From the NCBI RefSeq assembly GCF_001583495.1, contig NZ_LQAQ01000100.1, forward strand, positions 1-64,000: a stretch of DNA of 64,000 nucleotides. The letters are read 5' to 3'. Below, in pieces: positions 1-64,000 of this stretch. Under the pieces are notes generated by a model. That model was not told the origin of the DNA and did no database searches. It worked only from the letters and a program-made list of their open reading frames with translations. The DNA comes from Flammeovirga sp. SJP92 (GTDB taxonomy: Bacteria > Bacteroidota > Bacteroidia > Cytophagales > Flammeovirgaceae). Numbering within the stretch: position 1 is the stretch's first letter; each line of letters opens with the position of its first letter. The translations under genes were made by a program, and so were the position numbers.

Positions 1-385
<385 letters not shown>

Positions 386-507
386 CTTTTACGGTTGAGG
401 TAGTAGGAATACTACCTCAGCAAAGTTTTTCCTTTTCACTGTCAATGAAGTTATAAACAACTTCATGATAGTGATTAAATTCTAACTCATTAGATCATTA
501 AGAACTT

Positions 508-619
508 GATGGTGCCAATGACGTAGGTGTTCACCTCTTCCCATTCCGAACAGAGCAGTTAAGCCCTACCGTGCTGATGGTACTGGGTTAACCCCCGGGA
601 GAGTAAGTCGGCGCCACAT
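508..619 (+). rRNA. 5S ribosomal RNA
   Basis: About 110 bases with the 5S signature: a terminal stem made by TGGTGCC (near 509) and GGCGCCA (near 611), the loop segment CACCTCTTCCCATTCCGAACAG, split here as CACCTCTTCCC plus ATTCCGAACAG, and the helix around GGGTTAACCCCCGGGAGAGTA. It follows the 23S gene on the same strand and ends just before the operon terminator. Ends are approximate to a few bases. Confidence 0.96.
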
Positions 620-631
620 TCATTAAATATA

Positions 632-670
632 GAAGGTTAGTTAACACAAGATGTTGACTAACCTTTTTTT
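632..670 (+). terminator. Rho-independent terminator of the rRNA operon
   Basis: A 14-base stem (AAGGTTAGTTAACA pairing with TGTTGACTAACCTT, one G-T wobble) with a short loop, followed by a run of seven T. It lies right behind the 5S gene. Confidence 0.9.
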
Positions 671-769
671 GTATTATAAAAAATAAATGTTTAAATCTTT
701 TTATATTAAAAGGACTTAAACTAATATTACATCAAGCAAACAATTTTTTAATTTTTATTATAGACTACG

Positions 770-1369
770 ATGAGAAAGATTTTTTTTAGTATCTCTTTAT
801 TAATGTGTTGTTCATTTTTAATGAATGCGCAAAGTATCAAAGTGAAAAAAGGCAAACTATCAGCTTTATCGAAAGTGACTTCGTATGATGTGGTTTTTTC
901 ATATGAAAATATGAATGTAGGTAAGATGACAGAAGAAGATTATGTTGCCGAAAAAGTAAAAGCCTACAATAAGAAAGAAAAAGGAAGAGGAGATGAATGG
1001 AAGGGAAAGTGGATCGCTGATCGAAATGAAAGGTTTGAGCCTAAGTTTATAACTTTATTCAATAAAAGCTCCGATGGACAGGTGAAAATTAAGGAAGGTG
1101 ATTCAAACTGCCCTTATGAAATGCATGTGAGAACTACAGACACAGAACCTGGTTTTAATGTAGGTGTGATGAGAAAAAATGCTTACATCTCAATGGAAAT
1201 TTCTTTTATTGAAAAAAAGACACAAAAAGTATTAGTGCTTATCGAATTATTGGATGCAAGAGGTAGAAGTGTTCAAGGGTATGATTTTGATACAGGTACA
1301 CGCTTAGAAGAGGGCTATGCAAAGGCCGGCAAAGGATTAGGCAATTTCTTTAGAAAAAAAGTAATGTAG
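770..1369 (+). CDS. Secreted protein of unknown function
   Basis: 199 residues beginning with a signal peptide (MRKIFFSISLLMCCSFLMNAQ, split here as MRKIFFSISLL and MCCSFLMNAQ; cleavage likely after NAQ), so the product should be periplasmic or on the outer membrane. The mature part is basic and mixed alpha/beta, with a segment VGKMTEEDYVAEKV and a GRGDEW segment that look like conserved positions in a Bacteroidota protein family I cannot name. No enzyme motif is visible. It stands alone between the rRNA terminator and its own terminator, so it is probably transcribed as a single gene. ATG start with the signal peptide directly behind it. No function assigned. Confidence 0.8.
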   Translation: MRKIFFSISLLMCCSFLMNAQSIKVKKGKLSALSKVTSYDVVFSYENMNVGKMTEEDYVAEKVKAYNKKEKGRGDEWKGKWIADRNERFEPKFITLFNKSSDGQVKIKEGDSNCPYEMHVRTTDTEPGFNVGVMRKNAYISMEISFIEKKTQKVLVLIELLDARGRSVQGYDFDTGTRLEEGYAKAGKGLGNFFRKKVM

Positions 1370-1390
1370 CAGGAAATAATGCTAAAGTAA

Positions 1391-1433
1391 AACAGAAAGT
1401 GAACTATAAACAGTTATCACTTTCTGTTTTTTT
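1391..1433 (+). terminator. Rho-independent terminator
   Basis: Perfect 12-base stem AACAGAAAGTGA / TCACTTTCTGTT followed by a T run, 20 bases after the stop of the secreted-protein gene. Confidence 0.85.
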
Positions 1434-1495
1434 GTGATAAAGCAAGTAGAATAAACTATTATTTCATTGAGTTGAAATCAAGAAATGATACTTAA

Positions 1496-1624
1496 TTACC
1501 TTGCTGAATGTTGTGTGATTTTGTTGATATCATTTTTAGCATAAGTGGGGCAAGTCTTATAAGTTCTACAAGATGTAAGACCTAATAACAATAGGCCAAT
1601 GCAAAAGATAAAAAAGCGTTTCAT
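1496..1624 (-). CDS. Small lipoprotein, 42 residues
   Basis: A short reading frame with ATG at 1624 encodes a 42-residue peptide: MKRFFIFCIGLLLLGLTSC, then RTYKTCPTYAKNDINK and a short tail. The lipobox LTSC is of good quality, so the mature product would be a lipid-anchored peptide of about 24 residues with one further Cys in a C-P-T-Y-A motif. It begins 17 bases after the stop codon of the LuxE-like gene on the same strand, so the two are probably co-transcribed. Function unknown; the clean signal sequence is the main support that it is real. Confidence 0.62.
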   Translation of the reverse strand: MKRFFIFCIGLLLLGLTSCRTYKTCPTYAKNDINKITQHSAR

Positions 1625-1641
1625 TATGTTTTAATTCTAAT

Positions 1642-2631
1642 TTATTGTATCATTAAATTACAACCCCTGACATCAGAATTATCAAACCTTCCTAGGACGT
1701 AAAACTGATTGGGGGTGTCGCCGGGAGCACCGATATCTTTTGTTTCAATAAAACAGCAAGATTCAATATTTCCCAAATCAACAACATTAATTCCGCCTCT
1801 TTTTGTTGTAGATAACGAAAAAGGGTCATTAATTTCTCTAAAAAATACCTTCATCCAAGGAGGGCACTGGAACTGTTCATCACCCAATGAGTATCCTTGT
1901 GACAAAAGTTCTGTCATACCATATTCTGAATGAATATTGTCAGTTTGAAAAGCTGATTTTAAAAGTTGATGAACTTCACTTCTTGTCATTTCTTTTCGCC
2001 TTCCCTTCATTCCTCCTGTTTCCATTACAATAATATCAGAAAAGTTGGATGGAAAATGCTCAGCGAAATCAAGAAGAGCAAAGGTGACACCAAATAAAAT
2101 AGCTTTCTCCCCTTTTGCTTGAATTTCAAGCAATTTATGAGCCAACCTTTCATGGTCATTTAGGTAAAAGTCAGAGTATTGACCTGAAGAATCCATAAAA
2201 TCACTTATCATACAAATCAAAGAAGCATCTTTACGTTCTAAATAACTCGGTAAAAGTGCTAAAATATGTATTTTTTCAAGAGGGCCGTAAATCTCTTGAA
2301 AATAGGTTGTTGTAATATTTTTATAATGTAATAAGTCAGAAACATAGTGCTTACTGCGGACAGATCCTGTAGTTCCACTGCTTTGAAAGACACGTTCTAC
2401 AGGTGAATTATTACATAATACCTGTTGTGTCTTAAAAAATTCAATAGGCATAAATGGAATTTCAGTAATCTTATGTATCTTATTATATGAAACGTTTAGG
2501 TAAGAAAGGTATTGAGCATAAATAGGATTTTCTTTTGCTTGAAAATGAAAAGCTTCTAGTGCTGCTTCTTCAAAATCTCTTTCGTCCTTGATCGTAAATA
2601 TTTTCTTTTTGAATTGATCTATAAATTCCAT
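1642..2631 (-). CDS. LuxE-like acyl-protein synthetase family ligase
   Basis: 329 residues resembling the LuxE branch of the adenylate-forming superfamily, which activates a carboxylic acid with ATP and transfers it to a protein or carrier. Visible motifs are the Ser/Thr/Gly-rich nucleotide loop SSGTTGSVRSKH (about residue 84) and the SEYGMTELLSQ segment (about 236-246) that binds the adenylate in this superfamily. The length is slightly below LuxE itself. No luxCD genes are nearby, so bioluminescence is not implied; members of this family occur widely in Bacteroidota without lux genes. It precedes a small lipoprotein gene on the same strand. Substrate unknown. Confidence 0.75.
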   Translation of the reverse strand: MEFIDQFKKKIFTIKDERDFEEAALEAFHFQAKENPIYAQYLSYLNVSYNKIHKITEIPFMPIEFFKTQQVLCNNSPVERVFQSSGTTGSVRSKHYVSDLLHYKNITTTYFQEIYGPLEKIHILALLPSYLERKDASLICMISDFMDSSGQYSDFYLNDHERLAHKLLEIQAKGEKAILFGVTFALLDFAEHFPSNFSDIIVMETGGMKGRRKEMTRSEVHQLLKSAFQTDNIHSEYGMTELLSQGYSLGDEQFQCPPWMKVFFREINDPFSLSTTKRGGINVVDLGNIESCCFIETKDIGAPGDTPNQFYVLGRFDNSDVRGCNLMIQ

Positions 2632-2751
2632 TAATATATATTGGATTAAACTATTGGTAATAAACTATTTTACCTATTGAGTTCGATAAGCAAAATAACA
2701 AAAATTGTAGATAATAATATTAACCACTCTGATAAATCAATTATTAATCAT

Positions 2752-3375
2752 ATGATTTCGCAAAGATATAGAACACTATTCATCAAGCTGCCGATTGGAA
2801 TGTTAATGCTTTCAATATTAATATCCTGTTTTGGTGAACCTGAATTTCCTCTTGAACCAGAAATCGAGTTTGCTTGGATAGAAAATAGTAATACTGAAGC
2901 AACACAAGACGATGTCTATCTCGCAATTAAATTTAGAGATGGTGATGGAGATTTAGGGTTGGGACAAATGGATACTGTGGGCCCTTATGCTCCTTATGAG
3001 GAAGATAAGTTGCCGGAGGATACAGTGAAAAATAAATACCATAATAATTATTTTGTAACTGTATTGAGAAAAGAAAATGATGGCGTTTATAGACCTGTTG
3101 TTTTTGAAGCAAATCAAGATTTTAATGGTAGATTTCCAATGCTGAACAACTCAGACAGAGAACGCCCTTTGGAAGGTGAATTGAGATATGGAATCGTATT
3201 ATATTATGATGGTACTTTTGAATCTCCATTATTGAAAGGTGATTCTGTAAAGTTCAATATTCATATTGCCGATAGAGCTCTCAATGAGAGTAATATAATC
3301 ACTACAGAGGGAGTGGAAATTGGGAGCCCAAAATCCAAAGATGATCCAAATACACCACCTCCTGGAGGAGATTGA
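2752..3375 (+). CDS. Lipoprotein of unknown function
   Basis: 207 residues from the ATG at 2752. An upstream in-frame TTG at 2677 would add a polar 25-residue stretch in front of the signal sequence and is unlikely. The N-terminus has a hydrophobic stretch ending in the lipobox SILISC, so the protein is probably lipid-anchored. The mature part has an acidic motif FRDGDGDLG (a possible Ca-binding-like turn seen in Bacteroidota lipoproteins) and a Pro-rich tail PPPGGD. It is convergent with porT. No specific function can be assigned. Confidence 0.75.
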   Translation: MISQRYRTLFIKLPIGMLMLSILISCFGEPEFPLEPEIEFAWIENSNTEATQDDVYLAIKFRDGDGDLGLGQMDTVGPYAPYEEDKLPEDTVKNKYHNNYFVTVLRKENDGVYRPVVFEANQDFNGRFPMLNNSDRERPLEGELRYGIVLYYDGTFESPLLKGDSVKFNIHIADRALNESNIITTEGVEIGSPKSKDDPNTPPPGGD

Positions 3376-3453
3376 TGAAATTATTGGCAATAAGCGGAAA
3401 GTGGTCTTCTTTATGTGATTTTGACCAAAATCAAAGAAATATTTTATACCGTG

Positions 3454-3500
3454 AAATCTCCTTTGTTATTATCCTTCAAAGTTAATAATAAAGGAGATTT
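3454..3500. terminator. Long hairpin between convergent genes, overlapping the porT stop
   Basis: An 18-base near-perfect inverted repeat (AAATCTCCTTTGTTATTA against its complement TAATAATAAAGGAGATTT, one G-T pair) encloses an 11-base loop. It contains the last codons and stop of porT and lies 80 bases behind the convergent lipoprotein gene. A strong T run is lacking on either strand, so its role as a terminator is only likely. Confidence 0.5.
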
Positions 3501-4278
3501 TGTGTAAGCGGATAGCGTCTACAAACGGCATGTAGAGTGATTCTCCTGAGTGATCTGCCACATTCATTAAACCGTGGGAAATACGGACTTCTGGTGAAAG
3601 ACAGAACATTCGATTATAAATATGCATACCAAAACCCCATGTGAAAGAGACGTTATAACTTTGCAGATTAACAAAAAACTCTTCTCTAGTGGATTCTTGT
3701 TTTGTGGCAACCGTAAATGATGGAGTGATACCTCCTAATAAATAGAATCTATGATTTTTTCTTCTGTCCGACTGGTACTTTAGCATGATTGGAAATTCTA
3801 AAGTAGTATTAGACTGCAATTGTACCAAATCCTCAGGCTTGACAATGATACTGGAAGGAGGAAGTTGGTAACCTAATGTGTCCATGGTAAACCTTCTTGA
3901 ATAAAAGGAAACATTAGGAGAGAATCTTAATGCCCAGTGACTGTCTTTGGATAATTTGACATTGAGTAGAAAACCTAGTAGGAAACTCGCTGTAGTTTGT
4001 GGAGTAATATAAACAGCGGTTGTATCCGTCCCTTCTACACTGAAGGCATTTTGGGAAGGATCTAATCCTACAGGAGAGGAAACGAAGCCTATTTGAAAAC
4101 CGTAATGAAATTTCTTTTTATCGAATTTCGGTAGGTTTATGACAGTATCTAATGTTTTTCCAGTGTACTGACTATAGGAGTGATGTTGAAGTCCTAATGT
4201 CAGTACAAGGAAAAAAGCTGAAAAAATTATTTTTGACCAGTGTAAACTGAGCTTATTCCAAACGTAAGTGAAGTACAT
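3469..4278 (-). CDS. porT: PorT/SprT-like outer-membrane protein of the type IX secretion system
   Basis: 269 residues with an N-terminal signal segment and a beta-barrel sequence pattern. The motif [17 protein letters not shown] (residues about 49-65) and the following [14 protein letters not shown] are typical of PorT, an outer-membrane protein required for type IX secretion and, in gliding Bacteroidota, for SprB-driven motility. Its position directly after ubiE is the arrangement common in Bacteroidota. The start at 4278 lies inside ubiE, giving an overlap of 52 bases; no later ATG precedes the signal segment. The overlap suggests translational coupling. Family assignment rests on motif recognition and synteny. 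Confidence 0.82.
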
Positions 4279-4952
4279 GTTACCTTGTTATAGCCTAACT
4301 TCTTCATGATACCAGTGAAAGCATCACCATACGGGAATTGCTCAACTGACTCAGGAAGATAAGTATAAGCGGAGTTATCTTTTGAGACAATCTTTCCAAT
4401 TAAAGGCAAAATATTCATCGAGTAGAATCTGTAAAGCTGTTTAAAAGGGAAGGATTGTGGTTGTGAGAATTCAAGTACAACTAATGTGCCATTAGGTTTA
4501 AGAACTCTTTTGATTTCTGATAGACCTTTTTCAAGATTCTCAAAATTACGCACTCCAAAAGCAACTGTCACAGCTTCAAAGGAATTATCTTCAAAAGGAA
4601 GATTTTCAGAATCTCCAATTTGCAAATCAATTTTGTCTGATAAACCTCTCTTCGCTACTTTTTCACGACCTACTTTTACCATACCTTCAGAAATATCAGC
4701 ACCAGTGATTTTGTCTGGACTTAAAGTAGCCCAAGCCTGTAATGCAAGGTCACCAGTTCCTGTAGCAACATCCAAAATTGTTTTAGGTTGTTGTTTTTTA
4801 AGCTTGTTGATTGCAACTTTTCTCCAGTATATATCAATACCGCCACTTAAGACTCTATTCAACAAATCATACTTTGCTGATATATTGTCAAACATGTTTG
4901 CAACCTGCTCTTTTTTTCCTTCTTCTCTGTTTTTATATGGGAGTACTGTCAT
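4227..4952 (-). CDS. ubiE: Demethylmenaquinone methyltransferase
   Basis: 241 residues, full length for UbiE/MenG. It methylates demethylmenaquinone with S-adenosylmethionine as the last step of menaquinone synthesis. Visible features are the N-terminal signature [18 protein letters not shown], the SAM-binding loop [15 protein letters not shown], and the family motifs [15 protein letters not shown] and LVVLEFSQP. The 3' end overlaps porT. A TAATTTTG promoter-like box lies about 100 bases upstream on the minus strand (5053-5060). Confident assignment. Confidence 0.95.
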
Positions 4953-5113
4953 GATTTCTTATTTTTTTATCTAACGATTGTTAGAATAATAGATATGATC
5001 TATATTGCTCGTTTAAAGCACTTTTAACATAACTAGAACTTCAAACGTGCCACAAAATTATAACTTTTAGAGTGTAGATCAATTTGTTTTGTATATAAAC
5101 TTTAAATACTATG

Positions 5114-5129
5114 ATTTTGTTGACAAAAT
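5114..5129. promoter_or_regulatory. Perfect 7+7 palindrome upstream of the first PorE-like gene
   Basis: ATTTTGT-TG-ACAAAAT ends 10 bases before the ATG at 5140. It could be an operator or the promoter-proximal part of the leader. No regulator is identified. Confidence 0.35.
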
Positions 5130-5139
5130 TCCTGATTAA

Positions 5140-7542
5140 ATGACTTCAAAATTCACTTTTATTAAAATTTACGGTAGTAGAATTTTATTTTTTGTCTCGA
5201 TAATTTTTCTTTTTTCAACTCATCATACTTCAGCTCAGAAACTTAAAAAATCATCTGAACTTAAAAAGTATCTCAAATACGCCAAAGAATCCATTGAATT
5301 CAACTTATACAAGGATGCCATTGATGCTTTGTTAGAAGTAGAAGAAGAAGGCCGAAAATTTGATGAATGGAACTTTATGATGGGGTATGCTTATCAGCAT
5401 GCTTTATACCTCAATAAGAGTAAGTCATTAGGCTACTTTGAAAGTATACAAGATAGAGAAATCTATTACGACATTGATTTTTATGTAGCTAAGGCTTTAC
5501 ATCTGAATCATCGCTTTGAAGAAGCTCATAAATTATTTGATAAGTTTTTGAGAGATTATGAGGAGCTTGATGAAGAAACTGTAGCAATGGTTGAAAGATA
5601 CAAATCGCAATGTGTGGTTGGACAACAGCTCATGAAAGATTCTTTAGACCTTTTGATCGTTAATTTAGGTGAAAACGTTAACACTAAATACACGGAGATT
5701 GCACCTGTTCTTTCAGCGGATGAAAATATGATGGTAATTACTTCCAGAAGAGATGGAGGAGTGGGTGGCGAGATTGATGAGCTATCTGGATTATATTATG
5801 AGGATGTGTACGTAACACATAGAAATAAGGAAGGAGAATGGAAGAAAGTAACATCAATTAGTAATAACATTAATTCGGTTCACCATGATGCGGCTGTAGG
5901 TCTTTCTCCTGATGGTAATACACTGTTTTTATATCATGCTGATGGGAAAATTGGGAAAAACGGAGAATCAGGTGGAGATATCTATCAAAGTAAATGGAAT
6001 GGTCTTGATTGGTCAAAACCTCAACCTTTGCCATCTACTATCAACTCTGCTTTTTCTGAAACACATGCTACGATTTCTGCAGATGGAAAATCACTTTACT
6101 TTACAAGTACAAGAAAAGGTAAAAAAGCTTTAGGCGGACAGGATATATATGTTTCCCACTTACAGGCAGACGGCACATGGGGTGATGCTGAAAATTTGGG
6201 TCCTAATATCAATACAGAATATGATGAAGAAGGGCCTTTTGTTCACCCTAATGGAAAAGTATTGTACTTCAGTTCTAAAGGCCATGATGGAATGGGAGGC
6301 TATGATATCTTTTATTCTGAATGGGATGAAGAATATCAGAAATGGGGAAAAGCAAAAAATATTGGCTATCCTATAAACACTGCGGATCATGATGTGTTTT
6401 ATGTGATTTCTTCTGATGGTGAAAGAGGGTATTTTTCATCCATTAGGGAAGACAGTTTTGGAGGGCCAGATATTTATATGGCAATGATTCCATCTAAAAC
6501 AATCACATTGATTGCGATGAACGGTGAAATTAGAGATGCAGAAACGAATAACCTTATAGAAGCACAAATCAAAGTTATTGATAATAATACAGGAGAGGTG
6601 ATTCAAGATCTGAAAGCAGAAGGAGGAAAATACCTGTTTTATTTAGATCCATTTAAAAACTATGGAATAAGAGTAATGCAAAATGGTTATTTATTTCACT
6701 CTAAAAATGTCTACATTCCAGAACAGACAGATTACATAGAAATCTCTGAAAATATTGCATTACAAAAAATAGGAGACTTAAAGAAAGAAAAATTAAAAAA
6801 TATCTTTTTCGAAGATCAAGGTCTCACTCCAACGTCAGAGTATGAGTTGGACGATCTTGCAAAATTTATAAAAAGTGTAGAAGGTTATGTAGTTGATGTC
6901 AACGTACATTCTGCAAAATATGAAGGAAAAGATTCTTTAGAAGTATTGAAATTGTCACAAAAAAATGCAGAAAATATTTTTAAAGAATTAGTAACCAGAG
7001 ATGTAGATATGGAGAAGCTCTCTGTCCATGGCTATGGATGGCAACATCCAATTACTTCTAACCTTTCACAACTAGGAAGACTTAAAAATGAAAGAATTGA
7101 ATATGTAGTAAGAACACCGGAGGAAATTGTAGTATTTGAAGAGATTATTGAAGATGTAGAAGAACCTTTGCCTCAACTTACCCCACATTTAGGCGAGGTT
7201 ATGGATATTGCAGGTACAATTACTTTTGCCTTTGGAAGTAATACAATTACAGAAGAAAGTTATAGAATTATTGCTCAAGTTTTTGATGTGATGTACAGAT
7301 ATCCAAATCTGGTAGTAGAAGTAGGAGGACATACAGACAACAGAGGTTCAAAATCTTTCAACTATAAATTAGGAGAGAAACGAGCAAGGATAGTTGTTCA
7401 AGAACTTGTAAGAATGGGTATAGAAAAAGAAAGGTTGAAATATAAAACTTTTGGATTCGATATGCCTATAGCTGACAATAACACTGAAGAAGGGCGTAAA
7501 AAGAACAGAAGAATTTCTTTTACCCCTCTAATGTTTAAATAA
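5140..7542 (+). CDS. PorE-like TPR / PD40 propeller / OmpA cell-envelope protein
   Basis: 800 residues. Signal peptide 1-32; TPR-like helices about 35-165; a PD40 (WD40-like) propeller about 185-450 with repeated SPDGNTLFL / SADGKSLYFTS / HPNGKVLYFSSKG strands; a carboxypeptidase-regulatory-like beta sandwich about 457-540; a degenerate OmpA-like domain about 550-658; and a C-terminal OmpA peptidoglycan-binding domain about 690-800 with GGHTDNRGS and the KKNRR end motif. The domain order matches PorE of the type IX secretion system, which links the outer-membrane apparatus to peptidoglycan. The degenerate domain lacks the conserved Asp and Arg of OmpA domains. A second protein of the same design follows. 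It could be PorE or one of its many Bacteroidota paralogues. Confidence 0.8.
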   Translation: MTSKFTFIKIYGSRILFFVSIIFLFSTHHTSAQKLKKSSELKKYLKYAKESIEFNLYKDAIDALLEVEEEGRKFDEWNFMMGYAYQHALYLNKSKSLGYFESIQDREIYYDIDFYVAKALHLNHRFEEAHKLFDKFLRDYEELDEETVAMVERYKSQCVVGQQLMKDSLDLLIVNLGENVNTKYTEIAPVLSADENMMVITSRRDGGVGGEIDELSGLYYEDVYVTHRNKEGEWKKVTSISNNINSVHHDAAVGLSPDGNTLFLYHADGKIGKNGESGGDIYQSKWNGLDWSKPQPLPSTINSAFSETHATISADGKSLYFTSTRKGKKALGGQDIYVSHLQADGTWGDAENLGPNINTEYDEEGPFVHPNGKVLYFSSKGHDGMGGYDIFYSEWDEEYQKWGKAKNIGYPINTADHDVFYVISSDGERGYFSSIREDSFGGPDIYMAMIPSKTITLIAMNGEIRDAETNNLIEAQIKVIDNNTGEVIQDLKAEGGKYLFYLDPFKNYGIRVMQNGYLFHSKNVYIPEQTDYIEISENIALQKIGDLKKEKLKNIFFEDQGLTPTSEYELDDLAKFIKSVEGYVVDVNVHSAKYEGKDSLEVLKLSQKNAENIFKELVTRDVDMEKLSVHGYGWQHPITSNLSQLGRLKNERIEYVVRTPEEIVVFEEIIEDVEEPLPQLTPHLGEVMDIAGTITFAFGSNTITEESYRIIAQVFDVMYRYPNLVVEVGGHTDNRGSKSFNYKLGEKRARIVVQELVRMGIEKERLKYKTFGFDMPIADNNTEEGRKKNRRISFTPLMFK

Positions 7543-7565
7543 TAAATTAAATAAATAATTAACAG

Positions 7566-7679
7566 ACAATATTATTTAAAGAGCGGTTCTTTAAAATAAC
7601 TCAATAAACTAAAAGAAAGGTAGGAGGTTTTATATTAGAATCATCTATTACTGGAGTCGTACACTTTAAATAATATTGT
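7566..7679. repeat. Perfect 16-base inverted repeat spanning 114 bases
   Basis: ACAATATTATTTAAAG at 7566-7581 recurs exactly as its complement at 7664-7679. The 82 bases between are not obviously structured. It lies in the gap between the two PorE-like genes. It might be a folded leader RNA, a regulatory loop or a degraded mobile element. Confidence 0.6.
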
Positions 7680-7714
7680 TTTAGTAATTATTATAAGCTA
7701 ACAATAATAAATCA

Positions 7715-7737
7715 TGTTTTGGTTCGTAATCAAAACA
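7715..7737. promoter_or_regulatory. Interrupted palindrome upstream of the second PorE-like gene
   Basis: TGTTTTG and CAAAACA separated by nine bases, 57 bases before the chosen ATG at 7794. A possible operator; the arms resemble but do not equal those before the first PorE-like gene. Confidence 0.25.
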
Positions 7738-7793
7738 TAACGCTGTTTTATCACTTTAAATTAATCATGAATCTGACTTATAAGATTAACATT

Positions 7794-10664
7794 ATGAAAA
7801 CCTTTCCCATCTACTTCTTATTACTCTTGCTAGCATTCAATATTACCTCTTTCGCTCAGAGTGATGCTAACAAAAATAAATTAAGAAAAGCACTGAAAGA
7901 AGCAGAGACTTATCTTCAATTAGAGGAATATCATTATGTAGAGGAAGAAATGTTAGAAGCAGTAAAATATGCTCCTGAAAACATTCTCTGTAACTACTAT
8001 TTAGGTATTGCTATTTACAATGATCTAACAAAAAATAGAGTTGACGCTCTGCCTTATTTCCAAGTTGTTTATGACAAAGATCCCGATTTCAGACAAGTGG
8101 GCTATTGGATGGGTAAAACCTACCAGTTGTCTCATCAATTTACAAGAGCGAGTGAAATGTACTCCCTTGAAAAGAAGAAATTAGCTTCTTTGAAACCGGA
8201 GCAAAAAGCATTAGAAGAAAAAAATATTGGTTATGTAAAAGTAACTGAAACAGAACTCGACCGCTATCTTGACCAGTGCGAGAGAGGGCCTTCATTTATG
8301 GCTAATGCTGACAATAAGAATTTATTGAACTTGTCGTTAGCCAATACTTACCTTCCAGATATAACACCGATTATTACGGTGGATGGACAAAAGTTGTTTT
8401 TCACTTCTCACAGACAGGATATTTCAAGTCATCACGAGCTAGATCCACATGATCAATTGCCTTATCAAGACGTTTTTTATATGGAGCGAAGAGAGGATGG
8501 CTTTTGGTCAACGCCTAAGCCAATGGATGAAATTAACACTGAAGAACATGATGCAGCGATTGCATTATCTTCTGATGGAGACCGTTTGTTTTTATATAGA
8601 AGTGTTGGTGCCAGTACATTGAATCCAGGTGATATATATGAATCCAATGATTACAGTGGTAAATGGACTATTCCAAGACCTATTGATGCACCTATCAACT
8701 CTTCAGCATTAGAGACACACATGAGTATGTCTTCTGATGGTAAAGTTATTGTTTTTACAAGTAACAGAGAGCAAGAAGATGCTCAGGGCGGTATGGATTT
8801 ATACATCATTCGTCAATTGCCAAATGGAGATTGGGCACTTCCTCAGAATATGGGTAAAAAAATTAATACTGAATTGGATGAAGAATCACCTTATATTCAC
8901 CCAAATGGGAAAACTTTATATTTCAGTTCTCAAGGGCATAATAGTATAGGAGGCTTTGACGTATTCAAAGTTGATATTGACCTTAAAACTGGAGATTTAG
9001 GAGAAGTAATTCAATTGAACTACCCTGTAAATACAGCAAGCGACGATTTATTTTATGTAATGTCGGCCGACGGTTCAGAATCATACTTCAGTTCAGTGAG
9101 AGAAGAAGGTATGGGAGGGTATGACATTTATTGTGTGAAAAATAATGAGTCGAATGCCAGAAGCGTATCTTTCTTTGATTTGGAATTTGAAACTGAAGAT
9201 AGAAGAAATGTAGACGTCTTAGTGAAACTCATCAATGTTAGAACACAAGAGGTTGAAAAAGAACAACTCTTAAAAGCGAATAGAGGCAAATTGGAGTGGA
9301 TGCATAGATGTAGTGGAAAATATGCACTTGAAGTTTATGCAGATGGTTATTTATTAAAAACAGATCGTTTTGATTTTGCGAAAATTAATAAGCCGACAGT
9401 AAATATTCAAGAAACGTATGAGCTTCAAAAAGTTGCTGTAAACAGATCGGAGCCATTGATGAATGTGTATTTTGATGAGGATCAAACCATCAATATGTCA
9501 TCATCTTCAATGGAATTGAAAGCGTTAAAGAAGTTTATTGAAGATAATGAAGACTACAGTGTTGAAATAGTGGGACACTCTAATTATAATCCAGAGAAAA
9601 GTAAACTGGTTTTAGAGTTTATGTCAAAAACTAAAGCAATGGAAACATTGGAGGCATTGAAAACTGTAGGTATTTCAGATGAGCAATTGGTGGATGAAAA
9701 TACTGGATATGGCATAAGATATCCTATGTATTTACCTGAAAGTGATTATGCATGGAAAAATGAGCGAATGGAGTACATCGTAAGACCAAAAGGATATTCA
9801 AAATTAGCCTCAAGAGCATCTGATTGTAGTGTAACTAAGTATGACACTAGTACTTATGTGGTGAAAGAAACAGAAGCAGTAAGTGATGTGGTAAAAGTAA
9901 ATGAGGAGTCAATCAGCTATTTACTGTCTGAGTTAAGACAATGTTCTTTCTTGGAGTTGGTTGTTGCTTCCGATGCTAATCAAGAGTATTTAGATTTTTC
10001 GAATGAGATATTTACTTATTTTGAAAATAATGGAATTCCGAGAGAACACCTTACACTGCAAATGCAGAAAGATGCTCCTCTTTCAATGCGTTTGAGATAT
10101 AAAGAAATGAATGATTATGCAGGTGCAGGAACTGTTGCAATATTAAATGCTACACAAGATGAAACTGCAACTGATGATGGGATGACTGTTATATCACCAT
10201 CTGATGAGATGATTGCTGGTAATAACAATAACAGTGTAAACCCTGAGAATCAAAAAGCTTTACAAACTGCGTCAATTGCTAAAGGAACTGAAGATCTTAT
10301 TTTTGAGAAGGAGATTGAAGATATGACTATTATCTTCCCATTTGATTCTAAAGATTTTGGACATAGTAAAGATGATACACTTCAAAAAATCAAAGACTAT
10401 TTGAATGCTAACCTTTCTAAGTCTCTTAAAATCACAGGGCATACAGATAGTAGTGGTCCTGAAGTATACAATCAGTACCTTGGTATGGAAAGAGCAAAAT
10501 CAGTCGCTTTTTTCTTTAGAGATATTGAAAACCCAAATAGAATTTATGTTGACAGTAAAGGGGAGTTAGAGCCTCTTACTAGTAATGCAACAAGAGAAGG
10601 AAGAGCACTGAACAGAAGAATTCACTTTAAATTTGGTATCGTTAATACAGGTGATGCTAAATAG
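7794..10664 (+). CDS. Second PorE-like TPR / PD40 propeller / multi-OmpA protein
   Basis: 956 residues from the ATG at 7794, chosen because MKTFPIYFLLLLLAFNITSF starts a clean signal peptide; an in-frame ATG at 7767 and a TTG at 7719 are alternatives. Order: TPR-like helices (about 30-165), PD40 propeller (about 180-455, with SSDGDRLFLY, SSDGKVIVFTS, HPNGKTLYFSSQG), carboxypeptidase-regulatory-like sandwich, a degenerate OmpA-like domain (GHSNYNPEKSKL, lacking the canonical TD), a second weaker OmpA-like relic, a Ser/Thr/Asn-rich linker, and a canonical C-terminal OmpA domain with TGHTDSSGP and LNRR. It is clearly a paralogue of the upstream protein, longer by an extra OmpA-like segment. Probably anchors an envelope machine to peptidoglycan. 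Confidence 0.78.
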   Translation: MKTFPIYFLLLLLAFNITSFAQSDANKNKLRKALKEAETYLQLEEYHYVEEEMLEAVKYAPENILCNYYLGIAIYNDLTKNRVDALPYFQVVYDKDPDFRQVGYWMGKTYQLSHQFTRASEMYSLEKKKLASLKPEQKALEEKNIGYVKVTETELDRYLDQCERGPSFMANADNKNLLNLSLANTYLPDITPIITVDGQKLFFTSHRQDISSHHELDPHDQLPYQDVFYMERREDGFWSTPKPMDEINTEEHDAAIALSSDGDRLFLYRSVGASTLNPGDIYESNDYSGKWTIPRPIDAPINSSALETHMSMSSDGKVIVFTSNREQEDAQGGMDLYIIRQLPNGDWALPQNMGKKINTELDEESPYIHPNGKTLYFSSQGHNSIGGFDVFKVDIDLKTGDLGEVIQLNYPVNTASDDLFYVMSADGSESYFSSVREEGMGGYDIYCVKNNESNARSVSFFDLEFETEDRRNVDVLVKLINVRTQEVEKEQLLKANRGKLEWMHRCSGKYALEVYADGYLLKTDRFDFAKINKPTVNIQETYELQKVAVNRSEPLMNVYFDEDQTINMSSSSMELKALKKFIEDNEDYSVEIVGHSNYNPEKSKLVLEFMSKTKAMETLEALKTVGISDEQLVDENTGYGIRYPMYLPESDYAWKNERMEYIVRPKGYSKLASRASDCSVTKYDTSTYVVKETEAVSDVVKVNEESISYLLSELRQCSFLELVVASDANQEYLDFSNEIFTYFENNGIPREHLTLQMQKDAPLSMRLRYKEMNDYAGAGTVAILNATQDETATDDGMTVISPSDEMIAGNNNNSVNPENQKALQTASIAKGTEDLIFEKEIEDMTIIFPFDSKDFGHSKDDTLQKIKDYLNANLSKSLKITGHTDSSGPEVYNQYLGMERAKSVAFFFRDIENPNRIYVDSKGELEPLTSNATREGRALNRRIHFKFGIVNTGDAK

Positions 10665-10686
10665 ATCTTATAGCATAGATAAAAAA

Positions 10687-10717
10687 AATAGGCTTCCAAA
10701 TACTGGAAGCCTATTTT
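10687..10717. terminator. Bidirectional terminator between convergent genes
   Basis: Stem ATAGGCTTCCA / TGGAAGCCTAT with A run before and T run after, serving the second PorE-like gene (+) and the bacilliredoxin gene (-). Confidence 0.9.
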
Positions 10718-10739
10718 TTTATGTCTAAAGAAATGTAGA

Positions 10740-11156
10740 TTAGTCTACAAATTCATCATATACAGCTACTAAGTGCTCTGAGATCATCTCTGCAGAACGT
10801 CCTTCGATGTGGTGTCTTTCAATGAAGTGTACCAACTCACCATCTTTGAATAAAGCAATTGATGGAGATGAAGGAGGATAAGGAAGCATTAATTCTCTAG
10901 CTTTTGCAACTGCTTCAGCGTCTACGCCAGCAAATACAGTAGCTAATTGAGAAGGTTTTTTAGTTGATGTTTGTAATGAGTGTAAAACACCTGGTCTACA
11001 AGTACCAGCAGCACAACCACAAACAGAGTTAATGACTAAAAGAGTAGTGCCTTCTTTAGCAACAGTCTCTTCCACTTGAGTAGCTGAAGTTAAATCAGCA
11101 AAACCATTGTCAGTTAACTCCAATTTCATAGGAGTTGTTAAATGTTCAGGATACAT
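10740..11156 (-). CDS. BrxA/BrxB-family bacilliredoxin
   Basis: 138 residues, the usual length of the YphP/YqiW (BrxA/BrxB) family. These thioredoxin-fold proteins remove low-molecular-weight thiols from protein cysteines or act as disulfide isomerases. The active-site motif is CGC within NSVCGCAAGTCRP (about residues 44-56), and the family signature LPYPPSSPSIALF carries the cis-Pro loop. It is the last gene of the sufS-sufE-sufT operon. A role in protecting or repairing thiols during iron-sulfur assembly is an inference from context. Confidence 0.87.
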   Translation of the reverse strand: MYPEHLTTPMKLELTDNGFADLTSATQVEETVAKEGTTLLVINSVCGCAAGTCRPGVLHSLQTSTKKPSQLATVFAGVDAEAVAKARELMLPYPPSSPSIALFKDGELVHFIERHHIEGRSAEMISEHLVAVYDEFVD

Positions 11157-11185
11157 AATTTATATAAATTAAATTTTTCGTTATT

Positions 11186-11503
11186 CTATAAAAATCCAAG
11201 TTCTAATTTGGCCTCTTCAGACATCATATCTGTAGTGTAAGGAGGTTCAAAAGTTAACTCGATTTCAACTTCACTTACTTCTTCAACAGCTTTAACTACT
11301 TGTTCAATTTCACCAGGAATTTGCTCCGCTGAAGGGCATGAAGGAGTAGTCAATGTCATAAGAATATGCACTTTATTGAGCGGAGGAATAATATTGATAT
11401 CATAAATTAATCCCAACTCAAAAACGTCTACAGGTATTTCTGGATCATAAACTGTTTTGATCGCAGTAACAATTTTATCTTTTAAGCCTTCTGTATTTTC
11501 CAC
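11186..11503 (-). CDS. sufT: MIP18/DUF59-family iron-sulfur assembly protein (SufT-like)
   Basis: 105 residues, a single MIP18 (DUF59) domain. Members help mature iron-sulfur proteins. The family pattern VYDPEIPVDVFELGLIYDI (residues about 17-35) and the conserved Cys in TLTTPSCPSAEQIP (about 48-61) are present, with the C-terminal PPYTTDMMSEEAKLELGFL ending typical of the Bacteroidota SUF version. It lies 18 bases after sufE and 29 bases before the bacilliredoxin gene, so it is part of one operon. Confidence 0.9.
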   Translation of the reverse strand: MENTEGLKDKIVTAIKTVYDPEIPVDVFELGLIYDINIIPPLNKVHILMTLTTPSCPSAEQIPGEIEQVVKAVEEVSEVEIELTFEPPYTTDMMSEEAKLELGFL

Positions 11504-11521
11504 TTTTGTCTAATTTTTAGA

Positions 11522-11959
11522 TTAACCCTTTGCACTATAAGCTAAAGCGTAAAACTTCATTTGCTTAATCATTGAAGCAAAACCGTTAGAACGTTGCGAA
11601 CCAATTACACCGTTCATACCAATTTTGTCAAAGAAGAATAAATCTGCATTAATAATTTCTTGAGGTGTTCGGTTATTTAAAACACGGATCAATAAGCTGA
11701 TAAGACCTTTTGTAATGTCTGTATTACTGTCTGCATTGAAAATAACATGACCGTCTACAAAATCAGTAGTTAGCCACACTTTTGACTGACAACCTTTGAT
11801 GATGTTTTCATCTACTTTGTCACTTTCATCTATAGCAGGAAGGTCTTGACCCAATTCCATGATATAGAAAATTGTTGATTCTCTATCTCCATCTAAAAGA
11901 TCAAATTCATCAATGATCTCATTTTGGATCTCCTCTATATTTTTTGTCATTACTGCCAT
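11522..11959 (-). CDS. sufE: SufE cysteine desulfuration protein
   Basis: 145 residues. SufE accepts the persulfide sulfur from SufS and passes it to the scaffold. The sulfur-accepting Cys is in IIKGCQSKVWL (about residues 48-58), the hallmark of the family; LIRVLNNRTPQEI is also typical. It follows sufS by 15 bases, which fits the stoichiometric SufS-SufE pair. The first Met (MAVMTKNIEEI) is used; the Met three codons later is an alternative start. Confidence 0.94.
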   Translation of the reverse strand: MAVMTKNIEEIQNEIIDEFDLLDGDRESTIFYIMELGQDLPAIDESDKVDENIIKGCQSKVWLTTDFVDGHVIFNADSNTDITKGLISLLIRVLNNRTPQEIINADLFFFDKIGMNGVIGSQRSNGFASMIKQMKFYALAYSAKG

Positions 11960-11974
11960 TGTATATCTTAAATT

Positions 11975-13195
11975 TTAACCAAACATTTTAACTATACGTA
12001 CCAACCCTTCAATAAATTTATCAACTTCTTCAAACGTATTATAAGCGGAGAATGAAGCCCTAACAGTTCCTTCAAGTCCGTATCTAGCCATGAGTGGTTG
12101 AGTACAATGATGTCCTGTTCTTACAGCGATACCACGGGCATCCAACATCATTCCGATATCATAATTATGAATATTTTCAATTACAAACGATAGTACACTC
12201 ACTTTGTTTTGAGCTTCGCCGTAAATTTTTGCAGTAGGAACTTCTTTCTTTAATTTCTCAGTAGCATAGTCAAGCAATGCTTTTTCGTGAGCGGCAATAT
12301 TCTCTCTTCCCCACTTATTAATGAACTGAACAGCTACACCAAATGCAATTGTGTCTGCAATATTGGGAGTACCTGCTTCAAATTTATAAGGGAGTTCATT
12401 GAAAGTTGTACCATCAAAAGAAACCTCTTTGATCATTTCGCCACCGCCTAGGAAAGGAGGCATAGCATTTAAAAGTTCTTCTTTACCATATAAGAAGCCC
12501 ATGCCTGTTGGTCCAAACATTTTGTGGGCTGAAGTAACAAAGAAGTCACAATCCATAGCTTGAACATCTACAGTAAGGTGCGCTGCCGATTGTGCTCCAT
12601 CAATCAATACTTTTGCGTTTACTTCATGTGCTTTTTGGATAATTTCTTCCACAGGGTTGATGGTACCCAAAGCATTTGAAGCATGGTTTACTGCAACAAC
12701 TTTTACTTTGTCCGAAAGTAATCTTTCATATTCTTCGAAAATAATTTCACCTTCTTCACTAATAGGAATAGGGATTACAGAAGCACCTTTTTCTTTGGCG
12801 ATCAACTGCCAAGGTACAATATTGGAGTGGTGTTCCATGGTAGATACCAAAACGATATCACCTTCATTCAACACCATTCTTCCGTAAGTTTGAGCTACTA
12901 GGTTAATTCCTTCAGTAGTTCCCTTTGTAAGAATAACTTCCTCAGATTTTCCCGCATTAATAAATTCTTGAAGGAGCGTTCTAGTTTCTTCAAATGCCTT
13001 AGTGGCTTTATCTGCTAAAGTATGAGCACCTCTATGAACATTGGAATTGTATCCGTCGTAATATTCTTGCAATGCATCAACTACCACTTTGGGCTTTTGA
13101 TTTGTTGCGGCATTATCAAAATATATTAAAGCATGTCCGTTTACCTCAGTGCTTAGAATAGGAAATTCTTTACGAAGTTGTTCTACATCAATCAT
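11975..13195 (-). CDS. sufS: SufS cysteine desulfurase
   Basis: 406 residues, the typical length of group II cysteine desulfurases. It uses pyridoxal phosphate to take sulfur from cysteine for iron-sulfur cluster assembly. The PLP lysine is in VTSAHKMFGPTGMGFLYGK and the catalytic Cys in VRTGHHCTQPLM near the C-terminus; the N-terminal YFDNAATNQKP is standard. First gene of a four-gene operon with sufE, sufT and a bacilliredoxin. The scaffold genes sufBCD are not in this window, so the SUF system is divided between loci. Confidence 0.96.
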   Translation of the reverse strand: MIDVEQLRKEFPILSTEVNGHALIYFDNAATNQKPKVVVDALQEYYDGYNSNVHRGAHTLADKATKAFEETRTLLQEFINAGKSEEVILTKGTTEGINLVAQTYGRMVLNEGDIVLVSTMEHHSNIVPWQLIAKEKGASVIPIPISEEGEIIFEEYERLLSDKVKVVAVNHASNALGTINPVEEIIQKAHEVNAKVLIDGAQSAAHLTVDVQAMDCDFFVTSAHKMFGPTGMGFLYGKEELLNAMPPFLGGGEMIKEVSFDGTTFNELPYKFEAGTPNIADTIAFGVAVQFINKWGRENIAAHEKALLDYATEKLKKEVPTAKIYGEAQNKVSVLSFVIENIHNYDIGMMLDARGIAVRTGHHCTQPLMARYGLEGTVRASFSAYNTFEEVDKFIEGLVRIVKMFG

Positions 13196-13425
13196 TTTCT
13201 CTCTTATTTAGAATGAATCTACTCTAATTAAGTTGCAATTTTATATAAAAGTTCGTCTTGTTCAAGTTTCTTAAGCTATTCGTATAAAATAATTGCAAAA
13301 AAAGATGATTATATGAACAATTATTAATATTTGGAATAAAATGCTCGAAAAAAAGTCACTTTTTAAGTAAACTAATTTAGACTTCAAAAGTTCTTTTTTC
13401 TGCTTACTTTGGAATTATTACCTTT

Positions 13426-13459
13426 TTGCAACAGCGTCATACTTGCAACATTTTTGCAA
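13426..13459. promoter_or_regulatory. Three TTGCAA half-sites upstream of the MerC gene (possible Zur operator)
   Basis: The self-complementary hexamer TTGCAA occurs three times within 34 bases (13426, 13443, 13454), the last two as TTGCAAC-ATT-TTTGCAA. This is 30-60 bases before the MerC gene. A zinc-responsive Fur-family repressor is a plausible binder given the metal-handling genes, but this is not proven. Confidence 0.42.
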
Positions 13460-13488
13460 ATTAACTTTCTAACTATTTATTTTGCAGT

Positions 13489-13923
13489 ATGATTAAAACA
13501 ATGAGACAAAATATCGTTAAATACGCAGATCAAATAGGATTCACTGGATCTTTATTCTGCCTGATACATTGTATTCTGACTTCAGGAATAATTGTTATCA
13601 GTTCTGCTGTGTCTCATAGTGGTGAACATCATCATGATCATGCACATACGCTTGACGTCTGGGGCGTGCTTGATATCACTATGATTTTGATTAGTGGCGT
13701 GGCAGTTTTTTTTGCTACCAAAAAGACGAAATCCGATCTCTTAAGAAATGGCATGTGGTTATTTTACACTGTTTACGCCTTCAGTATGATGGTAAAATAT
13801 GTGGGATATGAACCGCTATGGTTAGCTATTGTTTCTTATGGTGCGTCTATTGGTTTGATTGTTAGTCATTTGATTAACTTAAAGCAAACACATACAAAGC
13901 AATCTGAAGTTTGTACGTGTTAG
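13489..13923 (+). CDS. MerC-domain membrane protein, His-rich
   Basis: 144 residues with about four membrane spans. The motif ADQIGFTGSLFCLIHC (residues about 13-28), with the two Cys of the first membrane helix, is the hallmark of the MerC family, a group of small inner-membrane proteins first known from mercury uptake. A His-rich loop (GEHHHDHAHTLD, about 44-55) and a C-terminal CTC motif add metal ligands. There is no mer operon here. It faces away from a zinc-type ABC operon across a convergent junction, so a part in zinc or other metal homeostasis is more likely than mercury resistance. Confidence 0.82.
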   Translation: MIKTMRQNIVKYADQIGFTGSLFCLIHCILTSGIIVISSAVSHSGEHHHDHAHTLDVWGVLDITMILISGVAVFFATKKTKSDLLRNGMWLFYTVYAFSMMVKYVGYEPLWLAIVSYGASIGLIVSHLINLKQTHTKQSEVCTC

Positions 13924-13939
13924 CTCTATCTATTTCTTA

Positions 13940-14386
13940 TTAATTTAAAACTTCTACTATTTCCGTGTTTTTCAGTCGGTAGATAAGACTGAAAAAATCA
14001 TCTCTATTTAATTCTAGCCTACCTTTTACAATTACCTTTTTGTTGACTAGGTTTTGTCGTTTTGGAGTGTCCAATTCCATCACGGTTTCAGGGCCTGCAT
14101 TTCCACAGAAAAAACAGTTGGCAAAAGCCATGTAGGAAAGGATACTAGTCCCGTCTTCACTATCAACAGGCAGTATATACCCGCTGATAGTGATCATAGA
14201 ACCATCAATCATTTCCACTTCTCCACCAAAAATAGGTTCTGAAACTTCAAAGCCTAAGGTTTCATCCATGTAGGTTTTCATTTCAACATGACTGAGCGTT
14301 TTCCAAACTTCCTCAGGAGAAATTTGTGCCCATGATGAAGTGGAGAGTATTAGAAAAAAGAGCGATGCGATATATAAAAATTTCAT
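13940..14386 (-). CDS. Small secreted protein of the His-rich ABC operon (DUF3299-like)
   Basis: 148 residues from the ATG at 14386, which begins the signal peptide MKFLYIASLFFLILSTSSWA; an upstream in-frame start at 14443 would lie inside the permease gene. The core GSMITISGYILPVDSEDG followed by a FANCFFCGNAGPE segment (C-x2-C) resembles the OB-like fold of the DUF3299 family. It starts 1 base after the permease stop codon, so it is translationally coupled to the transporter. A periplasmic metal chaperone or metallo-binding role is an inference from the context. Confidence 0.7.
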   Translation of the reverse strand: MKFLYIASLFFLILSTSSWAQISPEEVWKTLSHVEMKTYMDETLGFEVSEPIFGGEVEMIDGSMITISGYILPVDSEDGTSILSYMAFANCFFCGNAGPETVMELDTPKRQNLVNKKVIVKGRLELNRDDFFSLIYRLKNTEIVEVLN

Positions 14387-14387
14387 A

Positions 14388-15731
14388 TTATTCTGATAAT
14401 GCCTGTGATATGTTTGTTTTAGCTGCTTGTATGGCTGGAACAATGGAAGCTATAAAACCAATACTAATAGTGCCAATAAATAAGTACAATTCACCAATAG
14501 TAAACGTAAAACTACTAATATTTAAGGATTGGAGCGCTTCAATAGAAGTAGATGCTACCCCAATAGTTGCGTGACTTATTGTTATGCCAATGATGAAACC
14601 TAAAAGAGCACACAATAATCCTTCGGTCAATAATAAACCAAAAATATAACTCTGTTTGGTGCCTAGTGATCTCATGTAAGCTAATTCATATTTTCTTTCC
14701 TTTAATGAATTATATAAAGAAATGAAGATACTTAAGCCTGAAACAATAATGATAGCAATGGCTAAATATTGTAAAGCTAGGATGACATCGCCTACCAAAC
14801 TTAATAGTCGAGCAGTTTCATAAGCAGGACTAGCCGCTTGCATAGAAGTTTGCTCATTGATCATTCTTGGTAGTGCTATGGCGCCCATTGGGTTTCTGAA
14901 CTTAACCAACAAAGTTGTGATTTCTTTTTCAGCATCCTCATGATCGTCATGATAGGTATGTGTTTCATGGCCGTCATGGCCGTCATGGTCGTGCTCATCA
15001 TGATCCTCATCCTCATCTCCATGGTCATCATGTTTATGAGCATGCTTTTTATGATGTTTATCCTTCTTTTTACCAGACAGGTTACCATAATTTACTTTAC
15101 TCTTTGGCTCATGTTTATGGACATCCCAAATTGAATTCAAACTGGTCATAATTAAATTATCAATGACAGTTCCCGTTGTCTTTAGAATTCCAACCACCAC
15201 AAAGTGTTCATCATCATGACTGTGTCCTTCTTCACCCATACCATGAGAACTATGGAAATCATCACCAATTTTCAACCCTAACTTTCGGGCGACGTTCGCT
15301 CCAATTGTAGCTTCAAAAGAACTCTTTTCATTCCACATTTTTCCTTCCAAAAGCTGAACTTCGTACAAGTCAGTGTATTCATGAGTGGTTCCGACAATTC
15401 TGTAACCTTTATAATTATCACCTAATGACTGTGGAATAGCTTTATCAATAAGTGGGTGCTTTTTTAATCTCATGGCATCTTCAAGTAGTATATTTCCTGT
15501 CGGATTATCTACCTGATAAATTGCACAAAGGATTAATTGTAAAGGACTTCCTTTTGCTCCGACAACCATTCCAATGCCAGCTTTATTCTTCTCAAGTGTA
15601 GTTTGAAAATAATCTTGAGCCAAAAGAAGTGCAGAAATGATACTTACTCCAAAAGCGAATAATGTAAGGTTGAGTGAAGTGCTAAGAGGTTTGTGCCAAA
15701 GGTTTTTCCAGGCAAATTTGAATATATTCAT
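14388..15731 (-). CDS. FtsX/MacB-type ABC permease with a histidine-rich loop
   Basis: 447 residues. N-terminal membrane helix (about 17-38), a large extracytoplasmic domain, and three C-terminal helices (about 320-445) in the FtsX arrangement. Two His/Asp-rich stretches stand out in the outer domain: about 160-176 (HSSHGMGEEGHSHDDEH) and about 205-265, with dozens of His and Asp. These should bind divalent metals, probably zinc. It follows the ATPase by 2 bases and precedes the small secreted protein by 1. A comparable set, ATPase, FtsX-type permease and small secreted proteins under Zur control, is known from the Vibrio cholerae Zrg zinc system. Metal and direction of transport are not shown by the sequence. 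Confidence 0.82.
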   Translation of the reverse strand: MNIFKFAWKNLWHKPLSTSLNLTLFAFGVSIISALLLAQDYFQTTLEKNKAGIGMVVGAKGSPLQLILCAIYQVDNPTGNILLEDAMRLKKHPLIDKAIPQSLGDNYKGYRIVGTTHEYTDLYEVQLLEGKMWNEKSSFEATIGANVARKLGLKIGDDFHSSHGMGEEGHSHDDEHFVVVGILKTTGTVIDNLIMTSLNSIWDVHKHEPKSKVNYGNLSGKKKDKHHKKHAHKHDDHGDEDEDHDEHDHDGHDGHETHTYHDDHEDAEKEITTLLVKFRNPMGAIALPRMINEQTSMQAASPAYETARLLSLVGDVILALQYLAIAIIIVSGLSIFISLYNSLKERKYELAYMRSLGTKQSYIFGLLLTEGLLCALLGFIIGITISHATIGVASTSIEALQSLNISSFTFTIGELYLFIGTISIGFIASIVPAIQAAKTNISQALSE

Positions 15732-15733
15732 GA

Positions 15734-16375
15734 TTATTGGATACTTTTTAGCGTTAGGATGTGATCTTGAAATTCTTCTTTTAATCGGCTGTCGTGAGTG
15801 ACAATCACTAAAGCACTATTTTCTTCAGAAGCTATTTCTTTTAATAGGCGAATGACTTCAAAAGCATGGCCATCATCCAAACTTGCAGTAGGCTCATCTG
15901 CTAATAGTAAGGCAGGTTTATTAATCAAAGCCATAGCTACAGAAAGACGTTGTTTTTCACCTTCACTCATTTTTTTAGGTGATCTGTCCTTGTGTTTCAC
16001 TATACCTAACTTTGTCAACAAATGATCAATTCTATTTTTATCAACTTTTTTACCGCCAGCTTGTTGTGCAAAAGCTAGATTCTCAACAACAGTAAGGGCC
16101 TGTGCGAAATGAGGTTTTTGGAAAATAATCCCAATATTTTCGCCTCTGAATTGATCCATTTCCTTACTTTTCAGTGTAGAAATATCAATATTATTTATGC
16201 TGATTTTTCCTTCTGTACAAGGCAGTAAACCTCCTAATAAGTGCAGTAATGTGGTTTTTCCGCACCCAGAAGGGCCCAATATTAATAATTTATCTCCGGA
16301 AGAAATCTCAAAATCTGGGAATGAGATAGTACTTCCTTTTGGATAAGTGTATTGCAGTTGACTCGTTTGTATCAT
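15734..16375 (-). CDS. ABC transporter ATP-binding protein (LolD/MacB type)
   Basis: 213 residues from the ATG at 16375; a TTG at 16396 would add seven residues and is less likely. Walker A GPSGCGKTT (about residues 34-42), signature MSEGEKQRLSVA and Walker B LLLADEPTASLD are intact. The short LolD-like form pairs with FtsX-type permeases, here the His-rich one encoded 2 bases downstream. Together with the small secreted protein they form a three-gene operon. Confidence 0.93.
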   Translation of the reverse strand: MIQTSQLQYTYPKGSTISFPDFEISSGDKLLILGPSGCGKTTLLHLLGGLLPCTEGKISINNIDISTLKSKEMDQFRGENIGIIFQKPHFAQALTVVENLAFAQQAGGKKVDKNRIDHLLTKLGIVKHKDRSPKKMSEGEKQRLSVAMALINKPALLLADEPTASLDDGHAFEVIRLLKEIASEENSALVIVTHDSRLKEEFQDHILTLKSIQ

Positions 16376-16599
16376 TATGTTTATACTTTGTGACAAAAGT
16401 AATAGGAAAGGAAGATTAAATATAACATTCTGATTGATATTGGATAAGATTTATAATTTTAAAAGAACTTTTATAAAAGAGAGCGGAAATGAATGAGAAT
16501 CGAGAGATATTTTTTTGTACTATATAAAGATTGATTTTTAATGTTTCAATAAATAGAATATTCGCTTTTTGAAAAAGGATGCTCTGATATATTTTTTCT

Positions 16600-16607
16600 T
16601 ATGTTTG
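16600..16607 (+). promoter_or_regulatory. Bacteroidota -7 promoter box
   Basis: TATGTTTG matches the TAnnTTTG consensus, 57 bases before the ATG of the following secreted-protein gene. Confidence 0.5.
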
Positions 16608-16664
16608 CTTTACTTAAAGTGTATTCTACTAAATAAATCCTCAAATTTTTTAATCATTTAAAGT

Positions 16665-17390
16665 ATGTACAAAAAACTAATCATTGCAATGACTTTTTTA
16701 TTCATTGCACTTCAATCTTCGGCTCAGCAATTTCAAACTCCTTCATATGCTTTTTCACATAAAAAAACGGCTTATATCACATTAAATGATGGTACTGAAC
16801 TGAAAGGTATTTTAAAAGACTTAGACAGAAAGAAGGGTATCATCAAAGCACTTAAGTTTGAAGATGGTGAAGGGAAAAAGCACAAACTATTGGCATCTGA
16901 TGTAAAGTATATGTACTTACCTCCAAGTGGCTTGGACAAGCTTCAAAAAACAATGGATTTCTTGGGAGATTCTAGAAAATGGAACGATGAGAAATTGGAT
17001 CAAGATTTATTGAACAAAGGTTTGGTTTACTTTGAGCAAGCAAATGTAAAAATAAAGAAAAAGGAAATGCTTTTATTAGTACAATTATTAAACCCTATGT
17101 TTAGTAAAGTAGTGAAAGTATACCATGATCCAATAGCTGGTGAAACAACATCTGTAGGTGTAGGTCCTATGAAAGCTGGTGGTATTGCAAAGTCTTACTA
17201 CATCAATGTAAACAACGATAAGGCTGCTTACAAAGTAGCTAAGAAAGATTACAAAAAAGAATTTGTTCCAATGTGGAAATCATGCTCTAAAGTAGCAGAA
17301 CAATATGGTGAAGATGTGAACTGGAGAGATTTAGCAAAGCATGTTCTTTTATACTCTGAGTGTTCAGACGAGAAAAAGGAATTAAAATAA
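16665..17390 (+). CDS. Secreted protein of unknown function
   Basis: 241 residues with a signal peptide (MYKKLIIAMTFLFIALQSSA, cleavage near SAQ). The first third, YITLNDGTELKGILKDLDRKKGIIKALKF split around residues 38-65, suggests an Sm-like or small beta-barrel fold, followed by a basic region. The same N-terminal theme (Leu/Asn-x-[x]-G-T-[LI]-K) appears weakly in the protein at 26126, so the two may be distant paralogues. No catalytic motif. It has its own promoter box and terminator. Confidence 0.75.
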   Translation: MYKKLIIAMTFLFIALQSSAQQFQTPSYAFSHKKTAYITLNDGTELKGILKDLDRKKGIIKALKFEDGEGKKHKLLASDVKYMYLPPSGLDKLQKTMDFLGDSRKWNDEKLDQDLLNKGLVYFEQANVKIKKKEMLLLVQLLNPMFSKVVKVYHDPIAGETTSVGVGPMKAGGIAKSYYINVNNDKAAYKVAKKDYKKEFVPMWKSCSKVAEQYGEDVNWRDLAKHVLLYSECSDEKKELK

Positions 17391-17448
17391 TCTACTTTAA
17401 TTCATAATACACTTATAAGTAGTTCTTGGTGAAATTTTCAAGATATAT

Positions 17449-17490
17449 AAAAAAGACTTTCTTTTTACATGAAAAGAAAGTCTTTTTTAG
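17449..17490. terminator. Bidirectional terminator
   Basis: Stem AAAAGACTTTCTTTT / AAAAGAAAGTCTTTT with a six-base loop, flanked by A and T runs, between two convergent genes. Confidence 0.9.
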
Positions 17491-17506
17491 TAGTACTTTT
17501 TTTGAT

Positions 17507-18679
17507 CTAGTTCACTGGTGTTGCTAAAGACCTAGTTTTAGTTCTACCGTTTGTTTTTTGAATGTTCTTGATGGCACTATCAATTTGCATTAAATTATAT
17601 TTCATAGAACCTTTAGTGAAAGTACTTGAGTTTTCAAGTTTTTCATAGTCTGGAATAAGCTTGGAATATTTTAAAGCATCCTCAACATTATTTTGTAGAA
17701 TAGCTACAGTCGCTAAGTTGGCGTGCATTTTTTCCAAAAGTTCTGGATTGTCTACTTTAGAAAGAGCCGCTTCCCATTCTTTTTGCAGTTCAGCCAATAC
17801 AGGTTTTACATCATCAAACGATTTTCTTTTCTTTTTACTTAAAGACAGCAAAGCTCTGATTTCATTAGCAGCTTTTTCAGTTGATGCTTCTAGCTCAGCG
17901 ATTTCCTTCACACTGATTTTGTAGATAACACCAGTAAACGTTTGTGTGTACCCGACAATCTGATCTTTTAACTCGATTCTTGCATCCTTAATCATATCAC
18001 GGATAATGTCTGATTGATAGTTTCTTAATTTTCTTTCAATCAACTTCTGACGTTTTTCGGGCTTTTTTGTCATTCTAAGTTGTTGTCTGAAAGTAGGATT
18101 AAGCATAAAATCTTTCAGCTTGATGTAGGCTACATCACCTTCCTGTTGATCATTGACTAAAAATTTAATTCTCTTTTCTAAATAAACATCCCCTTGAGCA
18201 TTAGAAACTGTAAGAAGAGATGAAATATTTGTTTCACAGATGATACTTTCCTTATCAGACGGATCAATGTCCAGCTGAATATTATTGACTTCAAACTTGT
18301 CATTAACAAGCTTCACAATAATATCTGGTTTTTGTTCATTTGAAGTGTAAAGTGGTTTCAGTGTTAAATATTTATCAGCAATTTTGTTGAGTGTATCCAC
18401 ACGGCATTCTTCAAGTTGCAAGCCTCTTTTATTATAAGGTAGACTTTTATACTTTTCCTCTAGATTCCTCCAGTCACTCTGATAAATAGGGTTTAACCCA
18501 GATTCAATTTCAACAGAATAATATTCCCCTCCTGAGTCGATTGTTTTGGCTGGCGATGTTTCTAGTTCCCAGCTGATATAGCTTTTAGACGCCTTGAATT
18601 TTTTTTGAGCATTACAGATGTCAGCAGTAAATAGAATGCAAAGGAGGATTGATAATTGATAAAAAATATGATTTCTCAT
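17507..18679 (-). CDS. Secreted protein of unknown function
   Basis: 390 residues with a signal peptide (about 1-24, ending CNAQ). The N-terminal half has beta-strand character; from about residue 195 to 330 it is strongly charged and helical with Lys/Glu-rich stretches (for instance KKPEKRQKLIERKLRNYQSD), possibly a coiled coil, and the end has TPR-like helices (EDALKYSKLIPDYEKLE). I do not recognise the family. It is transcribed away from the trp leader. Confidence 0.75.
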   Translation of the reverse strand: MRNHIFYQLSILLCILFTADICNAQKKFKASKSYISWELETSPAKTIDSGGEYYSVEIESGLNPIYQSDWRNLEEKYKSLPYNKRGLQLEECRVDTLNKIADKYLTLKPLYTSNEQKPDIIVKLVNDKFEVNNIQLDIDPSDKESIICETNISSLLTVSNAQGDVYLEKRIKFLVNDQQEGDVAYIKLKDFMLNPTFRQQLRMTKKPEKRQKLIERKLRNYQSDIIRDMIKDARIELKDQIVGYTQTFTGVIYKISVKEIAELEASTEKAANEIRALLSLSKKKRKSFDDVKPVLAELQKEWEAALSKVDNPELLEKMHANLATVAILQNNVEDALKYSKLIPDYEKLENSSTFTKGSMKYNLMQIDSAIKNIQKTNGRTKTRSLATPVN

Positions 18680-18860
18680 TGTAAAAAAATAAAGTATTAA
18701 AAAGTTGCTTTAAAGTACTACTGCCGTAAATATAGAGATAAAAAGTGATCACATACTTTGTTATATTTTTAAGTTCATCAAAAACTTAATGAAATATAAT
18801 TTGTATAAAATTTCATATTTAATTGTGAAATTCGTCCATTATTCATAGTTTTATTGCGAA

Positions 18861-18923
18861 ATGAGAAATTCAGTAGAAAATATCGTAAAGTCATGGTGGT
18901 GGCACTCAGTTAAATCAAATTGA
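18861..18923 (+). CDS. trpL: trp operon leader peptide (attenuator peptide)
   Basis: A 20-residue frame starting at the ATG at 18861 contains three consecutive Trp codons (TGG TGG TGG, 18894-18902) and ends with TGA at 18921. Three Trp in a row in a 20-residue peptide upstream of trpE is the signature of a ribosome-sensed leader. The Trp codons overlap the left arm of the first hairpin, and the stop codon lies in the right arm, exactly as in the enterobacterial trp attenuator. Stalling at the Trp codons would free the second RNA segment. Confidence 0.9.
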   Translation: MRNSVENIVKSWWWHSVKSN

Positions 18924-18930
18924 GTGGCAG
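18901..18930 (+). promoter_or_regulatory. trp attenuator 1:2 pause hairpin
   Basis: Segment 1 (18901-18911, GGCACTCAGTT) pairs with segment 2 (18919-18929, AATTGAGTGGC) with one mismatch and one wobble. Segment 2 (TGAGTG, 18921-18926) can instead pair with CACTCA at 18977-18982 in segment 3, with CAG at 18928-18930 pairing CTG at 18972-18974. This is the antiterminator. Confidence 0.8.
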
Positions 18931-18965
18931 ACGCGTATAGGCTTTATTTTAAAATATATATTGAA

Positions 18966-18995
18966 GGCTCGCTGTTCACTCAGTGAGCTTTTTTT
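18966..18995 (+). terminator. trp attenuator (3:4 terminator)
   Basis: GGCTCGCTG / CAGTGAGCT stem with a short loop and seven T. It lies 72 bases before trpE. Formation excludes the 2:3 antiterminator, because CACTCAG is shared. With Trp-tRNA plentiful the ribosome reaches the leader stop codon, masks segment 2 and this terminator forms. Confidence 0.88.
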
Positions 18996-19066
18996 GTGCC
19001 TTATTTTAAGGTAACAAAGAAAAAATTGGAATGAGTACCTAAAAAACAAAATTAATATACTACGTC

Positions 19067-20473
19067 ATGTATCGATTTAATAACACACATGCACAACTAC
19101 TGGCAGACACGGTGACACCAGTGAGCATCTATCTTAGAGTAAGAGATAGATTCGCAAATAGTTTATTATTAGAGAGTTCTGATTACCATGGAGCGGATAA
19201 TAGTTATTCTTTTATTTGCTGTGAACCCATCGCAGAATTTTCAGTTCAGGATAAATTATTAAGGGTTCAATACCCGAATAAAGAAGAGGAAAAAAGAGAG
19301 TTAACAACACATGCAGAGGCATTAAAAGAACTATCGACTTTCTCAAAATCTTTTGAATACGAGCAAAAAGAAGATCAGAAGTTTCCTTCTCATGGACTTT
19401 TCGGTTACATGACGTATGATGCGGTACAGTCCTTTGAGGAAATTACTTTTGATGATGATAAAACAGATACAGGTATTCCTCAAATCAGATATCAAGCATT
19501 TAGATATGTGATTGCGATAAATCACTTTAAGAATGAGTTGCATATTTTTGAACATATTCCTGAAGGGGCTGATTCGGAAAGCAATATTGAGGAAATTAAG
19601 TCTTTGATCAAAAGTAAAAACTTCCCTGCTTACCATTTCTCAAGAACAGGAGAGGAGACGACAAACTTCACAGATGAGGAATTTTTGAAAGTAATAAAAA
19701 GCGGAAAAGATCACTGTTTCAGAGGGGATGTATTCCAGATTGTACTTTCAAGAAGATACCAACAGGATTTCCAAGGAGACGAGTTCAATGTGTACAGAGC
19801 ATTACGTTCTATCAACCCTTCTCCTTATTTATTCTATTTCGATTACGGTACATATAAAATCTTTGGTTCTTCTCCAGAAGCTCAGATTATTATAAAAGAT
19901 AAAAAAGCGACGATTCACCCTATCGCGGGTACTTTCAAACGTACAGGTAATGATAAAGCTGATGCAGAAATTGCTCAAAAGCTTTATGATGACCCAAAAG
20001 AGAACTCAGAACACGTTATGCTTGTTGATTTAGCAAGAAATGATTTGAGTAGAAATGGCGATAATGTAGAAGTAGAGGTATTCAAAGAAATTCAATATTA
20101 CTCTCACCTGATTCACTTGGTTTCTAAAGTAAATGGTCAATTATCAGAAGGAACTGATCCTTTAAGAGTGGTTGCTGACACATTCCCTGCAGGAACACTT
20201 TCGGGTTCACCGAAATACAAAGCCATGGAATTGATTGATAAATACGAAAACGTAAGAAGAAGTTTCTACGGTGGAGCGATTGGTTTTATGAGCTTTGAAG
20301 GTGATTTCAACCATGCCATTATGATCCGTTCATTCTTGAGTTTGGACAATCAATTACACTACAGAGCAGGTGCAGGTGTAGTCGCTCAATCTTCTGAAGA
20401 AAGTGAATTGCAGGAGGTGCATAATAAATTAGCGGCATTGCGTAAGGCAATGGATATGGCAGAAGAACTATAA
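19067..20473 (+). CDS. trpE: Anthranilate synthase component I
   Basis: 468 residues, full length. It converts chorismate to anthranilate together with TrpG. The N-terminal LLLESSDYHG carries the LLES element that binds tryptophan for feedback inhibition. The chorismate-binding core shows FQIVLSRR, IAGTFKRTGND (the GT...R segment), ENSEHVMLVDLARND, FPAGTLSGSPKYKAMELI and YGGAIGFMSF. First gene behind the attenuator, followed by trpG 18 bases later, so it is controlled both at the transcript level and by product inhibition. Confidence 0.97.
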   Translation: MYRFNNTHAQLLADTVTPVSIYLRVRDRFANSLLLESSDYHGADNSYSFICCEPIAEFSVQDKLLRVQYPNKEEEKRELTTHAEALKELSTFSKSFEYEQKEDQKFPSHGLFGYMTYDAVQSFEEITFDDDKTDTGIPQIRYQAFRYVIAINHFKNELHIFEHIPEGADSESNIEEIKSLIKSKNFPAYHFSRTGEETTNFTDEEFLKVIKSGKDHCFRGDVFQIVLSRRYQQDFQGDEFNVYRALRSINPSPYLFYFDYGTYKIFGSSPEAQIIIKDKKATIHPIAGTFKRTGNDKADAEIAQKLYDDPKENSEHVMLVDLARNDLSRNGDNVEVEVFKEIQYYSHLIHLVSKVNGQLSEGTDPLRVVADTFPAGTLSGSPKYKAMELIDKYENVRRSFYGGAIGFMSFEGDFNHAIMIRSFLSLDNQLHYRAGAGVVAQSSEESELQEVHNKLAALRKAMDMAEEL

Positions 20474-20491
20474 TACAGGGAAGAAAATTTG

Positions 20492-21067
20492 ATGAAGGCA
20501 ATGAAAATACTTGTTCTAGATAATTATGATTCGTTTGTGTACAACCTAGTACATTACTTAAGAGAATTAGGGCAGACGGTAGAGATATATAGAAATGATA
20601 AAATCACTTTGAAAGAGGTAGGGAAATATGATAAAATCCTTCTTTCTCCAGGTCCTGGTATTCCATCGGAAGCGGGAATTATGCCTGAGGTGATCAAAGA
20701 ATACGGTTCGTCTAAAAGTATTTTGGGCGTTTGTTTGGGACATCAAGCGATTGGTGAAGCATTTGGAGCATCGTTGGAAAACAATTATCCTTTACATGGT
20801 GTTCAGGATAACGCTCAAGTAGTAACGCCAGATGCGAGATTATTCCAAGGCTTACCCAATACTTTTAAGATTGGGCATTATCATTCATGGGTGATTCAGT
20901 CAGACAGTTTAGAAGGAACACCTTTGAAAGTAACAGCACGTGACGAAAATGGATTTGTGATGGCTGTTCAACACAATGAATTTGATGTACAAGGTGTACA
21001 ATTTCATCCAGAGTCTGTATTGACAGAACACGGGATGGCAATTCTTAAAAACTGGATTCAAGGCTAA
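20492..21067 (+). CDS. trpG: Anthranilate synthase component II (glutamine amidotransferase)
   Basis: 191 residues from the ATG at 20492; the ATG at 20501 (MKILVLDNYDSF) matches the family N-terminus and is equally possible, while the TTG at 20489 is not needed. Class I amidotransferase: nucleophile Cys in ILGVCLGHQAIGEAFG (Cys about residue 83), catalytic His and Glu in GVQFHPESVLTEHG. It supplies ammonia to TrpE. Not fused to TrpE or TrpD. Confidence 0.96.
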   Translation: MKAMKILVLDNYDSFVYNLVHYLRELGQTVEIYRNDKITLKEVGKYDKILLSPGPGIPSEAGIMPEVIKEYGSSKSILGVCLGHQAIGEAFGASLENNYPLHGVQDNAQVVTPDARLFQGLPNTFKIGHYHSWVIQSDSLEGTPLKVTARDENGFVMAVQHNEFDVQGVQFHPESVLTEHGMAILKNWIQG

Positions 21068-21081
21068 CTAATAAAACAACC

Positions 21082-22068
21082 ATGAAAAAGATATTAAACA
21101 GACTTTTTGAATACGGTTCTTTAACGGAACAAGAAGCAAAAGAAACGCTTACTAAACTAGCACAAGGGGAGTTTAATCCTAGTCAGATTGCTGCTTTCTT
21201 GACAGTATATTCTATGCGTAGTATTACGGTAGAAGAGTTGACTGGTTTTAGAGATGCCATGTTGGAGTTGTGCTTGAGAATTGATTTGGATGACTATGAT
21301 GCCATGGACCTTTGCGGTACAGGTGGTGATGGTCAAGATACGTTCAATATCTCTACACTATCCTCTTTTATAGTGGCAGGTGCTGGTCAAAATGTGGCAA
21401 AGCACGGTAACAATGGTGTTTCATCAGTATGTGGATCATCAAACTTAATGGCTCATTTCGGCTATGAGTTTACAAACGACATTGATACACTAAGACGCAA
21501 TTTGGACGAGGCAGGGATCTGCTTTATTCATGCTCCATTGTTTCATCCAGCAATGAAAAATGTAGCGCCTATCCGTAGAGAATTAGGAGTGAAAACTTTC
21601 TTCAATATGTTGGGACCAATGGTGAATCCATCATTCCCGAAAAAGCAAATTGTAGGGGTATTCAGTTTAGAAATTGCACGTTTGTACGGTTACTTGTATC
21701 AACAAACTGACAAGCAATTTGCCATCCTTCATTCATTGGATGTGTACGATGAAATCTCATTGACTTCTCCATTTAAGATTATCACAAAAGAAAGTGAGCG
21801 TCTATTGAAGCCGGAAGATTTAGGTTTGCATTACCAGACAAAAGAATCACTTTTCGGTGGAGGAACAATTGCGGAATCAGCAAAAATTTTCACTGATGTA
21901 TTGGAAAACAAAGGTACACTTCCGCAAAAAGAAGCAGTACTAGCCAATGCCGGTGTAGCGATTGCGACAGGTAAAGGTTTAGCATTTGAAGAAGGTGTGG
22001 CACAGGCCAAAGAATCACTGGAATCAGGTGCGGCACTGAATGCATTTAAAAAATTGATTAATTCATAA
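21082..22068 (+). CDS. trpD: Anthranilate phosphoribosyltransferase
   Basis: 328 residues, family length. It transfers the phosphoribosyl group to anthranilate. The PRPP-binding loop LCGTGGDGQDTFNISTLSS (about residues 76-94), KHGNNGVSSVCGSSNL, and IRRELGVKTFFNMLGPMVNP are all present. 14 bases behind trpG and 29 bases before trpC. Confidence 0.97.
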   Translation: MKKILNRLFEYGSLTEQEAKETLTKLAQGEFNPSQIAAFLTVYSMRSITVEELTGFRDAMLELCLRIDLDDYDAMDLCGTGGDGQDTFNISTLSSFIVAGAGQNVAKHGNNGVSSVCGSSNLMAHFGYEFTNDIDTLRRNLDEAGICFIHAPLFHPAMKNVAPIRRELGVKTFFNMLGPMVNPSFPKKQIVGVFSLEIARLYGYLYQQTDKQFAILHSLDVYDEISLTSPFKIITKESERLLKPEDLGLHYQTKESLFGGGTIAESAKIFTDVLENKGTLPQKEAVLANAGVAIATGKGLAFEEGVAQAKESLESGAALNAFKKLINS

Positions 22069-22097
22069 GGACTATTCGTCTAAATAATAAAAGAGAA

Positions 22098-22880
22098 ATG
22101 ACAATTCTAGATAAAATTGTTGCCCATAAAAAAATCGAAGTAACAGCAAGAAAAGAGTTATTAAGTGTTCAAGATTTAGAAGGAAGACCATTATTTGACA
22201 AAGAACCTGTTTCTGCCAAATCATGGATTACAAGTCCGAATAGATCAGGAATTATTGCTGAATTCAAAAGACAATCTCCTTCAAAAGGTTTGATCAACGG
22301 AACTGCCAAAGTTTCTGATGTAGCTGAAGGGTATTATAAAGCAGGTGCATCTGCCATGTCAGTTTTAACAGATCAAGAGTTTTTCGGTGGAACAGTGGAT
22401 GATTTATTGGCAGCGAGATCTGTTTCTCCAGTGCCCATCATCAGAAAGGATTTTATCGTAGATGAATATCAAATCATTGAAGCTAAATCAATCGGTGCAG
22501 ATTTTATTCTTTTGATAGCCTCTTGTTTGACTCCTGAAGAAAGTAAGCATTATGCTACAGTAGCAAGAAACTTAGGTTTACAAATTCTTTTGGAAGTACA
22601 TGACGAGCAAGAATTAGAAGCTCACGTTTGTGATAAAATGGACTTGATTGGGGTGAACAACAGAAACCTGAAGACTTTCGAAGTAAGTATTGAAACGTCA
22701 AAAAGGTTAGCTGAATTGATTCCAAATGAGTACGTAAAAGTATCAGAAAGCGGTATCAGCAATATTGAAAATATCAAAGAATTAAAGAAATACGGTTATC
22801 AAGGTTTCTTAATCGGTGAGAACTTCATGAAAACGGAAGATCCTGCCAAAGCAGCCATTGATTTTATGAAACAACTGTAG
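22098..22880 (+). CDS. trpC: Indole-3-glycerol phosphate synthase
   Basis: 260 residues, a separate TIM barrel (not fused to TrpF). Ring closure to indole-3-glycerol phosphate. Catalytic motifs: IIAEFKRQSPSKG (with the Lys and Glu of the active site), VLTDQEFFGG, IIRKDFIVDEYQI, IGVNNRNLKTF and VSESGI. Last gene before an apparent terminator; the next pathway gene, trpF, is about 1.2 kb away behind two inverted genes. Confidence 0.97.
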   Translation: MTILDKIVAHKKIEVTARKELLSVQDLEGRPLFDKEPVSAKSWITSPNRSGIIAEFKRQSPSKGLINGTAKVSDVAEGYYKAGASAMSVLTDQEFFGGTVDDLLAARSVSPVPIIRKDFIVDEYQIIEAKSIGADFILLIASCLTPEESKHYATVARNLGLQILLEVHDEQELEAHVCDKMDLIGVNNRNLKTFEVSIETSKRLAELIPNEYVKVSESGISNIENIKELKKYGYQGFLIGENFMKTEDPAKAAIDFMKQL

Positions 22881-22918
22881 GGGTAGACCTATGTGTCTAC
22901 CCGAAATATTTTTTAAAT
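22879..22918 (+). terminator. Hairpin behind trpC
   Basis: A perfect 8-base GC-rich stem GGGTAGAC / GTCTACCC starts at the base after the trpC stop codon and is followed by a T-rich stretch. It would end the trpEGDC transcript, so trpF-trpB would need another promoter. Confidence 0.72.
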
Positions 22919-22920
22919 AT

Positions 22921-23319
22921 TTAAAATATTTTCCATTTCTGATTGTCAGTATGAAAACGGATACGGTTGATTTGAGGGTAATAATCAAAGCTTCTGTAAA
23001 ACTGTTCTCTAGCTCCTGACATTTCATATTTACCAAGTACTTTGACATTACTTTGCTTCAAGTAAATCTCAGCAGGAGAGTCTTCCGTTCCATAAACGAT
23101 TACTTTCCCAGACTTATGGTGAATATCAATGGAGTCCGCTTTGATTTCGATAGATGGATCAATAAAGTAAGCCTTTCCTCTTAGACATAACAGGTGTTTT
23201 GGAGCATCAATGTAAGCATTATCAGCACTGTATTCTAGCGATCTTTCACGATCATAGAATTGTTGATTGCAACTAATAATTAGTAAAATGAAACAAGAAT
23301 ATAGTGCTGATTTGATCAT
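22921..23319 (-). CDS. Small lipoprotein with one OstA/LptA-like motif
   Basis: 132 residues, signal peptide with lipobox LLIISC. The mature part has the pattern LRGKAYFIDPSIEIKADSID followed by GKVIVYGTEDSPAEIYL, a short beta-strand unit like the OstA/LptA repeat (G-x-V ... I-x-A-D ... Y-G). The same unit occurs twice in the neighbouring secreted protein, so the two genes are relatives. Both are inverted within the trp locus. They may act on envelope lipid or lipopolysaccharide, but that is only suggested by the motif. Confidence 0.65.
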   Translation of the reverse strand: MIKSALYSCFILLIISCNQQFYDRERSLEYSADNAYIDAPKHLLCLRGKAYFIDPSIEIKADSIDIHHKSGKVIVYGTEDSPAEIYLKQSNVKVLGKYEMSGAREQFYRSFDYYPQINRIRFHTDNQKWKIF

Positions 23320-23374
23320 GTTCTCAATGAATACATTTTGTGCTCACAAAGATATTTAATCTTGAGGATTTATC

Positions 23375-24064
23375 TTATTGAATTAAGTCCAATCTATTAT
23401 CTAATACATTGAACACACAGTTTTTATTGATCTTGAATTCACCTTTTTTGGAAAGCTTATTTACGATTGAGGTAGAATTTGAAGAAAGTATGTTCAAGGG
23501 GTTAACAATTTGAATTGTGATTGGATCTTCTTTAGATCCATAAATAATAAGCTCATTGGTAGTAATATTTTGTTTTACTTTAGAACTCTTGATAATTAAA
23601 TCTTCAAAAGTAATGGATACATTACCGTAATGGGAAATGTATTGTTTATTACTTTCAAAAGTAGAAGAATCTGATTCGGAGATTGGGTATGTAGGTATTC
23701 TAATATCTTGTTCATCTTTTTGAGGTAAGATATTAGGGTTGATCAGTAAGTCCAATTTATAGTCTGAATCTAAAAATATTGGTTTTACAAACTCATCATT
23801 AAGATCAATGATTTTAATAGGATTGGCTTTTGAAGCATAAAAAATGATCACTTCATCAAAAGCATTGTATTTGACACTGTCATTTACAATTAAGAAATGG
23901 CTGATTTCAGTTTGAACATTTCCACTATGTAAGTAGATCTCTGTTTTCTTATCAAAAGAGGAGTGTTCTGATGTGAACTTTGGAGTTAGATTATTTTGTG
24001 CAAATATGATGTTTGGAATAATTGAAAGACAAAGAATGAAGATGCTTGCAATAGTTGTTTTCAT
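23375..24064 (-). CDS. Secreted protein with two OstA/LptA-like units
   Basis: 229 residues with a signal peptide (cleavage near IFAQ). Two related units, KKTEIYLHSGNVQTEISHF ... VIIFYASKANPIKI (about 39-86) and SNKQYISHYGNVSITFEDL ... LIIYGSKEDPITIQI (about 137-185), resemble the single unit in the downstream lipoprotein. Its start is divergent from trpF by only 32 bases. Function unknown; tentative relation to OstA/LptA-type periplasmic proteins. Confidence 0.65.
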   Translation of the reverse strand: MKTTIASIFILCLSIIPNIIFAQNNLTPKFTSEHSSFDKKTEIYLHSGNVQTEISHFLIVNDSVKYNAFDEVIIFYASKANPIKIIDLNDEFVKPIFLDSDYKLDLLINPNILPQKDEQDIRIPTYPISESDSSTFESNKQYISHYGNVSITFEDLIIKSSKVKQNITTNELIIYGSKEDPITIQIVNPLNILSSNSTSIVNKLSKKGEFKINKNCVFNVLDNRLDLIQ

Positions 24065-24096
24065 TTTAATAAAGTATAAGTTATAAGTTTCGTAAC

Positions 24097-24768
24097 ATGA
24101 ATACTGACAAAAAAATAGGTGAAGTAGTCAATTGGAAGGTCTGCGGAATGCGCGATAAGCAGAATATTTCTGATGTTTTAACATTGAAACCAGACTATTT
24201 AGGCTTTATTATGTATCCACCTTCAAGCAGGTATATTGAAAGAGAAGACGTTTCTTTTTTAGAGCAAAAATGGAACAGCTCAACCAAAAGAGTAGGAGTG
24301 TTTGTGAATGAAACGGTTGAGAATATTCTAGCTTCAGCGAAGAAGTATCATTTTGATGTGATTCAATTACATGGAAGTGAAACACCGGAAGAAGCAAAAC
24401 AATTGAAAGAAGAAGGGTTGGAAGTTTTCAAAGTGTTTGGAATCAAAGATGAATTTGACTTTTCAGTATTGACTCCTTACGAACCTTATGTGGATTACTT
24501 CCTCTTCGATACAAAGTCACCTCAACATGGAGGCACAGGCGAAACATTTGATTGGGGAGTATTAGAACAATATAATTCCACAAAACCTTTTCTTCTAAGT
24601 GGAGGGCTTTCACTTGGAAATATTAAGAATATCAGAAAGTTAGATCATTTACCTTGCAAAGGAATTGATGTAAATAGTAAATTTGAGGTATCACCTGCTT
24701 TCAAAGATATTGAGCAGTTGACTTCTCTAAGCGATTGGGTGAAATCTATCAACAACAAAAACAAATAA
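24097..24768 (+). CDS. trpF: Phosphoribosylanthranilate isomerase
   Basis: 223 residues, an (alpha/beta)8 barrel. Catalytic Cys in KVCGMRD (about residues 14-20) and general acid Asp in [19 protein letters not shown] (about residues 138-156); the [12 protein letters not shown] phosphate loop is present. It isomerises N-phosphoribosylanthranilate. Start is 32 bases from the divergent OstA-like gene; trpB follows after 4 bases, so the two are one transcript with a promoter probably inside the upstream inverted gene or the small gap. Confidence 0.93.
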
Positions 24769-24772
24769 TACG

Positions 24773-25957
24773 ATGACATATCAAGAACCAGATCAGAATG
24801 GCTATTATGGCCAATTTGGAGGGGCATATATCCCAGAGATGCTTTATCCAAACGTGAAAGAATTGAAGGATAATTATGAGGCTATGATGGCCGATCCAAA
24901 ATTTAAGGAAGAGTTTGATGGTTTATTAAAAGATTATGTTGGTAGACCTACTCCTTTGTATCACGCAAAGAAGCTTTCAGAAAAATATGGTGCGAAAATC
25001 TATTTGAAAAGAGAGGACTTGAACCATACGGGAGCACATAAAGTGAACAATACAATTGGTCAGATTCTTTTAGCGAAAAGATTAAAGAAAAAGAAAATCA
25101 TTGCAGAAACTGGTGCAGGTCAACATGGTGTGGCAACAGCTACAGTTTGTGCGTTGATGGGATTGGAATGTATCGTGTACATGGGTGAAATTGACATTGC
25201 TCGTCAGCGTCCAAATGTAGAGCGCATGCGTTTGTTGGGAGCAGAAGTAATTCCTGCCACAAGTGGTTCAAAGACTTTAAAAGATGCAACAAACGAAGCA
25301 ATGCGTCACTGGATTAACAACCCAGATGATACTCACTATATCATCGGTTCAGTTGTAGGACCTCACCCTTACCCTGATATGGTAGCGAAATTCCAGTCTG
25401 TGATTTCTGAGGAGATCAAAGAGCAATTAAAAGAGAAGGAAGGAAAAGAAAACCCTGATCACGTGATTGCTTGTGTTGGTGGAGGAAGTAATGCGGCAGG
25501 AGCATTCTATCATTACTTAAATGAATTGGATGTAAATCTTGTAGCCGTTGAAGCAGCCGGTCTAGGTGTAGAATCTGGTGAGTCTGCAGCAACTACAGCT
25601 TTAGGTACTCCAGGTGTATTACATGGTAGTAAAACGATCTTAATGCAGACAGAAGACGGTCAAGTAGTAGAGCCTTATTCTATTTCTGCAGGTTTGGATT
25701 ACCCTGGTATCGGACCAATCCACGCTTTCTTGTTTGACTCAGGTAGAGCGCAGTTCAAATATGTGACAGATGATGAGGCCATGAATGCAGGTGTTGAGTT
25801 GTCACGTTTGGAAGGAATTATTCCAGCCGTAGAATCAGCACACGCTTTTGCAGCATTAGCAAAAATGGATTTCAAGAAAGATGATGTGGTAGTAGTCAAC
25901 CTTTCTGGTAGAGGAGATAAAGACTTGGAGACGTACATCAAGTGGGGTAATTACTAG
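24773..25957 (+). CDS. trpB: Tryptophan synthase beta chain
   Basis: 394 residues, the normal length. PLP-dependent condensation of indole with serine. PLP lysine in [19 protein letters not shown], phosphate-binding [10 protein letters not shown], and the [13 protein letters not shown] segment are intact. The N-terminus [12 protein letters not shown] is typical of TrpB1. trpA, normally the next gene, is absent; a terminator follows at once. Confidence 0.97.
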
Positions 25958-25980
25958 AAAATCCTCAAAACATAGATATT

Positions 25981-26018
25981 GAAGGCTAGCATTCTTTAAG
26001 GGTGCTAGCCTTTTTTGA
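25981..26018 (+). terminator. Terminator behind trpB
   Basis: Stem AAGGCTAGCA / TGCTAGCCTT followed by TTTT, 24 bases after the stop codon. It closes the trpF-trpB unit, where trpA would be expected. Confidence 0.88.
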
Positions 26019-26125
26019 TACTTTTTCGGAAGTAAATGACCTCATTACGGAAAGCATAATAGTAAAAGGTTGCGTTTTAAATCATTATTAAAACTCATCT
26101 TACAATTACTAAAACAAAAACCAAA

Positions 26126-27013
26126 ATGAGAGATTTATTATTATACATCGCTTTTATACTGTTCATGTCTTCTACTGCAAATGCCCAACTGATTCCAGTA
26201 GAAATCGACCTTTCCAAAAAGAATCCTACTTATCCTTTTTTGCCAAAGGATATGCCGTCAGTGATCAATGACCTAGATCAAATCAAACTATCTTCACCTG
26301 TATCTGTGCTGACTGAAAATGAAGATTATATCTATGGTACTATCAAGTTCATTCAAGGTGGAACGAATAACCTTATTACTGTTATTCATGTGAAAGATCA
26401 GCTGACTGGAGATAAAGTGAAGTTGAAATTGGAAGACATTAAGTCCATCATTCTTACAGGAGAAAAAACAATTTCAGTAGAACAGCTTTCTAATCAGCAT
26501 AAATCCATCAACTATGTGGGCGATAAAGATATTTCTAGAGTAAAGAAGTTAGGATTTGCTCAAAATCAAGTAACCTATTTTGAGAAAATAAAGATCAAAA
26601 AAGGGAAAAAAGAAAAAGAAGCTTTACTGCAGGCTGTGAACTATGAATGTATGGGCTATAATCAAGTGACGTTATATTTTGATCCTCAGTCAAAACCTAC
26701 TCAAGTAAAGGTTAATTTGGACATCAAAGAGCAAGGATATCGTTACAAAGGTGCAGTGATGGAATTTGTACCTGATGCTTACTATGTGAAAAATAACACC
26801 ACTGACGAAGTGATTCATATTTCTCAAAAATCATATAAACAATCGAATGGTGAGTATGTGTCATCGGTTTATGAGAATGCTGAATTGGTAAGCAACCTAA
26901 AGAAAGGGAATGAAGCGTCTGTGAGTAAATACAGTGAGCAGAACTGGGCTTTCTTTTTATTGAACACAATCAATTACAATAATCAATTGAATGCAACAGT
27001 AGAAAGTAAATAG
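26126..27013 (+). CDS. Secreted protein of unknown function
   Basis: 295 residues with a signal peptide ending near ANAQ. After residue 60 it reads VSVLTENEDYIYGTIKFI and LEDIKSIILTG, a beta-rich module reminiscent of the protein at 16665. A basic middle part (KIKKGKKEKEALL) and a beta-rich end follow. No catalytic motif. It sits behind the trpB terminator and is probably a single-gene unit. Confidence 0.72.
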   Translation: MRDLLLYIAFILFMSSTANAQLIPVEIDLSKKNPTYPFLPKDMPSVINDLDQIKLSSPVSVLTENEDYIYGTIKFIQGGTNNLITVIHVKDQLTGDKVKLKLEDIKSIILTGEKTISVEQLSNQHKSINYVGDKDISRVKKLGFAQNQVTYFEKIKIKKGKKEKEALLQAVNYECMGYNQVTLYFDPQSKPTQVKVNLDIKEQGYRYKGAVMEFVPDAYYVKNNTTDEVIHISQKSYKQSNGEYVSSVYENAELVSNLKKGNEASVSKYSEQNWAFFLLNTINYNNQLNATVESK

Positions 27014-27124
27014 ATAAAAGTCTATTTTATTCAGAAAGATAAGTGTAGATTTAAGCAGTAAATCCTAAGTATAGAATGAGGTTCTAACTTTGGGTTTACT
27101 GCTTTTAATTTATAGATAAATAAG

Positions 27125-27523
27125 ATGAAGATATATTTTTCAGGTTCAATCAGAGGTGGTAGGGAAGACGCCGAGCTGTATGCCCAAATTATTGAAGAAC
27201 TAAAGCAATACGGTGAGGTATTGACAGAACATATTGGCCAAATGGATCTTCAAGAAGAGGAAATCACTGATGAACAAATTCACAATCAGGATATGGCTTG
27301 GCTGACGGCTTCAGATATAATAATTGCAGAAGTGACGGTTCCTTCATTAGGTGTGGGTTACGAGATAGGAAGAGGTTTGGAGATGAAAAAGCCGATCTAT
27401 TGTTTTCATAGAACTGAAAAAACTTCAGCTATGATTTCAGGGTGTAAAGAAATAAAAACATTTAAGTATGCTCAATTGGAAGAAATAAAAATACTTTTTT
27501 CAGAAATATTTAAAGAGCTGTAA
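27125..27523 (+). CDS. DNPH1-like 2'-deoxynucleoside 5'-phosphate N-hydrolase
   Basis: 132 residues of the nucleoside 2-deoxyribosyltransferase fold. The N-terminus MKIYFSGSIRGGREDAELYA and VTVPSLGVGYEIGRGLEMKKPIYC (with the catalytic Glu of GVGYE) match the RCL/DNPH1 branch, which removes damaged bases such as hydroxymethyl-uracil from dNMPs, rather than the transferring branch. The serine of SGSI and the Arg-rich loop bind the 5' phosphate in that branch. The length is a little short of human DNPH1 but without a gap in the core. Stand-alone gene. Confidence 0.78.
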   Translation: MKIYFSGSIRGGREDAELYAQIIEELKQYGEVLTEHIGQMDLQEEEITDEQIHNQDMAWLTASDIIIAEVTVPSLGVGYEIGRGLEMKKPIYCFHRTEKTSAMISGCKEIKTFKYAQLEEIKILFSEIFKEL

Positions 27524-27569
27524 AGTATTTTCAATGAAGATGTTAATAGGGTATGAAGTTTATTGGGAG

Positions 27570-27632
27570 GCCCAAAGATCCAATTAAATTATTGAACATG
27601 TTCATGCTTTTAGATTGGGTTTTTTCTATATT
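27570..27632 (+). terminator. Probable terminator hairpin
   Basis: CCAAT-TAAA pairs with TTTA-G-ATTGG around an inner palindrome TGAACATGTTCA, and a run of six T follows. The stem has a bulge, so moderate confidence. Confidence 0.5.
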
Positions 27633-27710
27633 GTATTATTAATACTCTTAGTTTTTATAATTTTCTACTACAATAGATAGAATTACAAGCGATACAAAAT
27701 TCAAAATTTC

Positions 27711-28667
27711 ATGGGAAAGCGACTTACTTTTTTACTTTATTACCTTATGTCCTCATTGCTTGCAGTAGCTCAATTAGCCAATACAAATCATAATACATTA
27801 TCATCAAAAAAAGGACAGGTATTGGAGTTTAAAGATCAGAATCAATTACTTTCTCCAAGGTTAGGTTTCGGTTATGCCAATGATGCTAACTACATTTACG
27901 TCACTTCAGGTGTTACTGTGAATAAAGAATTTCAGAATACAATAGAAAGATATGATCCTAAAGAAAATCAATGGGAATTGCTGTCAAAGAAGCTTTCACC
28001 GCTTCAATATTCAAGCCTGTCACTGAGTAATGATAAATTGTATGTCATTGGCGGTGTCAATAAGAATGGCAGGGTCAGTTCAAAAGTAGTAATATATGAT
28101 TTAAAGACTGGAGACTTCTCAAAGGGAACAGAACTGTCATCTCCAATATATAGTTGTGGCTCTGCTGTTTGGGGTGGACATATTTATGTTTTCGGAGGAG
28201 CCTATGATAAAACATTTTATTCTAAGTCATTAAAAAGATATGATCCCAAAGCAAACACTTGGGAGACACTGACCGATATGCCGTCAAAGAAAAGCACTAA
28301 AGGTGAAATCATAGATGGTAAATTGTATACGATAGGAGGTTACAATGGGAAAAAAGCGTCAAACAGTGTGGATGTATATGATATCTCAACAGATAAATGG
28401 GGGCATGTATTTGATTTGCCGGTAGAAGTTTCAGCACATGCCACTGCTGTTATCGATGGTAAAATTTGGATTGTAGGCAATTACAATGAAGAAAGTTACT
28501 TAGCTTCTATTGATCCGATCAATAAGATATATATTGAGTACAACTCCAATATGAAAGTCAGCCGTCATGGTGGTTGTGCGTATATCAACAATGAATTGTA
28601 TATTTTTGGAGGAATAACTTCTACGACCGGTAAGGCACTTAGCAGTGTACAGAAGCTTGAAATGTAA
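27711..28667 (+). CDS. Secreted kelch-repeat protein
   Basis: 318 residues with a signal peptide. About five or six kelch motifs, each with the pattern of a hydrophobic strand, G-G, and later Y/W: KLYVIGGVNKNG, HIYVFGGAYDKT, KLYTIGGYNGKK, KIWIVGNYNEES, ELYIFGGITSTT. They alternate with RYDPKENQWE/RYDPKANTWE/VYDISTDKWG. The repeats form one beta-propeller, so the protein is probably a secreted or outer-membrane-associated binding module. No enzymatic motif. A terminator follows. Confidence 0.86.
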   Translation: MGKRLTFLLYYLMSSLLAVAQLANTNHNTLSSKKGQVLEFKDQNQLLSPRLGFGYANDANYIYVTSGVTVNKEFQNTIERYDPKENQWELLSKKLSPLQYSSLSLSNDKLYVIGGVNKNGRVSSKVVIYDLKTGDFSKGTELSSPIYSCGSAVWGGHIYVFGGAYDKTFYSKSLKRYDPKANTWETLTDMPSKKSTKGEIIDGKLYTIGGYNGKKASNSVDVYDISTDKWGHVFDLPVEVSAHATAVIDGKIWIVGNYNEESYLASIDPINKIYIEYNSNMKVSRHGGCAYINNELYIFGGITSTTGKALSSVQKLEM

Positions 28668-28689
28668 TTATAAAAAGACATTATAAAGC

Positions 28690-28727
28690 AAGGTCAATCA
28701 GAGCATTATAATCTGATTGACCTTTTT
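28690..28727 (+). terminator. Terminator
   Basis: Stem AAGGTCAATCAGA / TCTGATTGACCTT and a T run. Confidence 0.9.
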
Positions 28728-28845
28728 TATTTTAAGTCAAATTAAATTGAAATTTTGAAAAATCTACTATATTGAGTTCGGAAAAGGACGTTTCTATACA
28801 GGAATGCACCTTTTGCTTAAAGCTCCTTCAATAACCCAATTTAAA

Positions 28846-29841
28846 ATGAGAAAACTACTAATTATTCTTACAGCATTATTTCTTTTACCGTTATTTTCTT
28901 TTGCTCAATCTGATTCATCTAATGTAGAAAAAGAAGTATATCCTTATACTTTTCCTATATGGGGGCAAAAAGTACTAGATAGAGGAATCAAGATGCCCAA
29001 GCCAGCAGGTATAGGATTCAATTATGTTTTTAATGAAATGTACCTCAATATTTCAGAATTTAAAATGGCTATAGGAGGTGTTCCTTTAGAGTCTATCGGG
29101 GTGGAGGAATTAGGTTTTAAAAAGACAAGAGCTTATGCTCATGGCGGAAATTTTAGAGCTGATTTGTTCATTTTACCTTTTCTTAATGTATACGGATTAT
29201 TTTCCTATTCTTATGGCGGAACTGCTGTAAATCTGCAACCTCAGATTGGTGGTGTTACATTTCCAGAGTTTAGTTCTGATGTACAATTCAACGCCACAAC
29301 ATTTGGGGGAGGAATGACCTTGCATTATGCCATCAAAAAGTTTTTTATCAGTGCCGATGCTAACATCTCTTCTTCTAAAAGTGCGTTGCTCAACCAAAAT
29401 GTAGGAGTGATAACATCTTCCTATCGTTTTGGTAGAAGGTTTCAATTTAAGAATGGAACCAAGCTCGCCTTCTATGTAGGAGCCATGTACCGTAACTTTA
29501 TTAATCATGAAGGGAACACCGGTAGTATTACTCTTGGAGAGGCACTTCCTAATATAGAAGAGAAATATCAAAACTGGTACGATGGGTTATCACCAATTCA
29601 AAAAAGATTGGTAGATGAGGTAGAGCAAAAACTAGAAGAACGTTTAGGAGATACACCTTACGACAAAATCACTGATTTACCGATTTCATATTCCATCAAA
29701 AAAGATTTGATCAAAAAGTGGACTTTCCAGTTTGGTGGCAACTATGAAATCAATGACCGATGGATGGTGAGAGGAGAGTATGGAGTTTCTGATTTCAGTA
29801 AGTTTTTGATGACTGGTGTGAATTATAGATTTGGTTTTTAA
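28846..29841 (+). CDS. Outer-membrane beta-barrel protein of unknown function
   Basis: 331 residues from the ATG at 28846, chosen because MRKLLIILTALFLLPLFSFA opens a signal peptide; the ATG at 28804 would put a polar tail before it. The middle and end alternate hydrophobic and polar residues with frequent Gly and aromatic pairs (GVNYRFGF at the very end, with the terminal Phe of outer-membrane barrels). A charged helical insert (about 250-300, EVEQKLEERLGDTP) lies between two strand sets. Ligand unknown. Confidence 0.78.
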   Translation: MRKLLIILTALFLLPLFSFAQSDSSNVEKEVYPYTFPIWGQKVLDRGIKMPKPAGIGFNYVFNEMYLNISEFKMAIGGVPLESIGVEELGFKKTRAYAHGGNFRADLFILPFLNVYGLFSYSYGGTAVNLQPQIGGVTFPEFSSDVQFNATTFGGGMTLHYAIKKFFISADANISSSKSALLNQNVGVITSSYRFGRRFQFKNGTKLAFYVGAMYRNFINHEGNTGSITLGEALPNIEEKYQNWYDGLSPIQKRLVDEVEQKLEERLGDTPYDKITDLPISYSIKKDLIKKWTFQFGGNYEINDRWMVRGEYGVSDFSKFLMTGVNYRFGF

Positions 29842-29887
29842 GAGCATGTTTGGAATTTTTACTTAAAAAATGTTTCAAAAATGCTCT
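29841..29887. repeat. Palindromic element, short copy
   Basis: AGAGCATGTTTGGAATTTTT and its imperfect complement (AAAATGTTTC...AATGCTCT) form an inverted repeat starting at the last base of the preceding stop codon. The arm AGCATGTTTGGAAT recurs in the element at 38519-38641, also just behind a stop codon. A small dispersed palindrome, MITE-like or terminator-like. Confidence 0.6.
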
Positions 29888-30028
29888 AAAACCAGCTTTT
29901 AGATTTTCAAATAACTAATGAAAAATTAGATACTATCAATATTCTGAAACAATTCAAAGGACTTATTGATTATATTAAGTATCTTATTGATAGATGAAAC
30001 GTTATTGTGAAGCAAACCAATTTCAATC
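29888..30028. other. AT-rich gap, nothing recognised
   Basis: Between the palindromic element and a tiny reading frame. No gene, promoter box or repeat of note. Confidence 0.5.
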
Positions 30029-30136
30029 ATGAGAAAGACTATCTATTACATTATCTTATGGTTTATCTACAAGGTATTTTTAAGTGCTTATGATAGATCA
30101 TCAAAAGTATTAATCAGGTTTAACTATAAATTTTAA
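30029..30136 (+). CDS. Very short membrane-type reading frame, uncertain
   Basis: 35 residues starting MRKTIYYIILWFIYKVFL and ending VLIRFNYKF. The start looks like a signal or membrane segment and the end like the last strand of an outer-membrane barrel with a terminal Phe. This could be the remnant of a barrel gene that has lost its middle, or chance. No ribosome site or promoter box is evident. Confidence 0.25.
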   Translation: MRKTIYYIILWFIYKVFLSAYDRSSKVLIRFNYKF

Positions 30137-30139
30137 CAG

Positions 30140-30177
30140 AAAAAAGCATTGCTGGTTCAGAACCAAGCAGTGCTTTT
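30140..30177. terminator. Terminator between convergent genes
   Basis: AAAAGCATTGCT / AGCAGTGCTTTT stem continued by GGTT / AACC, with T run on plus and A run on minus. Confidence 0.85.
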
Positions 30178-30199
30178 TTACACATGAAATACAATGAGC

Positions 30200-32434
30200 T
30201 TATCTCAAGCTACTTTCAAAAGTAGTTGAACTGATACTCCAAACTGATTTTACTTTTCTTTCTTTCATTGAAAGCCCTCTTGTATTCGTATTGATACTAT
30301 TGAGGAGATTGACTAAAGGATCTCCACCTACACCTGATCTTGTAGAACGAACACCGTTTACATTAAACAATTGTTCTGGATTTGGAATAGCCTCTTCTGA
30401 AGCTAAAACAAACATTTTATCAACACCAGTACCTTCAACAGTAAATTCAATATAGTTTCCTTCAAGATCAACTGGCACTACATCCTTTTCATACCCTTCA
30501 AGAATATTGTCAGATTTATTATCAGAAAAATCAAAAGGTAGTAGTAGTTGCATTTGCCCATCGTTGTCAATCATAAAAACATACAAGAACATATTTCTTT
30601 TCTTCCAGCGGGCAAAAAGGGCAGGGTCTTTTTTGAATGCCAGACGCATATTTTGGCCTTCATAAATTTTACCTCCATCAATAACATTTCCGTTATCCAA
30701 GTCTTGTAGACATAATTTATAAGGAAAGGCCATATTTGCTGGAGACCTTAAAGTCATCCATTTTTTTAATGCTCCAATTTTTTGAGCTTGATCAGTCAGA
30801 TTATACTTGAAAGATTGGCTGTTTACATTTACAGGTTCAGCGTAAGTTGGGAGTGTTTTTGTCTCTTCGCTTTGTGCGTTGGCAGATTGTAAAGTCCAAG
30901 CATATTTTAATTTTCCATCTTCATAAAAACCGCCTAAAATATATGAAGCATCAAGACTACTTTTAGAAAGCTTAGTTGCTGACTCTCCAAATTCCCCCTC
31001 AAGCATTTTATATTTATCACTTGACAGAGGTAGGTTGATAAACAGTTTTACATTTTTCTGTCCATTGCAAAGCATACCATTTACTGTTTTTTGGACTACA
31101 GCTGGAGATGGGTCCTTGATGACAGTTTGTTGACCGCAAGTATTTGAAATCATCCATTGTGACGTACTTTCATTGAACGCAAGGGTATGTGTTCCCACTT
31201 CCCAAGGTTTTATGATAGAAAATGAAGAGGACTTCAAAGTTTGCAATTCATGGCCAATGCTTGTGATTTGAATATCACTTAACGAGCTTTTAGCTGCATA
31301 TACTACCAAGTTTGGGTGATTGGCATGTGCCCAAACCTTCACTTCAAAAGCATCACCTTCTTTGATATCATTTAAGTTGCCATTGATTACTTTAGCATAA
31401 GAACTTGTCATCCCATCTAAAGTAGAAATCTCGAGTTCAATGCCTTTATCACTTTTCAAGGTTGTTCCTTTATTGATTTTTAAAGCGGCGCCTCCAAGTA
31501 GTTTTACTTCTCCAGATGAAGCATTAATTTTCTCTACAAACAATAGAGGATTGTCAGAAGTAGAAACATCTTCACCGAATAAAGCTTTATTCATACGGTT
31601 TTCTTGTGCTTCAAATGTTGGAGTCTGTACTTTTCCGTTGAACCTTAATAATGAACGTACTCTTTTTTCTAATGTCGCAACATTTTCTACAGAAGGTGAA
31701 GCGTTGATAGCCTGAAGAAAGGCATCTGTAAATGCACCTTGAGGAAGCCCTTCTGTATTTACAGTTTCAGAAGCAGTTTCATTATTTTGAGCGGCAGAAA
31801 TAATCAATGCCCCTCTTGTAGAAGGAGGAATAGTTTTAGGAACAGAAGTCTTGATATCAGGAAATTTATGATTCAAGCTTCTTGTAACAGGAGTTTCTGC
31901 AGTAATGGCATTTCTACTTACAGAACCACTATGACAGCTATCAAAAATAGCCGTAACTGTTGCTTTTTTATTGGTCAAAGAAAGTAAAAAAGCATTTATC
32001 TCGGTGTCAAGAATATAATTCTGCTTTCCTTTGTAGGCATCTGAGGGGACAATACATTCTTGTGTTTTATCCGCTTCAAAGTGTCTACTGTTTTCTACTT
32101 GAGAACCATGTCCTGCATAATAGAAAAATACAATGTCGTTGGATTTGGTATTATCTTGAAGCCATTTGAATGCTTCCTTCAATCCTTTGGTGGTTGTTTC
32201 TTCAGGAGTGTCCAATACTTTAATGACATCAAATTGATATTTGCATTTCAATACATTAGACATGGCGTTAGCATCTCTGACGGCACCATTCAGGTTTCTC
32301 CAAGTTAGTGTCTCCCCTGTAGGAGTATCAGGTACATATTTGTCAATGCCAATGATAAGTGCAATTTTCTTGGCATTAGCATCTTGTAAAAGACAAGTAA
32401 TGGCAAAGACGACGAGTAAAATTGTTTTTTTCAT
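30200..32434 (-). CDS. Caspase-fold (peptidase C14) secreted protein
   Basis: 744 residues from the ATG at 32434; an upstream TTG at 32449 is rejected. Signal peptide about 1-21. Caspase-like domain about 22-280 with the catalytic His109 in YYAGHGSQVE and Cys167 in DSCHSGS, both intact, so it is probably an active metacaspase-type protease with Arg/Lys specificity expected for the family. Beyond about 300 it has beta-rich regions and, near 590-700, a module (RLAFKKDPALFARW ... MQLLLPFD) like the DUF4384-type domain often attached to such caspases. A promoter box lies at 32478-32485. Secretion suggests a role outside the cytoplasm. Confidence 0.84.
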   Translation of the reverse strand: MKKTILLVVFAITCLLQDANAKKIALIIGIDKYVPDTPTGETLTWRNLNGAVRDANAMSNVLKCKYQFDVIKVLDTPEETTTKGLKEAFKWLQDNTKSNDIVFFYYAGHGSQVENSRHFEADKTQECIVPSDAYKGKQNYILDTEINAFLLSLTNKKATVTAIFDSCHSGSVSRNAITAETPVTRSLNHKFPDIKTSVPKTIPPSTRGALIISAAQNNETASETVNTEGLPQGAFTDAFLQAINASPSVENVATLEKRVRSLLRFNGKVQTPTFEAQENRMNKALFGEDVSTSDNPLLFVEKINASSGEVKLLGGAALKINKGTTLKSDKGIELEISTLDGMTSSYAKVINGNLNDIKEGDAFEVKVWAHANHPNLVVYAAKSSLSDIQITSIGHELQTLKSSSFSIIKPWEVGTHTLAFNESTSQWMISNTCGQQTVIKDPSPAVVQKTVNGMLCNGQKNVKLFINLPLSSDKYKMLEGEFGESATKLSKSSLDASYILGGFYEDGKLKYAWTLQSANAQSEETKTLPTYAEPVNVNSQSFKYNLTDQAQKIGALKKWMTLRSPANMAFPYKLCLQDLDNGNVIDGGKIYEGQNMRLAFKKDPALFARWKKRNMFLYVFMIDNDGQMQLLLPFDFSDNKSDNILEGYEKDVVPVDLEGNYIEFTVEGTGVDKMFVLASEEAIPNPEQLFNVNGVRSTRSGVGGDPLVNLLNSINTNTRGLSMKERKVKSVWSISSTTFESSLR

Positions 32435-32477
32435 AAAAAAGGAATACAACAGAAAAGGTATTGTTTGTACTATTTAT

Positions 32478-32485
32478 CAAAAATA
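32478..32485 (-). promoter_or_regulatory. Promoter box of the caspase gene
   Basis: Reads TATTTTTG on the minus strand, matching TAnnTTTG, about 44 bases before the ATG at 32434. Confidence 0.5.
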
Positions 32486-32571
32486 CTAAAATATATAACA
32501 TCCTCAGATATTAAATCATTGTAAAAAGGAATGTAAATCACTTATTTTATTGAAATATTTTATTAAATGAC

Positions 32572-32579
32572 TATATTTG
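32572..32579 (+). promoter_or_regulatory. Promoter box of thrC
   Basis: TATATTTG matches TAnnTTTG, leaving a leader of about 75 bases before thrC. Confidence 0.55.
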
Positions 32580-32657
32580 CTTGTAATATTTTCAATAAAA
32601 CACGATTATCTTTTACGGATATATCAATGTGATGCGAGAACGAAAAGAAGAAGTAAG

Positions 32658-33983
32658 ATGATCTATTATAGCACTAAACGACAAGCTGAAGAGGCGAGTT
32701 TAAAGAAAGCACTCTTCAAAGGGTTACCAGAAGACAATGGTCTTTACATGCCTGAGACAATTGCGAAATTACCTCAAGAATTCTTTGACAATATTGAGAA
32801 CTTATCATTTCAAGACATTGCTTTTGAGGTGACAAATGCTCTATTGGGTGGAGATGTTCCTTCAGAAGAAATTCGCAAAATTGTAGATGATGCCGTTAAC
32901 TTTGACGCGCCAATCGTGAAAGTAGTAGATCAAATTTACTCACTTGAATTATTCCATGGTCCTACTTTAGCATTTAAAGATTTCGGTGCAAGATTTATGG
33001 CTCGTTTGATGTCGTATTTCTTAGACAAAGGTGAAAATCTACACATTTTAGTAGCAACATCAGGTGATACTGGTAGTGCAGTAGCACAAGGTTTCTTTGG
33101 TGTGGAAGGTATTCAAGTGACCATTCTTTATCCTCAAGGAAAAGTAAGTCCTATTCAAGAGCAACAATTGACAACAAATGGTGGAAACATCAAAGCTGTT
33201 GAGATTGAAGGTACATTTGATGACTGTCAGCGTTTGGTAAAAGAAGCGTTCCTTGATCCGGAATTGAGTGAGGCGTTGAACCTTACTTCTGCCAACTCAA
33301 TCAACATTAGCCGTTTGATCCCTCAGTCATTCTACTACTTCAATGCATTTGCACAATTGAAGAGAGAAGGCTTTAAGAAAGTAGTATTCTGTACACCAAG
33401 TGGTAACTTCGGTAACCTTTGTGGTGGATTGATCGCTAACAGAATGGGATTGAAGGTTGAAAACTTTATTGCAGCAACCAACTCCAATAAAGTAGTTCCT
33501 GTTTACTTGAAAACAGAAGTATTCCAACCGAAAACTTCGATTTCAACAATTTCAAATGCCATGGACGTTGGAAATCCTTCTAACTTCCCTCGTTTATTAG
33601 AATTGACAGGAAATTCTTATGAGAAATTGACAAAAAGAATTTCTGGAGCTTGGTATAGCGATGATGATACGGAAGAAACAATGAAAGAGGTGTATGATGA
33701 AACACAATATGTAATGTGTCCACATACAGCAATTGCTTACAAGGCATTGAAGGAATATATGGATTCAAATGATTTAGGTAAAAAGACAGCAGGTGTTTTC
33801 TTATCTACAGCACATCCAGTGAAATTCGTAGAAATTGTTGAGCCAGTAATCAACAAGAAAATCGAAATTCCTCAGCGTTTGCAAGAAATCATTGACAGAC
33901 CGAAAGAGGCAACATTAATGCCTGCTAGTTTCAAACAATTCAAGAAATATTTGTTGACTGAAACAGAACTTGTAAAGAGTTAA
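32658..33983 (+). CDS. thrC: Threonine synthase
   Basis: 441 residues from the ATG at 32658; earlier in-frame starts back to 32577 overlap the promoter box and are rejected. It makes threonine from O-phosphohomoserine. PLP lysine in GPTLAFKDFGARFM, VATSGDTGSAVAQGF and TPSGNFGNLCGG are intact, and the N-terminus MIYYSTKRQAEEASLKKALFKG, split at the middle, is typical. A 9-residue frame (32632-32661) in front of it overlaps the start codon as ATGA. Alone in its transcript, with its own terminator. Confidence 0.95.
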   Translation: MIYYSTKRQAEEASLKKALFKGLPEDNGLYMPETIAKLPQEFFDNIENLSFQDIAFEVTNALLGGDVPSEEIRKIVDDAVNFDAPIVKVVDQIYSLELFHGPTLAFKDFGARFMARLMSYFLDKGENLHILVATSGDTGSAVAQGFFGVEGIQVTILYPQGKVSPIQEQQLTTNGGNIKAVEIEGTFDDCQRLVKEAFLDPELSEALNLTSANSINISRLIPQSFYYFNAFAQLKREGFKKVVFCTPSGNFGNLCGGLIANRMGLKVENFIAATNSNKVVPVYLKTEVFQPKTSISTISNAMDVGNPSNFPRLLELTGNSYEKLTKRISGAWYSDDDTEETMKEVYDETQYVMCPHTAIAYKALKEYMDSNDLGKKTAGVFLSTAHPVKFVEIVEPVINKKIEIPQRLQEIIDRPKEATLMPASFKQFKKYLLTETELVKS

Positions 33984-34021
33984 TCAGAAGAATACATCAC
34001 ATTCTTCTTCTTAAAATATAT

Positions 34022-34063
34022 AAGGTGAAAAGTAGTTATTTCAATTACTTTTCACCTTTTTTG
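34022..34063 (+). terminator. Terminator behind thrC
   Basis: Stem AAGGTGAAAAGTA / TACTTTTCACCTT then T run. Confidence 0.9.
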
Positions 34064-34102
34064 TTTTAGTTGAACGCTTAATATCCTTATTTCATTATTA
34101 TA

Positions 34103-35098
34103 ATGTTAGTAGAAATTACAGATAGAGATGCATGGTTGGCAACAATTGCAAAATCTTTAAAGGCTAATCTTAAAGAAGGTGATGACCGTTTTACTTTCGA
34201 TAATGAGGTGGGTAAAGGGACTTTCAGCTGTTATAATATTGAAGATGGAATTCAGGTTCGAAGTATTAGTTTCACTTTGAATGAGGAGATTTTATTTAAA
34301 GAGCAAGCTAGAAAAAACAAACAGACAATAATTATTAGCTTTTCATTTCAAGGGTTTCCAGAAGGGACTGTTTTTGTAGAGCATCCACAAGAAGTTTTGG
34401 GTGAGGAAAAGCAGGTTTTAATTTATTCAGATAATTCCACAATGATTGGTCGGTTTCCAGTGGATAAGCCTAGGATGTTTATTGAAATACACATTCGATT
34501 GGATTGGTTGAAACGTAATTATAAGGACTTTATAAATAAAAACCCCAATGTGGATGTAGGTCTTACCACAAATAGATCCTATTTAGCTCGCCAATCTTAT
34601 ACTTTAAAACATCAAAGATCATTAGAAGAGTTGATGTTTACAGAATATCCTGATGAAATCAAGACACCGGTTTATAAGGGTTTAGTTTTAATCATAGTAG
34701 CAGACATCTTGAATCAGTTACAAACGTCTACTGAAGTTGTCAAGAAGTTTACATTTTCTAGAGAAGTTCAAGTAGAGTTGGATGATTTGGAAGAGTATAT
34801 TAAGAGTAACTTGGATAGAGAAATAACGATAGAGATGCTTTGTAAAAAAATTGGTTATTCTAAGACAAAATTGCATAACCTGTTTAAGTCCTACTTTAAT
34901 TATTCGATGTATGATTACATAAAATACTTGAGATTATCGAAGGCAAAATCCTTATTGTTGACTACAACTTTACCAATATCTGAGATTTCAATACAAGTTG
35001 GTTATCAATCTATCCCTCATTTTACTAATAGGTTTAAAAAAGAATTTGGAGTCACACCCGTTCAATTTAGAAAAGGTTATAATACAGAAATGCTTTAA
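34103..35098 (+). CDS. AraC-family transcriptional regulator
   Basis: 331 residues. C-terminal AraC DNA-binding domain (about 228-331) with two helix-turn-helix units: ITIEMLCKKIGYSKTKLHNLFKSYF and ISEISIQVGYQSIPHFTNRFKKEFGVTPVQFRK, each split around the turn. The N-terminal domain is unlike classical arabinose-binding AraC and its ligand is unknown. About 450 bases downstream on the same strand begins an export operon, which it may control. Confidence 0.88.
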   Translation: MLVEITDRDAWLATIAKSLKANLKEGDDRFTFDNEVGKGTFSCYNIEDGIQVRSISFTLNEEILFKEQARKNKQTIIISFSFQGFPEGTVFVEHPQEVLGEEKQVLIYSDNSTMIGRFPVDKPRMFIEIHIRLDWLKRNYKDFINKNPNVDVGLTTNRSYLARQSYTLKHQRSLEELMFTEYPDEIKTPVYKGLVLIIVADILNQLQTSTEVVKKFTFSREVQVELDDLEEYIKSNLDREITIEMLCKKIGYSKTKLHNLFKSYFNYSMYDYIKYLRLSKAKSLLLTTTLPISEISIQVGYQSIPHFTNRFKKEFGVTPVQFRKGYNTEML

Positions 35099-35324
35099 TA
35101 TTCAATTTTTTAGACCTTTTGACTATTTAAATCTAAAAAAAATCAACTTTTTATCTCTCTTCTATTCATCACTCAAAAAGAAATTCTACATCATTTACCC
35201 ATTCTATTGGTGTTTTTGGTGATAATTATCATTAATAAGTTTGTTTAAGTGTGAACAATTTTGAAATGAACAATCGCATAATTATAAATGGATTTTCTAA
35301 TAATAGTTTTGTTAAACCATAAAC

Positions 35325-35332
35325 TATATTTG
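35325..35332 (+). promoter_or_regulatory. Promoter box before the DUF3302/HlyD operon
   Basis: TATATTTG, TAnnTTTG consensus. It leaves a leader of about 200 bases before the DUF3302 gene, with room for the hairpin at 35483. Confidence 0.4.
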
Positions 35333-35482
35333 ACGTATCAATTAAATAAGTTGCACGTTTTCAAAGAGTTGTTTGTACCTAATTTTATACTAATAAATGA
35401 TTAATGCATAAGGTCATTTGAACGATTGTATATAAATGTTCTCATTATCCTTAATTAATCAAAATTCTTAATTCCATTATCA

Positions 35483-35514
35483 AAGTACCTTTTAATACAC
35501 GAGGAGAGGTACTT
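35483..35514 (+). promoter_or_regulatory. Leader hairpin of the export operon
   Basis: AAGTACCT at 35483 pairs perfectly with AGGTACTT ending at 35514. The loop contains GAGGAGAG. No T run, so it is not a terminator. It may be an operator for the neighbouring AraC protein or a leader RNA structure. Confidence 0.35.
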
Positions 35515-35546
35515 GAAATTGATACCTAATAAAATTCTTATTTGAG

Positions 35547-35945
35547 ATGAAGAAGAAAATTACCTTTTCGTTTTTATTCCTGATGTATGTATTGGTGACA
35601 ATGCCTACTTCTGCATTTGCTATGATTAGCCCTGATAAAGTAAATGCCTTTGCTGATATTATGGCTTGGGTAGTGATTAGTGTTGTTCCTATTGTAGCGG
35701 CTGTTATATTCTGGAAAATTCATATCATTCCTGAAGAAATTGCCAAAAAAAGAAATCACCCTCAAGCGGATTCAATTCATATGATGTGTTTACTTTCATT
35801 AGTTATGGGCGGTATGTTATGGCCTGTAGCATTGATTTGGGCTTATTCTAATCCACATCAAATTCATGTAACTGATAAACAAGCTTTTGGAGCAGATTCA
35901 GGTACAAATGAATCCGAAGAAATTAATAAAACAGACGTTGCTTAA
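35547..35945 (+). CDS. DUF3302 (YiaW/YibI-type) inner-membrane protein
   Basis: 132 residues. A signal-like N-terminus is followed by two membrane helices and the DUF3302 signature FWKIHIIPEEIAKKRNHPQ and the LLSLVMGGMLWPVALIWAY segment. In enterobacteria members (YiaW, YibI) sit beside HlyD-type proteins (YiaV, YibH), as here. The C-terminal tail is acidic. The biochemical role of the family is not established. Confidence 0.82.
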   Translation: MKKKITFSFLFLMYVLVTMPTSAFAMISPDKVNAFADIMAWVVISVVPIVAAVIFWKIHIIPEEIAKKRNHPQADSIHMMCLLSLVMGGMLWPVALIWAYSNPHQIHVTDKQAFGADSGTNESEEINKTDVA

Positions 35946-35984
35946 TCAAAGCCTAATCTTCAAAATCTTATAAAATCAATAATC

Positions 35985-37106
35985 ATGGTAGATTTAATAT
36001 TAATTGTTTATTGTCTTATCGTTTGGTTAGTATTTATCAAATTCAAATTACTAGCCTGGAACACTACATCAAAAATTATCGTTTTCATCATTCCTGTAAT
36101 TGGGGTTTCATTCCTGATTTTAGCAATGAACGTACTAATGCCTTCATCAGATGATGTGAGGGTTTATAATAAAACCGTTCAGATCAAAGCCAATGTTCGT
36201 GGACGTGTGCAAGATGTTTTAGTACAAGAAAATTCAAGAGTGAATAAGGGTGATACTTTATTTGTTATTGAACAAGCACCTTTCTTAGCTCAGATTGAAG
36301 GATTGAATGCTTCAATCAAAAAAGCGGAAGCGTCAGTAAGTGTACAGTATAAAAATGTTGATGCTTTAAGAGCAAGCAGAAGAGCTGTGGAAGCTCAGTT
36401 GGAATTACAAAGAACACGTGAGCGTCAATTCCAAGAATTGGTAGATGCTAATGCAGGTAACAAATTTGATTTACAACAAGCTCAAAATAATGTAAAACAA
36501 TTAGAGGCACAGTTAGCTCAAGTAAGAGCTCAGGAAGCATCTATTTTAGCTAATATTACTGCTGAATACAATGGTCAACAAGTTTCTGTAGCAGAGCTTG
36601 AAGCGAAGTTGGAGCAAGCAAAATGGAACTTAGATCAGACAATTGTTAGAGCTCCGATTGATGCGACTGTAGTCAATTTACAGTTACGTCCAGGTGCAAT
36701 GGCACTTCCTTTAGCGGATTTGATGTCATTGGTAGAAGGCCGTCAAAATATCATTGCATCATTTGATCAAAATGAGTTGCATAAAATTCAAGAAGGTAAT
36801 GAGGTTGATTTAACTTTCGTGACTCGTCCAGGGGAGATTATTCCTGCAAAAGTAGAGTCTGTAGTTTGGGCATCAAGCAGAGGTCAGTTATTGCCAAGCG
36901 GTAGAGTACCGGAGATTGATCAGAACTTACAGAAAAGAGGAAAATATTTGGTGAAATTCTCTACAGAAGAAGATTATAATATTCCAATGGGTGCCAATGG
37001 ATCTGTAGCGGTTTATACTTCTACAATGCAACCTTTCTATGTGGTTCGTAAAGTAATGATCCGTCTTTCAGCGAAAGTGAACTACTTAATCTTGAAAGCT
37101 CACTAA
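35985..37106 (+). CDS. HlyD-family membrane fusion protein (YiaV/YibH type)
   Basis: 373 residues. Two N-terminal membrane helices (about 3-20 and 30-50), then a barrel-sandwich lipoyl domain split by a long alpha-helical hairpin (about 100-210, Gln/Ala-rich: QAQNNVKQLEAQLAQVRAQ), then beta-barrel domains. VKANVRGRVQDVLVQ is not quite the wording here; the visible pair is IKANVRGRVQDVLVQENSRV and IVRAPIDATVVNLQLRPGAM. It would bridge the inner and outer membrane for an efflux pathway. No inner-membrane pump gene is next to it. Confidence 0.88.
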   Translation: MVDLILIVYCLIVWLVFIKFKLLAWNTTSKIIVFIIPVIGVSFLILAMNVLMPSSDDVRVYNKTVQIKANVRGRVQDVLVQENSRVNKGDTLFVIEQAPFLAQIEGLNASIKKAEASVSVQYKNVDALRASRRAVEAQLELQRTRERQFQELVDANAGNKFDLQQAQNNVKQLEAQLAQVRAQEASILANITAEYNGQQVSVAELEAKLEQAKWNLDQTIVRAPIDATVVNLQLRPGAMALPLADLMSLVEGRQNIIASFDQNELHKIQEGNEVDLTFVTRPGEIIPAKVESVVWASSRGQLLPSGRVPEIDQNLQKRGKYLVKFSTEEDYNIPMGANGSVAVYTSTMQPFYVVRKVMIRLSAKVNYLILKAH

Positions 37107-37121
37107 AACTAGACCTTCATT

Positions 37122-38519
37122 ATGCATTTATATAAAAAAATAATCATCTCGCTAAGTGCCTCAATGGTACTTAGTGGATGTCTTAATCTCAAAGATGCCC
37201 CCACAGCTGATGAGATGAAGGAAGATAACCAAGCATTGGAGAACATGCAGATTCCTGATGATTGGGTATTTCAAGAAATTGATTCTTCGGCTATTGATTT
37301 GAGCTGGGCAAAAGAGTGGGAGACAGCCGAATTGGATTCTATCATCGCAGAAGGATATCGTTTCAATGCTGATATTAATATTGCAGCCTCTAGAATTGAA
37401 CAAGCCAATGGTGCTTTGAAAATCGCCAACTCAAGGTTGTTGCCAATGATTGGAGCTGGTGCTCAGAATGGTTATAACTTCAACGGCGGTAATCAGACCA
37501 TCGGATTTGGTATGGTCAACATGTCATGGGAAGCGGATCTCTGGGGGAAACTTCGTTATGCTAAAAAAGGCACTGAAACGATGATTTATTCTGCCGAGTA
37601 TGGCAAGCAGAAATTAGAACAGGTATTGGCGGCTACTATCGCAAAAGCTTGGTATACTTCTGTCTTTATTAATCAACAGAAAGAATTGGTCAATAAGGCT
37701 ATTGAAGCAACTTCTGAAATGGCGACTTTAAATGCCGCTAGATTGAAGATTGGTGTAGCAAAAGAGTCGGATGTATTGCAAATGAATGCTCAAGAAGCAA
37801 AGTTCAGAGAAACTTTAGTGAAACTGGAGCAGATTGAAAAAGATACAAAACGATCAATTGAGTTATTAATCGGTAGATACCCTAAAGGGGAGATTGAAGT
37901 AGCATCGGCTCTTCCTGTATTAACAACTGAGGTTCCAGAAAATCTGCCAATGCGTATGTTAGAGAATCGTCCTGACATCATGATCAGTCAATTTGCGGTT
38001 GAAAGAGCATTCTACAATACAGAAGTAGCAAAAGCAGCACGTTGGCCACAAGTCAGCCTTAATTCTTCTTTTGGTGCGGTAAACGGAACGACACAGGCAC
38101 TATTTGGTTTGTCGAATCCATTGGTTACTGTAGGTGCAAACTTAGTTACACCAATCTTCACTTGGGGTGCAATCAAATCGAACATTGAGATCCAGAATGA
38201 AGCACAGAAACAAGCAGTTTTATTTTACGCAAAATCGTACCTGACTGCATTAAGTGAGGTGGAGACAAGCTTAAACGGTATCAATGCAGTGGAAGGTAGA
38301 TTTGTTCAGTCGTCTATTGCATTAGAAAACTTAGAACGTACTTACCAATTGTCGGAGAAGCAATTCAAGATTGGTAATGAAAATATGTTTACCCTATTAC
38401 AAAAGCAATTACAGCTATTGAATGAAGCGACAAATCAGTTGAACTTGAAGTATGAAAAGATCTCACAGAGAATCAATCTTTATCTTGCTTTAGGTGGTGA
38501 TTACATTGCGAAAAACTAA
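37122..38519 (+). CDS. TolC-like outer-membrane efflux lipoprotein (NodT family)
   Basis: 465 residues. Signal peptide with lipobox MVLSGC. Two outer-membrane efflux repeats: about 60-270 and 270-460, with EADLWGKLRYAKKG, ENRPDIMISQFAVERA, ARWPQVSLNSSFG and FTWGAIKSN. Forms the outer exit duct. It is 15 bases after the HlyD gene. A dispersed palindromic element begins at its stop codon. Confidence 0.9.
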   Translation: MHLYKKIIISLSASMVLSGCLNLKDAPTADEMKEDNQALENMQIPDDWVFQEIDSSAIDLSWAKEWETAELDSIIAEGYRFNADINIAASRIEQANGALKIANSRLLPMIGAGAQNGYNFNGGNQTIGFGMVNMSWEADLWGKLRYAKKGTETMIYSAEYGKQKLEQVLAATIAKAWYTSVFINQQKELVNKAIEATSEMATLNAARLKIGVAKESDVLQMNAQEAKFRETLVKLEQIEKDTKRSIELLIGRYPKGEIEVASALPVLTTEVPENLPMRMLENRPDIMISQFAVERAFYNTEVAKAARWPQVSLNSSFGAVNGTTQALFGLSNPLVTVGANLVTPIFTWGAIKSNIEIQNEAQKQAVLFYAKSYLTALSEVETSLNGINAVEGRFVQSSIALENLERTYQLSEKQFKIGNENMFTLLQKQLQLLNEATNQLNLKYEKISQRINLYLALGGDYIAKN

Positions 38520-38641
38520 AAGCATGTTTGAAACATCTCTTTTAGTAAAAATCTATCCTTTCAGAACGTGAGTTTATTCATTTCCTCACAACCTAAAATG
38601 GACAATTTTTACTTCTAAAATATACATTCCAAACATGCTCT
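38519..38641. repeat. Palindromic element, long copy (about 123 bases, 42-base terminal inverted repeats)
   Basis: The left arm (AGCATGTTTGAAACATC... TTTTAGTAAAAAT...TCC) and the complement of the right arm (AGAGCATGTTTGGAATG...TTTTAGAAGTAAAAATTG..., read on the minus strand) match over about 42 bases with few changes. The centre has a second GTGAG / CTCAC pair. No coding capacity. Its terminal motif AGCATGTTTG(G/A)AA recurs at 29841-29887. Confidence 0.68.
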
Positions 38642-39098
38642 AATAGTTTAAATTCAATGAAATTATTTTTATTGAATTCGAATAAATAGGATGAATAATT
38701 TGTAATAAACTCTTAGTGTAATTAAGCTCCGTATCATATGATGCGGAGTTTTTTTGTATCTAAATCTTTCTTTTAATTTTAAATAATATATATCGTACGC
38801 TTTATATAAGTTAGCTGTTTGGTTTGAGATATTGGAATTTATAAGATGGACAATAGTATTCTATATGCATCAGTTTTAATCCGAATGATTATAGGTAGAA
38901 GCACAGTATTTTTTAATTCACTATCAATACTATAGCTTGTAATAACATGTAAAATGCCTTTTTGATTGTGTAAATATTTGTTGAAATGTTAAGCTGTTGA
39001 TTATAATCATTAACAATTATTGATGAATATCATTAACTAAAGTGTATAAAATACGCATATTTGGATATGTTATTAACACTTACCAAGATTTGACAAAA
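38642..39098. other. 457-base AT-rich region
   Basis: Holds the perfect-stem terminator at 38724-38755. Otherwise no gene, tRNA or repeat recognised. Confidence 0.5.
38724..38755 (+). terminator. Terminator
   Basis: AAGCTCCGTATCATATGATGCGGAGTTT folds into a long stem (one G-T pair) followed by T run, 200 bases behind the efflux operon. Confidence 0.85.
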
Positions 39099-39251
39099 AT
39101 GAAATCGCATAAATTATATGCTTTCTTTGTTCTTATCATTGTTGTGACGCTACTAGGTTTGTCTAACCTGAGCAATAACAAGGATGGTCAAAAAGAAAAC
39201 AAAGAAGTAAAGACAGAACACACGAGTGATGTGCATAATGCACAAGAGTAA
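39099..39251 (+). CDS. Small single-span membrane peptide, uncertain
   Basis: 50 residues from the ATG at 39099: MKSHKLYAFFVLIIVVTLLG, then a charged tail rich in Lys, Glu, Asn and His. One membrane helix (about 7-24). An upstream in-frame GTG at 39042 is unlikely. No known family; the coherent membrane-plus-charged-tail design is the only support. Confidence 0.4.
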   Translation: MKSHKLYAFFVLIIVVTLLGLSNLSNNKDGQKENKEVKTEHTSDVHNAQE

Positions 39252-39725
39252 ACGCAATTGAAAAAAGTATATTTTAGCAGGGTATACTTGTGACAACTTA
39301 GTTGATTACCCAATGTTTCGATTAATACCAAGATTAACTCAAGCCTGAGAATTTGGACTATCATAAATTCTGTCATCAGCATATGCTAACAACAAACTAT
39401 CAGTGCTTGAGTACTGGAGTGAGGTTGTCTTTTTAAGATAACCTCTTTTCGTGTGTATTATTTTCTGAGAAATGCAATTCTGAAAAGAAGAGTGTCACCT
39501 TCAAATTTTATCAATAAAGGAACTAAAACAGCATTTGATGGAGGTTTAAAATAGCATTTCAGTTGTGAAGCTGTTAGTAAAAGTTAAATTTTGTTTAGGT
39601 GCAAATGAATATCAATAATAATTCATTTCAGGGTGTAAATTGCATATCTGTACATAGTGAGCATTTTATCGATTATGCTTGATATGTCAGTATTAAAACA
39701 AAGAAAAGTTTTTGTAAGCAATAAT
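39252..39725. other. 474-base gap before the MoxR gene
   Basis: Contains an inverted repeat AAGTATA / TATACTT near 39265-39290, a terminator-like stem GAGGTTGTC / GATAACCTC with T run (39421-39450), and an 8+8 repeat AAATGAAT / ATTCATTT near 39603-39630. No gene recognised. Confidence 0.5.
39421..39450 (+). terminator. Probable terminator
   Basis: GAGGTTGTC / GATAACCTC stem (one G-T pair) with seven-base loop and four T. Confidence 0.6.
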
Positions 39726-40697
39726 ATGGCAGATCATAAAGTACTTCATGATAAAATCCATGAAGTGATTACGGAAGTAGGAAAAGTAGTCGTAGGTCAA
39801 GACTACATGGTTAATAGATTATTAGTTGGACTTTTTACCAACGGTCACGTACTTTTAGAAGGTGTACCCGGTTTGGCAAAGACCCTTACAGTAAACACTT
39901 TGTCTAACGTACTGGATTTGGATTTCCAACGTATTCAGTTTACGCCTGACTTATTACCTTCTGATTTGATTGGTACAATGATCTACAATCAGAGAGAAGG
40001 TAAATTTGAAGTGAAGAAAGGTCCTGTATTCTCTAACTTAGTATTAGCAGATGAGGTGAACCGTTCTCCAGCAAAAGTACAAGCGGCACTTTTGGAAGCC
40101 ATGCAAGAGAAGCAAGTAACGATTGGTGAAACTACATTTAAGTTAGACCGTCCGTTCTTGGTATTGGCGACTCAAAACCCGGTAGAACAAGAAGGTACTT
40201 ACCCTCTTCCTGAAGCTCAAGTTGACCGTTTCATGTTGAAGGTATATATCAACTACCCTCGTAAAGAAGACGAATTAGAAGTGATGAGAAGAATGTCGAA
40301 TCAGTCGTTTGATGATTCTGTTCGTTCTATCTTATCAAAAGAAGATATTTTCGCTATCCGTGATGCGATTAATGACGTGAAAGTGAGTGAAAGCTTAGAG
40401 CAATATATTATTGACCTTGTTTTCGCAACACGTTTCCCTAAAGAGTACGGATTAAATGAGGAAGCACAATACATTCAGTTTGGTGTTTCTCCTCGTGCCT
40501 CAATCAACTTGCACAGAGCAGCAAAAGCAATCGCTTTCTTCGATGGCAGAGACTACGTTCTTCCAGAAGATATCAAAGAAATTGCTTATGATGTATTAAA
40601 CCACCGTATCATCCTTAACTATGAGGCGGAAGCAGATGAGGTGAGTACAAAACAAGTTATTGATGCAATCTTGAATAAGGTGAAGATTAGTAAGTAG
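39726..40697 (+). CDS. MoxR-family AAA+ ATPase
   Basis: 323 residues from the ATG at 39726, whose N-terminus (MADHKVLHDKIHEVITEVGK) fits the family; GTG 39657 and two ATG codons after it would add a weak extension. Walker A EGVPGLAKT (about residues 45-53), Walker B LVLADEVNRSPAKVQAALLEAM, sensor 1 ATQNPVEQEGTYPLPEAQVDRF are intact. MoxR ATPases usually act as chaperones with a DUF58/von Willebrand partner next door; none is present here. Terminator follows. Confidence 0.93.
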   Translation: MADHKVLHDKIHEVITEVGKVVVGQDYMVNRLLVGLFTNGHVLLEGVPGLAKTLTVNTLSNVLDLDFQRIQFTPDLLPSDLIGTMIYNQREGKFEVKKGPVFSNLVLADEVNRSPAKVQAALLEAMQEKQVTIGETTFKLDRPFLVLATQNPVEQEGTYPLPEAQVDRFMLKVYINYPRKEDELEVMRRMSNQSFDDSVRSILSKEDIFAIRDAINDVKVSESLEQYIIDLVFATRFPKEYGLNEEAQYIQFGVSPRASINLHRAAKAIAFFDGRDYVLPEDIKEIAYDVLNHRIILNYEAEADEVSTKQVIDAILNKVKISK

Positions 40698-40716
40698 TTC
40701 TGATTTTTATTCTTTA

Positions 40717-40760
40717 AAAAGGCCAAAGAGTTGTGTTATTTATAATTCTTTGGCTTTTAT
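40717..40760 (+). terminator. Terminator behind the MoxR gene
   Basis: GCCAAAGA / TCTTTGGC stem flanked by A and T runs. Confidence 0.75.
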
Positions 40761-40843
40761 TTTTTAACTTACAACTACTTTGAAACTATACTCAACTAAT
40801 ATTTTAGTTGCTAACACGATTTATAAAGTAAACTATTTAATTA

Positions 40844-42313
40844 ATGACAACTAAACTGTTACTCGGCGATACATTTCATAGCGGATGTATCCACGAAAGT
40901 GCCATCGGTAATTATGCTTTATTTTTTCAAGAATTCTTTGAACGAAATCTGCCTCAGGTTAATGAAGAGGGTATTCTGGTTTATAAACATGAAAAAATAA
41001 ACATTGAACAACCTGTTGCTCCACAATCTAGTAATTTAGGACAGCTGACTCACACCTTTGGGTTAAGTGAGAAAGAAGAAATGTTGATCGCTTTTTTTTA
41101 CCTTGCAAAAACAGACCCTCAACTTTTTTCTCCATTTACTTTAATTTTCGATCAGCTTGATGTTCGATTTACATTTGGAGGTCAACTAGAGGGGGATAGA
41201 CATTTTTATATACCTACTTTGTATACTTTTGTAAGTTTATTTTTTCCTTCAGAAGACAAGCATAAAGCATTATCTTTTCTTTCAAGCAATAATCATATTC
41301 TAATTAAGAAAGAGGTAATCCTGTTTAATAAAAATAATTTAGATAATGGAAATAGATATGATGCAGAAATTACAGTTTCAGATAATTATCAAACTTTCCT
41401 TTTAGGAGGGAATTTCCCTTCTCCTGATCAAAACCATGACTTTCCAGCTAACAGAAGTAATTCATCGATTCCTTATGAAGATATTGTGCTTTCTGAAAAT
41501 ACTAGAAACGAATTAGTACATTTTGAGAGGATTTTAAAGGTTTACCCTAAACTCTCTAAAAACTCCCCGATCTATAAAAAAATTAGAAAAAGCCACGTAG
41601 TTGTTTTTACAGGAGCTCCAGGTACAGGTAAATCATTAACAGCTACAACATTAGGAAATCTATATAATATACCGACCTACACCTTAGATATATCACGAGT
41701 AGTCTCTAAATATATTGGAGAATTTGAGAAATCGATGGAAAAGATTTTTTCACAATTAGAAGGTTTTCCTTCTATTCTATTTATTGATGAGGCAGATTCC
41801 ATTTTCTCAAAAAGATCCGACAATGTTAAAGATTCTAAAGATAAATATGCTAATCAAGAGATGTCATATCTTTTACAACGTATTGAAAGTTTTGAAGGGA
41901 TAATAATATTAGCTAGTAATGTAAGAGATATCAGGTATAATATGGACCAAGCAATGTTAAGAAGAATCTCTCAGATTATTGAATTCAGTTATCCATCAGA
42001 GAAAGAAAGAAAAGAGCTATGGTTGAAAGCTCTAGTGGATGGGTATCAATATGAAAATGAACTTTTGACTGTATTGGCCAGAGATTATCAGTTGACAGGT
42101 GCAAATATCAAGAATATTATCTCTGAAGTTTATATTGATTGTATTTTAGAAGATGAATTCTCCATCACATTTGATATGTTGAAACCTTATATAGAAAGAG
42201 AATTTTATAAAAAAGATGCTCCTATGGGTGTTTGTACAGATCAAATGCCTGGTCCTACATTGTTAGCTCATAGATTAGGTAGATTAGCAATGCATACAGG
42301 TAAAAGAATGTAA
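40844..42313 (+). CDS. AAA+ ATPase with long N-terminal domain (Afp15/eCIS-like?)
   Basis: 489 residues. The N-terminal half (1-225) matches nothing I recognise; the C-terminal half is a classical AAA+ module with Walker A FTGAPGTGKSLTATTLG (about 255-271), Walker B ILFIDEADSIFSKRSD, a sensor 1 LASNVRD and arginine-finger region MLRRISQII. The design, an unknown N-part with FtsH-like AAA, resembles the ATPase encoded with extracellular contractile injection systems, but no other such gene is in the window. Alone in its transcript. Confidence 0.7.
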   Translation: MTTKLLLGDTFHSGCIHESAIGNYALFFQEFFERNLPQVNEEGILVYKHEKINIEQPVAPQSSNLGQLTHTFGLSEKEEMLIAFFYLAKTDPQLFSPFTLIFDQLDVRFTFGGQLEGDRHFYIPTLYTFVSLFFPSEDKHKALSFLSSNNHILIKKEVILFNKNNLDNGNRYDAEITVSDNYQTFLLGGNFPSPDQNHDFPANRSNSSIPYEDIVLSENTRNELVHFERILKVYPKLSKNSPIYKKIRKSHVVVFTGAPGTGKSLTATTLGNLYNIPTYTLDISRVVSKYIGEFEKSMEKIFSQLEGFPSILFIDEADSIFSKRSDNVKDSKDKYANQEMSYLLQRIESFEGIIILASNVRDIRYNMDQAMLRRISQIIEFSYPSEKERKELWLKALVDGYQYENELLTVLARDYQLTGANIKNIISEVYIDCILEDEFSITFDMLKPYIEREFYKKDAPMGVCTDQMPGPTLLAHRLGRLAMHTGKRM

Positions 42314-42556
42314 TATTTTCCTTTAAATGAAAATTCTTCTTTTTTAGCAGAACCTACTGATAATATGGAAGAGTTTTCATTACTCATTCAATAAACTCAA
42401 ATACGCTATTATTATTGATAAGAACCAAAAAACAATCCAATCAATTTACCTCAAAAACACAAAATATCTTCAAAGTCAGATAAACCTAGGATGCATAAAA
42501 ATCTCATTTTTTAAGAGATCATTATTTCTATGATTAAATATATGGTGTATTTTGAA

Positions 42557-43270
42557 ATGGATATCAATAAAAGAATAATCATCTTATTATTACTAATTAT
42601 CTGTAATAGTTGTTTCGGACCTTCTACCAAAGAAAAAGAAGAGTGGTTAAAACTCCCTCCTGAATCTCGCTTTTCCGAGAAAAATATGAGAAGAGTATGG
42701 GGACACGCACTTAGAGGAAATAGCGCTGAAATGTATTATGGGTCTAATATTTATGATTTGGCAGTAGCCATAAAAAAGAAAAAAAGTAATGAGAAAATAA
42801 AAGAACATCTTTCTAAATTAAATAAAGACGATTTAAATTATAGAAACGATAATATGGGAATGACAATTCTTATGTTTTCTATTTGGTTCCATAATTTTGA
42901 GGCCTTTAAATTACTCATACAAGCTGGAGCAGATCCCAACCTTTATAACTATGTATCTGATAATAATGCTATGTTGGAAGCTTCTAGTTTTGCATTCCTT
43001 GATGATCGTTATATGAAATATTTAATTAATAATGGAGGTGATGTTAATTCTTTTTCAGATAAACCAAATGACCTAACTCCATTAATGGCAGTTCTAAGTG
43101 GTCATAAAGCTTTGGAACATGCCAAATTGCTAATTGAAGCTGGAGCAGATCCTAATTTCGTTCATTACTTTTCAAGAGATACAAGTAAGGTAAGTCCTTG
43201 GTCAGGTCTTACAGACAGTTTTTTACATAAGCAAATGGACGTTGCCTATTTTTTTACTTACCGAACATAA
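42557..43270 (+). pseudogene. Ankyrin-repeat lipoprotein, 5' part of a frameshifted gene
   Basis: About 237 residues from the ATG at 42557 (ATG 42530 is possible). Signal peptide with lipobox LIICNSC. Ankyrin units: MTILMFSIWFHNFEAFKLLIQAGADPN, split by the N-x-A repeats, and DLTPLMAVLSGHKALEHAKLLIEAGADPN. The frame ends at 43270 with FFTYRT, but in the next frame the protein continues as LLTEHNSDYKIFNY. The shift falls at a run of seven T at 43249-43255: removing one T joins both parts into a smooth ankyrin-type sequence (VAYFLLTEHNSDY). Confidence 0.68.
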
Positions 43271-43532
43271 TTCAGATTATAAAATTTTTAATTACACGAA
43301 AAATTATGAAGAGACAAGGGAAGTATCTAAAGCAAAACCTATTTATAAAGAAAACATGATATTAACTGAGCTTCGTTTTCTTGATTTTTCTCTTGACAGT
43401 GAAGATTATACCTATAAAATGAAAATTGTTACATTTCTTAATGAAAAAGGATTAGATTATTGGAATTCTAAAATCCCTGAAAAAATACAAGAAAGGTATA
43501 AGGATGATCCAGAGTATCTATCAAAATATTAA
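43256..43532 (+). pseudogene. 3' part of the frameshifted ankyrin gene
   Basis: Continues the ankyrin lipoprotein in the shifted frame, about 90 residues ending EKIQERYKDDPEYLSKY. The open frame of this stretch starts at an ATG at 43242, but that start lies inside the upstream gene and is not a natural one. Whether the break is real, a sequencing error or programmed slippage cannot be told from the sequence. Confidence 0.6.
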
Positions 43533-44030
43533 ATGAAGCGGATATTTCAATTCAGAATAAATACAATTTTAGTTTTTATAATTTCACTGATTTGTATTGC
43601 ATGCAATGAAGAAAAGAAGGAAACAATCAATAATGATATTTCCACCTTATCTAAAATTATAAACCTGACTGTTGTTCCCAATAGTGCAATCTGGGAGGTC
43701 AATTCAAAATCAAATGCAGATGGTTTTACTCCTGGCCCTACAGATTATCAACTTTACTGTGTTTTGGATTATGATTCTACTCAAATCCAAAAACTGATGC
43801 AGTCGCTTGAAAATCATGATGACTTAAGTGAAGCCAAATTTCTGAATAAGAAGTTCATCAAGAAATGGTACCCTATTTCAGTGCAAGAACAGTTTTACAG
43901 CGATGGTAATTATTTGAAATTGAAGTCAAATGTCTATCAGGGACAACCTTTTTATAAAGGTGCCTATCTCAATGGTTTTTTCTTTGTGACTTATGATTAT
44001 AAGGTTTTTGTTTACTTATATTCAATGTGA
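43533..44030 (+). CDS. Lipoprotein of unknown function, partner of the ankyrin gene
   Basis: 165 residues. Signal peptide with a lipobox near ICIAC. The ATG directly follows the stop codon of the ankyrin gene, so it is translationally coupled to it. The mature part is a small alpha/beta protein (YCVLDYDSTQIQKLMQSLEN). No family recognised. The coupling of an ankyrin lipoprotein and a small lipoprotein resembles immunity-type pairs, which is only a guess. Confidence 0.7.
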   Translation: MKRIFQFRINTILVFIISLICIACNEEKKETINNDISTLSKIINLTVVPNSAIWEVNSKSNADGFTPGPTDYQLYCVLDYDSTQIQKLMQSLENHDDLSEAKFLNKKFIKKWYPISVQEQFYSDGNYLKLKSNVYQGQPFYKGAYLNGFFFVTYDYKVFVYLYSM

Positions 44031-44065
44031 TTTTTATTATAACAGGTATCAAAGAAAAGTTTCAG

Positions 44066-44099
44066 AGGCTATATCATGAATATTGATATAGCTTTTTTT
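44066..44099 (+). terminator. Terminator
   Basis: GCTATATCA / TGATATAGC stem followed by seven T. Confidence 0.9.
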
Positions 44100-44142
44100 A
44101 TAAACTTACCTCAATAAGACATGATCGGTCACGTCATATTAT

Positions 44143-44150
44143 TATCTTTG
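44143..44150 (+). promoter_or_regulatory. Promoter box of rsmI-lnt
   Basis: TATCTTTG matches TAnnTTTG, 18 bases before the rsmI ATG. Confidence 0.55.
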
Positions 44151-44168
44151 TTTCGATAAAAAAGAATT

Positions 44169-44891
44169 ATGGAAGAGACATCATTATATATAGTTCCAAC
44201 TCCTATCGGGAACCTTGAAGATATAACTGCAAGAGCATTACGTATACTGAATGAAGTAGATACAATTCTTGCAGAAGACACTCGTAATACGGGTAAATTA
44301 TTGAAGTATTTTGACATTAAAAGCAACTTGCAGAGTCATCATGCTTTTAATGAGCATAAAACGGTAGAAGGATTGATTCAGCGCCTTCAGAAAGGGGAAA
44401 AAATTGCTTTGGTTTCAGATGCGGGAACACCTGTTATTTCTGATCCGGGTTATATTTTAGTGAGAGCATGTGGAGAGACTGGCATCAAAGTGGAAACGTT
44501 GCCTGGACCGACGGCTTTTGTACCTGCTTTAGTCAACTCTGGTTTGCCGGCTGACCGTTTTACGTTTGAAGGTTTCCTTCCTCACAAAAAAGGAAGACAG
44601 ACTAAAATCAAAGAGCTTGAAGAGGAACAACGCACAATGGTGTTTTATGAATCACCTCACCGCTTAGTTAAGTTTTTAGAGCAATTGGCTGAAGCTTGGG
44701 GCGGTGAAAGAAGAGCGAGTGTTTCTAGGGAGTTGTCAAAGTTTCATGAAGAAACTATGAGAGGAACACTCTCAGAATTAGCACAATATTATACAGAAAA
44801 TCCTCCAAAAGGCGAGATTGTTGCAGTGGTGGAAGGAAAGAAAATTGAGAAGAAACCAAAAGGCAATAAGTATAAATACAAAGATCAGTAA
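44169..44891 (+). CDS. rsmI: 16S rRNA (cytidine-1402-2'-O)-methyltransferase
   Basis: 240 residues of the tetrapyrrole-methylase fold. It methylates C1402 of 16S rRNA with SAM. N-terminal YIVPTPIGNLEDITARALRILNEVD, split at the P-T-P-I-G-N-L core, LVSDAGTPVISDPGY and LPGPTAFVPALVNSGLP are diagnostic. The C-terminal tail is Lys-rich. Overlaps the lnt start by one base (TAATG). Confidence 0.95.
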   Translation: MEETSLYIVPTPIGNLEDITARALRILNEVDTILAEDTRNTGKLLKYFDIKSNLQSHHAFNEHKTVEGLIQRLQKGEKIALVSDAGTPVISDPGYILVRACGETGIKVETLPGPTAFVPALVNSGLPADRFTFEGFLPHKKGRQTKIKELEEEQRTMVFYESPHRLVKFLEQLAEAWGGERRASVSRELSKFHEETMRGTLSELAQYYTENPPKGEIVAVVEGKKIEKKPKGNKYKYKDQ

Positions 44892-46516
44892 TGAGGAAAT
44901 TTATTTACGACTTTATAACAACAAACAGTGAGAAGAAATGGTACCCATGGCTATTAGCATTGCTTAGTGGTACTTTTCTAGGGCTTTCTTGGCATGGATT
45001 TCTTCCTTTAGTATTTATAGGATTTGTTCCTTTATTGGAAATTGAAAGAGTGATTTCTCTTGACAGCAAACGTTTCAAAGGATGGAGAATTTATGGTTTT
45101 GCTTTCCTAGCCTTTTTTACCTTCAATATTGTTGGATACTGGTGGCTTTGGTATGCATCTTATTGGGCTACTTTTGGTGCTTGGGGAGCTAATGCTGCTT
45201 TGATGGCATTGCCGTTTTTAGCTTTTTATCATACCAAGAGAATCTCTCAAGGTAAATTCCATCATATTGATTTTGTATGCTGGTGGATCACTTTCGAATA
45301 TATCCATATGTTCTGGGAGTTTTCATGGCCTTGGCTGAACATTGGTAATGTATTAAGTTTTACGCCTTCTTTAGCACAATGGTATGAATACACAGGTGCA
45401 TTTGGAGGTACATTATGGATTGCATTGATCAATATCTACTTCTTTAGTTTCATGGTCAATGGGCGAAAAATTGTTTCTATTTTCTTCTACTTATTGATTC
45501 CAATTTCTACTTCATTGTATATGTATTACACTTATGAAGGAGTGGGTGAAGAAATTGAAGTAGCGGTAGTACAGCCTAACATTGACTGTTACTCGGAGAA
45601 GTTTAGATATAACGCTAGAACTGGAGAACAAAATACAAAGACTTATATTCCTCCACAGGAGCAAGTGAAGCGTATGATGGATCTTACAGAACAAACTATT
45701 ACTCCAAATACAAAGTTTGTTTTCTGGCCTGAAACATCCATCAGTAACAATATAGATGAGGACCACACGAATAGAAGCCCTGATTTATTACAGATCAAAA
45801 AAATGATGTCAAAGTATCCAAATACCACCTTGGTTTCGGGTGCGGATACGTATAAAATTTATGGTGACTCTTCATTGACATCTACAGCAAGACATTCTCA
45901 AAATGTAGGTTATTATGATGTTTTCAATACAGCATTAAGAGTGAAGGGTAAAGATCCTATTACTTTTTACCATAAATCACAGTTGGTAATTGGTGTGGAG
46001 ACCATTCCATTTCCTACTATTTTAAAAGCAATCATTCTCAACTTTGGTGGTAGTTCAGGAGGTTTAGGAAGACAAGAAGAGAGAGACGTTTTTGCTAATG
46101 GAGACATTAATGTTGGACCAATTATCTGTTATGAGTCTGTGTATGGAGAATATGTGACCGAATATGTAAAAGCAGGAGCAGATTTTCTTACGGTAGTGAC
46201 CAATGATGGTTGGTGGAATGATACTCCAGGACATACACAACACCTCGCTTTTTCATCTTTGAGAGCGATTGAAACCCGAAAGGATATTGCAAGATCAGCC
46301 AACACGGGCATTTCTTGTTTTATTAATCAGAAAGGTGATATTTTGAAGCCAATTGCCTACGGTGAAATGGGCGCTGAAATTGGAAAAGTGAGAATCAATA
46401 AAGAAGAAACTTTCTATACATTATACGGTGATTACATTGCAAGAGTGGCAAGTGCCTTAGCGGTGACAATGCTTCTTGTTGGGTGGTCACGAAGAAAAAA
46501 CGCTTTACCTATTTAA
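44891..46516 (+). CDS. lnt: Apolipoprotein N-acyltransferase
   Basis: 541 residues. About seven N-terminal membrane helices and a C-terminal nitrilase-type domain. Catalytic residues are visible: Glu in FVFWPETSIS, Lys in FYHKSQLVIGVE, Cys in GPIICYESVYGEY. It adds the third acyl chain to lipoproteins, in line with the many lipobox proteins in this window. Overlaps rsmI by one base and runs to just before ogt. Confidence 0.93.
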   Translation: MRKFIYDFITTNSEKKWYPWLLALLSGTFLGLSWHGFLPLVFIGFVPLLEIERVISLDSKRFKGWRIYGFAFLAFFTFNIVGYWWLWYASYWATFGAWGANAALMALPFLAFYHTKRISQGKFHHIDFVCWWITFEYIHMFWEFSWPWLNIGNVLSFTPSLAQWYEYTGAFGGTLWIALINIYFFSFMVNGRKIVSIFFYLLIPISTSLYMYYTYEGVGEEIEVAVVQPNIDCYSEKFRYNARTGEQNTKTYIPPQEQVKRMMDLTEQTITPNTKFVFWPETSISNNIDEDHTNRSPDLLQIKKMMSKYPNTTLVSGADTYKIYGDSSLTSTARHSQNVGYYDVFNTALRVKGKDPITFYHKSQLVIGVETIPFPTILKAIILNFGGSSGGLGRQEERDVFANGDINVGPIICYESVYGEYVTEYVKAGADFLTVVTNDGWWNDTPGHTQHLAFSSLRAIETRKDIARSANTGISCFINQKGDILKPIAYGEMGAEIGKVRINKEETFYTLYGDYIARVASALAVTMLLVGWSRRKNALPI

Positions 46517-46521
46517 AAAAT

Positions 46522-47022
46522 ATGGAAACTGTTTTCAGAGATTATATTGAAACTCCTCTAGGGCTTATGATGGTGGAAGCCAGTCCTAGAGGAGTTTCAA
46601 AAATTCGTTTTCAGGAGGAAGGCGAAGAAATCCTTGATGATATGCCTAACCCGCATACGATGGATGCTATTGAATGGATTGATAATTATTTTCAGGGCAA
46701 TAGTAAATTGGGATTTGACTTTGCAATTGATTTATCGGGTACTACTTTTCAAAAACAAGTTTGGAAAGAGTTGTGCAAAGTCAAATACGGTAACGTGGCG
46801 ACTTATCTAGATATTTCAGAAAGAATTGGTAATCCTAAAGCGATCAGGGCTGTTGGTGCTGCCAATGGGCAAAACCCTATTGCACTGGCAATTCCTTGTC
46901 ACAGAATCATTGGTAGTGATGGCACGCTTACAGGTTACGCTGGAGGTTTAGGTAGAAAAAAGTGGTTATTACAGCACGAAGGGTATATTAAATACGGGCA
47001 AGAACAGCTCAGCCTTTTTTAG
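46522..47022 (+). CDS. ogt: Methylated-DNA-protein-cysteine methyltransferase
   Basis: 166 residues from the ATG at 46522, 5 bases behind the lnt stop; an in-frame GTG inside lnt (46483) is less likely. Repairs O6-methylguanine. The acceptor Cys is in ALAIPCHRIIGSDG, the helix-turn-helix in YLDISERIGNPKAIRAVGAANGQNP, split around the turn. Its stop codon and the cheC-like stop share four bases (TTAG) in a tail-to-tail overlap. Confidence 0.94.
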   Translation: METVFRDYIETPLGLMMVEASPRGVSKIRFQEEGEEILDDMPNPHTMDAIEWIDNYFQGNSKLGFDFAIDLSGTTFQKQVWKELCKVKYGNVATYLDISERIGNPKAIRAVGAANGQNPIALAIPCHRIIGSDGTLTGYAGGLGRKKWLLQHEGYIKYGQEQLSLF

Positions 47023-47681
47023 CCGAATATACTTTTGAAAAAGCCTTTTTTATCTTCTTTCTTATGCTCTTCCTGACCAACAAATGCATGCTCGATATCA
47101 AAATTCCTTACAAAAGGAATAAGAGATTCATCAAACATACAAATCAATTCTAAATTGACTCGTGATTTAAAAGCACCAAGTTCTGCTTTCAGTGCATAGG
47201 AAACATTCATTTCTTGCTCTCTTTCATGAATGAATTTATCGAAGTTTTCCAATGACATTTCTTGTACGCTAGGTACGTGCCCATAGATCATATTATTGAA
47301 GAGGTTGGCAAATTTTGTCACAAACGCTGCAATTAAGATATTGTCCAGTTCCAATAGCATTGCTTCTCTCATCTGCTTTTTGCCCCACTCTGTTCTTGGC
47401 AGTGTACTTTCTATAATGCTTTGTTCATCTTCACCGTGCACAATCAGCATGGTTTCAGCTTTCATATCGCCAATAATATCCGTAGTCAATACAAACACAT
47501 CTTCTTTATAATCTTGACGTAAAAGTCGTTTTTTATCTAAGTCTTTTACTTCAGTGACATTCCGAACTAATATTTCATCTTTCAAAACAGTAGACAAAGC
47601 ATTGGCTACGTTTCTTAATGCAATATTCGTTATATCATTTATTAAATAAGATTTCTCTATTGAAAATTGGGACTGAATCAT
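47019..47681 (-). CDS. CheC/CheX-like chemotaxis phosphatase
   Basis: 220 residues. The segment MREAMLLELDNILIAAFVTKFANLF (residues about 95-119, split at the E-x-x-N core) is like the phosphatase helix of CheC, and GDMKAETMLIV is like its strand pairing. A CheY-P phosphatase role is inferred from this and from its position behind CheA in the chemosensory cluster. The last 20 residues are Lys-rich. Two-helix symmetry of CheC is only partly visible, so CheX is an alternative. Confidence 0.7.
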   Translation of the reverse strand: MIQSQFSIEKSYLINDITNIALRNVANALSTVLKDEILVRNVTEVKDLDKKRLLRQDYKEDVFVLTTDIIGDMKAETMLIVHGEDEQSIIESTLPRTEWGKKQMREAMLLELDNILIAAFVTKFANLFNNMIYGHVPSVQEMSLENFDKFIHEREQEMNVSYALKAELGAFKSRVNLELICMFDESLIPFVRNFDIEHAFVGQEEHKKEDKKGFFKSIFG

Positions 47682-47710
47682 AATGATATCTTTGTTCTAA
47701 TCTAAGTTAA

Positions 47711-49510
47711 TTATACTGTTGCAAAAGTTGGTTTGAATAAAAATTCTGATATATCATTAGCATCTAAAACAAGGCAGACATTTCCATTACCTAAAATTGT
47801 GGCACCACTGATAAAACGAGCATTTTCTACAGGTTTACCAAGTGGTTTTTCAATTATTTCTTTCTGTTGCAATAATCGGTCTACAACAAAGCCAATCATC
47901 TTATTATCTACAGAAACTACAACAATATTGATTTTGGCTTCTGGGTCTTCTATTTGATCAAAAGAGCGATGGAGTAATTGAGGATTTTGTAGCTCATCTG
48001 AAGTATGGCAATCAAAAATATCTCTCAAAAACATCACCGTAATGGTATCATCCAAGTGAGTTGTAACCAAACCACCACCCACTTTGTGGATCGATGATTT
48101 TTTGACCGAAATTACAGCTTCTGTGAAGGATAATGGAATAGCATACTCTGTATTATTAATAATGAAAAGTAAGGCAGATTTCACAGCCATAGAAGAAGGC
48201 AAGCTCAGACTGAAAGTTGTACCTTGGCCTAATACTGTTTTGATGTTGATTTTACCACCTACAGCATCTACCGCTTTTTTTACAACGTCCATTCCCACGC
48301 CTCTGCCACTAACAGAAGTAACATTGTCAACACTGGAAAAACCAGGTTCGAAAATAAATTTCACTACATCGTCATCAGAAAGCGATGCAATGGCCTCTGG
48401 AGTTGCCAGCCTTTTTTCAACAACTTTTTTTCTGATTTTATCAGCATCAATACCGTTTCCATCATCAATCACTTCAATTATGACATATTCTTTGTCTGAA
48501 GTGGCTTTGAGCTGGATGGAACCTTGTTCTTTTTTTCCGTTTCTTTTTCTCTCTTCAGGCCCTTCAATACCATGACTTACCGCATTTCTGACCAAGTGAA
48601 TCATTGAATCACTGATAATCTGAAGTACATTTCGGTCAATTTCAATTTCCGTTCCCTGAAGATCAAGATTTACTTTTTTGTTTTCTATGGAAGCAACATC
48701 ACGGACTATCCGATGAAACTTGTGGAACAAAGCACCTACTTGAACTAGTCGAACACCCATTACAGAGTATTGTAAATCAGATGTGATTCGGTAAAGGCGG
48801 GTGTATTCATTGGTTGCTCCCAAGCTTGCACCTTGAGCAATAATTCGATCTTTTTCGATGGCCAATTCCCCTACCAAGTTCAATAAAGTATCCAGCTTAG
48901 CCACGGGTACTTGCACAAAATCAGAGAAGGTTATTTTCGATTTTTTATCCTCATCATCAGAAAACTCATCAGCCAGCGGTACCCCCAGAGGTACAGGATG
49001 TTCAGAAGCCAGAGCCTCTTTTTGACTCTCGGTCAATTCACCTTCTAACTTCTGTTGGAGCGACTGATCTAACTCTTTATCTTTCTTTTCAGATGATTCT
49101 CCTCCTTGGGTTGCCTCAAACTCAATTTCCCCTTTAAGGTTTCTGAGAATAACTTTCAGTTTAGCTCTCATTCCTTTATAAGGTACTTTTTTGTTCACCT
49201 TCACCCCTTCAATCATTTCTCCTAGCTTGTCAATCGCTTTGAAAAGATCATTGAAAACCATAGAGGTCAGGGCGATATTCCCTTTTCGAATTTCACTGAA
49301 AATATCTTCCAACAGATGCCCAACTGAAGCTACGTCTTCAAAACCCATAGCGGCGGCATTGCCTTTGAGTGTATGGATTATTCTAAAAATTGCTTCCGTG
49401 GCTTCTCTGTCAGCATGATTTTTTTCCAACTGGGTAAATAACCTGTTGAGCTGTTCAAAACTATCCTGAGCTTCTGCGAGAAAAATCTGTTTAAGTTCTT
49501 CTTCTTTCAT
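47711..49510 (-). CDS. cheA: CheA chemotaxis histidine kinase, without a P2 domain
   Basis: 599 residues. P1 HPt domain with phospho-accepting His46 in IFRIIHTLKGNAAAMGF; a charged linker (about 110-200) in place of the CheY-binding P2 domain; dimerisation P3; HATPase P4 with HLVRNAVSHGIEGPEE, DDGNGID and GRGVGMDVVKKAV; and a C-terminal CheW-like P5. Shorter than E. coli CheA because P2 is missing. Encoded 29 bases before the CheC-like gene and 170 bases after cheY. Confidence 0.93.
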   Translation of the reverse strand: MKEEELKQIFLAEAQDSFEQLNRLFTQLEKNHADREATEAIFRIIHTLKGNAAAMGFEDVASVGHLLEDIFSEIRKGNIALTSMVFNDLFKAIDKLGEMIEGVKVNKKVPYKGMRAKLKVILRNLKGEIEFEATQGGESSEKKDKELDQSLQQKLEGELTESQKEALASEHPVPLGVPLADEFSDDEDKKSKITFSDFVQVPVAKLDTLLNLVGELAIEKDRIIAQGASLGATNEYTRLYRITSDLQYSVMGVRLVQVGALFHKFHRIVRDVASIENKKVNLDLQGTEIEIDRNVLQIISDSMIHLVRNAVSHGIEGPEERKRNGKKEQGSIQLKATSDKEYVIIEVIDDGNGIDADKIRKKVVEKRLATPEAIASLSDDDVVKFIFEPGFSSVDNVTSVSGRGVGMDVVKKAVDAVGGKINIKTVLGQGTTFSLSLPSSMAVKSALLFIINNTEYAIPLSFTEAVISVKKSSIHKVGGGLVTTHLDDTITVMFLRDIFDCHTSDELQNPQLLHRSFDQIEDPEAKINIVVVSVDNKMIGFVVDRLLQQKEIIEKPLGKPVENARFISGATILGNGNVCLVLDANDISEFLFKPTFATV

Positions 49511-49680
49511 TCGGGTAAGTACATGATAAGTAGTAGGTCAAAATTAGTTTTTCAGGTATTATTGTGAGTAAAAGACATACAACGGTTGCTTAGAAAATTG
49601 GTTCAACGTTATTAGCAAATGCGACTCACAAAACAACACATATGAAGTAGTGTAAAGTAATTTTGATTTTCTACTTAAGA

Positions 49681-50040
49681 TTAAATAATCTGTCCTATTG
49701 CTTCAGTTAACTGTTCAGTAGTGAAAGGCTTCACTAAATAACTGTCCAGTCCTAAGTTCATACCTTCATCAATCACGGCCTGTTGTCCAACGGCACTGAT
49801 CATGATAATTTTAGAAGTCAGGTCTTCTTCTTTTAGAGTTTTTAGAATATCAAGCCCCAGCATGTCCGGAAGGATATTATCTAGGGTGATTAAGTCGGGT
49901 TCTGAGTCTAATGCTAGGTCTATTGCTTCTTCACCATTTGATGCTTGTCCTATTACTTCAAACCCTGCTTCTTCTAGTGCGTCTTTGATAATTGATCGCA
50001 TGTACAAAGAATCATCAACAATTAATACTTTTTTAGCCAT
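49681..50040 (-). CDS. cheY: CheY-like response regulator
   Basis: 119 residues, a stand-alone receiver. Acidic pocket Asp9-Asp10, phospho-acceptor Asp54 (DLITLDNILPDM), Ser82 in the Thr position and Lys104 in LVKPF are all in place, so it should be phosphorylatable by CheA. Between cheW and cheA. Confidence 0.92.
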   Translation of the reverse strand: MAKKVLIVDDSLYMRSIIKDALEEAGFEVIGQASNGEEAIDLALDSEPDLITLDNILPDMLGLDILKTLKEEDLTSKIIMISAVGQQAVIDEGMNLGLDSYLVKPFTTEQLTEAIGQII

Positions 50041-50060
50041 GGGTAAATAAACATTAAATT

Positions 50061-50618
50061 TTAAATCTTAGATCCTAAAACAGTTTTTAGGTCGTCTTTT
50101 GTGATAATCTTAAAGATATCAATCAAGATGATCAGTCGATCTTCAATCTTGATAATACCATTAATATAATCTTGCTCTCCGTGCATTTCAGTAACAACAG
50201 CCGGAGTGTAATCTATATCAGCATCGGCAACAGATAAGGTATTAGGTACATCCTTTACCAGAATTGCCATATTGAATTCATGGCTTTCTACTACTAGAGT
50301 ATAGCCACTTGTTTCGTTGATTGTATTATTGAGAGAAAACTTATCTTCCAGGTCAATAATAGCCAATATATTACCTCTGATATTGGCTACTCCACGCACA
50401 TAAGAGGGCGTTAAAGGTATTTTTGTGATTCGGGGAGTGATAACCACTTCTTTGATTTGATCTATCCGAAGTCCATATTCTTCCTCTCCTAATCGAAATA
50501 CAATAATATTACTTTTCTTTTCTTGCTCATCATCAATGGTCACTTTAGCCATATCTACAGCCTCAGCAATTCTTTCTTCTCTTGATGGAGATGCATTGCT
50601 TGGTTCTTCCACGTTCAT
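50061..50618 (-). CDS. cheW: CheW coupling protein
   Basis: 185 residues. Links receptor to CheA. CheW core with EYGLRIDQIKEVVITPRITKIPLTPSYVRGVANIRGNILAIIDL, split here into the usual I-x-x-V and P-x-Y-V-x-G-V blocks. About 35 residues of N-terminal extension precede the domain. It directly follows the receptor gene and precedes cheY. Confidence 0.93.
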   Translation of the reverse strand: MNVEEPSNASPSREERIAEAVDMAKVTIDDEQEKKSNIIVFRLGEEEYGLRIDQIKEVVITPRITKIPLTPSYVRGVANIRGNILAIIDLEDKFSLNNTINETSGYTLVVESHEFNMAILVKDVPNTLSVADADIDYTPAVVTEMHGEQDYINGIIKIEDRLIILIDIFKIITKDDLKTVLGSKI

Positions 50619-50673
50619 AATAGTGAGGTCTTTTTATTGGGGAGGGGCACTGCAGTACAGCGCCCCGGTTTCA

Positions 50674-53600
50674 TTATTTTAATTTAAACTTACCAACACC
50701 CTCCTTCAGTTGAGAGGCTACTTGGTTTAGTTCCTCGGATGTTTCACCCATTTCTTTTACTGATCCAGACATTTCGTCGGCAACACCAGCCACGTTTTTG
50801 GTTCCTGCCGCAGTATCTTCTGATACTACTACAATCTTCTCGATGTTTTGTACTACCGAATCAATTGAACCTTTTTGTGTATCCGTTGCTTCCAATACAT
50901 CTTTAGAAAGTTTCAAGGTTTCCTCACTAGAGTCTAAAATGGTTTTAAATACCTCTGATACATCTTTTGTTGCATCATTACCTACTTTTACAGACTCCTC
51001 CATTTTGTCAATGGCTTTTGTGGCTAATCCAACGTCTTTTTGTACATCTTGGATTACTTTCTCAATACCACCTGCAGATTGCCTTGAATCTTCGGCCAGT
51101 TTACGAATCTCTTCGGCTACAACTGCGAAACCTCTACCTGCATCACCTGCTCTAGCGGCCTCAATAGCGGCGTTCAATGCGAGTAGGTTGGTTTGTGAGG
51201 CAATATCTGTAATCACTGTCAATGCTCTTGAAATTTCTTCTGATCGTTTAGCCAGAATTTCAATAGATTCTGAAGTAGATCCGGCAGAGTTTTCAATGGC
51301 GTTCATGTTTTCTACCAAGTGCTTGATGATCATCATACCATTCTGACAAGACTCCATACCAGATTCAGCAGATCGGTTAATGACGTGAGCTTTATTACCG
51401 GTATCTTCAGCAGCAGAGAGAATTTCATCTACTAGTTTCGATGATTCATCTGTTCTTGCTACCTGTTCCAACATACCTGATGATATTTCTTGAATGGCAG
51501 ATACCACCATGTCAGTTGATTTATCCATGATGCCGAATTTTGACTTCATTTGATTCGAAGATCCTGCCACTGTATTGGACATTTGCTCAATTTCAAGCAA
51601 TAGGTTTTGTAACCCATCCAGGGCTTCGTTCAGACCTTGGGCCATCTGCCCGATATCACCTTCTGCTTTCCCTGTAAATCTTTGAGACAAATCACCTTGA
51701 GCCATTGATTTAGTTAGTCCTTGGAACTCGAGAATTGGCTGTGATATAGAAATCAATAAGTTATTGAATGCATCTGCTAATTCTTTCCAAGCACCTTGAG
51801 CACTTTCAATTTCAAGACGTTCACTCAGCTTCCCTTGTTCTCCGGCAATTTGTACTACTCGGTTGATTTCTGTGATGAAGTTTTTCAGGTTATCTCTCAA
51901 TGATCTGTTGTTTTCAATCATTCTACCAATATCTGAATCCAGATTGATATTACCGAGATCTATTCTAGCATCGAAATTACCTTTTGCTAACTCATCTAAG
52001 AAATCAGATAGGGCGTTATAAGCTGTTTTAAACTCTGTCACATCCGTAGCATATTTCACTACTTTGAAAATTTTTCCTTCAGCATCCTCAATCGGGTTGT
52101 AAGTAGCTTGTAACCATATCTCCTTGCCCGCTTTATTAATACGTTTGTATTCACCGCTGTCAAATACACCATTTCTCAGTTTCTCCCAGAAGTTCTTGTA
52201 TTCAAAAGTGGTTACATACTCTGGATCCACAAAAATACTATGGTGTTTGCCTAATATCTCCTCTTTTCTATAACCAGTAGTGGTCAGGAAATTATCATTA
52301 CAATCAGTAACATGGCCTTGAAGGTCAAATTCTACAGAAGATTGTGCTTTCAAGATCGCATTGATTTTACCTCGGTTTTCAGCGTTAGCTAAACGTCTTG
52401 CGGTTACATCCTCTGCAATTTGTACCACCTTATAGTAGTTTCCTTCGTGGTCTTGCACTGGGTTATAAGTGGCTTGTAGCCATATCTCATCTCCTGATTT
52501 ATTCAACTGTTTGTAGACATCTCTATCAAACTCTCCATGACTCAGTTTATCCCAGAAGGTTTTATACTCTTGAGAGTGAGCATATTCTTTTGCAACTAAT
52601 TTACTGTGGTGAGCTCCCACTAATTCTTCTTTGTTGTATTGTGTATTTTGACAGAAAATATCATTACAGTCAAGAATATTTCCAGAAAGGTCAAACTCTA
52701 CACGCATGTAACTAGCATCAATCGCAGCAATTTTACCTCGGTTATCCGCGTTGGCAATTCTTCTTGCAGTAATGTCATTGAGGTAGGCGACGATCTTTAC
52801 ATAGTTGCCATCGTAATCTTGAATGGGGTTATAAGAACCTTCTAGCCAAATCTCTCTGCCGTCTTTAGTGATACGTTTGAAAGAATCTACAACATACTGT
52901 CCTTTCTGCAACTTGGCCCATAGTTCTTTATTTCTAAGAACTGTATCCTGATCAACTCCCACCAGCACATCGTGTGGATTATTGATCACTTCACCTTCGT
53001 TGTATCCCATTACTTCAAGCAATGTGTCATTCATTGCTGTAATTTCACCTTCCATAGAAAGTTCCATTACACCAGAAGATTTTGAAATCGCTTCATCCAA
53101 ACCATCTTTCTCCACTTGTTGGTCCATTTGAGCGGTCACATCAAATCGAATACCGATATATTTGATAGGTTTACCACTTTGATCCAATACAGGGGCAATT
53201 GTAGCATCTACCCAATAATAACCGCCGTTTTTCTTTTGGTTACGGTATTTTACTTTGAAAATTTGTCCCGCTTGTATCGTTTCCCACAGTTCCTTAAATA
53301 CAGCTTTTGGAGTAGAAGGGTGACGTACAATATTATGAGGTTGCCCTAACAGTTCTTGTTTTGTAAATCCAGAAAGCTCAGCAAATGTGTCATTTACAAA
53401 AGTAATATTACCATATAAATCTGTTTCCGACATCAGCGCAGCAGAGTTAAAGGCTGTTACTCTTGATTCAAGCTCGTTCTTTAAAGCTTCAGCTCTTCGT
53501 TGGTTTTCGATTTGTTCTGTAATGTCAGTAGCATATTTCACTACTTTCATTGCTTTATTGTTCAAATCAAAAATTGGATTGTAAGTCGCCTGCAACCAAA

Positions 53601-56600
53601 TAATGCTTCCATCTTTCTTCACTCTTCTGTAGACACCTTCATCGTGAACACCTTGTCTTAACTTATCCCAGAAGCGTTCGTATTCTACTGAGTTAGAAAC
53701 ATTATCTTCAACTAATATTCTATGATGTTTACCCATCAACTCATTCTTCGAATAACCAGTGGTTTGCACAAATAAGTCATTACACTCGATCATGAGGCCA
53801 TCCATATCAAATTCCACAACAGCTTGTACTTCACCAATTGCTTTGATTTTGGCTCTGTTTTCTGAGTTATTCAATCGACGTTGAGTAATGTCCTGTAGGT
53901 AGACAACGATTTTCACATAGTTGCCATCGTAATCTTGAATTGGGTTGTAAGAACCTTCTAACCATACATCACTTCCATCTTGTTTTTTCCTTTTGAAGGA
54001 ATCCACGTAGAATTGGCCTTTTGATAATTTATTCCAAAGCTCTTTATTTTTAGTTATGGTATCTAGATCAGAAGTCAACAATACATCGTGATTTTTTCCT
54101 AAAAGGTCGCCTTCGTTGTATCCAAGTGCTTCAAGAATAGTATCATTGGCAGTCATGATTTCACCATTCATCGAAAGTTCAAGTACACCAGATGATTTAG
54201 AGATCGCAGCATCTACACCATCTTTCTCAACTTGCTGATCCATCTGAGCAGTGACATCAAATCGAATACCAATATATTTGACTGGCTTGCCTTCTTGATC
54301 CAATACAGGAGCAATAGTTGCCTCTACCCAATAATAACCACCATTTTTCTTCTGGTTACGATATTTTACCTTAAAGATTCTTCCAGATTGGATTGTTTCC
54401 CAAAGTTCTTTGAATACCGATTTTGGAGTAGAAGGGTGACGTACAATATTGTGAGGTTTTCCTAATAACTCCTCTTTAGTGTAGCCAGAAAGCTCAGCAA
54501 AAGCATCGTTGACGAAAGTAATATTACCATGTAAATCTGTCTCTGACATTAAAGCAGCAGAGTTGAAGGCATTTACTCTTGATTCAAGCTCGTTTTTTAA
54601 AGCTTCAGCTCTACGTTGTGTTTCAATCTGCTCCGTAATATCAGTAGCGTATTTTACAACCTTAAATACTTTCTCATTCAAATCAAAGATGGGGTTGTAT
54701 GTCGCTTGAAGCCACATAATACTTCCATCTTTTCTCACTCTTCTATAGACGCCTTCATCATGAACACCTTGTTTCAGCTTATCCCAGAAACGTTCATATT
54801 CAATAGATTTGCTATAACTTTCTTCTACCAGTATCCTATGATGATTGCCCATCAATTCTGATTTTGAATACCCTGTAGTTTCCTCAAACAGGTCATTGCA
54901 GTCTTGCATTATTCCATTCAAGTCAAACTCAACAACAGCTTGAACATTTCCTAGTGCAGCAATTTTTGCTCTAGTTTCAGAGTTTCTCAAACGTCTTTCT
55001 GTAACATCTTCAGCAATCATCACTACCTTATATACTTCACCTTCCTGATTTCGGATAGGGTTAAATGTACCCTGCAACCAAACTTCCTTCCCTTCAGCGG
55101 TAATTTCTTTGTAGACATCTTTATCAAAGTTGCCATTTCTAAGTTTATCCCAGAAGTTTTTGTATTCTAGTGACTCACCATGAATTTTCTCTACAAGGTT
55201 GATATGGTCTAAACCGATCAATTCATCTTTACTGTAACCCATTCCTTCAGAGAATAAGTCATTGCATTCAATAATACGGCGGTTCAAATCAAACTCCACA
55301 CGCATGTAGCTCGCATCTATCGCTGCAATTTTACCACGGTTGTCAGAGTTGGCGGTTCTACGAGCTGTTACATCTTCCGCTACTTTAATGATTTTATAAA
55401 TGTTGCCATCATGATCCCTCACTGGGTTGTAAGTAGCTTGCAACCAAACTACTTTTCCATTGGCATCCTTTCGTTTGTAGACACTTTTATCTGATGCTCC
55501 ACTTCTTAGCTTATCCCAGAAAGTTTGGTACTCCTGAGACCTGCCATAAACGTCATCTACAAAATTGATATGGTCAAAACCAATCAGTTCTTCTTTGGAG
55601 TAACCTACACCTTCAGCAAACAGGTCATTGCAGTCAATAATACAACGGTTAAGGTCAAATTCAACCCTCATGTAACTTGAGTCAATCGCAGCCACTTTAC
55701 CTCTGTTATCAGCATTGGCCAAACGTCGTTCAGTTACATCTTGAAGGTGAGCAATTACTTTGGCTACATTCCCATCATAATCTTTTACGGTGTTGTATGT
55801 TCCTTCAAGCCATTTCACATTGCCGTTGGCATCAATTCTCTTAAAAGTATCTTTGACCGCTTTACCTGATTTTAATTTCTCTTTTCGATTGTTGTCTACT
55901 CTAATATGGTCGGATTCTTTAGGAACCAGCAGGTCATGACTTCTGCCAACTAATTCATCTTCTCTATACCCCAAGTAATCCAAGATCTTTTGGTTGACAA
56001 TATTGATATTGCCCTCTAAATCCATCTCAAGAATACCATTGGAATTTGAAATCACTTCCTCTATCGCCTCTCTCTCTTTCTCATTGTCCATTTGATCCGT
56101 TACATTAAAACGAACTCCAATGTATTTGACAGGCTTTCCTTCTGCATCCAACACTGGTGCAATAGTGGCTTGTACCCAATAGTGACTCCCATCTCTGGCT
56201 TGATTTCTATAGGTGCCTTGGAAGATCTGCCCATTTTGAACTTTATCCCATAGCTCTTTAAATAATGACTTAGGATTGGCAGGGTGTCTTACAATACTGT
56301 GTGGTTTTCCTATTAATTCTTCAGGTGTATAACCTGACAGTTTAGCAAAAGTCTCGTTTGCAAAAGTAATGGTTCCATAAAGGTCAGTTTCTGAAACTAA
56401 AGCCGCCGTGTGAAAGATGTTAACAGTAGATTCTAATTCACTTTTTACATTTGAGAATTCTTGCTCTTTCATTGCAATGTCTGTAACATCTAAACCTAGT
56501 AATAGGTATTTGTAGAGCTTATTGTTCTCATTGTAGATCGGTGAAATAGTGATCTCCATCCAGGTTGATCCTCCTTCTTTTGTAAGGTTTTTCGTTGTGC

Positions 56601-56946
56601 CAGTATACGTTTCTCCCTTTTTTACAATGTTAAGAACACTTTCAGAAAAGTTCTTTGGGGTGTCTGGTGAAAGGATTTTTGATAAAGGCTGATTGAACAG
56701 CTCTTTGGGTTTGTATCCTAATAACTGTGCAAATCTGTCATTACATGAAAGGATAGTGCCATCTAATTCGGTCTCAGCAACCAGAATTGTTTTGTTTAAA
56801 GCTTTTGATTTTTCACGAAGTTGAAGGACTTCTTTCTTCAAGTCATCGCAATCTTCATTTTGAATCTTTTTGGGTCTTTCATTTCCAGCAGAAGAATCGT
56901 CACGGCTTAACAAACGATCCTTTTTGATGTTATCTCCTAGTGCCAT
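50674..56946 (-). CDS. Soluble methyl-accepting chemoreceptor with 13 PAS domains
   Basis: 2090 residues and no membrane helix, so a cytoplasmic receptor. Thirteen PAS domains fill about residues 50-1640 (starts near 50, 175, 297, 419, 541, 663, 790, 912, 1034, 1162, 1284, 1406 and 1528), then HAMP-like segments (about 1640-1790) and an MCP signalling domain (about 1800-2090) with the hairpin tip [29 protein letters not shown], split around TNLLALN. PAS 2, 7 and 10 carry the Aer-like (S/N)IVRHP(A/S)(N/T)PK motif and YYWV; the others are BdlA-like ([18 protein letters not shown]). Aer-type PAS domains hold FAD and sense redox. Domains 6-8 and 9-11 are near-copies. It heads the cheW-cheY-cheA-cheC row. 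Confidence 0.94.
52732..54963. repeat. Tandem duplication of a three-PAS unit within the receptor gene
   Basis: Two 1116-base units, 53848-54963 and 52732-53847, are alike at most positions by eye, both in DNA and protein (372 residues each, for example the IVRHP motifs at residues 834 and 1206). The order of PAS types A-B-C is the same in both, and again, more divergent, at PAS 2-4. This points to stepwise growth by in-frame duplication. Confidence 0.85.
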
Positions 56947-57134
56947 AGTAGAGCTAATTTTTGATACGGGTAATTTTATGGGTTATAAAGAAAGTCTAGT
57001 GATCTCTCAACTTGGTTTTAGAAACTATAGATCAACTTCTACAATCAAATTACGACTTTTTCAAAACAATATTATGGTACAGTTTGTCCAGCTAGGAATA
57101 TTTATATAGATACTTTAAAAATCCTATTTAAGTT

Positions 57135-57905
57135 TTAGTTTTTAGGTAGTATTGATATCAATTCTCTGGCTACGCGCATGTAAGCCATTGCTCCAACAGA
57201 AAGAGGTGAATATTCAAAAATAGATTGTCCAAATGAAGGAGCCTCTACTAATTTTACATCAATTCCAATGTAATTTTCAAAAACTCTTATCCCAAATGTT
57301 TCCTTAATATGAGTGTGGATTTCATGTGTGACGGTCCTTCTTGTATCAAACATGACAGGAAGAATTCCAAGTATAGTAAGCTTGTTATTCAACGATTCTT
57401 TGATCTGGAACACGGTTTCAAGGATTTGAGAGAGCCCTTGCATACTTAATACCTCCATTTGCAATGGCACAAATATATGATCAGAGGCGGTTAATGCATT
57501 AATACTTAATATAGAAAGAGCGGGAGCACAGTCAATTAATATAAAGTCGAATTTATCACGTACTTTATCAATTGCGTTTTTCAAAATAAACTCTCTTTGC
57601 TCTGCATTGATCATGTTTACTTCAGCATCTGCCAATGAAACATCAGAAGGTGCTATGTATACTTTTTCTTTTTTAAGTGCAATTTCTTTGAGATTAGCTT
57701 CTTCTGTAAGAACGTGAGTGACTGACTTCTTGTATTCATTTTGAATTCCGAAGTGAAAAGTCATGTTGCCTTGGGCGTCCATATCAATTAACAGCACCTT
57801 ATAGCTTAGTTTTCCTAAAGCAACACCAAGGTTTGTGGTGGTGGTGGTTTTTCCTGTACCTCCTTTCTGATTTACAATAGCTATAACTTTTGCTTGACGC
57901 CCCAT
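57135..57905 (-). CDS. ParA-family ATPase (Soj or PpfA-like)
   Basis: 256 residues. Deviant Walker A KGGTGKTTTTTNLG (about residues 14-27), Walker A' VLLIDMDAQGNMTFHFG, Walker B FILIDCAPALSILSINAL. No N-terminal helix-turn-helix, so a Soj-type rather than plasmid-type ParA. No parB is next to it. It sits 188 bases upstream of the soluble chemoreceptor on the same strand, as does PpfA, the ParA homologue that places cytoplasmic chemoreceptor clusters in Rhodobacter. Either chromosome segregation or cluster positioning is possible. Confidence 0.85.
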   Translation of the reverse strand: MGRQAKVIAIVNQKGGTGKTTTTTNLGVALGKLSYKVLLIDMDAQGNMTFHFGIQNEYKKSVTHVLTEEANLKEIALKKEKVYIAPSDVSLADAEVNMINAEQREFILKNAIDKVRDKFDFILIDCAPALSILSINALTASDHIFVPLQMEVLSMQGLSQILETVFQIKESLNNKLTILGILPVMFDTRRTVTHEIHTHIKETFGIRVFENYIGIDVKLVEAPSFGQSIFEYSPLSVGAMAYMRVARELISILPKN

Positions 57906-58044
57906 ATACTAAAAAGTCTTACTTCCTTTGATTGATATTTTTTACCCGCTTAAGTGATTCAATTTTATATGAATTTTCTTTCTGATTGATGAAGTTCGAA
58001 AAAAATCTTAAATAATTAAAGTTCAAACTATTTTATTTTCAAAA

Positions 58045-58075
58045 TAAAAAGGCTGTCCATCACTGAACAGCCTCT
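58045..58075 (-). terminator. Terminator of gpmI
   Basis: AGGCTGT / ACAGCCT stem; on the minus strand it is followed by TTTTTATTTT. Confidence 0.8.
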
Positions 58076-58108
58076 TTGTACTTTATTTATGAATTACTTA
58101 ATTCTTAA

Positions 58109-59632
58109 TTAGATTAAGCAATCACCTGTCATTTCTTCAGGTTGATCAACACCAACAATTTTCAATACTGTTGGAGCGATGTCACCTAACTTACCGTCTT
58201 TGATTTCACCGTCAAAATCAGGATCAACAAAGATACAAGGTACCAAGTTAGTTGTATGTGCTGTGTTTGGAGAACCGTCAGGGTTTCTCATAACATCTGA
58301 GTTACCGTGGTCAGCAATAACGATTGATGAATAACCGTTATCTAAACCAGCTTCAACTACAGCTTTAGCACATTGGTCAACAGCCTCACATGCTGCTACT
58401 GCCGCTTCGAATACACCTGTATGACCTACCATATCAGCGTTAGCGAAGTTCAAGCAAACAAAGTCAGCTTCACCTTTTTGTAATTCAGGAACAATTTTGT
58501 CTCTGATATCACCTGCACTCATTTCAGGTTTTAAATCGTAAGTAGCTACTTTTGGAGAAGGAGCTAATAAACGAGTTTCACCTTCGAATTCTTTCTCACG
58601 TCCACCAGAGAAGAAGAAAGTTACGTGAGGGTACTTTTCAGTTTCAGCAATTCTGATTTGCTTTTTACCCGCACCTTCTAATACTTCACCTAATGTTTGT
58701 GATAAATTATCTTTATGGAATAATACATCAACACCTTCGAATGTCTCATCGTACATTGTCATTGTAAGGTATTTGATGTCTAATTTCTTAGTTCCACCCT
58801 CTTCAATATCTCTTTGTGATAAAGCTTGAGAGATTTCACGACCACGGTCAGTACGGAAGTTGAAACAAAGCACTACATCACCTTCTTCAATTTTCGCTAC
58901 AGGCTCGCCGTCCACTGTATTTACTAATGGCTTAACGAACTCATCCGTTACATCAGCATCATAAGAAGCTTGGATAGCGTCTTGGATGTTCGTTACTTTT
59001 TCACCTTCAGCGTTAACCATTACGTTGTAAGCTAAAGCAACTCTTTCCCAACGGTTATCTCTATCCATTGCATAGTAACGACCTACAACTGAAGCAATTT
59101 GACCAGTAGTTTTAGCCATATGCTCTTCTACGTCAGCAATAAAACCTTTACCTGACTTAGGGTCGCAGTCACGACCGTCAGTGAAAGCATGAACGAAAAC
59201 TTGATCTTTATCAAAACCTGCAGCACTTGCTGCAGTTAATAATCCTTTTAAATGTCCAACGTGTGAGTGAACACCACCGTCAGAAACAAGACCCATGAAG
59301 TGAACTTTTTTGTTGTTCTCTTTCGCGTAAGCAAATGCATCTTGTAATTCTTTAATATCAGCAATAGAACCATCTTGAACAGCTTGGTTGATTCTTACCA
59401 ACATTTGGTATACCACACGGCCAGCTCCAAGGTTCATATGACCTACTTCAGAGTTACCCATCTGACCTTCAGGAAGACCTACTGCCAAACCAGAAGCCTC
59501 TAATTTACTGTGCTTATATTTTTCATATAATGAATCTACGAAAGGTGTATTAGCTTGTGCAATAGCAGACACTTTAGGATCAGGACCAATTCCCCATCCG
59601 TCTAAGATCATTAAGATTGTTTTCTTGTTCAT
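58109..59632 (-). CDS. gpmI: 2,3-bisphosphoglycerate-independent phosphoglycerate mutase
   Basis: 507 residues, the normal length. Converts 3- to 2-phosphoglycerate in glycolysis with manganese. N-terminal MILDGWGIG metal site, catalytic Ser in GNSEVGHMNLGAGR (Ser about residue 62), HAFTDGRDCDPKSG, and NFANADMVGHTG with IVIADHGNSD metal ligands. A perfect promoter box (59678-59685) and its own terminator show a single-gene transcript. Codon use looks more even than in its neighbours, as expected for a highly expressed gene. Confidence 0.97.
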   Translation of the reverse strand: MNKKTILMILDGWGIGPDPKVSAIAQANTPFVDSLYEKYKHSKLEASGLAVGLPEGQMGNSEVGHMNLGAGRVVYQMLVRINQAVQDGSIADIKELQDAFAYAKENNKKVHFMGLVSDGGVHSHVGHLKGLLTAASAAGFDKDQVFVHAFTDGRDCDPKSGKGFIADVEEHMAKTTGQIASVVGRYYAMDRDNRWERVALAYNVMVNAEGEKVTNIQDAIQASYDADVTDEFVKPLVNTVDGEPVAKIEEGDVVLCFNFRTDRGREISQALSQRDIEEGGTKKLDIKYLTMTMYDETFEGVDVLFHKDNLSQTLGEVLEGAGKKQIRIAETEKYPHVTFFFSGGREKEFEGETRLLAPSPKVATYDLKPEMSAGDIRDKIVPELQKGEADFVCLNFANADMVGHTGVFEAAVAACEAVDQCAKAVVEAGLDNGYSSIVIADHGNSDVMRNPDGSPNTAHTTNLVPCIFVDPDFDGEIKDGKLGDIAPTVLKIVGVDQPEEMTGDCLI

Positions 59633-59677
59633 GATGATAATTTTATCGTCTTCTTTTTATAATAAAAATGAATGTGG

Positions 59678-59685
59678 CAAATATA
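59678..59685 (-). promoter_or_regulatory. Promoter box of gpmI
   Basis: Reads TATATTTG on the minus strand, a match to TAnnTTTG, 46 bases before the ATG at 59632. Confidence 0.6.
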
Positions 59686-59918
59686 CAGTTTGTTAGCACT
59701 TTTATAAATGATATTCATCACAATGTAGGTGCAAGATTGGGGCTTTTTAAAGTGTCAAAAAAACCTTTAAGGTCTTCGAAAAGTTAATATGACAAACAAA
59801 CATGTTACACTAGAATAAATAGAGAAGTTATTCTTGAAATAGTCCTATAAAGTTACAATGTTTTAGTGTATATTTCATGTATCAACTACACTTATACTTA
59901 AAAACCCTTATCACACTT

Positions 59919-60380
59919 ATGAATAGCATACCCAAAGCGCTTATTATCGTATTTTCACTTCTATGTTTTTTTAGTTGTGAAAAAGCAGACATTGCAAACA
60001 CTGCTTCAGCAGTAGAAGGAAATTACCTTGTGACCTCTATTAATGCAAAAACAGGTCAAGGCCAATCCACTTTGCAGACACTTTCTGACAATGATATTAT
60101 TATATTGAAAAAGGTGGATGATCGTTTGGTTGATGTTCAGATTGCAATCCAATCTGTAGCTGTAAAATTAGGCTCTTCTCAAACAGATTTCCTCAAAACA
60201 ACGTATCCAGAAGTGACTGTGGAGGGAAATAGAGAGAATGGATCTTTCAAGCTGTCCAAGATCACAAGTTATGACACTAACGCTTCATTGTCTGGTGCTA
60301 TTAGCGATGACGGACGATTGACAATTTCTTACCGTATTTCTGGTACAGAGTTTTTTTCAATAGCAGCGGTAAGAAGATAA
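59919..60380 (+). CDS. Small lipoprotein of unknown function
   Basis: 153 residues from the ATG at 59919, which directly precedes the signal sequence with lipobox CFFSC; the ATG at 59877 would add a polar tail. The mature part is a small beta-rich domain (GNYLVTSINAKTGQGQST, then KLSKITSYDTNASLSG), like the lipocalin-type lipoproteins of Bacteroidota. Followed by another small lipoprotein. Confidence 0.72.
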   Translation: MNSIPKALIIVFSLLCFFSCEKADIANTASAVEGNYLVTSINAKTGQGQSTLQTLSDNDIIILKKVDDRLVDVQIAIQSVAVKLGSSQTDFLKTTYPEVTVEGNRENGSFKLSKITSYDTNASLSGAISDDGRLTISYRISGTEFFSIAAVRR

Positions 60381-60481
60381 ATTTTTGCATAATATTTGTC
60401 TAACATCTTTTAACGTTTGTCTTACTTAAACCTAACCTAATAGGTTTTGTGGATTTTTTATTTTTACATATAAAACTAAAT

Positions 60482-61129
60482 ATGAAAAAGCTTTTAATAC
60501 TATTCGTCTTACCTTTAGCTTTATTGACTTCTTGTGGTTCTACTGATGATTTAGCTAATCAAATCATTGATGCTATTGTTTCTTTTGGTGAAGCCTCAGC
60601 TAAAATTGATGGTGTTTCTACTGAATTGAATAACTATGCAGGGTATAGAACTTCTGATAACATCACATCAATTTATTTTTCAGACATTAAGTTTGATCTT
60701 GCAAATACGGATTTAAAAGGTGAGGCAATCCTTTGCTTCTTACATTCTGATTTAGTGACAGAAGGTAGTAACGTCAATATTTCGATTTCGAATATTGTAG
60801 AAATTGGTTTAAATCCTAAAATGGCGGGTGTTGGTATCTTATATTTATCAAATGTTTCAGCAAAAGATCTTTATGATTTAGTATCAGAATACAATAACAG
60901 CCAAAGTATTACAAATGTAATCCAAATAGCTGGACAAAAAGATGTAGATGTAAAGCAAGCATCAGTTGCAAATATCTTAGAAGGATACATTAACTTCAGT
61001 TTCTCAAAAGTTTCAACGGATAAATTGTCAGGTACATTTAGCTTCAAGGCTTTCAACTCAGATAATGAATCTGTTGAAGTTACAGAAGGTACTTTCACTG
61101 ATACTCCTAGAGATACAACAAATCTTTAA
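60482..61129 (+). CDS. Lipoprotein of unknown function
   Basis: 215 residues from the ATG at 60482; the GTG at 60449 is not a likely start. Lipobox LLTSC. The mature part is rich in beta strands, Ser, Thr and Asn (VTEGSNVNISISNIVEIG), with an ending VEVTEGTFTDTPRDT. No relatives recognised. It is followed by a terminator. Confidence 0.72.
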   Translation: MKKLLILFVLPLALLTSCGSTDDLANQIIDAIVSFGEASAKIDGVSTELNNYAGYRTSDNITSIYFSDIKFDLANTDLKGEAILCFLHSDLVTEGSNVNISISNIVEIGLNPKMAGVGILYLSNVSAKDLYDLVSEYNNSQSITNVIQIAGQKDVDVKQASVANILEGYINFSFSKVSTDKLSGTFSFKAFNSDNESVEVTEGTFTDTPRDTTNL

Positions 61130-61196
61130 TTAAGTACTAAGTCAAAAATAAATCATAGTTAATTTTGAATTTGTACTTAGATTGATATAAAATACA

Positions 61197-61234
61197 AAAG
61201 AGACGTTTAATGCACTTAAGCGTCTCTTTTTTTT
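61197..61234 (+). terminator. Terminator
   Basis: AAAGAGACG / CGTCTCTTT stem, extended by TTAA pairs in the loop, then eight T. Confidence 0.88.
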
Positions 61235-61291
61235 GTGCTTAATTTTCAGTATATTATAGAGCGCCCGATTAACAATAAAACATCTCATGCT

Positions 61292-61633
61292 ATGCTCTAT
61301 GTACTCTTAGTTACCCTTCCTATTTTCTCCTTTTTTTTACCCCAAGAAAAAGAAAAAAACAACACGTCCAAAGTACTTTTTGAAGTCATTAATTATGATG
61401 CAAAACAACTTAATGGACTAGAACTTGAAATCTATGATCAAGAAAAATTAGTAGCTCGTATCAATACCCATAACATTACTTCTATATCCTTACCTAAGGA
61501 AGAATATGAGTTTATCCTGTATTATTGCAATGATGTATTTAAAGTAAAAAAAGAAGTAAGTGCCCAAAGCCATCATTTAGTGTTCGTAGTAGGAGAGAAA
61601 AATTGTAAAGAAAACTTACTATTCAGTAAATAA
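61292..61633 (+). CDS. Small secreted or membrane-anchored protein
   Basis: 113 residues from the ATG at 61292 (a GTG at 61235 lies in the terminator). A hydrophobic N-terminus (MLYVLLVTLPIFSFFLPQEK) is followed by a small beta-sandwich-like domain (LFEVINYDAKQLNGLELEIYD, split at N-Y) reminiscent of carboxypeptidase-regulatory folds. Function unknown. Confidence 0.6.
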   Translation: MLYVLLVTLPIFSFFLPQEKEKNNTSKVLFEVINYDAKQLNGLELEIYDQEKLVARINTHNITSISLPKEEYEFILYYCNDVFKVKKEVSAQSHHLVFVVGEKNCKENLLFSK

Positions 61634-61739
61634 TCACAAGTAATGGCATTTAATACCTGAAAAGAAAGGAAGTATTCATTCTAAACCTTAATTTCGCAGT
61701 CTACAATCTAGATTCGAGGATAAAAAATTAGTAATTAGA

Positions 61740-62957
61740 ATGGAATCAAATACTGAAACAAAACTTACCTTATCAAACCGATTTGATAATATTACAGAGT
61801 CAGCTACTTTAGTGATGGCTGTAAAAGCAAGAGAACTTCAAGCTAAAGGTGTCAATGTGATCAAATTGAACCTTGGAGAGCCTGACTTTGCCACTCCACA
61901 ATATATTCAAGACGCCGCTAAAGAGGCTATCGATGATGGTAAGTTCTTTTCATATCCTCCTGTACCAGGCTACCCTGAGTTAAGAACAGCAATCGCTGAA
62001 AAATTACAAACTGAAAACGGTTTGGATTATAAGATGGAAAATGTAGTTGTATCTGCGGGTGCAAAACACTCTATCGCTAATGTGATGCTCAGTATTCTTA
62101 ATGAAGGTGATGAAGTGATTGTCTTCTCTCCTTATTGGGTGTCTTACACAGATCAGATTGTTTTGGCAGGAGGTAAGCCTGTTATTTTGAAAGGAGAGAT
62201 TGAAAACGATTTTAAAGTTTCCGCTGATCAATTGAGAGCGGCGATTACTCCTAAAACAAAAGCGATATTATTCTCTTCACCTTGTAACCCTACAGGTACT
62301 GTATTCACAAAAGATGAGCTGAGAGAGATTGCAGATGAAGTAAAAAAACACGACGACCTTTACATAGTTTCAGATGAAATCTATGAATACATTAACTTTG
62401 GTGGCCCTCACGTGAGTATTGCTTCTTTTGATGACGTGAAAGATCGCACAGTAGTAGTGAATGGTTTCTCAAAGGGTTTTGCAATGACAGGGTGGAGAAT
62501 TGGCTATATCGCTGCTCCAGTTCATGTAGCAAAAGCGTGTATCGTTATCCAAGGTCAAGTGACTTCGGGTATCAATACGATTACGCAACGTGCGGCTTTG
62601 GCGGCATTAAAAGGTGACCGTTCGGTAATTGAAGAAATGAGAGCAGCTTATTTGAGAAGAAGAGACTTACTAAAAGGATTGTTAGATGATATTGAAGGTA
62701 TAAAAACAAACCTTCCTCAAGGAGCATTCTATATTTTCCCTGATTTCAGCTCTTACTTCGGTAAATCATTCAACGGCCAAGTGATCAAAGATTCATCAGA
62801 TTTAGCATTATACTTCCTAAACGAAGCACATGTTTCTACAGTAGCAGGTGCAGCTTTTGGAGCACCAAATTGCATCCGTATTTCTTATGCGGCTTCTGAT
62901 GAAGAACTGGTAGCAGCTTGTGAAAAATTAAAAGTTGCATTAGCAAATTTGAAATAA
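61740..62957 (+). CDS. Aspartate/aromatic-type aminotransferase (class I)
   Basis: 405 residues, class I PLP aminotransferase of the AspC/AspB type. Motifs: LNLGEPDFATPQYIQDAAKEA, split at G-E-P-D-F, SPCNPTG, YIVSDEIYEY and the PLP lysine in NGFSKGFAMTGWRIGY; the C-terminal arginine CIRISYA binds the substrate carboxylate. Substrate is most likely aspartate; alternative amino acids are possible. The terminator-like palindrome behind it (62968-62995) supports a single-gene unit. Confidence 0.9.
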   Translation: MESNTETKLTLSNRFDNITESATLVMAVKARELQAKGVNVIKLNLGEPDFATPQYIQDAAKEAIDDGKFFSYPPVPGYPELRTAIAEKLQTENGLDYKMENVVVSAGAKHSIANVMLSILNEGDEVIVFSPYWVSYTDQIVLAGGKPVILKGEIENDFKVSADQLRAAITPKTKAILFSSPCNPTGTVFTKDELREIADEVKKHDDLYIVSDEIYEYINFGGPHVSIASFDDVKDRTVVVNGFSKGFAMTGWRIGYIAAPVHVAKACIVIQGQVTSGINTITQRAALAALKGDRSVIEEMRAAYLRRRDLLKGLLDDIEGIKTNLPQGAFYIFPDFSSYFGKSFNGQVIKDSSDLALYFLNEAHVSTVAGAAFGAPNCIRISYAASDEELVAACEKLKVALANLK

Positions 62958-62967
62958 TTGGAAGAGA

Positions 62968-62995
62968 ATAAGAACATGTGAACAGCATGTTCTTA
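62968..62995 (+). terminator. Palindrome behind the aminotransferase
   Basis: TAAGAACATG / CATGTTCTTA perfect stem with seven-base loop; the T run is weak. Confidence 0.5.
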
Positions 62996-63039
62996 CTCAT
63001 TTTATATGAGTTATCTCTTTTTGTAAAATATTGATATAA

Positions 63040-64000
63040 ATGGCACTAAGTATAAGAGAGGCCTTAGAGAAATTTAATGGCCTAAAAGCTTTAGTTATTG
63101 GAGATGTAATGATTGACTCTTACATATGGGGGGCTGTAGATCGTATTTCTCCAGAAGCTCCTGTACCAATCGTTAATGTCAAAGAAAGAGAATCAAGAAT
63201 GGGAGGAGCGGCCAATGTGGCCAAAAACTTACATTACCTTGGTGCTCAACCTATTTTATGTGCTGTTATTGGCAAAGACAGTCAGGCAGATACTTTTTTA
63301 GAACTTTGTGATCAGTTAGGTATTCCAAAAGAAGGATTGATCCAAAGTGCTCAAAGAGTGACTACTGTAAAACACCGTGTGATAGCTAGTGCTCAACATG
63401 TGTTGAGAATTGATAATGAAGACAGTTCTCCAATCAATGCTGATGATACAGCTTTGTTGCTTGAAAGAATTGAAGAATTATCAGACCAAGCCGATGTAAT
63501 TATTTTTGAAGATTATGACAAAGGTGTATTGACACCGGAGTTAATTCAGAAAGTCGTGGAAATTGCTCGTAAAAAAGGTATTCCAACAACAGTTGACCCT
63601 AAGAAGAGAAATTTCTTGTCGTATGAAGGTGTAACGCTTTTCAAACCCAATCTTAAAGAAATGAGAGAAGGTTTGAAATTTGATTTCGACGGAGATGTTA
63701 TTGACGAAGTAAAAGCAGCGACTAAGCTTCTGAAAGATAAAATGGATAATGAACACACAATGGTCACTTTATCTGAACATGGTGTATTTATTTCTAATCA
63801 TTCCGATGATGTGCATATTCCAGCTCATAAAAGAGAAATTGCAGATGTCTCTGGAGCAGGTGATACAGTGATCAGTATTGCGTCATTAGCTTTAGCAGTT
63901 GGTTTGCCTATGGATAAGGTAGCAGGATTAGCTAACTTAGGCGGTGGCTTGGTGTGTGAGCACGTAGGAGTAGTGCCAATTGATAAAGTGGCGTTGCTGG
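63040..64000 (+). CDS. hldE: PfkB-family D-glycero-beta-D-manno-heptose-7-phosphate kinase (partial at window end)
   Basis: About 320 residues, open to the window edge, so the end is not seen. Ribokinase-type (PfkB) fold: N-terminal LVIGDVMIDSYIWGAVDRISPEAPVP, split at D-V-M-I-D, RMGGAANVAKNLHYLGA, and the ATP/anion-hole motif DVSGAGDTVIS near 63846. This is the RfaE/HldE kinase domain, which phosphorylates heptose-7-phosphate for lipopolysaccharide core. If a cytidylyltransferase follows it is the bifunctional HldE; a kinase alone would be HldA. Symbol is tentative. Confidence 0.88.
   Translation, partial: MALSIREALEKFNGLKALVIGDVMIDSYIWGAVDRISPEAPVPIVNVKERESRMGGAANVAKNLHYLGAQPILCAVIGKDSQADTFLELCDQLGIPKEGLIQSAQRVTTVKHRVIASAQHVLRIDNEDSSPINADDTALLLERIEELSDQADVIIFEDYDKGVLTPELIQKVVEIARKKGIPTTVDPKKRNFLSYEGVTLFKPNLKEMREGLKFDFDGDVIDEVKAATKLLKDKMDNEHTMVTLSEHGVFISNHSDDVHIPAHKREIADVSGAGDTVISIASLALAVGLPMDKVAGLANLGGGLVCEHVGVVPIDKVALL

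Follow-up and report, generated by a model that had tools for sequence, protein, structure and literature searches.

The window (the whole 64,000-nucleotide stretch of Flammeovirga sp. SJP92 DNA analysed here) holds a short reading frame with a run of tryptophan codons directly 5' of trpE, and this raises the question whether the trp genes of this bacterium are under classical attenuation and, if so, how the element is related to the trp leaders already described. Our results indicate, with a probability of about 0.9, that it is a ribosome-mediated transcription attenuator of trpEGDC, a reading based on the leader frame, the predicted RNA structures, their conservation in relatives and the matched pairing of the arms. 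Specifically, the leader frame occupies 18861–18923 of the plus strand (ATG at 18861, TGA at 18921–18923) and encodes the 20-residue peptide MRNSVENIVKSWWWHSVKSN, in which three adjacent Trp codons (TGG TGG TGG) fill positions 18894–18902. The frame, the Trp codons and the stop lie exactly where the sequence-only reading had put them. Downstream on the same strand follow trpE for anthranilate synthase component I (19067–20473) and then trpG, trpD and trpC, which make up the remainder of the first gene block (20489–22880). trpF and trpB (24097–25957, plus strand) stand beyond two minus-strand genes at 22921–24064, which follow trpC and interrupt the series of trp genes; one of these has a weak LptA/LptD_N match (23.2 bits, cut-off 20.4) and the other has no Pfam match. 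The sole trpA match in the genome is located on another contig, away from trpB (C93, 145710–146411, locus L061). TrpE itself reads ...NSLLLESSDYHGADNSYS... and does contain the LLES element claimed for it earlier, at residues 34–37. LLES would be the tryptophan-binding element, and feedback inhibition of TrpE through it is a plausible second layer of control.

Between this tandem-Trp frame and trpE lies an intrinsic terminator, so that both parts expected of an attenuator are present, and the leader RNA is predicted to fold in three ways. Hairpin 1:2 spans 18885–18947 on the plus strand, with a core of 18903–18911 paired to 18918–18926 and the stop codon in its 3' arm. It had been proposed from the sequence with a pairing about one base off; the hairpin stands and the register is that of the inner nine base pairs just given. 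Since it extends to 18885–18947, the Trp codons themselves fall within the 5' arm. The antiterminator 2:3 (18921–18982, plus strand; core 18921–18930 with 18972–18982) pairs 18921–18930 with 18972–18974 and 18976–18982, in agreement with the earlier proposal, and is extended inwards by 18932–18933/18970–18971, 18939–18940/18968–18969 and 18942–18946/18962–18966. The last part was likewise expected to fold as a terminator, and terminator 3:4 (18963–18995, plus strand) is predicted with 18963–18974 paired to 18981–18992, a loop at 18975–18980 and a T-run at 18989–18995. The fold of the whole leader reaches −44 kcal/mol (z −4.5), and none of 200 shuffles was equally stable.

Folding in stages, with and without masking, gave hairpin 1:2, antiterminator and terminator as the sequence-only reading had anticipated for mutually exclusive structures. 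The best fold of the unmasked RNA is hairpin 1:2 together with the terminator. A ribosome on the Trp codons was simulated as RNA free from 18906, 18909, 18912, 18915 or 18918, and with the polymerase at 18983 or 18986 the antiterminator is the best structure at all five positions (−17.3 or −19.4). The terminator is best when the RNA is complete and the ribosome has reached the stop codon, simulated as RNA free from 18936. It is important to note that in the complete RNA the terminator (−22.0) beats the antiterminator (−17.5) even while a ribosome occupies the Trp codons (RNA free from 18912), so antitermination must be kinetic, that is, the antiterminator has to form first. By computation, a ribosome stalled on the Trp codons releases an antiterminator that is incompatible with the terminator, as indicated both by the staged folds and by the comparison of own and swapped pairing described below. 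The possibility that arm 2:3 and the terminator form together as a pseudoknot was set aside by inference, because there is almost no linker between arm 3 and the 3' arm of the terminator.

The attenuator would work as follows. Transcription is expected to start a few bases 5' of the leader ATG, and coupling of ribosome and polymerase in Bacteroidota is assumed. When charged tRNA-Trp is scarce, the leading ribosome would stall on the three Trp codons, leaving arm 2 (18921–18930, with the stop codon) free to pair with 18962–18982 once this has been made; such pairing would block the terminator and trpE would be transcribed. The stalling and the direction of the response are what we infer from the arrangement. 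When tryptophan is plentiful, a ribosome at the stop codon would cover arm 2, the terminator at 18963–18992 would form and transcription would end at about 18995. If the leader is not translated at all, hairpin 1:2 would sequester arm 2 and termination would win as well.

The survey of relatives comprised 84 trpE upstream regions, 83 from genomes of the window's class and one (G241) from the same phylum outside the class. A TrpE match with an E-value of 1e-90 or better was found in 86 genomes; 84 were used, and the leaders of the two left out (G142 and G086; L059 and L060) carry WWW. The count excludes G049, whose trpE is partial (E 1.5e-72), as well as genomes whose TrpE matches were all weaker; being limited to matches at 1e-90, the survey has outside its scope the 152 of 198 phylum genomes of one sampling that lack such a match. 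The detector called a short ATG-initiated frame that lies between −340 and −60, contains WW, WLW or FWFW and has a terminator no more than 140 bases behind it. By this measure 73/84 genomes, from 19/24 families, have a Trp-rich leader and a terminator ahead of trpE, as compared to 0/840 dinucleotide shuffles and 0/84 antisense strands, which indicates that classical trp attenuation occurs in the majority of the surveyed families of the class that carry trpE. The detector was negative in 11 of the 84 regions: no leader was found in families f4 (0/3), f20 (0/2), f6, f9 and f14 (0/1 each), and f1, f15 and f22 contribute one negative member apiece. A plain count of frames with at least two Trp codons had given 76/84 and included unrelated frames (L021, L091, L094); it was replaced by the stricter detector, with its 73.

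Within the genus (the window and eight other members) WWW and the arms are kept in 9/9, the arms reading CACTCAGTT or CGCTCAGTT, then AATTGAGTG and CACTC in all nine. An alignment of six of the nine members, four rows of which end before the end of the terminator, was used for reading only. The sequence-only reading had looked to relatives for conserved Trp codons and pairing, and both are found there: in the nine genus members, in the 19 families, and in an antiterminator that over all loci is matched to its own terminator. Three loci of the window's own family f1 have alternating aromatic codons in place of WWW (FWFWQW in L013, FWFWYWY in L025 and FWFWYW in L090), and leaders of this FWFW type perhaps sense more than tryptophan.

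Spacing among the leaders is too variable for a fair structural alignment, and for this reason loci were swapped in place of a covariation count. In all 73 leaders the stretch that follows the Trp codons was paired computationally with its own terminator and with the terminator of every other locus, and the best duplexes were compared. The own pairs sum to −1394.8 and the swapped sets to −1012.4 on average (sd 26.7); of 10,000 swaps none was as good, and with one member per family (19 families) none of 2000 draws matched the own pairing. The matching is true of the sum and not of every locus, since in 12/73 at least 20 terminators of other families pair as well. When the arm-2 region was shuffled, at most 10 of 200 shuffles paired as well in 49/73 loci; the other 24 missed this mark, the weakest being L014, L022, L085 and L099, and in two of the 73 z was at or above 0. 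The computed partner includes bases from the 5' arm, the loop and the 3' arm of the terminator in all loci except L025. Leader regions without their terminators are also more stable than shuffles (median z −2.4, n = 73; 59/73 below −1 and 3 above 0).

These results bear differently on other explanations of the leader. The RNA might respond to translation efficiency or to the overall supply of ribosomes, with Trp codons as one input and without strict stalling on them. The best fold of the untranslated RNA, hairpin 1:2 with the terminator, would suit such a response, as would the three relatives with mixed Phe/Trp/Tyr runs. Closely set Trp codons in a short frame before a terminator, in a peptide whose remainder is variable, argue against it in 73/84 trpE regions, a count for which the detector itself required Trp codons (controls 0/840 and 0/84), and we consider this explanation improbable. 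Still less probable is a small secreted or trans-acting peptide followed by an ordinary terminator, with no attenuation: leader peptides of attenuators can work in trans, as has been reported of peTrpL in S. meliloti (PMC7298713), but a peptide of this kind gives the matched pairing of arms 2 and 3 no role. A riboswitch or T-box, binding a metabolite or a tRNA, could likewise take the form of a conserved and structured 5' leader that ends in a terminator. At the gathering threshold, however, the Rfam matches of the window are to ribosomal RNA families only, and conservation in the genus covers the Trp codons as well as the arms around the stop codon; we regard this as the least probable of the alternatives.

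The known systems closest to this element include two with Rfam models. RF01692 (Bacteroid-trp, the Bacteroidete tryptophan peptide leader RNA) is by name a Trp leader RNA of Bacteroidota, and the window agrees with its description, having a Trp leader peptide RNA before trpE; the 29 loci found through RF01692 likewise have leader peptides with WW or WWW. The model's score for the window is 25.6 bits (cut-off 49, E 1), in a weak alignment over all 131 model positions, and the match stops inside the 5' arm of the terminator. As a direct annotation RF01692 was rejected, the score being below the gathering cut-off. Under stricter filters 27 of 296 phylum genomes have a match above the model's cut-off; a single family (f26) accounts for 25 of these, and the window's order for none. 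All 16 f26 genomes in our survey have a leader before trpE; outside this family the cut-off is reached in one of 57 survey leaders (the window and 56 other loci), namely L096. RF00513 (Trp_leader) gives 21.8 bits over all 100 positions (cut-off 41, not reached) with an E-value of 0.04, better than that of RF01692. RsaF, GibS, trpB (RF04312), Thr_leader and other weak Rfam matches of the window were taken as chance because their scores are far under the cut-offs.

With the E. coli type of trp attenuator the window shares a leader peptide with adjacent Trp residues and three mutually exclusive structures. It differs from E. coli in that arm 3 includes the loop of the terminator plus two bases at the start of its 3' arm, the stop codon is inside arm 2, and the leader starts near the predicted transcription start. 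The trpL attenuator of S. meliloti belongs to another phylum, and its promoter is presumably of another type than the window's. Like the window it has a WWW leader, and its RNA starts directly at the ATG of that leader (PMC7298713), much as is predicted for the window.

The mechanism had been called little described in Bacteroidota, which is right in part only. In Weinberg et al. 2010 Bacteroid-trp is tabled among the Bacteroidetes RNAs that are probably cis-regulatory (PMC2864571), an element of this kind upstream of the F. psychrophilum trp operon has been compared with the E. coli trp leader (PMC6414381), and strong clues for leader-peptide attenuation 5' of amino-acid operons were reported in the same species (PMC9723704). 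RF01692 and the F. psychrophilum papers make the kind already known. Beyond these three papers we found nothing on this attenuator in Bacteroidota, and the available part of PMC6429828 does not mention it. What is new here is a predicted trp attenuator, with strong comparative evidence behind it, from a part of the phylum that escapes the public RNA model; with a repaired model many genomes would gain an annotation.

The start of the leader RNA deserves attention of its own. The promoter consensus of Bacteroidota consists of TTTG near −33 and TAnnTTTG at −7 (PMC7366714). A putative promoter of this type lies at 18823–18853 on the plus strand, with TTG at 18823–18825, a spacing of 20 bases and a −7 box TAGTTTTA at 18846–18853 that has five of the six consensus bases and ends 7 bases 5' of the leader ATG. 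Among the genus members, 9/9 have a TAGTTTTA or TACTTTTA box that is preceded by TTG at the 20-base spacing and followed by the 7-base gap. A search that allowed one mismatch in the −7 box and required TTG 18–22 bases before it found such promoters 5' of 52/73 leaders, as compared to 155/1460 shuffles and 3/73 stretches before trpE itself; before the other 21 leaders the same search found none. The best box ends at most 7 bases (4–7) before the first in-frame ATG in 30/73 leaders and in 15/1460 shuffles. These 30 leaders span 11 families and eight of them belong to the window's genus; to the ninth member the search assigned another, better-scoring box, at 39 bases. Among window genes with free upstream space such a promoter was found for 3/30, at 20, 33 and 40 bases.

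A promoter that ends within 7 bases of the leader ATG would make the leader mRNA leaderless or nearly so, and judged from the putative promoters and start sites this is probably the case in 30 of the 73 leaders. Such short 5' UTRs are seldom used in the two species that have been mapped: about 3.7% of 5' UTRs are shorter than 10 bases in B. thetaiotaomicron (PMC7366714), and 5.5% of mapped mRNAs are leaderless in F. psychrophilum (PMC9723704). The start of S. meliloti trpL RNA at its ATG is a precedent outside the phylum (PMC7298713). If the near-leaderless start is confirmed, coupling of ribosome and polymerase without Shine-Dalgarno initiation could be tested on one small element.

One genus of the window's order includes three genomes (3/8 genomes of its family) in which a tRNA-Trp gene (anticodon CCA) lies directly 3' of the attenuator, behind its terminator: at L017 1382–1455 (G040), at L018 2953–3026 on the minus strand (G055) and at L151 1501–1575 on the minus strand (G351). 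At L017 and L018 it sits between the attenuator terminator and trpE, just before trpE, and G040 and G055 have another tRNA-Trp, 74% alike, at a separate place where tRNA-Thr is found too. We found no paper that joins tRNA-Trp with the attenuator leader of a trp operon or trpE.

A broader reading, to which we give somewhat less than even odds, covers the class and the one genome beyond it. Here the trp attenuator would often act on a leaderless or nearly leaderless leader mRNA (−7 box 4–7 bases before the ATG, in 11 families); the ribosome would bind the 5'-terminal AUG as soon as this emerges, and coupling may be assured in this way without Shine-Dalgarno initiation. In the one genus the switch would have taken over a second tRNA-Trp gene and would thereby control part of the very tRNA whose charging it senses.

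tRNA genes are also found on the other side of the leader. Just upstream of the trp leader there is a tRNA-Pro gene in L020 and a tRNA-Met gene in L022. A promoter of the searched Bacteroidota type was not found at either locus, and the leader may therefore be transcribed together with the tRNA.
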